Assembly: GCA_947457925.1 (NCBI GenBank)
Contig: CANGYA010000022.1
Span: forward strand, 1 to 32,509
Direction: 5' to 3'
Length of the DNA stretch: 32,509 bases
From: Cytophagales bacterium
GTDB taxonomy: Bacteria; Bacteroidota; Bacteroidia; Cytophagales; Thermoflexibacteraceae
The translations under genes and the position numbers were made by a program. The notes beneath the pieces are model-generated. The model saw only the letters and a program-made list of their open reading frames with translations. It did no database searches and was not told the origin of the DNA. Below, piece by piece: positions 1 to 32,509 of this stretch; position 1 is the stretch's first letter; each line of letters begins with the position of its first letter.

Positions 1-749
1 GCATATTTGGTAACATAGCCAAAACCATGGTCTATTTCCACTTGGTTGCCATAACCGCCATAAAACTCTGCGGTCAGCACTACACCATCACCCGAAGCAT
101 AAATAGGTGAGCCATGCGGAGCTGTAAGGTCGCAACCTGTGTGCATTTTTGCCACTTTATAAATGGGGTGAATACGGTAGCCAAAACCCGAAGCAAACGT
201 TTGGAGGTCTTTATTGGCAAGCGGCATGATAGCTGGCATAGAGGCAATCATCTTAGATTTTTGTTGTGCCAACTTCATAAGTTCGTCATAAGACTTGGTT
301 TGAATATACATCTGCTTCTTGATATTATCTATCTTTTGCAGTGTCGCCACTATCAAGTCTTCTCTTTTGAGTTTTTCGTCTAATAAGTCCTTGTATTTTT
401 CTGTACCACCTGTACCGCCTTTTCGTATTTCCATAGGAATAGGGTCGGCTTCAAAAATAGAACGGTAAATATTATCATCTCTTTCTTGCAAAACAGCCAA
501 CATTGTGTTGGTTTGTTCCAACTCTTTATTCAAAAATTCGTATTTTAAAACTAACTCTTGGTTTTCTTTTAGAAGCTCCGCCTCTTTGGTGGAAGGAAAG
601 TAATTGCGGTAAATAGTGGCGAAAGTAAACCCTAACACAGTTGCTAATATGGTAAACCCTGCAATATTAGTAAAATACTCTGAACGGCTAATTTTGACAG
701 GCTCATATTGGCAAGTTTCTGTGTCGTAGTAGTATCTGATTTTTGCCAT
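1..749 (-). CDS. M23 (LytM-type) murein endopeptidase, 3' end outside window
   Basis: Reads leftward off the window edge, so only the first 249 residues are visible. The start MAKIRYYYDTETC is followed by one membrane segment (about residues 25-47), a coiled-coil/linker region (about 55-170) and the beginning of an M23 peptidase domain. The domain is recognised by FGYRIHPIYK, the zinc-binding HTGCD motif (His203 and Asp207) and the following APHGSPIYASGDGVV and GYGNQVEIDHG stretches. The second zinc motif (HxH) should lie just beyond the edge. Family members cleave peptidoglycan cross-links or, when degenerate, activate amidases. Here both visible zinc ligands are present, so an active inner-membrane-anchored periplasmic endopeptidase is likely. 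A TATATTTG box at 911-918 (minus strand) could be its promoter, but I see no matching -33 element. Confidence 0.88.
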   Translation of the reverse strand, partial: MAKIRYYYDTETCQYEPVKISRSEYFTNIAGFTILATVLGFTFATIYRNYFPSTKEAELLKENQELVLKYEFLNKELEQTNTMLAVLQERDDNIYRSIFEADPIPMEIRKGGTGGTEKYKDLLDEKLKREDLIVATLQKIDNIKKQMYIQTKSYDELMKLAQQKSKMIASMPAIMPLANKDLQTFASGFGYRIHPIYKVAKMHTGCDLTAPHGSPIYASGDGVVLTAEFYGGYGNQVEIDHGFGYVTKY

Positions 750-1328
750 AAATCCTTAATGCTGTATAATAAAAAATAAGTTGTTGTGTATTGGTAATTT
801 ACATTGATGTTGTTTATTTGAAGTCCAAGATAGACTTTTAATAGTGTAAGTTGTTTTGTGCCAAGCAACTTTTTGGGCATAAAACCCGTAAAAACCTGAT
901 ACGGCACGCACAAATATAACATTATGCCTTTAAAAAAGAATTTTTGTACTATTTTATCGCCCCAAAAGTGTCTTTTTATATGTAATTTTTTACTATAAAA
1001 TTAGCTTTTTTACTATAAAAAAGACTAAAACTATACCTTTGATTTTCAAATATTTGCAAAAACCCTATGCAATCATACTATTTTCTATTTTACACTCAAA
1101 TAAATGATTATCAAATATTTAAAACCATTTAATAATGTATATCAATTTAAAAAACTACCTATAAATATATTGTATTGCTATTAAGTATCTTGTGTAATAT
1201 TTAAAACATTTTTGTTCAATTTATTCTCTTTCTACTGCCTATAAACTGCCTAATAACTTGTTTTGGCATGATATTATTGTTACTTTTGAACAAACTGTAT
1301 TACTATTCATAGTACATACTATTATTCT
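750..1328. other. Intergenic region between divergent genes
   Basis: 579 bp of very AT-rich DNA without a credible gene. It must hold the promoters of the M23 gene (leftward) and of the sensor phosphatase (rightward). A 15-nt direct repeat, TTTTTTACTATAAAA, occurs at 987-1001 and 1007-1021, exactly 20 bp apart (about two helical turns), which is a plausible but unproven regulator site. Confidence 0.5.
1258..1288 (+). promoter_or_regulatory. Bacteroidota-type promoter of the sensor phosphatase gene
   Basis: TACTTTTG at 1281-1288 is an exact TAnnTTTG -7 element. A TTG at 1258-1260 lies 20 bp upstream, within the 17-23 bp spacing known for this phylum. It would give a leader of about 35 nt before the ATG at 1329. 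Confidence 0.6.
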
Positions 1329-4300
1329 ATGAAATTTTCCAATATTATACATACACTCACTATTCTTTTTGTTGGTTTTTGCTGTTGCTTGGCTTCGGTT
1401 ACAAATTTATTTGCCCAACAACAAGAGATTGGTAGTTCTTTTTCGCACAACTATGCCCCCACAGACTTTAAGGCACACATGCAAAATTGGTCGGTGGTGC
1501 AAGACAAACGAGGCATTTTATACTTTGCAAACAAAGATGGTGTTTTGGAGTATGATGGTGCGACTTGGCATATCATTAAAGTAAGTCGTGATGTACGCAG
1601 TTTGGCAGTAGATGCAGACGGCGTAGTATATGTAGGGGCTATTGGGGATTTTGGGTACTTGCAACCTCGTATAGACGGAGAAATGGAGTTTGTTTCTTTA
1701 TTAGGTTTAATAGACTCTACAATGAGAGATTTTGGAGATGTTTGGAAAGCCCATAGCACCCCCGAAGGCATCTGGTTTCAGTCTTATAGTTGGTTGGCTC
1801 TTTACAAAAATAAAAAACTACAACTTTTTTACCCTTCACAACGAGAGGCATTTCATTTTAGTTTTGCAGTTCGCAATCAAATCTACGTTACAGAAGAAGG
1901 CGTAGGCTTGCTCACTATCGAAAACAATCAATTAAAACTTGCTAAAGGCGGAGAGTTTTTTGCCAATGAACGGATATACGCCCTCTTGTCATACGACACA
2001 CAACGTATTTTGGTAGCCACACGCAACTTGGGCTTGTTTATTTGGAATCCCAGTACAGGCAATTTAGAAAAATTTATTACACCTCTCAATGACTATTTGA
2101 TTAGTAATCAAATTTATCATGGCATCAAACTACGTAATGGCAATTATGTTTTTGCTACAATTACAGGTGGAGCAGTGGTCATGAATGCAGCAGGCGAAAC
2201 AGAGCAACTGATTAATAAGCAAGCCTTTTTACAAACAGAAAGTGTGTACTATGTTTATAATGACCGCCAAAACAACTTGTGGCTGGGTTTAGACAATGGT
2301 ATTTCGTTTGTGGAGGTTGAGTCGCCTTGGCAACAATGGAACGAAACACATGGCTTAAAAGGCACAGTTTACTCTATTGTTCGCCATGAAAATACGCTGT
2401 ATGCGGCTACCTCGCAAGGTGTTTTTTATTTGCAAAACAACCATTTTATTCAAATAGAAGGCATAAAAGGACAGACATGGGACTTAATCTCTGTACCTGC
2501 CGTTGCAGGTAGCTACCCAACTAAATTATTAGTAGGTAATGCCGTAGGTGTATATGCCATAGAGAACTACAAAGCTACCAAACTCTTTGCGGGTTCTCAT
2601 GCTTTTAAATTCTTTCACTCTAAAAAAACACCAGAAAAAATCTATATTGGTTTCAATAACAGCTTGGTGATGTTGGAATTGGCAGGCAATAATGTGCTTT
2701 ATAGAGGTTCTTTAAAAGAAATAGAAGGAGAAATTCGCAATATCACAGAAGATGACGAAGGTAATGTTTTAATTAATATTCCGTTTAGAGGTTTGTGTGT
2801 GATTAGTGCAAGTGTAGAAAATGGACGTTTTATAGCCGATGAACTCGTATATATTGGCGAAGACAAAGGGTTTAATAGCCTTGAAAGTGAGGTATTTATC
2901 TTAAATGGTAAGTTGGTATTTACGAACAACAAAAAATTATTTCACTTCAACGAACAAACAGGCAGATTCGAAGAAAACTCTGTTATAGATAAATATCTGA
3001 ATGATGGAGTCATCACACATTTAACCAATGACAAAAATGGGAACATTTGGTTTTCAATGATTCATAATGTTTCTAAACAAGAAGCTATCGGTGTTTTACG
3101 GAAAGGCAAAGATGGTAAGTATATAGACGGTACAAATGAATTTAAGAGGCTGCCCCCAATGTCTATTCAAGAAGTGTACCCAGAAGAAAATGGTTACATT
3201 TGGATTGGCGGTTCTTCTGGTTTGTTCAGGTACAATGGTCTAATTCCTAACTACTATATTACTTCTTACCAAACTCTTATTCGTAAAATTTATATTAACG
3301 AAGACTCTCTGTTGTTTACAGGCAATTTTTTGGGGAAAACTACAACTGATGGCATCATTATGACTGCCACCGAACAGCCCGAAATACAGACACCAACATT
3401 AGAATATGACTACAATGAGATTACTTTTCATTTTGCTGCACCCTATTTTACAGATGAAAGGCAGACTTTGTATAGCTATTATTTAGAAAATTTTGATAAA
3501 AACTGGTCGACATGGCATACGCAAACAAGCAGAGAATACACCAACCTGCCCGAAGGTAGCTATACTTTTCATGTCAAAGCCAAAAATATTTATGGTGTAG
3601 AAGGGAAACCTGCCCAATTTTCTTTCAAAATCTTACCGCCTTGGTACAGAAGTCGTTGGGCTTACGCCTTGTATATTATAGGAGGTTTGGTGTTAATATG
3701 GGGATTTATAACAGGCTATACTCGCAAGTTGAAGAAAGAAAAGGACGTATTGGAGCAAACTGTAACAGAAAGAACGGCAGAAATCAATCAAAAAAGAGAA
3801 ACATTGGAGAGGCAAACATTAGAAATTATGCAACAAACCGAAAACCTACGTTTCTTAAATGACCAATTAGCCCACACCAACCATGAATTAGAAGACCAAA
3901 AAGCAGAAGTTGAAAAGAAAAATGAGGATATAAAAGCAAGTTTGAACTATGCACAACGTATCCAAAGTGCCATGCTGCCAGACGTGCAACGCATGAAACA
4001 GGTATTTAATGACTTGTTTGTGCTAATTATGCCAAGAGATATTGTGTCAGGAGATTTTTATTGGTACGCAGAAGTCCGCAAACACCGTTTAGAGGAAAAA
4101 ATGCACCACAAAATAGAAATAAGAGATGTTTCTGAAACTCGAAATATACAGTTTGCCCCTGATGTGCGTGAAATTCAGGACTTTGCCACAGTTATGGGCG
4201 AAGACTATGTAGTTCCTACGGGCTTTCAAGTATTAACAAGGCAAACCATCATAACAGCTGCCGACTGTACGGGTCATGGTGTACCAGGAGCTTTAATGAG

Positions 4301-4886
4301 TATGATTGGTAGTAATTTGTTGAATGAAATCGTATTTATGCGAGGCATTACAGAGGCAAACGAAATTTTATTTGCTCTTAGCCATGGTGTTAGAGCCTTT
4401 TTAAAACAAGATGAAAGCAAAAGCAAAGATGGTATGGATATGGCTTTGTGTATGATAGACTGGGACGAGAGAAAGTTGTATTTTTCTGGCGCTAAGAATC
4501 CACTCATTTATATACAAAACGGAGAAGTAGTAGAAATCAAAGGCGATAAAAAATCTATTGGTGGTGCTGCTACCACCAATAAGGAACAAAAAGATACTAG
4601 TAAGTTTAATTTGCACGTCATAGACCTCGAAAATACTACACACTTCTACATGATGTCAGACGGTTATGAAGACCAATTTGGTGGCTTAGAAGGCAAAAAA
4701 TTCATGCGTAAAAATCTAAGAGAGCTAATTGTCAAAACACATCATTTGAGCATGGAAGAACAACATAGTATTTTGAAAAGTAGCATTATAGATTGGATGA
4801 GAGTAGGTAAGCAATCACAAATAGACGATATTTTGGTGATGGGTTTCCGAATAGACGCATTAAACCCTAATAAAAATGAAGTTTAA
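1329..4886 (+). CDS. Propeller/Y_Y_Y sensor with SpoIIE-type PP2C serine phosphatase
   Basis: A 1185-residue membrane sensor. A signal peptide (residues 1 to about 29, ending NLFAQQQ) leads into repeated propeller units of the two-component-regulator-propeller type, with blades such as NNLWLGLDNGISFVE and GYIWIGGSSGLFRYNG, through about residue 680. A Y_Y_Y domain (about 690-772) precedes a membrane segment (about 778-798) and a coiled coil (about 800-885). The cytoplasmic C-terminus is a SpoIIE/PP2C phosphatase with metal-binding aspartates in SGDFYW (Asp909), DCTGHGVPGA (Asp979) and MSDGYEDQFGG (Asp1111). Related proteins sense a periplasmic ligand and dephosphorylate serine on an anti-anti-sigma-like partner. 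About 50 extra residues, rich in charged residues, lie between the first two catalytic motifs. The gene is monocistronic, with its own promoter and a strong terminator. A possible cognate kinase lies at 15952-16353, but their pairing is inference. Confidence 0.92.
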   Translation: MKFSNIIHTLTILFVGFCCCLASVTNLFAQQQEIGSSFSHNYAPTDFKAHMQNWSVVQDKRGILYFANKDGVLEYDGATWHIIKVSRDVRSLAVDADGVVYVGAIGDFGYLQPRIDGEMEFVSLLGLIDSTMRDFGDVWKAHSTPEGIWFQSYSWLALYKNKKLQLFYPSQREAFHFSFAVRNQIYVTEEGVGLLTIENNQLKLAKGGEFFANERIYALLSYDTQRILVATRNLGLFIWNPSTGNLEKFITPLNDYLISNQIYHGIKLRNGNYVFATITGGAVVMNAAGETEQLINKQAFLQTESVYYVYNDRQNNLWLGLDNGISFVEVESPWQQWNETHGLKGTVYSIVRHENTLYAATSQGVFYLQNNHFIQIEGIKGQTWDLISVPAVAGSYPTKLLVGNAVGVYAIENYKATKLFAGSHAFKFFHSKKTPEKIYIGFNNSLVMLELAGNNVLYRGSLKEIEGEIRNITEDDEGNVLINIPFRGLCVISASVENGRFIADELVYIGEDKGFNSLESEVFILNGKLVFTNNKKLFHFNEQTGRFEENSVIDKYLNDGVITHLTNDKNGNIWFSMIHNVSKQEAIGVLRKGKDGKYIDGTNEFKRLPPMSIQEVYPEENGYIWIGGSSGLFRYNGLIPNYYITSYQTLIRKIYINEDSLLFTGNFLGKTTTDGIIMTATEQPEIQTPTLEYDYNEITFHFAAPYFTDERQTLYSYYLENFDKNWSTWHTQTSREYTNLPEGSYTFHVKAKNIYGVEGKPAQFSFKILPPWYRSRWAYALYIIGGLVLIWGFITGYTRKLKKEKDVLEQTVTERTAEINQKRETLERQTLEIMQQTENLRFLNDQLAHTNHELEDQKAEVEKKNEDIKASLNYAQRIQSAMLPDVQRMKQVFNDLFVLIMPRDIVSGDFYWYAEVRKHRLEEKMHHKIEIRDVSETRNIQFAPDVREIQDFATVMGEDYVVPTGFQVLTRQTIITAADCTGHGVPGALMSMIGSNLLNEIVFMRGITEANEILFALSHGVRAFLKQDESKSKDGMDMALCMIDWDERKLYFSGAKNPLIYIQNGEVVEIKGDKKSIGGAATTNKEQKDTSKFNLHVIDLENTTHFYMMSDGYEDQFGGLEGKKFMRKNLRELIVKTHHLSMEEQHSILKSSIIDWMRVGKQSQIDDILVMGFRIDALNPNKNEV

Positions 4887-4949
4887 TTGCTTTATACTGT
4901 TGATAATAAGCAGGGTAGTCAAATAAGTTTGAGACTGTTAAGTAGTAAT

Positions 4950-4981
4950 AAAAAAAGCCCTTTTAAAGGGCTTTTTTTATT
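4950..4981. terminator. Bidirectional intrinsic terminator
   Basis: AGCCCTTT and AAAGGGCT form a GC-centred stem flanked by seven A before and seven T after. It therefore works in both directions between the convergent genes ending at 4886 (plus) and 4983 (minus). Confidence 0.9.
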
Positions 4982-4982
4982 A

Positions 4983-5405
4983 CTACTTTCTTATCAGGTA
5001 ATAAGTGTAAATTACGTCTTCTTTACCTGGCACACTTGCTTTATATTCTAAGCGAAGTTCTCTTGCACTCATTACTTTGCTGGTTTCTGTTACTAAACCA
5101 TTAGTATTGAACAAGATACTGTTTTGGCTCATCTCTTTCCAAGAACCACCTGCTGGTAAATCTCTTCTAACAAAAATTCTATTATCAGGATTTACAATTT
5201 CATAACCACCTTGTGTAAAGGTAATAGTAAAATTATCAAACTCATTAGGAGGAGCTACCTCTGTTCCGTATGTAGCTTGGCGGATAGTCCATGTTTTGCC
5301 ATTAACAAGAATTTGCCCTAAAGTTACAACATAATCGGGTGCAGTCTTACAAGAACCCAATATGGTAACAAATAGTATAAAAACTAATGAAAAATACTTT
5401 TTCAT
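4983..5405 (-). CDS. Small putative lipoprotein, function unknown
   Basis: About 140 residues. I chose the ATG at 5405 rather than the in-frame ATG at 5444: it gives a textbook lipoprotein signal, MKKYFSLVFILFVTILGSC (lipobox LGSC, Cys19). The upstream ATG lies inside the hairpin at 5438-5461, which looks like the end of the protease gene. The mature part resembles a small beta-sheet domain (KTWTIRQATYGTEVAPPNEF, FTITFTQGGYEIVNP), the style of lipocalin-like or DUF5004-like Bacteroidota lipoproteins, but I do not recognise the family with certainty. It is the last gene of a leftward cluster behind the exoprotease and may be co-transcribed by read-through. Confidence 0.8.
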   Translation of the reverse strand: MKKYFSLVFILFVTILGSCKTAPDYVVTLGQILVNGKTWTIRQATYGTEVAPPNEFDNFTITFTQGGYEIVNPDNRIFVRRDLPAGGSWKEMSQNSILFNTNGLVTETSKVMSARELRLEYKASVPGKEDVIYTYYLIRK

Positions 5406-5437
5406 GGGAGAAACAAATTTTAAGATTAGAGAAGTTT

Positions 5438-5461
5438 TAGCCAACTCTTACGAGTTGGCTA
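5438..5461 (-). terminator. Perfect hairpin after the exoprotease gene
   Basis: TAGCCAACTC and GAGTTGGCTA form a perfect 10-bp stem with a 4-nt loop, 9 nt past the protease stop. On the minus strand it is followed by AAAACTTCTC rather than a clean T-run, so it is a weak terminator or an interspersed palindrome acting as one. Confidence 0.55.
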
Positions 5462-5469
5462 ATAAATAA

Positions 5470-8400
5470 TTATTTTATAACACTTACTCTTCTTTGATAA
5501 GAAGCTTTTTCTGTAACAATATTTACAATGTAAATACCAGCAGCAACATTACTCAAGTTAATATCTTCTGAACCAGAGAACTCACTGATAGACTTTTCAA
5601 ATACTACTTGACCAGCAGCATTTGTTACTGTAAGCATTGTTGGCTTAGCTTCTTTACTAAATGTAAGTCTAAACGAACCTTCGTTAGGGTTAGGATAAAC
5701 ATTGAAAGAAGCAGCTACAGCATCATCATTATTAGATAATACGATAGAAGGTCTCAAATCAACTTCATTAGAAACTTCACTTCTTAAACCAGCTGTATTG
5801 ACAGCCCTTACAGTGAATGTATGTAGAATACCGTTCTCTAATCCTCCAATAGTCATCTTCGTATCCTTAGTTGTACCAGCTAACTTACGTAAACTATTTT
5901 CAGAGAAATAATATACTTCATAATTAGCCAAATCTAAATCAGGAATAGCATTCCAAGACAACATTACTTGTGCATTTCCAGCTACACCTGTCAAATTCAA
6001 CGGAGTAGAAGGAATACCCGGTATCAATCTAGCATTAACAGTATTTGAGTTAGCCGAAGTAGCTCTTGTTGTATTGTTAAATGCTCTTAAACGATAGAAA
6101 TAAGTAATACCTGGTTGTACATTATTATCTGTATAAGTAGTAACACCTCTACTCAAAGTTGTAATACTTGCAAAACCTGTTGGCACATTATTATCTAACA
6201 TAGAAGTTCTTTCCAAGATAAAACCTTCAGCATCTGGCGTGTTATTAGTCCATTCAAGCACTACACGTTTATTTGCAGCTACTACTAAACGTAATTCTGG
6301 TGCATCAAATTTAGTAATACCAACAGCCGTGTTACTTACAGCCGAGAAAGCACCCGCCTCACGGAAAGCACGTACACGATAATAATACATGATATTATGA
6401 GCAACAGTATTATCTGAGAATGAAGTCATGTTTTGGCGAGTAATTCTATCTACTAAAGTATAAGTACCAGCAGCAGATGTACTTCTCCAAATTTCATAAC
6501 CAAATTCAGTAGTAGAATTATCTACCCACGTTAAATCAATACGAGAAGAATTAACACCTCTTGCCACTAAACCTGTAGGAGTTGCAGGGAAAGTTAATGC
6601 AGAAGCATTAGCAGTATATACAGCAGTGTTTCCATTCAAACCTACAGCACTTACACGGTAAGTATATTGAGTATCAGGATTCAAGTTTACATCTGTAAAC
6701 TCAACTGAGTTAGCAGGCAGGTTTGCCAATAGTGCAAAAGCACCCGTAACTAAGTTCTGTCTTTCAACTCTATAACCAGATTCATTAGAAGAATTATCAG
6801 ACCATCTTACTACCACTAAATTAGCAGAAGTAGCTGTTGCTGTTAAATCAGAAGGAGTCGTAATACCAGTTAAAATAGTAGCCTCATTTGAATAATCAGA
6901 TTGCTGACCCGCAGCCACCGAAGTTACACGATAGAAATAACGAGTATTTTCTGTTAAACCTGTGTTAGAGAAACTATTAACTACACCTAAATTAGCTATC
7001 GGAGCAAAACCTGTAGATGGGGTTAATGACCTTTCTACTACTGTACCAGTAGCATTAGTAGCATTATTTGTCCAATTCAACTCTACTGTTGTAAGATTAA
7101 ATTGATTAGCCGCAGCTGTAAGGTTTGTAGGAGCAGCAATAGACATTACGTTTACTACATTTGAAGGGTCAGATGTAGAAGTTGGTGATAATCTTGCTCT
7201 TACTCTGTACCAATATCTTGTACCAGCAACTACTGTATTATCTACAAAAGTACCTTGTAAACCTATACCAGCTAAAGCACCAGACGTACCAACAACTGCA
7301 AAACCAGTAGTAGCATTAGTTGTAGATCTTTCAATATCAAAACCTGTTTCGCCAGTGTTCTGGTCTATCCATCTCAAAGTAGCTTGTGTAGGAGCTGTAA
7401 TAGCAGCTGTCAAGTTTATAGGAGAAGGTACTGATGACTGGAGTTGTACGTTATCAACCGCAGCAGCCCAAGACCAACCACCTCTCCAACGGAAACGGAT
7501 ACGCCCAGTTGTAGTATTAGCTATAAGAGAAGATATGTCTATTGGTGCTATAGAAGCTGGCGTAAATGTAGTACCTGTAAACGTACCAATACTTGGTGTT
7601 GTCCTGTCAAATACGGCTACCCATGTAGAAGTAGTAGGATTGAATACTTCCACAGTAAATCTACCTCCAGCTCCACTTCTGAAGAAAGCATCAAAACTTA
7701 AAAATATTTGTGTTAAACCAGTCGCATTAATAGTAGGAGACTCTAAAGTTGCATCCTCAGCTCCACCAAGTTCACTAAATCTATCACTATCAAAACTTGC
7801 AAAACAACCAGCAAAAGGAGCTTGTGCAGCACGGCTACCATCAAATACCATTAAAGGATCATTACTTATTCTCCAAAAGTCAAAAGCAGCATCACCAGCC
7901 AAAGTCTGTCTTGTCCAACCAGCAGGTAAAGTACAACCATTGAAGTTCTCTGACCAGAAAGTAGAAAGAGCAGCAGGTTGTGTAGCAGCACCAGAGAATA
8001 AAGTAAATGGTTCTGTAGCAGACTGTGTAGTAACTACAAAAGTAGCAGGAACAGCCGCATTAGATACACCTTGAGGACCAACTGCAAAAACTCTGTAACG
8101 ATAAGCTGTACCAGCAGCTAAACCAGCATCACTATATGATGTTGTATTCGGAGCTAAAGCAGCTACAGTAACATAGTTATTTGGTTGTGCAGCCAAAGTA
8201 CGTTGTACAACAAAACCAGTTTCGTTATTTGAATTATCAGACCAAGTTAAGTTGATTTGAGATGCACTCACAGCAGTAGCTGTTAAAGCAGCTGTATTAG
8301 GATTACCAGTAGCTGAAAACACATTCAACAAACCAGGAGGAGTTGTAGTAGTAATATTAATGTTATCCACAAAAATATTATTACCAAAATCATTTACGTT

Positions 8401-11361
8401 TGCAAAACGAATTAAAACGTTAGGTTGGTTAGCAACTACAGCCAAACTAACTACATCACGTCTCCAATCAGAAGCTGACGTTGGTAAGAATTCTGCTGTT
8501 GTACCTGGTAGGGTAGCCAAACTCAAGTTAGGATTGGCATTTACACTTTGTTTTAGATAAACAGTTGTCCAAGTAGTACCACAGTCTGTAGAAACTTGTA
8601 CGCCTAATCTATCTTGTGAAGCACCTAAGGATACATAAGGATTGTGTGAAACGTCAAAAGCTAAAACAGGGTTTGCAATACCAGAGAAGTCCATAGGAGG
8701 TAATACAAAATAATCTATCGCACCAACAATATTTTGGTTATAGTTATCAAAATAAAAACCTCTTATACTTTCAGCAAAACCACCTATACGCAAGGCAGGG
8801 TTAGTTAGCCCAACAACTCTCCAAGAAGTTGCAGAAGTTGCACTTGGCACAACTGTCCAGCCCAAAGGTAAGCCTGCTTCCAAAGTTTCATTCATGCCGA
8901 AGCTTGCAGGAGCAGCAACATTAACAACATTTTGTCTAACCACATCAACACTACCACCAGGACCTACTAAAGTCAAAGTAACTGTTTTTAAACCAGCAGT
9001 AGTATAAGATACTGTTACAGGTTGTAAAGTTGTTGTTGTTGCTGTCGCAGGAACTGCACCCGCACCAAAATTCCATCTGTACTCATTCACAGTACCAGTA
9101 GAAGTAGGAGTAAAAACTACAGGGCGACCCACACAAGCCGAAGTAGGAACAACAGTAAAGTTACCAGCAGGTACATCTGCATTGTAACATAATCTAAAAC
9201 CTTGACCTTTACCACTACCGTCTGTAACCATACGCATAGTTAATACACCCGTTGTAGATACAACATCTACAGCTTGTGGAGGAGCAGGATTAGCAGCAGT
9301 ATAAACTGCAAAAGGAGTACCCGCAGCAGATGACGTATTGTAAAGTTCTAAACGGTCTCCTGTTCCAAATTGGAAAGCAGAAAAATTAACTGTAATTCTT
9401 GCAGCATTAGGAGGAGCTATAGTCCAAGTACAATTTTGGTTATTGCCATATTCTCTTGCAAAACTGCCATCTTCTAATGTTCCATTTGGAGAACTTAAAA
9501 GTGTTGTACCAGTACAATAAGGGCCTGAAATATTAGCAGCTTGTCTAACAGCTTCGTAAGCATCTATGATACCATAACCTAAGAATGTACTCCAGCTACC
9601 ATTTGGTTGGTCTGAATTACAAACATAGTTACCACCACCTGTAACTTTTCTTGCAGTACCCTCGATAAACTGACGCACTTGGTCTCTTGTTAATGTATTA
9701 TCAACACCAACAACTAATGCAGCTACACCAGCAGCATTTGGACAAGAGAATGAAGTACCATCAATAATACAATATTGACCTGAAGTAAATCCTTGGAAAG
9801 GAGCTACGTCTCTACGGTCTGTAGTTAAAATTTGATTACCCGGAGAAGCTACATCTGCAAACTGTCCATATTGGCTAAAGCCTGCTCTCGTAGCACCTGC
9901 GTTAGACGCAATAGAAGATATGATACCTGGAATACGACCAGGGTAGCCCGAAATAGCTAAATTGCTATTACCAGCAGATGCCAAAACAACCTGACCTCTA
10001 CCACCTCTACCCAATGTTAATGCACGGTTAAACGCATCAGTAACAACTGGAATATCAAAGTTAGGATTGGTGTTAGCCGCAGGGAAACCATAAGAGTTAG
10101 AAGAAACCTCACAGTTACCATTAGCTGGTTGCCAAGACCAATCCACAGCCGCCGCTAAACCAGCATTACCAGTTGTAAATATTTGAATAGGAACAATAAC
10201 TGACCTCGGAGCTACACCCGCACAACCAATGCCATTATCTGCCACCGCAGCAATTACGCCAGCACAAGTAGTACCATGGTCGCCATTAGCATCAGTATTA
10301 GCAGCATCACCTAAGTTACCAGGGTTCGCAGGGTCAAAACCATTTGCAGCCATATTAGCCACTAAGTCTGGGTGGTTTCTATCCACTCCATTGTCAATAA
10401 CGGCAACACGAACACCTTGTCCACGAGTAGTCGCAATGTCCCATGCTTCATCTACACGCATAGAGGCATCTGTGTTCCAAGGCATATCAGAAGGACGTGG
10501 AGCAGCCAAACCTGGAAAAGCAGCACGAGCCTCATTTACAGGATAAGCTCCACCCGGAATACCCGCAGGAGTAATTCTGTGAGAATATTGCCAAGGCCAC
10601 AATGGGTCATTTACAGTAGCTGTAGTACCCTTTACTCCTTTAATGCCTTTCAACTTTTTAGCATCTTCTTCAGATACAGGTATTGGAGTACCACCACTAA
10701 AAGAGATAGCCAAATCAAAATCTACCGCAGCATATTCAAACTTTGTTGATTCATAGAATTGGTTAGCCATTTCAAGGGCATTACCTTTTGCATTTTTGTC
10801 CGCATTCAAAATGTAAATGCCTTCTGCAAAAGGATATTTTTCTTTGATAGTAGTGTTAGTTACGGCAACTAAAGCCCTTAATTCATCTAAAGATGTGCTT
10901 GGCTTTAATTTCACATAGAACTCACTCGTGACACCCATGGTTTCATCATTCGTTGGCTTAGTAACGCCAGACCAATAGATGTAAGGGTTAGCAGCTACTA
11001 CTTTAGCGTCAGCTTCTAAGGCTACTAATACTTGCTTAAGTTGCTCTGGCGTACTAATACCAGTTTCACTTAAATCTACTTTAATAGCATTATTTCTGCC
11101 ACGTACCGTAGCTAATTCCGCAGGTAAGTCGCCTTTAAAACCTGCTTTATTTAGTATCTCTTTCTTGTCAGCATCACTCACATTAGGCTGAAACTGCACA
11201 AAGATACTCGTGTATGATAGACGATAAGTTGCCTTAGCTCTATTTACAGATGAGTAGTCATAAAGTTCCCCAGACAAGTTTCGTTGAGCCATTGTAGGTA
11301 AGCCCCACAATAAGCACAAAGAAGCCAAGAGGAATTTCATGTGCATAAAATTGTTTTTCAT
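5470..11361 (-). CDS. Giant secreted subtilisin-like (S8) protease with CUB, PKD, FN3 repeats and T9SS sorting domain
   Basis: A 1963-residue exoprotein. A signal peptide ends near MAQ (residue 26) and a propeptide-like region covers about 27-250. The S8 catalytic domain has Asp323 (VAVIDNGVD), His362 (DHGTTCAG), oxyanion Asn465 (ASAGN) and Ser537 (DGTSFSCP), all intact. Then come a CUB domain (about 616-726), a PKD domain (about 733-817), a choice-of-anchor/MAM-like domain (about 825-1005), one FN3 (about 1017-1108), a second MAM-like domain (about 1125-1305) and six more FN3 domains to about 1870. The C-terminal 75 residues (YPNPNEGSF, then AGIYIVNI) form a type A T9SS sorting domain that directs export and attachment to the cell surface. 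It probably digests external protein. The T9SS machinery itself is not in the window. Start codons at residues 6 and 8 would also leave a working signal peptide. Confidence 0.95.
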   Translation of the reverse strand: MKNNFMHMKFLLASLCLLWGLPTMAQRNLSGELYDYSSVNRAKATYRLSYTSIFVQFQPNVSDADKKEILNKAGFKGDLPAELATVRGRNNAIKVDLSETGISTPEQLKQVLVALEADAKVVAANPYIYWSGVTKPTNDETMGVTSEFYVKLKPSTSLDELRALVAVTNTTIKEKYPFAEGIYILNADKNAKGNALEMANQFYESTKFEYAAVDFDLAISFSGGTPIPVSEEDAKKLKGIKGVKGTTATVNDPLWPWQYSHRITPAGIPGGAYPVNEARAAFPGLAAPRPSDMPWNTDASMRVDEAWDIATTRGQGVRVAVIDNGVDRNHPDLVANMAANGFDPANPGNLGDAANTDANGDHGTTCAGVIAAVADNGIGCAGVAPRSVIVPIQIFTTGNAGLAAAVDWSWQPANGNCEVSSNSYGFPAANTNPNFDIPVVTDAFNRALTLGRGGRGQVVLASAGNSNLAISGYPGRIPGIISSIASNAGATRAGFSQYGQFADVASPGNQILTTDRRDVAPFQGFTSGQYCIIDGTSFSCPNAAGVAALVVGVDNTLTRDQVRQFIEGTARKVTGGGNYVCNSDQPNGSWSTFLGYGIIDAYEAVRQAANISGPYCTGTTLLSSPNGTLEDGSFAREYGNNQNCTWTIAPPNAARITVNFSAFQFGTGDRLELYNTSSAAGTPFAVYTAANPAPPQAVDVVSTTGVLTMRMVTDGSGKGQGFRLCYNADVPAGNFTVVPTSACVGRPVVFTPTSTGTVNEYRWNFGAGAVPATATTTTLQPVTVSYTTAGLKTVTLTLVGPGGSVDVVRQNVVNVAAPASFGMNETLEAGLPLGWTVVPSATSATSWRVVGLTNPALRIGGFAESIRGFYFDNYNQNIVGAIDYFVLPPMDFSGIANPVLAFDVSHNPYVSLGASQDRLGVQVSTDCGTTWTTVYLKQSVNANPNLSLATLPGTTAEFLPTSASDWRRDVVSLAVVANQPNVLIRFANVNDFGNNIFVDNINITTTTPPGLLNVFSATGNPNTAALTATAVSASQINLTWSDNSNNETGFVVQRTLAAQPNNYVTVAALAPNTTSYSDAGLAAGTAYRYRVFAVGPQGVSNAAVPATFVVTTQSATEPFTLFSGAATQPAALSTFWSENFNGCTLPAGWTRQTLAGDAAFDFWRISNDPLMVFDGSRAAQAPFAGCFASFDSDRFSELGGAEDATLESPTINATGLTQIFLSFDAFFRSGAGGRFTVEVFNPTTSTWVAVFDRTTPSIGTFTGTTFTPASIAPIDISSLIANTTTGRIRFRWRGGWSWAAAVDNVQLQSSVPSPINLTAAITAPTQATLRWIDQNTGETGFDIERSTTNATTGFAVVGTSGALAGIGLQGTFVDNTVVAGTRYWYRVRARLSPTSTSDPSNVVNVMSIAAPTNLTAAANQFNLTTVELNWTNNATNATGTVVERSLTPSTGFAPIANLGVVNSFSNTGLTENTRYFYRVTSVAAGQQSDYSNEATILTGITTPSDLTATATSANLVVVRWSDNSSNESGYRVERQNLVTGAFALLANLPANSVEFTDVNLNPDTQYTYRVSAVGLNGNTAVYTANASALTFPATPTGLVARGVNSSRIDLTWVDNSTTEFGYEIWRSTSAAGTYTLVDRITRQNMTSFSDNTVAHNIMYYYRVRAFREAGAFSAVSNTAVGITKFDAPELRLVVAANKRVVLEWTNNTPDAEGFILERTSMLDNNVPTGFASITTLSRGVTTYTDNNVQPGITYFYRLRAFNNTTRATSANSNTVNARLIPGIPSTPLNLTGVAGNAQVMLSWNAIPDLDLANYEVYYFSENSLRKLAGTTKDTKMTIGGLENGILHTFTVRAVNTAGLRSEVSNEVDLRPSIVLSNNDDAVAASFNVYPNPNEGSFRLTFSKEAKPTMLTVTNAAGQVVFEKSISEFSGSEDINLSNVAAGIYIVNIVTEKASYQRRVSVIK

Positions 11362-11413
11362 AAATATTTGGTATAGGGTTTAAAATTTACGAAAGGATTA
11401 AAAATGAAAAGAA

Positions 11414-11746
11414 TTATTGCTGGGCTAAGGTTTCGTCTAACTTAGCAGCTTGTTGTGGTGTCAAAACAGTTTTTACCTTAGCGGCTAACGTTTTCACATC
11501 ATTTTTTTTATTCTTTTCGCTAAACAAGATTTCAGTAACTTGTACGGCTTGCTCATCTGTCAAATTGAGCTTAGCCTTCATTACTTTCATCATTTTACTC
11601 CGCTCTTTATCCTTTGTGTTAGCAGTTGAAGTGGGAAGTTCCACAGTTGCTACATTAGCAGAGGTAGCTTTTTCTTCTTTCTTCTCTTGGGCATTCGCAG
11701 CAAATGCAAAACCTAAGAAAAGGGTTAAGAATGCAAGTGTTTTCAT
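11414..11746 (-). CDS. Small secreted protein with LTxxQ-like motifs
   Basis: About 110 residues from the ATG at 11746, chosen over an in-frame ATG at 11791 because it yields a clean signal peptide, MKTLAFLTLFLGFAFAANAQ. The mature protein is charged and helical: a Lys/Glu-rich linker, then ERSKMMKVMKAKLNLTDEQA and VLTPQQAAKLDETLA. The paired LTDEQ and LTPQQ segments resemble the LTxxQ motif of periplasmic Spy/CpxP-like proteins, which act as envelope-stress chaperones or sensors. The similarity is motif-level only. It lies 52 bp upstream of the exoprotease in the same direction and may be the first gene of that transcription unit. Confidence 0.8.
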   Translation of the reverse strand: MKTLAFLTLFLGFAFAANAQEKKEEKATSANVATVELPTSTANTKDKERSKMMKVMKAKLNLTDEQAVQVTEILFSEKNKKNDVKTLAAKVKTVLTPQQAAKLDETLAQQ

Positions 11747-11937
11747 AATGTAGGAATTTGGGTTATAATGGATTTTTTTGTCAAAACTCAAAAAGTAAAG
11801 AGTTGATTACCAACTTTTTACCCTAAGATAGAATTATTCAATGTCGCAAATTAGGTAATAATTCGATATTTTAAAAAAAATACGAAAGAAATTAAAAAAA
11901 TAACTGCGTTTTTCAGCCTTATTTTCATTATAGTTCT

Positions 11938-12969
11938 TTAAAAGTGCTGCCAACCTTGTGCTTTTAAGGGAACTTGTTGATTGCCACGAGTTATCAAATG
12001 TGTAGATTTATCTTCTGTGATGTATCCAATGAATGAAATATCTGAATGGTTCTTGATTTTTTCATAGTCTTTTTGAGAAATAGTAAATAGAAGTTCATAA
12101 TCTTCGCCACCATTTAAGGCACAAGTCGTTGGTTCTAAGCTAAATTGATTCAATGCCACCTCATAAGTTTCTTTATCTAACGGAATTTTATCCTCAAAAA
12201 TAACTGCACCTACCTTAGATTGTGAACAAATATGCAAAATTTCGGAAGCCAAGCCATCTGAAATATCTATCATAGCCGTAGGTACAATACCCATATCTGC
12301 CAATTCATAAATAATATCCATACGAGCCTCTGGTTTTAGCTGCCTTCCTATAACATACTCATAATCAAATAGTTGTGGTTGCATAGACGGATTAGCTAAA
12401 AATTCTTGCTTTTCTCTTTCTAATAATTGTAAACCCAAATAGGCTGCTCCTAAATCTCCTGTAACACAAATAATATCACTGGGTCGTGCCGTATTTCTAT
12501 ACACAACTTGCTGGGGCTGTGCCTTACCAATGACCGTAACGGCAATGACCAAGCCAGAGGTAGAAGTAGTCGTATCGCCACCAATAATATCAACGTGATA
12601 CTGCTCACAAGCTAAACGCATACCTGCATACAACTCGTCAAGGGCTTCAACCGAAAACTTATTGCTAACGGCAATGCCTACGGTAACTTGTTCGGGTTTG
12701 CCGTTCATGGCTGCAATATCCGAAACATTCACAGCTATAGCCTTGTAACCCAAATGTTTGAGAGGTGTATAAGTTAAATCAAAGTGTATTTTTTCTACCA
12801 ATAAATCTGTAGAAACTAACGTAACTTCATTGGCAGTAGGTTGAATGACAGCAGCATCATCACCAATGCCTTTTTTGGTAGAAGAATTGTAGATTTTTAT
12901 TTGTTTGTGAATGTGATTAATAAAACCAAATTCGCCTAAGGCAGCTAATTCTGTACGGGTATTGGACAT
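11938..12969 (-). CDS. thiL: Thiamine-monophosphate kinase
   Basis: 343 residues, the usual length for ThiL, which phosphorylates thiamine monophosphate to the cofactor thiamine diphosphate using ATP. Recognisable family features in order are LGEFGFINHI at the N-terminus, the Mg-binding GDDAAVI (36-42), STDLLVEKIHFDL (53-65), VNVSDIAAMNGKP (79-91), GGDTTTS (130-136), a later ISDGLASEI motif and NGGEDYELLFT in the C-terminal half. No truncation or missing motif is seen. It lies 109 bp downstream of dnaN on the same strand, but a terminator-like hairpin (13024-13060) separates them. The other thiamine genes are not in the window, as is common for this stand-alone salvage and final-step enzyme. 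Confidence 0.95.
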   Translation of the reverse strand: MSNTRTELAALGEFGFINHIHKQIKIYNSSTKKGIGDDAAVIQPTANEVTLVSTDLLVEKIHFDLTYTPLKHLGYKAIAVNVSDIAAMNGKPEQVTVGIAVSNKFSVEALDELYAGMRLACEQYHVDIIGGDTTTSTSGLVIAVTVIGKAQPQQVVYRNTARPSDIICVTGDLGAAYLGLQLLEREKQEFLANPSMQPQLFDYEYVIGRQLKPEARMDIIYELADMGIVPTAMIDISDGLASEILHICSQSKVGAVIFEDKIPLDKETYEVALNQFSLEPTTCALNGGEDYELLFTISQKDYEKIKNHSDISFIGYITEDKSTHLITRGNQQVPLKAQGWQHF

Positions 12970-13023
12970 AAAGCTAAACGAGAAATTTACATTGAAAATA
13001 CAAAAGCAATGGCACTAAAAGGC

Positions 13024-13060
13024 ACAACCCTACAAAGAATGAGCTTCTTTATAGGGTTGT
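13024..13060 (-). terminator. Hairpin downstream of dnaN
   Basis: ACAACCCTA pairs with TAGGGTTGT (9 bp), followed after one mismatch by six more pairs, with a 5-nt loop. On the minus strand it is followed by GCCTTTTAG. A plausible dnaN terminator with only a short T-run. Confidence 0.6.
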
Positions 13061-13078
13061 TTATGAAAAAATATATGA

Positions 13079-14206
13079 TTAATAATAATAACTTGTCAAA
13101 CTTACAGGCATTACCAACATCAATACGTCTTCTCCTTGTGTATTACTTGTAGGTAACATCAATACGGCACGATTAGGTTCAGACATTTTTACATATACTT
13201 CGTTGGTAGCTAAGTTGCTCAACATCTCCATCAACATACGAGCCTGAAAACCTATTTCCATTTCATTACCGTTATAGTCGCAAGACAAACCTTCATTGGC
13301 TTCGTTAGAAAAATCCAAGTCTTCGGCAGAAACTGTCATAGTTTCACCACCTAACTTGAGTTTTACTAAGTTAGTAGATTTGTTGGCATAGATAGAAATA
13401 CGTTTCAAAGAACCTAATAATTCTACTCTGTTAATGGTCAAGTTATTAGCGTTGTTCAAAGGAATTACGTTTTCGTAATCAGGGAATCTCTCATCTATTA
13501 ATCTACAAACCAACTTCATGTTACCAAAAGTAAAGAAGGCATTAGATTTATTGAAAGTTACAAGTACAGGAATATCACTTGAAGGCAAAGCATTTTTCAA
13601 TAAGTTCAATGCTTTTTTAGGTAAAATCACAGAAACTTCGGATTGAGAAGTTACGTCATCTCTGCGGTAACGCACTAAACGGTGGCTGTCTGTAGATACA
13701 AACGTAACATTCTTAGGGCTTAACTGCACGAATACGCCGTTCATAGACGGTTTCATCTCGTCATTGCTAACTGCAAACAACGTATAGGCAATAGCACTTG
13801 ACAATACCTCCGCAGGGAACTCTATTTCTTCGGTTGCCTTTACTGCCAATGGCTCTGGAAAATCATCAGCATTTTCACCTGCTAATCTGTAACGACCTTT
13901 GTCCGAAATAATTTCTACGGCATAGGTTTCTGGGTTCATCACAATCGTAACAGGTTGTTCGGGCAAGTTCTTCAAGGTTTCAATCAACATTTTAGCGGGG
14001 ATAGCCACTTTGCCGTCCTCATCACTATCTACAGCTACCTCTGCGGTCATTGTGTTCTGCATATCAGAAGCTGTGATGATTAACTTGTTATTTTCTACTT
14101 TGAATAGAAAATTCTCTAAGATAGGCATAATAGGGTTGCTCAATATCACACCGTTTAATGCCCCTACTTGTTTAAGAAGATTAGCTGAGGAAATGATGAA
14201 TTTCAT
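13079..14206 (-). CDS. dnaN: DNA polymerase III beta subunit (sliding clamp)
   Basis: 375 residues, the normal clamp length. It begins MKFIISSANLLKQV and contains clamp signatures such as LPEQPVTIVMN, NGVFVQLSPKNVTFVSTDSHRLV, LIDERFPDYENVIP and a C-terminus VLMLVMPVSLTSYYY that replaces the more usual MPMRL-type ending. Three tandem clamp domains are expected. The homodimeric ring tethers the replicative polymerase and many repair proteins to DNA. A TAACTTCG sequence at 14238-14245 (minus strand) is one base off the TAnnTTTG promoter element and could drive it. dnaA is not adjacent. The gene lies about 11 kb from the origin candidate at 25285-26520 and reads away from it. Confidence 0.97.
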   Translation of the reverse strand: MKFIISSANLLKQVGALNGVILSNPIMPILENFLFKVENNKLIITASDMQNTMTAEVAVDSDEDGKVAIPAKMLIETLKNLPEQPVTIVMNPETYAVEIISDKGRYRLAGENADDFPEPLAVKATEEIEFPAEVLSSAIAYTLFAVSNDEMKPSMNGVFVQLSPKNVTFVSTDSHRLVRYRRDDVTSQSEVSVILPKKALNLLKNALPSSDIPVLVTFNKSNAFFTFGNMKLVCRLIDERFPDYENVIPLNNANNLTINRVELLGSLKRISIYANKSTNLVKLKLGGETMTVSAEDLDFSNEANEGLSCDYNGNEMEIGFQARMLMEMLSNLATNEVYVKMSEPNRAVLMLPTSNTQGEDVLMLVMPVSLTSYYY

Positions 14207-14286
14207 ACGAGATTGTTATAGTTTTTACAATAATTTGCGAAGTTACAGCTATTTTATTGAAAATAAAAAATAAAATTGATAAAAAC

Positions 14287-14321
14287 AAAAGTTGCTCGTC
14301 TATCTGAGATGAGCAACTTTT
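14287..14321 (-). terminator. Intrinsic terminator after the coiled-coil protein gene
   Basis: AAAAGTTGCTC and GAGCAACTTTT form an 11-bp stem, extendable by four pairs inward. On the minus strand it is followed by a T-rich tail (TTTTGTTTTTATC). It separates the coiled-coil gene from dnaN. Confidence 0.85.
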
Positions 14322-14347
14322 AAGCTATTGAACCTATGAATTGATGC

Positions 14348-15256
14348 TTATTTTACATTGAAGGTTGTACTTCCTATCATGTAGTTTTCGCAGTAAATTT
14401 CTACAAAATATTTACCACTAACTAAAAGATTTGTAGGCTTGAAAGAAAAGGTAACAATTTGTCCTGTGTTGTCAAACTGTATGTCTTGTGTCTGTGTATA
14501 GTTGGCTTCTTGTCCTGCATACAAAAACTTCCCCGAAGTGGCATCTGTGAGTGGTGTACCCGATGCGTCCATGATTTTAAGGTAAAGTTTCTTCTGTCCT
14601 TGTTCTGCCACTTTATTGTCGTCTAACTGAAACTGTACTTGTAGCTGTTGAATATGCTTGGCTTTGTAATTGGTTTCAGTTCTTATTTTGCCGTTTTCTG
14701 CAATGGCAGCCACCATTATATTTTTAGTCTTTAAGACCGAAGCTGTTTTTACTTTTTGCGACAAAGATTCATTACTGCCCGAAAGCACCGTAAGCTGCCC
14801 AGTCAAACTATCTTTAATAATTTTTAAGCCCTGATTTTCAGACGATAACTGTTCGTTTACCACTCGCATTTTTTCTATCTCTACGTCTTTCTCTCGTAGT
14901 ATAGCCTCGTACTCCTCTATCTTCGCCAAGATTTTTTTGTAACGGTCTGTAGCTATTTTTTTGGAAACTTTCAGCTCGTACTTCTCTCTTTCCAACTGCC
15001 TTTTAATTTTTTGCAATCCCTCTACCTTGCCCCCCAACTTCGTAATCTCTTGTATCTTCTCGTCAAGCACCTTCGAAATAGAATCTAATTTGGCATACGC
15101 CTTTTCTATTTGCATTTGCTTTGTTTCTAAGGCAGCCACATCTTTCTTTACTTGTTGCTTGAGGTCATAAGCATAGTAACCCAAGAAAGCTATGATGCCA
15201 ACCAGCGACACAATAATCAGACTGATGAGCAGATTGCGTTTTGGTGTATTATCCAT
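14348..15256 (-). CDS. Membrane-anchored coiled-coil protein, function unknown
   Basis: 302 residues. A short basic N-terminus (MDNTPKRN) is followed by a single membrane segment (about 9-28, LLISLIIVSLVGIIAFLGYY). A long predicted coiled coil with Lys/Glu heptads runs over about 32-165, and a compact beta-rich C-terminal domain covers about 175-302 (LYLKIMDASGTPLTDATSGK, GKYFVEIYCENYMIG). The layout suggests an inner-membrane anchor holding a periplasmic domain at the end of a stalk. I do not recognise a named family. It lies upstream of dnaN on the same strand but has its own terminator, and its upstream region abuts the first parS site, 85 bp away. Confidence 0.85.
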   Translation of the reverse strand: MDNTPKRNLLISLIIVSLVGIIAFLGYYAYDLKQQVKKDVAALETKQMQIEKAYAKLDSISKVLDEKIQEITKLGGKVEGLQKIKRQLEREKYELKVSKKIATDRYKKILAKIEEYEAILREKDVEIEKMRVVNEQLSSENQGLKIIKDSLTGQLTVLSGSNESLSQKVKTASVLKTKNIMVAAIAENGKIRTETNYKAKHIQQLQVQFQLDDNKVAEQGQKKLYLKIMDASGTPLTDATSGKFLYAGQEANYTQTQDIQFDNTGQIVTFSFKPTNLLVSGKYFVEIYCENYMIGSTTFNVK

Positions 15257-15340
15257 GTTGTTAGTCTTTAATATGCTGTTACTGTGGGCAAATTTAAGAA
15301 AAATTCACATACTTGCAACATTGTTTACAATCTTAACCTT

Positions 15341-15370
15341 TCACAAGTGTTTCACGTGAAACACTTGTGA
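15341..15370. other. parS: parS centromere site 1 (ParB-binding)
   Basis: The 16-bp sequence TGTTTCACGTGAAACA at 15348-15363 exactly matches the broadly conserved chromosomal parS consensus bound by ParB. It is extended on both sides into a perfect 30-bp palindrome (TCACAAG on the left, CTTGTGA on the right). It lies between the divergent coiled-coil gene and ybeY, 28 bp upstream of the ybeY ATG, so bound ParB could also influence these promoters. Confidence 0.93.
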
Positions 15371-15398
15371 ACTACCGTTATTTTAATCTCTTGGCACA

Positions 15399-15836
15399 AT
15401 GGCAAAAAAAATTAACTTCTTTGTAGAAGATGTCGAATTTACACTCAAAAACAAACAAAATATACGCACTTGGATATTCGACACGATTCAGGCGTATCAA
15501 TGCAAGGCAGGGGAAATTAACTATATTTTTTGTTCTGATGAATACTTACGAAAAGTAAATATAGAATACTTGCAACACGACTATTACACAGACATTATTA
15601 CGTTTGATAGTTCGGAGGAAGAAGGACTTATTGCGGGTGATATGTATATAAGCACAGAAAGAGTTGCAGACAATGCCGAACAATTAGCAACAACCTTTGA
15701 GCAAGAACTCTATCGTGTGTTAATACATGGCATCTTGCACCTTATTGGTTATGCAGATGACACAGATGAAAATGAAGCCGAAATGAGAGCATTGGAAAAT
15801 AAAGCCTTGCAAAATTTGACTTCGAATAAGTCTTAA
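15399..15836 (+). CDS. ybeY: Endoribonuclease YbeY (rRNA maturation)
   Basis: 145 residues, typical of the UPF0054/YbeY family, a metal-dependent RNase in 16S rRNA 3'-end maturation and ribosome quality control. Family marks are FCSDEYLRKVNIEYLQHDYYTD, TFD (about 68-70), GDMYIS (80-85) and the metal motif HGILHLIGYADD (from His110). The usual H-x3-H-x5-H triad is here His110, His114 and Asp120. An Asp in the third position is, as I recall, common in Bacteroidota YbeY. The start ATG gives the normal N-terminus. The gene is bracketed by the two parS sites and ends before a strong bidirectional terminator. Confidence 0.93.
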   Translation: MAKKINFFVEDVEFTLKNKQNIRTWIFDTIQAYQCKAGEINYIFCSDEYLRKVNIEYLQHDYYTDIITFDSSEEEGLIAGDMYISTERVADNAEQLATTFEQELYRVLIHGILHLIGYADDTDENEAEMRALENKALQNLTSNKS

Positions 15837-15857
15837 AAAAAACTCATTCCCAAAAAC

Positions 15858-15881
15858 CAAGTGTTTCACGTGAAACACTTG
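15858..15881. other. parS: parS centromere site 2 (ParB-binding)
   Basis: A second exact TGTTTCACGTGAAACA at 15862-15877, embedded in a perfect 24-bp palindrome (CAAG on the left, CTTG on the right). It lies 514 bp from site 1, just past the ybeY stop. Clustered parS sites are typical of chromosomal origins. Confidence 0.93.
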
Positions 15882-15887
15882 AAAAAC

Positions 15888-15924
15888 AAAACGGTGTCGT
15901 CTTGCTATAAGACGACACCGTTTT
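15888..15924. terminator. Bidirectional intrinsic terminator between ybeY and the anti-sigma kinase
   Basis: AAAACGGTGTCGTCTT and AAGACGACACCGTTTT form a perfect 16-bp stem with a 5-nt loop (GCTAT). The A and T ends make it functional in either direction between the convergent genes. Confidence 0.92.
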
Positions 15925-15951
15925 AACATTGATAGTAGCTCTTTGGCTGTA

Positions 15952-16353
15952 CTACAAAAAGAATTTCATCAGGATAGTGCTGCCATTGCCCACAAATTCC
16001 ACTTCATCTGCCAAGTTTTGAATGAGATAAATGCCTCGACCACCTGTTTTAAAAATATTTTCTGGCGAAGTAGGGTCGGGTAGAGTCTTGTAATTAAAGC
16101 CTCTGCCCTCGTCTTTTACCGTACAACAGATTTCTTTTTCGGTAACATCTAAAGACAAATCTACAATTTTTCCTTGATTGTTTTGATTACCATGTGTAAT
16201 GGCATTGGCTACAGACTCTGTTACGGCAATCATAATATTGCCGTAGATGTCCTCACTGAACTGCACTTTTTCACGAGCATTGTCTATGAAACTTTCTACA
16301 ATCCGTATATTTTCAGGCAAAGAAGGTATCTTGAGTTTGAACGAATAATTCAT
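15952..16353 (-). CDS. RsbW-like anti-sigma serine kinase (HATPase)
   Basis: 133 residues of a single GHKL ATPase fold of the RsbW/SpoIIAB type. The N-box is TESVANAITHGNQNN (about 49-63), the G1 box KDEGRGFNYK and the G2 box GGRGIYLIQNLADEVEF. In partner-switching systems such kinases bind a sigma factor or output protein, phosphorylate an STAS-domain antagonist on serine, and are reversed by a SpoIIE-type phosphatase. A phosphatase of that class is encoded at 1329-4886, but no STAS protein or sigma factor is in the window, so the circuit is inferred. The gene ends against a bidirectional terminator. The region 16354-16479 upstream is non-coding. Confidence 0.9.
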   Translation of the reverse strand: MNYSFKLKIPSLPENIRIVESFIDNAREKVQFSEDIYGNIMIAVTESVANAITHGNQNNQGKIVDLSLDVTEKEICCTVKDEGRGFNYKTLPDPTSPENIFKTGGRGIYLIQNLADEVEFVGNGSTILMKFFL

Positions 16354-16430
16354 ATTCTAAATGAGTTACGATTTTACAATAACTTATACGCAAAGCACCG
16401 CCGTTTAGTTAGCCTTTTGAGGTGCAGAAA

Positions 16431-16457
16431 GCAATAATGCTCAAACGTCATTATTGC
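16431..16457 (-). terminator. Weak hairpin downstream of the 36-residue gene
   Basis: GCAATAATG and CATTATTGC form a perfect 9-bp stem with a 9-nt loop. On the minus strand it is followed by TTTCTGC. It would separate the small membrane-protein gene from the anti-sigma kinase gene. Confidence 0.4.
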
Positions 16458-16479
16458 CACAAAAGTATTAAATTGTTGT

Positions 16480-16590
16480 TTAGTTACCTAATCCTAAAAA
16501 CAAATATACCAAGACCATAGCCACACCTGATAGTGCTGCCAATAAAGCAAAAATAGTTGTAGAGAGTTTGTATCGGATAAGTCTTTCCAT
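16480..16590 (-). CDS. Putative 36-residue single-pass membrane protein
   Basis: A short reading frame starting MERLIRYKLSTT, with three basic residues ahead of one hydrophobic segment of about 22 residues (IFALLAALSGVAMVLVYLFL) and ending GLGN. The positive-inside pattern, compact ATG-to-TAA frame and downstream hairpin fit a real small membrane protein. It occupies most of an otherwise empty gap between the anti-sigma kinase and glmM. No family is recognised and I cannot test conservation, so it remains a candidate. Confidence 0.45.
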   Translation of the reverse strand: MERLIRYKLSTTIFALLAALSGVAMVLVYLFLGLGN

Positions 16591-16712
16591 AGATAGTTGA
16601 ATGATATTTGTTGAAATAAAATGAAAACGATTAAACTAAAGCTAAATGTAATCAAACCTAAATGTATAACAAAATATCAATAAAAAAGTTGGCTGTATAT
16701 TTCTTTCTCTTA

Positions 16713-16745
16713 TTGCTAAAACGTACTATCTTTTTAATAACTTTG
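16713..16745 (+). promoter_or_regulatory. glmM promoter
   Basis: TAACTTTG at 16738-16745 is an exact TAnnTTTG -7 element, with TTG at 16713-16715, 22 bp upstream. Its position 40 bp before the GTG at 16785 argues that the in-frame ATG at 16662 lies upstream of the transcript start and is not used. Confidence 0.65.
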
Positions 16746-16784
16746 TGCCTAATCCTACATTTTACTCAACAAACTTTATTACAA

Positions 16785-18170
16785 GTGGCTCTCATCAAAT
16801 CAATTTCGGGTATTCGTGGCACTATCGGAGGAAAAGCAGGTACGGCTCTTACACCCACAGATATAGTAAAATTTACCGCAGCTTACAGTGCTTGGATACA
16901 ACACCGCACCGTAAACCGCAAAGTAGTAATAGGCAGAGATGCTCGGCTATCTGGCGAAATGGTCAATAAGTTGGTAGTGGCAACGCTGCAAAGCATGGGT
17001 TTAGATGTGATAGACCTTGACCTATCGACTACGCCCACCGTAGAAATGGCGGTAGTAGCAGAACAAGCAGCAGGCGGAATTATCCTTACTGCCAGCCACA
17101 ACCCCGCACAATGGAATGCCCTGAAATTATTGAACGAAAAAGGCGAATTTATTTCGGCAGCAGATGGCGAATGGATTTTGCAACGTGCAGAAAATGATGA
17201 CTTTGAATTTGCAAATGTTTCGTTGATTGGTAAATACAAAAAAGTAGAAGGTTATATAGCCAAACATATTGAGAAAATATTGGAATTGCCGTTGGTAGAT
17301 GTAAAGGCTATTCGTGAACGGAACTTCAAAGTAATTGTAGATGCTGTCAATTCTTCGGGTGGCATTGCCGTACCTATGTTGTTAAAAGCATTGGGCGTAG
17401 AACAAGTTACAGAACTGTTTTGTGAACCCACAGGGCATTTTCCACATAACCCCGAACCTCTACCCGAACATTTGAGCCATATCATTAGCCGAATGGAATC
17501 AAGAGATTTTGATGTAGGCATTGTTGTCGACCCAGACGTGGACAGATTGGCGTTTGTATGCGAAGACGGTACACCTTTTGGCGAAGAATATACCTTAGTA
17601 GCCGTAGCAGATTACGTACTACAACACACAAGAGGCAATACGGTGTCTAACTTATCATCGACAAGGGCTTTGAAAGATGTAACGCAAAAGTGGGGCGGAG
17701 ATTACCATACAGCAGCCGTAGGAGAGGTAAATGTAGTAACAAAAATGAAAGAAGTACGTGCCGTAATTGGTGGCGAAGGCAACGGCGGTGTGATTTATCC
17801 TGAATTGCACTATGGTAGAGATGCTATGGTAGGTATTGCCTTGTTCCTAACGCATTTAGCCAAATTTGGTAAATCTGCCAAAGTATTGCGGGCTTCTTAT
17901 CCTTCTTATCATATTTCTAAGAACAAAATCGAATTGACGAATGAAATCAATGTAGATGATATTTTGGAAAAAATAGAGGTGAAATACCACAAACAGCCCA
18001 TCAACAAAATAGACGGAGTAAAGATAGAGTTTGAAAAAGAGTGGGTGCATTTGCGGAAATCTAACACAGAACCTATCATTCGCATTTACTCTGAATCTGA
18101 ATCTTTGGCTACTGCCAACCATTTGGCACAAAAAATTATTTTAGATATTAAAGAGATTATTCAATCATAA
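16785..18170 (+). CDS. glmM: Phosphoglucosamine mutase / phosphohexomutase
   Basis: 461 residues from a GTG start. The frame is open upstream to an ATG at 16662, but that would add 41 hydrophobic residues with no family counterpart, and a promoter lies inside the extension. The conserved N-terminus is then ALIKSISGIRGTIGG. The active-site phosphoserine loop is LTASHNP (Ser about 104), the Mg loop is VDPDVDR (Asp about 249, 251, 253), the sugar loop is GGEGNGG and the phosphate-binding loop is RKSNTEP. All four phosphohexomutase loops are intact. It most likely converts glucosamine-6-phosphate to glucosamine-1-phosphate for peptidoglycan and lipopolysaccharide. Phosphomannomutase activity cannot be excluded. 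lpxH downstream uses the same UDP-GlcNAc-derived pathway. Confidence 0.92.
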   Translation: MALIKSISGIRGTIGGKAGTALTPTDIVKFTAAYSAWIQHRTVNRKVVIGRDARLSGEMVNKLVVATLQSMGLDVIDLDLSTTPTVEMAVVAEQAAGGIILTASHNPAQWNALKLLNEKGEFISAADGEWILQRAENDDFEFANVSLIGKYKKVEGYIAKHIEKILELPLVDVKAIRERNFKVIVDAVNSSGGIAVPMLLKALGVEQVTELFCEPTGHFPHNPEPLPEHLSHIISRMESRDFDVGIVVDPDVDRLAFVCEDGTPFGEEYTLVAVADYVLQHTRGNTVSNLSSTRALKDVTQKWGGDYHTAAVGEVNVVTKMKEVRAVIGGEGNGGVIYPELHYGRDAMVGIALFLTHLAKFGKSAKVLRASYPSYHISKNKIELTNEINVDDILEKIEVKYHKQPINKIDGVKIEFEKEWVHLRKSNTEPIIRIYSESESLATANHLAQKIILDIKEIIQS

Positions 18171-18183
18171 ATCATCTTTTACT

Positions 18184-18211
18184 GTAACTACGGACTGAAG
18201 TCCGTAGCTAC
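18184..18211. repeat. REP-like palindrome (GACT-nn-AGTC family)
   Basis: CTACGGACT and AGTCCGTAG around a GA centre (18188-18207), extended to a 13-bp stem with one mismatch. It lies between glmM and the TPR gene and shares the GGACT-nn-AGTCC core with the repeats near 19016. Confidence 0.75.
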
Positions 18212-18230
18212 GGTATAGGGTAGTAATCAC

Positions 18231-18938
18231 ATGAAAAAAATTTACTTATTCTATTTATTAGTGTTTTCGTTTTGGGCATGTAGCAACCACGAGGAAGCAT
18301 TGGAAAATGCCAAAAAATCTTTGGCTGCGGGACAAGACGAGCAAGTAGTACAAACACTCACCCCAGTTTTGACAGACCAAGCTGATTTGCACGAAGGTTT
18401 TAACTTGCGTGGTGTGGCTTTCCTCAACCTCAAACAACCCGAAAAAGCATTGGCAGATTTCAATACGGCTATCAAGTTGAACAGCAATGATTACAAATAC
18501 TTCTATAACAGAGGCAATGTGTATCAGGCTACCCAACAACTGAATGACGCACTGAAAGACTATGAAAAAGCTATAGAAATAAATCCTAATCAAGCCGACT
18601 TGCACACCAACAAAGGCGTGGTGTTGATACAAACGAACAGGCACAAAGAAGCATTGGCAGCATTGAACAAAGCCATTAGCCTAAATCCTTCTGAAAGAAA
18701 TGCTATCTTCAATAGGGGACAAGTACACTTGTTTTTGGAGGACTACGAAAAAGCTATTGCAGATTTGCACCACACCGTAGAAATTTCTCCAGATTTTGGA
18801 AAGGGACATTATATATTGGCAAAAGCTGAACTGCTAAAAAACCAACAAAAAGCTACTCCCGAAATTTGCAGCCATTTAGCAAAAGCAAAAGAGTTGGGCT
18901 ACGCAGATACAGATAGTTTACTAAATTATTGTAAATAA
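18231..18938 (+). CDS. TPR-repeat lipoprotein
   Basis: 235 residues. The N-terminus MKKIYLFYLLVFSFWACSN is a lipoprotein signal with lipobox FWAC (Cys17). At least four 34-residue tetratricopeptide repeats follow (LHEGFNLRGVAFLNLKQPEK, YFYNRGNVYQATQQLNDALK, LHTNKGVVLIQTNRHKEALA, AIFNRGQVHLFLEDYEKAIA) plus a degenerate fifth. TPR proteins act as protein-binding scaffolds. This one is probably tethered to a membrane in the periplasm, with an unknown partner. It follows glmM by 60 bp across a palindromic repeat, so co-transcription is possible but unproven. Confidence 0.88.
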   Translation: MKKIYLFYLLVFSFWACSNHEEALENAKKSLAAGQDEQVVQTLTPVLTDQADLHEGFNLRGVAFLNLKQPEKALADFNTAIKLNSNDYKYFYNRGNVYQATQQLNDALKDYEKAIEINPNQADLHTNKGVVLIQTNRHKEALAALNKAISLNPSERNAIFNRGQVHLFLEDYEKAIADLHHTVEISPDFGKGHYILAKAELLKNQQKATPEICSHLAKAKELGYADTDSLLNYCK

Positions 18939-18959
18939 GACTTATTGCCACTAAAAAAG

Positions 18960-18992
18960 TTCTTTATTCAAAAATACTTTTTGAATAAAGAA
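18960..18992 (+). terminator. Long hairpin after the TPR gene
   Basis: TTCTTTATTCAAAAA and TTTTTGAATAAAGAA form a perfect 15-bp stem with a 3-nt loop, 21 bp after the stop. There is no separate T-run, but the AT-rich stem may still end transcription. Confidence 0.5.
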
Positions 18993-19015
18993 AGTAAGTT
19001 ACATACTAGTACCTA

Positions 19016-19124
19016 CTGTAGAACGGACTTTAGTCCGTTTTTGAGTATTTCTTATGAGAAGTGTGTTTTAAATGAAGAATCATTACTTTAATTGTAAAAA
19101 AACGGACTAAAGTCCGTTCTACAG
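19016..19124. repeat. Head-to-head pair of REP-like palindromes
   Basis: Two 27-bp arms (19016-19042 and 19098-19124) are perfect reverse complements separated by 55 bp. Each arm contains the palindrome ACGGACTTTAGTCCGT or its complement. This is the arrangement of a bacterial interspersed mosaic element built of two REP units. It lies directly upstream of the cytochrome-b5-like gene. Confidence 0.8.
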
Positions 19125-19152
19125 ATAATAGGTGAGGTTAAACAAAATACTT

Positions 19153-19419
19153 ATGCAAGATTTACCCAACTACACACCACAACAACTTGCCTTACGCAAC
19201 GGACAAGACAAACCCGAAATTTGGGTGGCTTATCAAGGTCTTGTTTATGACATGACAGCCTCCAGACTGTGGCGAAACGGCAAACATTATGAACATTGGG
19301 CAGGGCAAGACTTAACAGCAGAACTAACAACAGCCCCACACACCGAAAGAGTTTTTGACAAATTTACGCCTATAGGTGTACTCAAAACGGCGGTAAACAC
19401 AGACGAAGAAGACGACTAA
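19153..19419 (+). CDS. Cytochrome b5-like heme/steroid-binding domain protein
   Basis: 88 residues from the ATG at 19153; a GTG seven codons upstream (19132) is possible but less likely. The sequence MQDLPNYTPQQLALRNGQ, then PEIWVAYQGLVYDMTASRLW, HYEHWAGQDLTAEL, HTERVFDKF and IGVL follows the stand-alone prokaryotic cytochrome-b5-like family (COG4892 type). His residues in the HYEHWAG and HTERV segments are candidates for binding, but the eukaryotic HPGG motif is absent. Its substrate and redox role are unknown. It is cytoplasmic by lack of a signal. lpxH starts 27 bp downstream, so the two are probably one operon. Confidence 0.85.
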   Translation: MQDLPNYTPQQLALRNGQDKPEIWVAYQGLVYDMTASRLWRNGKHYEHWAGQDLTAELTTAPHTERVFDKFTPIGVLKTAVNTDEEDD

Positions 19420-19446
19420 CATTCATCACGACAATAGTAGTAAGGT

Positions 19447-20235
19447 ATGACTCAAAAAAACATTTATTTTGCTTCAGATTTTCACTTAGGCTATCCTGTA
19501 GGCGATGAAAGCCGACAAAGAGAACAACGAATAGTACGGTGGTTGGATAGTATAAAACATGATGCTGCACATATTTATTTGTTAGGAGATTTGTTTGATT
19601 TTTGGTATGAATACAAATATGCTGTACCCAAAGGCTTCATAAGATTTCAGGCAAAACTGATGGAATTGCGAGAAATGGGCATACCTATTACCATATTTAC
19701 AGGTAATCATGATTTGTGGATGTTTGGGTATTTTGAAGAAGAATTTGGGATTCCCGTTATTCACAACCCTATCTCATTGATTATCAACGGAAAAAATTTT
19801 CATATTGGGCATGGGGATGGTTTGGGACCTGGCGACTATCATTATAAATTCCTCAAAAAAATTTTTACGAGCAAAATCTGCCAATTTTTATACAGCCAAC
19901 TCCCTGTAAGTATAGCTTTGGGCTTTGGCTTTTTGTGGTCAGACTACCGCAAAAAGAAAAATGCTCATAGAGTAGAGGTGTTTTTGAATGAAAAAGAGTG
20001 GATTTGGACATATTGCAAAGAAGTAGAGGCAAAGACTTCGCATGACTTTTATATTTTTGGACATAGACATTTGCCTTTAGACTTGCCTGTAGGTACAAAC
20101 GGAGGCAGGTACATCAATTTGGGCGAATGGTTTGGCTATGATACCTACGCAGTCTTTGACGGCACAACCATACACCTGAAAAAATACACTGCCGAAAACC
20201 CTTTTGAAGATTTTACTGCCATGAATTTGAGATAA
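19447..20235 (+). CDS. lpxH: UDP-2,3-diacylglucosamine diphosphatase
   Basis: 262 residues of the calcineurin-like metallophosphoesterase fold. Metal and active-site motifs occur in order: SDFHLG (Asp11, His13), LGDLFDFWYEYK (Asp48), GNHDLW (Asn87, His88), GHGDGLGPGDYHYK and FGHRHLP. The FDFWYEY segment and the GPGDYHYKFLKKIF region are typical of the LpxH branch of Bacteroidota, which removes UMP from UDP-2,3-diacylglucosamine in lipid A synthesis at the inner membrane face. It lies 27 bp after the cytochrome-b5-like gene. A general phosphoesterase is the only real alternative. Confidence 0.92.
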   Translation: MTQKNIYFASDFHLGYPVGDESRQREQRIVRWLDSIKHDAAHIYLLGDLFDFWYEYKYAVPKGFIRFQAKLMELREMGIPITIFTGNHDLWMFGYFEEEFGIPVIHNPISLIINGKNFHIGHGDGLGPGDYHYKFLKKIFTSKICQFLYSQLPVSIALGFGFLWSDYRKKKNAHRVEVFLNEKEWIWTYCKEVEAKTSHDFYIFGHRHLPLDLPVGTNGGRYINLGEWFGYDTYAVFDGTTIHLKKYTAENPFEDFTAMNLR

Positions 20236-20753
20236 ATTGCTTTGCTACAGGTAGTAAAAAAGTTAATTTTTTCGCTAAATTCTCTATTAGCGAAAATTCG
20301 CTAAAATAAAACAACGTGCCAAAAAATAATTGAAAATTTATTTAAGCCCTGAAAAAGCTGTTTTTAGTCCAAAAAATTGCACTATTCCGTTTATGAAAAA
20401 TATTTGCTATTAGCGAAAATTCGTTTTTAGCGAAAAATAGTTTTCAAGATTAAAACCCTATTAGAACATTTTTTTGTTAAGCCATTGATAATAAAATAGT
20501 TATCTATTTTTTCCCTACTAAAAAGCCGTACCGTTTTGCCTTATTTGTCTTTTTGTAAAAATACTATGCAAGCATAATATTTTGTAATATTTGAAGTGCT
20601 GTTTTTAGGTATTTTTTAGAAAAAATTTTCAATAAAAACCGTATAACCGTTTAAACAAATTATTGATAATGAAATTATTATTTTGCCCTGCTACCTTTGT
20701 GTCATCAAAAGTTCAAGAAAAATATCTAACACTAATATATAAATCTCGGTAAC
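20236..20753. other. Intergenic region with TAGCGAAAA repeats and a promoter
   Basis: 518 bp without a gene, very AT-rich. A motif TTAGCGAAAA/TTTTCGCTAA recurs: inverted at 20267-20279, as the palindrome TTAGCGAAAATTCGCTAA at 20287-20304, again as TTAGCGAAAATTCG at 20410-20423 and as TTTTTAGCGAAAAATA at 20424-20439. The exact -7 element TACCTTTG at 20692-20699 lies 55 bp before the next ATG. The best -33 candidate (ATTG, 20662-20665) is spaced too far away. Confidence 0.55.
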
Positions 20754-22238
20754 ATGGAAACTACATTAAATGGCGAAACGGTAGAGGTGCATGTAGTAAC
20801 AAACGAAACTACAAACACAACTGAAAATACGACTACAGAAACTTCGGAGGCAGCAGCCAACGAAGCTGAAGTAACAAAGAACTTGTTTGAATTGTGGGTA
20901 GCTGCACAACAAAAAATTGTAGCAAATTGGTTGGAGTCGACAGAGAAATTCAAAGAGGCTGTACGTCAAGGTGATGTGTTGCAAAAAGGCAGCGAATTAT
21001 ACAAAGAATGGTTTGAAAACCAACGCCAAATTGTGGCAGAGTTTACTGAAATAGTAGGCAAAACTGCAAAAGACCAATTACCTGAATTTGCTCAAAACTT
21101 GGTGAAACAACAACAAGAATTGACTGCAAAATGGATGGAAATGGTGAATGTGGCGGTGAAAGAAAAAATGACAGGTGCAGAACATATCGTTAGCGAAACT
21201 AAGAGAGTGTACGACAACCTTTCTGGTAATTTCACAGAAAACGTACAAAAAATGATGCCTTGGTTAAACGGTACGATAGAAAATATCAAAACCTTGAAAG
21301 ATAATGCAAACAAAGATGCTATCGTAAATTTGTTGGCAAACACGAAGGCGTATATGGCAATGATGGAAGTATGGCAACCATTCTACAAAATGGTAACCGA
21401 AAACCGCCTCAATGCCGAAGAATTTACGGCTGCTTACAATCTTCAAAAGTACCAAGAGGTTATCAACTCTATGTTCAATGTAGTGAACCCTGATTTGAGC
21501 CGTACTTATTTCGAGCAATTACAAAACTACTTGAATAACTACAAAGAAATTTTCCGCAATGCGACTAACTACCCAGTGAAAGACGCAATGGAATTTTTCA
21601 CAAAATTGACACCTACTAACTTTGATTTTGCGTCTGTTGGGCAGTTCCAACAACAAGCTATGGAACAGTTGAAAAAGATTTACGAACCTTATTCAAAAAT
21701 CATAGCTCCAGACAAAACTAAAGAAGTAGTGGAGTTGATGGCGAAAATTCAAGAGCATTTGGTACAGTACCAAGTGAAAGTGGCAGAAATGCAACATTTA
21801 GTAAACTCTGTGGCTCAAAAAGCTATGGAACAAACTGCAAAAGAATTATTTGACATGGCAAAAGACGGTAAGAGTGTAGAAAGTTACAATAAATTCTATA
21901 CACATTGGTTAGGCGTGTTGGAAGGCAAAATGTTGGATTTATTCAACAGTGAGCAATTCGCAAAATTACAAGGTGAGTTGTTGGCATTGAGCTTAGACAT
22001 TAAAGCATCTTTGGAAAAAAATATTGAGATGGCATTAGCTCCACTTCCTGTAGTGCCTCGTTCAGAAATTGACGAATTGAACAAACAACTACACGACTTG
22101 AAAGCTAAAGTGAAGTCTTTAGAAAAAGCATTAGAAGACACACAAAAAACAACAGTAGTAACGGAAGAAGTAGTGGCAGAAGCTGAAACAGAAGAAGAAA
22201 GCACTACGAAAAAATCAAGAAAAGCTGCTGTAAAATAA
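20754..22238 (+). CDS. PhaE-like (class III PHA synthase subunit / phasin-type) protein
   Basis: 494 residues, helical throughout and without signal or membrane segments. An acidic, Thr-rich head (1-40) is followed by Trp/Gln-rich helices (FELWVAAQQKIVANWLES, LYKEWFENQRQIVAEFTE) and a long central helical region. The C-terminal stretch YNKFYTHWLGVLEGKMLDLF ... FAKLQGELLALSLDIKASLE ... PLPVVPRSEIDELNKQLHDL closely follows the conserved end of PhaE, where LPTRSE-DELH is diagnostic. The tail is a coiled coil and a Lys/Glu-rich end (TTKKSRKAAVK). PhaE forms the class III polyhydroxyalkanoate synthase with PhaC. No phaC is present here and the protein is over 100 residues longer than the PhaE I recall, so a phasin or granule-scaffold role is equally possible. 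Confidence 0.72.
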   Translation: METTLNGETVEVHVVTNETTNTTENTTTETSEAAANEAEVTKNLFELWVAAQQKIVANWLESTEKFKEAVRQGDVLQKGSELYKEWFENQRQIVAEFTEIVGKTAKDQLPEFAQNLVKQQQELTAKWMEMVNVAVKEKMTGAEHIVSETKRVYDNLSGNFTENVQKMMPWLNGTIENIKTLKDNANKDAIVNLLANTKAYMAMMEVWQPFYKMVTENRLNAEEFTAAYNLQKYQEVINSMFNVVNPDLSRTYFEQLQNYLNNYKEIFRNATNYPVKDAMEFFTKLTPTNFDFASVGQFQQQAMEQLKKIYEPYSKIIAPDKTKEVVELMAKIQEHLVQYQVKVAEMQHLVNSVAQKAMEQTAKELFDMAKDGKSVESYNKFYTHWLGVLEGKMLDLFNSEQFAKLQGELLALSLDIKASLEKNIEMALAPLPVVPRSEIDELNKQLHDLKAKVKSLEKALEDTQKTTVVTEEVVAEAETEEESTTKKSRKAAVK

Positions 22239-22255
22239 TAACAAATTTAGAATAC

Positions 22256-22307
22256 CTGTAGCATAGACTTCAGTCTGTGCAAATACAAACAAAAGTGTAT
22301 GCTACAG
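22256..22307. repeat. REP-like inverted repeat (GTAGCATAGACT variant)
   Basis: CTGTAGCATA (22256-22265) and TATGCTACAG (22298-22307) flank an inner AGACT-TC-AGTCT palindrome. It matches the longer copy at 25494-25565 at 13 contiguous bases and more. Confidence 0.75.
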
Positions 22308-22369
22308 TACAAATGCTTAGGTTAAATGGTAAATACGCAACCTTTGTAGCAAACCTTCAACTTCTTTAC

Positions 22370-22437
22370 AATTAGTAAGTTTTTAGTCTATAGATAAGAG
22401 ATATAGAATAAAAGTTTGGACTAAAAACTTACTAATT
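22370..22437. repeat. 19-bp inverted repeat with 30-nt loop
   Basis: AATTAGTAAGTTTTTAGTC at 22370-22388 pairs perfectly with 22419-22437. It lies in a 447-bp gap between the PhaE-like gene and tonB and may be part of a small RNA or long 3' leader ending at 22573. Confidence 0.7.
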
Positions 22438-22545
22438 CAATCAATTTAATAAACAGATAGACAGATAAGAGTAGCTATGTGATTAGATTCAGAAAATAAA
22501 CAATTAATAGTTTGATTGTGTTTTGGTTAATGGTTAATTGGAAAT

Positions 22546-22573
22546 ACCGCAGGTAATTACTTGCGGTTTTTTT
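22546..22573 (+). terminator. Intrinsic terminator 308 bp past the PhaE-like gene
   Basis: ACCGCAGGTA and TACTTGCGGT form a stem (one G-T wobble) followed directly by seven to eight T. It is a classic terminator whose nearest upstream gene ends more than 300 bp away, so it may end either a long 3' leader or an unannotated small RNA. Confidence 0.85.
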
Positions 22574-22614
22574 GTGCTTATGAAAAGCAACAGTGTTGTC
22601 ATCTTTAAATGCTT

Positions 22615-22647
22615 AGAAGTAACATTTCTTGAAGAAATGTTACTTCT
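22615..22647. repeat. Perfect 16-bp inverted repeat
   Basis: AGAAGTAACATTTCTT (22615-22630) and its complement (22632-22647) flank a single G. It lies 39 bp downstream of tonB on the minus strand. There is no T-run, so it looks like an interspersed palindrome that may also stop tonB transcription. Confidence 0.75.
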
Positions 22648-22685
22648 ATAGTAGTTGCGGTATTATCTCTTTAACTGCGATGCAC

Positions 22686-23516
22686 CTAATCTGTGGCTAA
22701 AACAAATTTGATAGGCAAATTAAATCTTACTCTTACTGCCTTGCCTGCTTGTTTGCCTGCATTCCATTTGGGCATCATACTAACCACTCTGATAGCCTCT
22801 TCATCACAACCGTAGCCTATGCCTTTTAACACTTTGGCATCTACAATGCTGCCGTCTGTATTTACGACAAACTGCACGTAAACCGTACCGCCTACATTAA
22901 CATTTTGGGCTGGTTTAGGATAACGCAAATTTCTCGACAAGAACTTTTGTAGTTCTGTCATTCCGCCCTGAAACGTAGGCATTTGTTCTACAAAAATAAC
23001 AGGCTCTGATTCCTTCACAATATCCACAACTTCATTGACAATACCGTTTCCATCTGTAGGTATGTCTAAAACCACATTGCCGTCATCGGGTACACCTTCT
23101 TGAGTTTTGTTGCTAATCTGCACGTTTACCAACTGCTCTTGTGTAGGTGGTTCTTCTATGTTTGCATCTTGGTCATCTACAGGTTCTATAGTGGTGAATC
23201 TCTGTGAAGCTACTTGCTGCGGTACGGCAGGAGGCGGTGGCAAAGGTGGTAATTTCACTTCGGGTTGCTTGGGGTCTACAGGTGGTGGTTGCACCAATTC
23301 ATGAGCTTTGTCATATATTGTTACAATTTCCATGTCCTTAGAAAACAGTTTTTGGTACATCACAGGAGCTACCAAAAGGGCAGTAGCAAAGACTGCCGAA
23401 CTCCACAAAGCACGACTTAAATGCTTGGGATAGAGCTTGCGAATTTCATAAGCCCCATAGTTTTTGTTCAAATTTTCAAAAACAATATCCTCGAAAGAGT
23501 TTTGCACATTTTTCAT
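22686..23516 (-). CDS. tonB: TonB energy transducer
   Basis: 276 residues. The N-terminus FENLNKNYGAYEIRKLYPKH is the characteristic start of Bacteroidota TonB-family proteins. One membrane segment (about 36-54, ALWSSAVFATALLVAPVMY) is followed by a Pro-rich periplasmic spacer (PPPVDPKQPEVKLPPLPPPP, about 86-105). The C-terminal TonB domain (about 188-276) reads LRYPKPAQNVNVGGTVYVQF, VNTDGSIVDAKVLKGIGYGC and MMPKWNAGKQAGKAVRVRFN. It transfers proton-motive energy from ExbBD to outer-membrane transporters. exbB and exbD are not adjacent. The gene is alone between palindromic repeats. Confidence 0.95.
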   Translation of the reverse strand: MKNVQNSFEDIVFENLNKNYGAYEIRKLYPKHLSRALWSSAVFATALLVAPVMYQKLFSKDMEIVTIYDKAHELVQPPPVDPKQPEVKLPPLPPPPAVPQQVASQRFTTIEPVDDQDANIEEPPTQEQLVNVQISNKTQEGVPDDGNVVLDIPTDGNGIVNEVVDIVKESEPVIFVEQMPTFQGGMTELQKFLSRNLRYPKPAQNVNVGGTVYVQFVVNTDGSIVDAKVLKGIGYGCDEEAIRVVSMMPKWNAGKQAGKAVRVRFNLPIKFVLATD

Positions 23517-23544
23517 ATTAGTATTCGGTTAGAGTGAAATAAAT

Positions 23545-23657
23545 GCCTCTCTCTACTCCCCTACTCAAGGGTAGGGGAGGGGGCAGAGGGCTAAAACAGC
23601 TAAAAAAATGCTATTTTTTTACTGCTTTGCCCACTACCCGATAGTAGGGGAGAGAGG
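23545..23657. repeat. Nested palindromic repeat cluster upstream of tonB
   Basis: Hairpin A (23545-23591) has a perfect core CTCCCCTAC / GTAGGGGAG plus imperfect outer arms. An AT hairpin (23601-23621, TAAAAAAA / TTTTTTTA) follows. Hairpin B (23629-23650) has CTAC / GTAG with GC extensions. The outer segments (CCTCTCTC...CCCCTACT and AGTAGGGGAGAGAGG) are themselves near reverse complements. This is unlike ordinary promoter DNA in its G/C-rich tracts. Confidence 0.65.
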
Positions 23658-23807
23658 GTGAATCATGTATGAAAATTGTGGTAGCTACCTCACCAATTTG
23701 TAAGCATAATACAGTAGGTTTAAAAAAGTAACATTTAGTACAAAAATTTTTACTATTTATTTTATACAAAATAGGCATAGAGGGACAGCAAGTTTTCAGA
23801 AAGATTG

Positions 23808-23815
23808 TAGCTTTG
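23808..23815 (+). promoter_or_regulatory. -7 element upstream of the 23887 lipoprotein gene
   Basis: TAGCTTTG matches TAnnTTTG exactly. No convincing TTG lies 17-23 bp upstream, so this is a partial promoter call giving a leader of about 65 nt. Confidence 0.4.
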
Positions 23816-23886
23816 ATGAAGCAATTATAATAATAAACTCTGCAAGGCTACGAGCCTTTGTAGGGGATACAATTCAAGTAAAAATT

Positions 23887-25284
23887 ATGCAATTCCACCG
23901 TAATTATAATAACCCCCACAAGAGTTTGAAACCCTTGTGGGGGTATAGTGGTGTAGTGTTACATACCCTACTCTTGTGTTTGTTGGGGGCTTGTGGCAAA
24001 GAAAGTGCAGTGCAGACTTACCAAGAAGTCATACAGTTTCACCAACGACATATAGGATTTAGCAAGAACGTAGCAACCGAAAGTTTACCTGCTGCGACTT
24101 ATTCACAAATAGATACGCTGAATATTTATGTTAAACAGCATAAAGATTTAGGTCATGCCGCCGAAGTAGCTCGTCCTTTTTTACAAGCATTTGGTAGCAG
24201 CCTTCAACAACTTGCTACAAGCACTTACATTCAACCGCATAACCAATTTGGTGTAAAAGATAGCACAAAAAAAAGTTTGAACGAAGTCTTAACAACTACT
24301 TACTTTACGGCTACTCCCCTAACCTCTTTGCCTGCTTCACTTGTTTTCCAAACGGCTTTGGATAGTTTGCAGCCTTTCGTTTGGATAGACAATTTTACGG
24401 AAGATACGCCTGCGTTGGTAACTGCTTTGACACAGTGGCTAAAGGCTGGACACCGCATAGACTTGTTGGCACACAAAGTTTGGCAGCAAGGCAAACTGTC
24501 GTATTTATATGTTTTATTGGCTACGCCTGTTGCTTATACCAACACTACGAACTATGCGAAATGGTTGCAGACATTGGGCAAATTTGAAAATGAAAATTGT
24601 ACGTGGTGGGTGTACCAAACCCCCAAAGATATTTTTAAGATAAGGGCAACGGGTACGCATACAGGAAAAATCAATCCTCTACTTAACATAATATTTGATG
24701 AAACTCTGCGGGCTATGCACTTAGATTATTATGAACTGCACAAAGACAAATTATTGAGTTGGTATCAAAAAGACAGCACACAGTTTTTATTGTCCGACTT
24801 GTATGTAGATTATGATACGGCACGTTATCAACTAAGCATCAACCCACAGTTATATGACCTCACCGAAAGTTTTTTGGCGTACCAACAGTTTAGGGAACAA
24901 GACACGATACGGTACGGACAAGACGCAGAAACAGCACAAAGGGCATTGGCAGAAGGACAAAATATGTTGTTTCGGTTTACCCAAAATCCCGTTTATCAGT
25001 GCCTTGTGAATGAAAATAGTGTAACGGAAACAGGTACAAACTGCCAAGTACATTTGGATAAAATGTTTCCTATGAATGAACGAAACGGCATGGGGCTGTT
25101 TCGCATAGATTGGCAACTAAGCAAGTGCGAAGTCAAAACCCCTACCCGACTACAACTTTTGCTGAAAGCTACCAAAGATGCACCCAAACCTTTTCATGCT
25201 TTGTTGTGGGCAGCTACACAAACTACCACAGTAAAACCTACCAACAGCCAGCCATTGTATAGTCATTATCTTTTAGTCCGTTGA
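23887..25284 (+). CDS. Putative lipoprotein of unknown function beside the origin candidate
   Basis: 465 residues. The N-terminus runs to a lipobox LLGAC (Cys36), preceded by TLLLCLL, and so appears to be a lipoprotein signal with an unusually long basic n-region. Codons 9-20 of that n-region are made of a palindromic repeat (23912-23944). The mature protein contains many Gln, Thr and aromatic residues, with segments such as VFQTALDSLQPFVWIDNFTE and LTQWLKAGHRIDLLAHKVWQ (a numeric or gliding-lipoprotein-like helical layout), plus four cysteines in the last third. I do not recognise the family. Codon use matches its neighbours. It transcribes toward the DnaA-box region that begins right after its stop. 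Confidence 0.8.
   Translation: MQFHRNYNNPHKSLKPLWGYSGVVLHTLLLCLLGACGKESAVQTYQEVIQFHQRHIGFSKNVATESLPAATYSQIDTLNIYVKQHKDLGHAAEVARPFLQAFGSSLQQLATSTYIQPHNQFGVKDSTKKSLNEVLTTTYFTATPLTSLPASLVFQTALDSLQPFVWIDNFTEDTPALVTALTQWLKAGHRIDLLAHKVWQQGKLSYLYVLLATPVAYTNTTNYAKWLQTLGKFENENCTWWVYQTPKDIFKIRATGTHTGKINPLLNIIFDETLRAMHLDYYELHKDKLLSWYQKDSTQFLLSDLYVDYDTARYQLSINPQLYDLTESFLAYQQFREQDTIRYGQDAETAQRALAEGQNMLFRFTQNPVYQCLVNENSVTETGTNCQVHLDKMFPMNERNGMGLFRIDWQLSKCEVKTPTRLQLLLKATKDAPKPFHALLWAATQTTTVKPTNSQPLYSHYLLVR
23912..23944. repeat. Palindromic repeat inside the 5' end of a coding region
   Basis: ACCCCCACAAGAGTTT and AAACCCTTGTGGGGGT pair over 16 positions with one mismatch around a single G. The repeat lies in codons 9-20 of the 23887 lipoprotein gene, so a stable mRNA hairpin forms just after the start codon. 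Confidence 0.85.
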
Positions 25285-25493
25285 GATTTAAAAGGTTTGT
25301 TCTGTTACTTATTCAACAAGTTATGCCCCAAAATTTGAATTTCCAAACACACATTTCTACTTATTCACATTTTTGGCAATAAAAAGACGCATTTCAGCTT
25401 TTCATTGCTTAGTTTGTGAATAAGATGTTGATTCTTGCCCGATTTCTATGCAAAATCAACATCTTATTCACACACCTACTAATAGTGCTTATC

Positions 25494-25565
25494 AAATTTT
25501 GTAGCATAGACTTTAGTCTGTGTATAAAATCAAATGCACAGACTAAAGTCTATGCTACAAAATTT
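25494..25565. repeat. REP-like perfect 29-bp inverted repeat inside the origin candidate
   Basis: Arms 25494-25522 and 25537-25565 are perfect reverse complements with a 14-nt loop. They carry GTAGCATAGACTTTAGTC, the same element as at 22256. It lies between the second and third plus-strand DnaA boxes. Confidence 0.85.
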
Positions 25566-26370
25566 TAGTAATGTCTAATATAGTTATTCACACTACAATA
25601 TCAAAATAGTTGATTTTTCAACTTTCAAAGCATTTTATTGTGAATAAACCTTGCAATAACCTTATTACAAGCCCACTACAACCTTATTTATTACGCAACT
25701 AATTGGTTCAACTACTTATTCAAGCAATTAGCTATAAGCTATTGAATTTTCGCACTAAAAAAACCACTTATTCACACTTTTTACTCAAAAACAAGCTATT
25801 TCAGTTATTCACTTTGTAATTTGTGAATAAATTTTACGTATTTCATTGAAAAACAAGCTGTTTTATGGCTATAAGGCAGAGTTATTCACAGTTTGTGAAT
25901 ATTTTTTGCGAATACACCAAAATCAATTATTTATTCACACGCATTAACTAAACAACTGAAAATCAAAGTGCTATTCAGATATTCACAAGTTTTATTCACA
26001 TTTTGAATAATTATGTGAGTATTTTTTAGTTGCAAACTTGCTTGTTCACAATTTTTACGGTTCGACTACGATTTATGTGAATAAGCTGTGAATATCGAGT
26101 GAATAGCTGGTGAATAAGTGTGAGTAACTTTTTGCCTTTGTGTGAACAAATCAGTTATTCGCACAGTACGGTGAATAAGAGTGCGTAACTATTGGGCTTA
26201 TGCACAGGTTATAAGGAGGCTATTCACTGGGTTGTGAATATTTTTTCTATTTTTTTTATTCACATTTACAAGTGAATAACTTAATAACTATTTGATTTTC
26301 AATAAATTACATTGTGAATAACTTAACTTCTATAGTAGGTTGAACAGACTTATTCACTTATTCACAGCCC

Positions 26371-26430
26371 TTATAACTATATATACTATAATTTGAAAAT
26401 TTTTAAAAAATAAAAAAAAGTAATCATATT
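26371..26430. promoter_or_regulatory. Candidate DNA-unwinding element
   Basis: Sixty bases with only five G or C, between tandem boxes at 26350/26358 and boxes at 26440, 26453 and 26470. This is the usual arrangement of the stretch melted by DnaA. Confidence 0.55.
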
Positions 26431-26520
26431 AATAGTATGTGTGAATAAATCGGGTGAATAAGTTTTTTGGGTGAATAAAATTGGGCTTCAAAAAATGTAG
26501 TTGCTTTTTGGTGTATCAAC

Positions 26521-26565
26521 AAAAAAACGGCTCAAACAAGAAAATTCCGTTTGAGCCGTTTTTTT
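26521..26565. terminator. Bidirectional intrinsic terminator bordering the origin candidate
   Basis: Seven A followed by ACGGCTCAAAC-type arms (26521-26537) pair perfectly with 26549-26565, which end in seven T; the stem is 17 bp with an 11-nt loop. It ends the M41 gene on the minus strand and would stop transcription from entering the DnaA-box region. Confidence 0.92.
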
Positions 26566-26595
26566 TACTATAATGTGAATAAGTGTATGAATAAC

Positions 26596-28503
26596 TTATT
26601 TTTTACCAAACTTTTCCAACTGTTCTTGGTAGCCAAACAAATACAAATAACCTTCTTCTTTTACAGTAGCAGGTATTTCGTATTGAGCAGCCATTTGAGC
26701 TATTTCTTCTGCGGTCAAGCTACCTTTCTCGTATAAACTTTTTGAGAGGTTTACCAAAAATGCCTTGTGTTCTGTGAGTAACTCGTGAGTTTCTGATACC
26801 AAACGGCTAATCATTTTCTCTACGTCTGTGTCTGTTACGGTCATGCTCATAGAATAACCGTACTGCATCATGTAATAGGCTTGAAATTCCTCATCAAAAC
26901 CGTACTTACGCACATAATCTAAGGCTAAGGCGGTGGCACTTTCTCTGTCGTGTTCTCTGCCTATGGTGGCGTTGTTTCTGCCAAAGATAATTTCTTCGGC
27001 AATGCCTCCAGCCAAATACACTTTTATCTTGTCTATCAACAACTTGCGTGTGTGGTAAATTTGGTGTGGAAACGTGAACCCACTTGCATAGTTAGAAGCT
27101 ACCTTAGATTTGAGTTGCAAAGGTGCTAAACCAAACAAAATAACATAAGCTACGGCGTGTCCTGCTTCATGCACAGATACATTGGCTACTACGTCTGGCA
27201 CGTTGCCCTGACGAATTTTATCAATTCTGCCCTCGTAAGGAATTTCTACCTGATGATTAGACAAATTGCCTATAATTTTTTTACGTTCAAAATCATAGTC
27301 AATGCTAATCGTAGCAAAGCCTTTGAGCAAAGCCTCGAATAAGAGTTGCGACAAATTCGTTTCCAAAATGTCTGTTACACTGCTAAACACAGGACGAACC
27401 CCCTGCACAGGAAATACGCCGTTTTGGTAAATCAACTGGTTGATATTGGTACTTACTTGTAGCGTAACATTAAAAATCTTTTTGGTTTTATCTATCACTT
27501 CTTGTATTTCTTTGGCGATTAACTTTTCAAAGTCTTTTCGCTGTAAACTCCTGTAAATGAGGTGAATGTTTCCAAAACGTGCTACTTGTTCAGGCTTAAA
27601 CTTACGAGCTAAGGCTTGTTTAATATCTACTACCGTAATTTTTTTGGTGTACGCATGAAAAATATCTGCGTCAATGTCCGACTCTGCAATCTCGTCTGCC
27701 ATTGTAAAAGCCTCGTCCAAATTTCCACTAATCAAAATCAAGGTTTTGGCGTGGCTGATAGGCTCATAGACTTTTTTATGCTTTTTGGCAGCTTGCATTT
27801 TGCCAATCAATTCCTCACGAGTCATTTCGGCAATCGTCAAAACATCTTCTTCTATGTTCAAGATTTTTTTCCAATAGTTAGCTTGGTACAAACCTATTGG
27901 GCTTGTCCAATCTTCTTCTTCGGCTTCTTCGTTTTTGTCTTTGCGTTTTTTTGCCTGTTTGTTGCTAAACAAAAATTCGTTGATGTAGTAGTCGAGGTCG
28001 TCTTTTTCTCTTTTGGCTAATTTGCCATCACTAAGCAGTTCCCAAAAGTCTGTAAATTTGGTCGTTTCTAAGGGTTTGCCGTCTGTGTCTATGGTGTAAA
28101 ACCGTTGGATTTCGTCAAAAAGCACAATGGCGGGCTTGCCGTCATTCACATTGGCATCTTCCAATAGATTTGCCACAGAGCTACGCCAAGACGTAACGTC
28201 CCCGTTGCTCAATTCTACTTCTACAAATCTGTCTTGAAAACTTAGTTTCGATACCAAACGTCTTACCAAGTCCGTTTTGCCTACGCCTGTCATACCCCAC
28301 AAGTTCACGATAATAGGTCTGTTGAGAACTTCGGGCATCAAGTACCAAATCTGAATATAATTGACGAGTTCATCAATAATGGCATCTATACCTACAAAAT
28401 CTTGCTTCAGTTCTTCTTTGATTCTCTCTAAGGTTTGCTTTTTTTGATGAATTTCCTCTAAATCTACAGTAAAACGGGGTTCGGTAGTTGTGATAGTGTT
28501 CAT
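26596..28503 (-). CDS. Soluble AAA+ ATPase fused to an FtsH-type M41 zinc protease
   Basis: 635 residues with no membrane segment, unlike true FtsH, which has two. The AAA+ module has Walker A GMTGVGKT (70-77), Walker B AIVLFDE (125-131), a sensor-1-like LILISGN (to Asn261) and a Clp/Hsp100-style small domain with QGVRPVFSSVTDILE (Arg370 as sensor 2). A charged insert (about 181-199, KKRKDKNEEAEEED) interrupts the ATPase. The C-terminal M41 domain has VHEAGHAV (zinc ligands His445 and His449), GGIAEEIIFG and REHDRESATALALDYVRKYG (Asp519 matching the third zinc ligand of FtsH). All catalytic residues are present, so it is probably an active cytosolic ATP-dependent protease. ATPase similarity is to Clp-type rather than FtsH-type. 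Its substrate is unknown. It ends at a strong terminator beside the origin candidate. Confidence 0.88.
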   Translation of the reverse strand: MNTITTTEPRFTVDLEEIHQKKQTLERIKEELKQDFVGIDAIIDELVNYIQIWYLMPEVLNRPIIVNLWGMTGVGKTDLVRRLVSKLSFQDRFVEVELSNGDVTSWRSSVANLLEDANVNDGKPAIVLFDEIQRFYTIDTDGKPLETTKFTDFWELLSDGKLAKREKDDLDYYINEFLFSNKQAKKRKDKNEEAEEEDWTSPIGLYQANYWKKILNIEEDVLTIAEMTREELIGKMQAAKKHKKVYEPISHAKTLILISGNLDEAFTMADEIAESDIDADIFHAYTKKITVVDIKQALARKFKPEQVARFGNIHLIYRSLQRKDFEKLIAKEIQEVIDKTKKIFNVTLQVSTNINQLIYQNGVFPVQGVRPVFSSVTDILETNLSQLLFEALLKGFATISIDYDFERKKIIGNLSNHQVEIPYEGRIDKIRQGNVPDVVANVSVHEAGHAVAYVILFGLAPLQLKSKVASNYASGFTFPHQIYHTRKLLIDKIKVYLAGGIAEEIIFGRNNATIGREHDRESATALALDYVRKYGFDEEFQAYYMMQYGYSMSMTVTDTDVEKMISRLVSETHELLTEHKAFLVNLSKSLYEKGSLTAEEIAQMAAQYEIPATVKEEGYLYLFGYQEQLEKFGKK

Positions 28504-28525
28504 AATCTAATAGGGCTAAAATAAA

Positions 28526-28559
28526 AATTACAACCTTGTAGTATAACAAGGTCGTAATT
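28526..28559 (-). terminator. Hairpin between the small membrane protein and M41 protease genes
   Basis: AATTAC and ACCTTGT pair with ACAAGGT and GTAATT around one mismatch and a 6-nt loop. It lies 52 bp past the stop at 28611 and 23 bp before the protease ATG, so it is either a terminator or a leader hairpin. There is no clear T-run. Confidence 0.45.
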
Positions 28560-28610
28560 GAAAGATACGAAAAATACAAGAAAAAGTTGTAGGCTACCTT
28601 CTACTAAATT

Positions 28611-29135
28611 TTAGGAAGGTTGTAAACGTGCCATTATCAACAAAAAAGCCTCAATAGACAACAACACTGCTGCCCCAATGACTTTCCAAGTAGCATTGCT
28701 GCGTGAATAAAAACCGTCTATGACATACTCTTTGGCGGGTTGCTGCGGATTGTACTCAATCGTCAAAGATTTGATTTGTGCTGCGTTGTCGTAAGGCTTT
28801 TGGGTGCAAACTTGGTAGTACAGTTCATCTTCGGCTTGAAATTCTAACCAAATAAATTCGCCTACTCCAGATTGATATTCTCTGGGGTTGTTGCCTATAT
28901 ATGTCTGCTTACCAATGCGAATAGATTGATTAGCATAAGTTCCATGTGAAGAGTTGGTAACGGCTGCTGCTACGGTCATGGTCGGAAAACCCTCTGCGGT
29001 GGCAGTAAGCCGTTTTCTGAATAATTTTCTTTCTATCATTTCCCAAATGCCAATACTGCCCAATAACAAGCCTATCAGCACCAACGGAATACAAAAAATA
29101 GACAATCCTGCCCACGGAATAGTTAGGTAAATCAT
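28611..29135 (-). CDS. Two-pass membrane protein, DUF3592-like
   Basis: 174 residues. A hydrophobic N-terminal segment (about 8-31, LSIFCIPLVLIGLLLGSIGI) and a C-terminal one (about 152-170, VIGAAVLLSIEAFLLIMARL) flank a soluble beta-rich domain of about 110 residues (TATAEGFPTMTV, VGEFIWLEFQAEDELYYQVC, IEYNPQQPAKEYVIDGFYS). This arrangement and the YNPQQP-type segment resemble DUF3592 membrane proteins, a family without a known function; the match is tentative. It is divergent from the AlbA_2 gene, with 90 bp between the start codons. Confidence 0.7.
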   Translation of the reverse strand: MIYLTIPWAGLSIFCIPLVLIGLLLGSIGIWEMIERKLFRKRLTATAEGFPTMTVAAAVTNSSHGTYANQSIRIGKQTYIGNNPREYQSGVGEFIWLEFQAEDELYYQVCTQKPYDNAAQIKSLTIEYNPQQPAKEYVIDGFYSRSNATWKVIGAAVLLSIEAFLLIMARLQPS

Positions 29136-29169
29136 TTTGATATGGTGAATTTAGGATGTAAAAATCTTA

Positions 29170-29196
29170 TTTGAAGGTAGTTTTTGATTACTTTTG
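29170..29196 (+). promoter_or_regulatory. Promoter of the AlbA_2-type gene
   Basis: TACTTTTG at 29189-29196 is an exact -7 element, with TTTG at 29170-29173 only 15 bp upstream, slightly short of the usual spacing. It would give a leader of about 25 nt to the ATG at 29226. Confidence 0.5.
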
Positions 29197-29225
29197 TGTA
29201 AAAGTAACAATAATTAAGTAAGGAT

Positions 29226-31094
29226 ATGAATGAGAAAATAGAAAGAATAAAAGATAAATTAGAGTTTTATATCAAAACTAATCAATACCAACCGATTGAA
29301 ACGGAAAATATTGAACTGAAAGATGCCTCAACTAAAGGGGATTGGAAATCTATTCATGAAACGGTTTGTGCTTTTCTGAACACCGAAGGCGGTTGTATTA
29401 TCTTTGGCATTAAAGAAGTACAAGAAAAAGGTAAAAAATGGTATAAGTTTACAGGGTATGACGAAAACAATGAAGAAAATTATAAGAAAATAGCTACGGT
29501 CTTTTATGATGACAAACAAAAAAACTTATTAGTTAAAGACTATTTACAGTTTGAAATCGTTGATTTTTTGCAAGGACGTATTTGTATTTTGTATATCAAT
29601 AGCTTGCCTGTACAAGAGAAATTTGCTTTTTATGAACAGAAAGCCTACCAAAGAACTTTAACGGGTGATACTGAGATTTCGGAAGCTAAATTATTGCAAC
29701 AGAAAGAGTTAAAAGAAAATTTAAGCCTTTCCAGAGAACTTCAGTTAGTACCTTCTGCCACTATCACGCATCTTGATGTAGATACGTTGAATGATTACAT
29801 TTACCAAATCAACAGAGATGTAAAAGTGGAAACGACTAAGCCCGATATTATGGCTGCCAAAAGTTTTTTAGAACGTAAAAAATTTTTGATTAACAATGAA
29901 GTTACGACATTGGGAATGTTGGTATGTGGTAAAAGCCCAGAAGATTTTTTAGGAGAGAGGTGTCAAGTAGATTGTTATGTAGATTCGGTAATAGAAGTTG
30001 TGCGGGATAAAAAGGTACTCAAAGGTAACATTTTATCATTGATGACAAGGGCTATTAATTTTGTGATGAAAAATATACAAGTAGGGGTAAGTCCTACAAA
30101 TGGCGGACAGGCAATAACGGAATATCCTGAAAAATTGTTGAGGGAAAGCATCAATAATGCCTTAGCTCACCGAGATTATGCACAAAATAAGTACACAACC
30201 ATTGTGATTAAACCGAATACAAGTATTGAAATTAGAAATGCGGGACTTTTCAAGAAAAATTTATTAATAGAACACCACCAACACAGTATTCCGTTGCGTA
30301 GGATTTTGCCAGATGTAAAACGAAATAATCCCTTGTTAGTAGATATTTTGAAGTCGTACGACAGGTATGAAGGGCGTGGTATTGGCATTTCTGTACTTAC
30401 GAATGAATGTTTGAACAATAAAATAGATTTGCCCTATTACAAATTTCATTCAGACAACGAAATGAGTTTGGTCATACGTAAAGGAAAATTGTTAGATGAT
30501 GAAATTAGCTCATTATTAGAGAGTTACAACGGATTTATTCTCAAAATGACCAACGGTGTGGAACTAACAGAAGAACATCAATTAGTATTAGCGTATTTGA
30601 TAAAATCTGAAAGAGAAAACCAAAACTACAGGTACACAATTTTACTCACACCAGACAATAATCACTTACAGGCTATTGGACAACTAAAAACTTGGGGCTT
30701 AATATATGAGCATGAATTGAGTACCAGCAATATTCCTGTCTTTATTGTGCATAGACAACTTTTACAAAAAGACTTTATAATAGAACTAAGAAAAGTTTTT
30801 GGAGGAGCTTATGATAATCTTTCACAACTACACAAAGATTGTTTACAAGTTGTCTATCAATATACTTATTTTGCAAATAATAAAAGTTTGACTGCCAGCA
30901 AAGTATCTAATTTTTTATGGCTCAAACAAAAAGGAGAAGTACAAAATCATCAACTTAAAGAATTTGATAGTTTTAAAAGAAAAATTAGAAAAATATTTGA
31001 ACAATTACAAGATGAAAAAATGATTATCAAACAAGAAAATACTTATTGTATTAATGAAAAGTTTGAGAGAATAAAGTCATCATTGTTTGATTAA
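29226..31094 (+). CDS. AlbA_2 (Schlafen-type) domain protein with C-terminal ATPase-like and helical regions
   Basis: 622 residues. An N-terminal AlbA_2/SLFN domain (about 20-135) is marked by IELKDASTKGDWKSIHETVC and AFLNTEGGCIIFGIKE. A RecG-like HATPase_c_4 region (about 300-400) contains LRESINNALAHRDY and IEIRNAGLF. The last 180 residues are helical and probably winged-helix (LTEEHQLVLAYLIKSER, LTASKVSNFLWLKQK). Proteins of this build are annotated as putative DNA-binding transcriptional regulators and also occur in phage-defence loci; some AlbA_2 domains are nucleases. No defence partner is adjacent. The gene has its own promoter and appears more AT-rich than glmM or lpxH, which may reflect transfer, but I have not computed this. 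Confidence 0.8.
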   Translation: MNEKIERIKDKLEFYIKTNQYQPIETENIELKDASTKGDWKSIHETVCAFLNTEGGCIIFGIKEVQEKGKKWYKFTGYDENNEENYKKIATVFYDDKQKNLLVKDYLQFEIVDFLQGRICILYINSLPVQEKFAFYEQKAYQRTLTGDTEISEAKLLQQKELKENLSLSRELQLVPSATITHLDVDTLNDYIYQINRDVKVETTKPDIMAAKSFLERKKFLINNEVTTLGMLVCGKSPEDFLGERCQVDCYVDSVIEVVRDKKVLKGNILSLMTRAINFVMKNIQVGVSPTNGGQAITEYPEKLLRESINNALAHRDYAQNKYTTIVIKPNTSIEIRNAGLFKKNLLIEHHQHSIPLRRILPDVKRNNPLLVDILKSYDRYEGRGIGISVLTNECLNNKIDLPYYKFHSDNEMSLVIRKGKLLDDEISSLLESYNGFILKMTNGVELTEEHQLVLAYLIKSERENQNYRYTILLTPDNNHLQAIGQLKTWGLIYEHELSTSNIPVFIVHRQLLQKDFIIELRKVFGGAYDNLSQLHKDCLQVVYQYTYFANNKSLTASKVSNFLWLKQKGEVQNHQLKEFDSFKRKIRKIFEQLQDEKMIIKQENTYCINEKFERIKSSLFD

Positions 31095-31127
31095 CAAAAA
31101 TTTGTATCATCTTTTCTAACTGTTTAG

Positions 31128-31190
31128 GTAGTGTATTTTTATATGTTGGCAATGGTTACAGACCTAGACAATTATATGAAAACACACTAC
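31128..31190. terminator. Imperfect inverted repeat between convergent genes
   Basis: Arms 31128-31144 and 31174-31190 match at 15 of 17 positions (GTAGTGT / ACACTAC with AT-rich ends). It overlaps the stop of the minus-strand gene at 31187. A possible bidirectional terminator with a long loop. Confidence 0.35.
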
Positions 31191-32509
31191 CACTTCCCTA
31201 CCCTCGCCGCCTCTACTTTATTCTCAAAAACGGTATAAATCAAGTATTCGTTGCGTACTTCGTTGAAAAAAATGACTACAGGTTGTGTACTGTCCAAACC
31301 GTTGGGCAAAAGACTATCGCCGTTGAGGTAGTACAGATACGTTTTTTGTGCCGTAAAATCTGTAACTGCCACCAACTCTGCATTCACCCCAAAATTGAAA
31401 TATTGTACGGCTTTTTCGTTGCTGTTGTCGTAGTCTTTTGCAAAAACTAAGGTGTTGTTTTTGGTAAAAATGTTCAATTTTTTCTCGTCTTGTCGGCTTA
31501 CCAAATAGTCGGTTTGGGCTGCTTCGTCCAATAACAAATTGAAAATAGAAAAGGTATTAGGTCTTTCAAAAGTTTCTCTATGGTTGATTTTGCCTTGTAA
31601 ATCCAACTTGACCAAATCCCCTTTGGTAGTAAGTAAATGCAAGAGAGTATGCTGAAAATCAACGCCTTGCTGCACAAAATAACGAGGCGTAAGTCCTTCG
31701 TTCATAGCCACAGGAAAACCTGCATAACTTTCGGCACTGCGTTTTAGTACATTCACAATTCCCTGCGAATGAATAGCCACCAACGCATCTTTGCCCTCTG
31801 CCCGAATATGTCGGAGAGGTGCAGCCAATTTTTCTACTAATTTCTTGGGCTGCCAACCTTGCAAAGCCTGCCCCGTTTTGGACAAGAGCCACAAACCGTC
31901 TGTAGCATCTGCAACGGCTATTCGATAATTCTTCGTATTGTCGTAATCTATCAATGCCAAATGTGCAATAGTTGTATTTTCTGGCATTTTAATAGGAAAA
32001 CCATTGACTAATTTCCCTTTATTGTCTAATAAAAACACTTGATTACCTGCTGCAAACAACAATTCTTGTGTGCCTTTGCCCAAAAAATCTATTTGATAAA
32101 CCTCTTGGTGTGTGATAGGGCTACCCACGCTAAAATTCCACAACTTTTTGCCTTGCACCGACAATAAATGCAAATGGTGAGCTTGGTCTTGTACCAATAC
32201 TTCTTTGCTTTTGTCCGTTGCATTTTTGACAATGATAGGCGAAGTTTTTAGGGTATTAAAAAACGTAGTCGCATAAAAACTTCGCACCGTAGGCATTGCC
32301 AAAGGTTGGTTAGGCGTAGTAGTTTGTAGCTTTCTTTGGTGAAAAACTTGTAAAAAGCCCATAGCCTCGTCATCATCTTGCCATTGTAGCTGACAATTTA
32401 CCAATTCAAACCGCAGCCATTGGCGTTTATAGAGTTCAAACCATGCTTGCCATTCAGGATTGAGTTGTGTCATCAGGTACTTCCACGCCTTCAAGGTGTT
32501 CATTGTCCA
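31187..32509 (-). CDS. C-terminal part of a large beta-propeller protein (DUF3352-like), 5' end outside window
   Basis: The frame is open through the right edge (the two codons before ATG 32503 read Trp-Thr), so the first methionine seen is probably internal and the protein continues upstream. The visible 440 residues form repeated beta-propeller blades of about 40-50 residues: VLVQDQAHHLHLLSVQGKKL, QEVYQIDFLGKGTQELLFAA, QVFLLDNKGKLVNGFPIKMP, ALIDYDNTKNYRIAVADATD. Bacteroidota have large proteins with an N-terminal DUF3352 domain and such a C-terminal propeller, and this fits their C-terminal half. The function is unknown. No signal peptide or membrane anchor is visible in this part. Confidence 0.75.
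   Translation of the reverse strand, partial: WTMNTLKAWKYLMTQLNPEWQAWFELYKRQWLRFELVNCQLQWQDDDEAMGFLQVFHQRKLQTTTPNQPLAMPTVRSFYATTFFNTLKTSPIIVKNATDKSKEVLVQDQAHHLHLLSVQGKKLWNFSVGSPITHQEVYQIDFLGKGTQELLFAAGNQVFLLDNKGKLVNGFPIKMPENTTIAHLALIDYDNTKNYRIAVADATDGLWLLSKTGQALQGWQPKKLVEKLAAPLRHIRAEGKDALVAIHSQGIVNVLKRSAESYAGFPVAMNEGLTPRYFVQQGVDFQHTLLHLLTTKGDLVKLDLQGKINHRETFERPNTFSIFNLLLDEAAQTDYLVSRQDEKKLNIFTKNNTLVFAKDYDNSNEKAVQYFNFGVNAELVAVTDFTAQKTYLYYLNGDSLLPNGLDSTQPVVIFFNEVRNEYLIYTVFENKVEAARVGKW

Follow-up and report, generated by a model that had tools for sequence, protein, structure and literature searches.

The gene-free interval at positions 25285-26595 of the window (the whole stretch of 32,509 nucleotides analysed here, with a GC content of 37%) is very probably the chromosomal replication origin (oriC) of a Bacteroidota species. 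The window itself corresponds to contig C22 of a draft genome (4,864,219 bases, 329 contigs), and its gene content suggests a Bacteroidota bacterium. The interval is bounded by the stops of two converging genes (23887-25284 on the plus strand and 26596-28503 on the minus strand) and holds a large array of DnaA boxes. The identification draws on the array itself, its uniqueness in the draft genome, its recurrence in related genomes, the coincidence of the homologous site with the skew minimum in some of these, the layout of a putative unwinding module, and the presence of parS sites in the neighbourhood. A preliminary description had proposed a probable chromosomal origin here, and that proposal is supported by the skew minima at the homologous site in relatives and by the nearby parS sites and ybeY gene. 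It appears that oriC can in this way be placed in a poorly studied family of the Bacteroidota, in which it is not findable by looking beside dnaA.

The interval contains 16 exact TTATTCACA/TGTGAATAA 9-mers, distributed over both strands. In dinucleotide-preserving shuffles of the interval itself such 9-mers occurred with a mean of 0.06 and a maximum of 3. The preliminary description, which had reported the sixteen copies, the absence of genes and a chance expectation far below one, was therefore correct on these points; it had also mentioned about fifteen boxes with one mismatch, which are indeed numerous, the actual count being 19 beyond the 16 exact ones. The remaining 31 kb of the window together contain 2 exact and 24 one-mismatch TTATTCACA sites. 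When only the 7-bp core TATTCAC is considered, the interval holds 29 sites (13 on the plus and 16 on the minus strand) against a shuffle mean of 0.29 and a maximum of 3, where each count is one of sequence matches and not of proven binding sites. The 29 sites share TATTCAC by definition; the core is preceded by T in 23 of the 29 cases, and followed by A in 20, by T in five and by C in four. The box site of the window can thus be written as TTATTCAC(A/T/C).

The draft genome as a whole contains 161 exact copies of TTATTCACA. Outside the array these are sparse among the matches listed, with about 0.04 expected per 1.3 kb. Recurrence of the same 9-mer array at several other loci had been named beforehand as an argument against an origin; the 4.86-Mb draft genome yielded no second array, and the cluster patterns used in the genome-wide search matched the window contig alone. 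Another explanation of the array would be that the boxes arose as a side effect of many insertions of a dispersed palindromic repeat. A copy of such a palindrome (25494-25565, with 32-nt arms that are 97% complementary) indeed lies inside the array, and its 15-mer AGACTTTAGTCTGTG occurs in 288 copies in the genome. However, the palindrome carries no box and covers only 72 bp, TTATTCACA is not amplified elsewhere among the matches listed, and the arrays of the relatives share the motif while their spacers differ. We attach hardly any probability to this explanation, and the palindrome copy is probably not part of the function of the origin. A similar but different palindrome, GTGTGGACTTCAGTCCACAC-like, was observed near the array of the related genome G002 (L065, about 3845-3925).

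The spacing of the boxes is irregular over the interval as a whole. In the left part of the array (25361-26000) the boxes are mostly 12-130 bp apart and include several facing pairs at a distance of about 54 bp. Four head-to-tail boxes on the minus strand follow at 26076-26117, spaced by 11 bp (cores at 26077, 26088, 26099 and 26110), and a right-hand group, also on the minus strand, occupies 26440-26582 (cores at 26441, 26454, 26471 and 26575). Within this last group an intrinsic-terminator-like hairpin is found at 26521-26565, with perfect arms of 17 nt and A and T runs, where the gene 26596-28503 on the minus strand ends.

A module at 26350-26448 consists of tandem boxes, a short spacer, an AT-rich tract and an inverted box, and this layout recurs in most of the relatives that were aligned. 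The tandem boxes, TTATTCACT-TTATTCACA on the plus strand at 26350-26366 (sequence TTATTCACTTATTCACA), border the putative unwinding region, and tandem boxes are found at this place in G007, G009, G010, G011 and G012 as well. The adjoining tract at 26367-26439 is the probable DNA-unwinding element and aligns with a similar tract in seven relatives. The 60 bp with the highest AT content in the window lie within it (start at 26371-26379, 91.7% AT, flanked by boxes), so that the extreme AT-rich tract of 60 bp that had been noticed among the box groups is real. On the other side the inverted box at 26440-26448 leads, 5' to 3' on the minus strand, into CATA-CTA-TTA, which may be a run of DnaA-trios (26408-26448). 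Trios were scored as a run of trinucleotides whose middle base is A (3'-GAT-5'), no more than 16 bp away from a box. In the window, comparison of the score with shuffled sequences gave p = 0.022 on the right side and p = 0.11 on the left side; the signal was stronger on the left side in G002 (p = 0.003) and on the right side in G007 (p < 0.001), and it was not significant in G009-G012. An arrangement of two unwinding elements that face inward, each with its trios, was considered and dropped, since on most sides the trio signal is too weak for such a claim.

Related arrays were sought in twelve other genomes of the same family. The array of G007 contains 18 TATTCAC cores within 600 bp, that of G004 about 49 on a 10-kb contig, and that of G002 11 cores. 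In G012 the same origin location (G012:C25 1-760, L136) is occupied by about 25 TTATCCACA boxes, with TATCCAC cores. Sparser arrays were identified in G003, G009, G010 and G011, the last of which is weak. In G003, G004, G007, G009, G010, G012 and, weakly, G011 the array lies directly upstream of one orthologous TPR gene. The exceptions to this adjacency are G002 and the species of the window: in both the array is separated from the TPR gene, which is not accompanied by an array there, and in the genome of the window the TPR gene is located on contig C61. For the relatives, useful anchors turned out to be the TPR gene together with the gene for an Ig-like lipoprotein in G007.

A link to replication is provided by the GC skew of contigs of the relatives. 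On the 313-kb contig of G007 the cumulative skew reaches its minimum at 49,767, next to the array at 50,233-50,560, and a skew change of this size was reached by none of 2,000 block permutations. The minimum on the contig of G006, at 196,131 of 303,530, lies within 195,753-196,163, the interval upstream of the TPR gene (p = 0.0025). In both genomes the minimum thus falls in the array site or within 0.6 kb of it. In G002, whose array spans 4,401-4,924, it is found next to this array at 5,039, close to the contig end and not significant (p = 0.34), and no clear skew change was seen in G009 or G012. The cumulative skew of the window itself has its minimum at 16.9 kb (p = 0.22), on a contig that with 32.5 kb is too short to be informative.

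These data also bear on the possibility that the array is a cluster that titrates or recharges DnaA, similar to datA or DARS of E. coli, and that oriC is located elsewhere. Such loci hold DnaA boxes, are intergenic and may lie away from the skew minimum, and a cluster of five boxes in G145, a genome from another family of the order, is indeed far from the skew change of its contig, which indicates that box clusters are not always origins. Nevertheless, we consider this very unlikely for the window: no second array was found in the draft genome, in G006 and G007 the skew minimum coincides with the homologous site, and an AT-rich tract with tandem and inverted boxes recurs in the family. Moreover, datA and DARS contain few boxes, as opposed to the 29 cores of the window. 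The cluster of G145 belongs to a small TTATTCACA cluster of four or five cores that is conserved in G084, G122 and G145 (L139, L140 and L141). It was considered as the origin of that other family and rejected on the basis of its position off the skew change in G145; a role as DnaA-titration or regulatory site is possible.

The sliding clamp gene dnaN, a chromosomal housekeeping gene recognised by its Pfam DNA_pol3_beta domains, lies 11 kb from the array (13079-14206, minus strand), and ybeY is found at 15399-15836 on the plus strand. According to tblastn, ybeY is also present near the array site in G005, G006, G007, G008 and G011. In the window ybeY is flanked by two parS sites GTTTCACGTGAAAC (15349-15362 and 15863-15876), both perfect 14-bp palindromes, at 9.4-10 kb from the array, and parS matches occur at a few kb from the array site in four relatives (G006, G007, G009 and G012). 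An rsbW-like gene lies beside ybeY near the array site in G005-G008, and an rsbW-like gene is likewise found near the window array. Some observations speak against the reading as oriC: the two genes that flank the array both point toward it, opposed to the movement of the forks, the array is not beside the TPR gene as in most of the family, and no canonical DnaA boxes were found upstream of dnaA. The gene dnaA is not a neighbour of the array. It is intact, encodes the recognition motif DHSTV and is located on contig C54; in the relatives dnaA and array are on different contigs as well. Adjacency to dnaA is common, and not universal, for a bacterial oriC.

The gene at 26596-28503 (minus strand), which adjoins the array, encodes a protein with AAA, ClpB-small and M41 peptidase domains. 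Its relatives, 51-62% identical, are found in cyanobacteria (Chamaesiphon), Thiothrix and Chitinophagales, among others, and the other family genomes yielded no ortholog, which makes a horizontal gain probable. For lack of an ortholog in the family the gene was dropped as a synteny anchor. Further to the right, at 29226-31094 (plus strand), lies a gene for a Schlafen/AlbA_2-domain protein of 622 aa. Together with the numerous copies of a single short motif within an AT-rich interval, the neighbouring, probably acquired peptidase gene might suggest an iteron-like origin that belongs to an integrated plasmid or a second replicon on the contig. Against this, the contig carries the chromosomal housekeeping genes dnaN and ybeY and has no recognised plasmid initiator, the boxes occur on both strands with irregular spacing, unlike iterons, and the arrays of the relatives are found in a shared chromosomal neighbourhood. 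We regard a plasmid-type origin as extremely unlikely.

For the chromosomal origin, binding of DnaA, the site of opening and origin activity are predicted by analogy with the general DnaA-dependent initiation pathway. DnaA, encoded elsewhere on the chromosome, would bind the many TTATTCAC(A/T/C) boxes and, acting from the tandem pair at 26350-26366 on one side and from the facing box at 26440-26448 on the other, would open the AT-rich tract. The opened tract would then allow loading of the helicase and the departure of two forks, after which ParB, bound to the parS sites some 10 kb away, would segregate the new origins.

Compared with known origins, the origin of the window is an element of an ordinary kind, with unusually many boxes of a known minority form. 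The E. coli consensus is TTWTNCACA, and in the Epsilonproteobacteria position 5 is as a rule a strictly conserved T (PMC5043019). The fit of TTATTCACA to the consensus, as claimed in the preliminary description, therefore holds, and the box form called unusual there is so only relative to TTATCCACA. In view of this consensus and of the epsilonproteobacterial boxes the spelling is not new; no report of a Bacteroidota origin with a TTATTCACA box was found in the open-access literature searched. The very high number of boxes stands, as the 29 cores compare with 5-19 boxes in the origins that have been reviewed (PMC4285127). The largest count in that review, 19 boxes, belongs to the oriC of Streptomyces coelicolor, which has a large array in common with the window (29 exact 7-bp cores) and with G004 (about 49) but differs in the spelling of the box.

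The origins of the Epsilonproteobacteria (Helicobacter pylori, Wolinella succinogenes, Arcobacter butzleri and Sulfurimonas denitrificans; PMC5043019) share with the window the core TTCAC, the T in position 5 and variation in the last base; the W. succinogenes box is written TTWTTCACN (PMC5043019). The double box ts1/ts2 of H. pylori (PMC5043019) resembles the tandem boxes of the window. However, the epsilonproteobacterial origins are located at dnaA and usually comprise two clusters, whereas the window has one large cluster, far from dnaA and between convergent genes, in a member of the Bacteroidota. The basal unwinding system of the B. subtilis type consists of tandem DnaA boxes, a GC-rich spacer and DnaA-trios (PMC8287927). 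The window likewise has tandem boxes, a GCCC spacer and an AT-rich tract, and trio-like CTA/TTA runs after a box are clear in G002 and G007; in contrast to the B. subtilis type, the window shows only a modest trio signal (p = 0.022), located where the inverted box lies, and several relatives are without it. With the oriC of E. coli the window has in common the combination of a DnaA-box array with an AT-rich unwinding element, and in several relatives mnmG (gidA) is found close to the origin site; the dominant box is TTATCCACA in E. coli and TTATTCACA in the window.

Worth following up is the series of box spellings between genera within the family, which ranges from TTATCCACA in G012 via TTATTCAC in most genomes to a degenerate TRTTCA in G005, G006 and G008. 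No canonical DnaA-box cluster was found in the latter three. Their interval upstream of the TPR gene (L143, L144 and L145) contains 9-11 TRTTCA sites versus 0.8 expected, and in G006 this interval, which also holds the skew minimum, is the only one of 6,063 windows on the contig to reach its TRTTCA count. In the DnaA proteins of these same three genomes (L162, L164 and L166) the motif DHS[T/A]V is replaced by DQS[T/A]I, with Gln for the conserved His; the DQ position aligns with DH of domain IV of E. coli DnaA (entry 1j1v). A shift of initiator specificity in G005, G006 and G008 is possible.

Related genomes that differ in both box spelling and DnaA recognition helix make the co-evolution of initiator and origin directly testable. 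We tentatively suggest that the family forms a natural series in which initiator and origin changed specificity together, and in which large arrays may buffer the binding of DnaA in the meantime. Co-evolution is offered here as a hypothesis, since the number of independent events is possibly small and the DnaA tree does not resolve several of its deep branches. A change from Thr to Ser in DHTTV was considered as the cause of the T at position 5 of the box and was dropped when DHSTV was also found with TTATCCACA arrays in a wider sampling. After this sampling only the residue that follows the motif DH[S/T][T/A]V still separates the TTATCCACA from the TTATTCAC groups: it is Ile in all genomes with TTATCCACA arrays whose motif was read (DHTTVI in G012), and Thr, Ser, Val or Ala in the TTATTCAC genomes.
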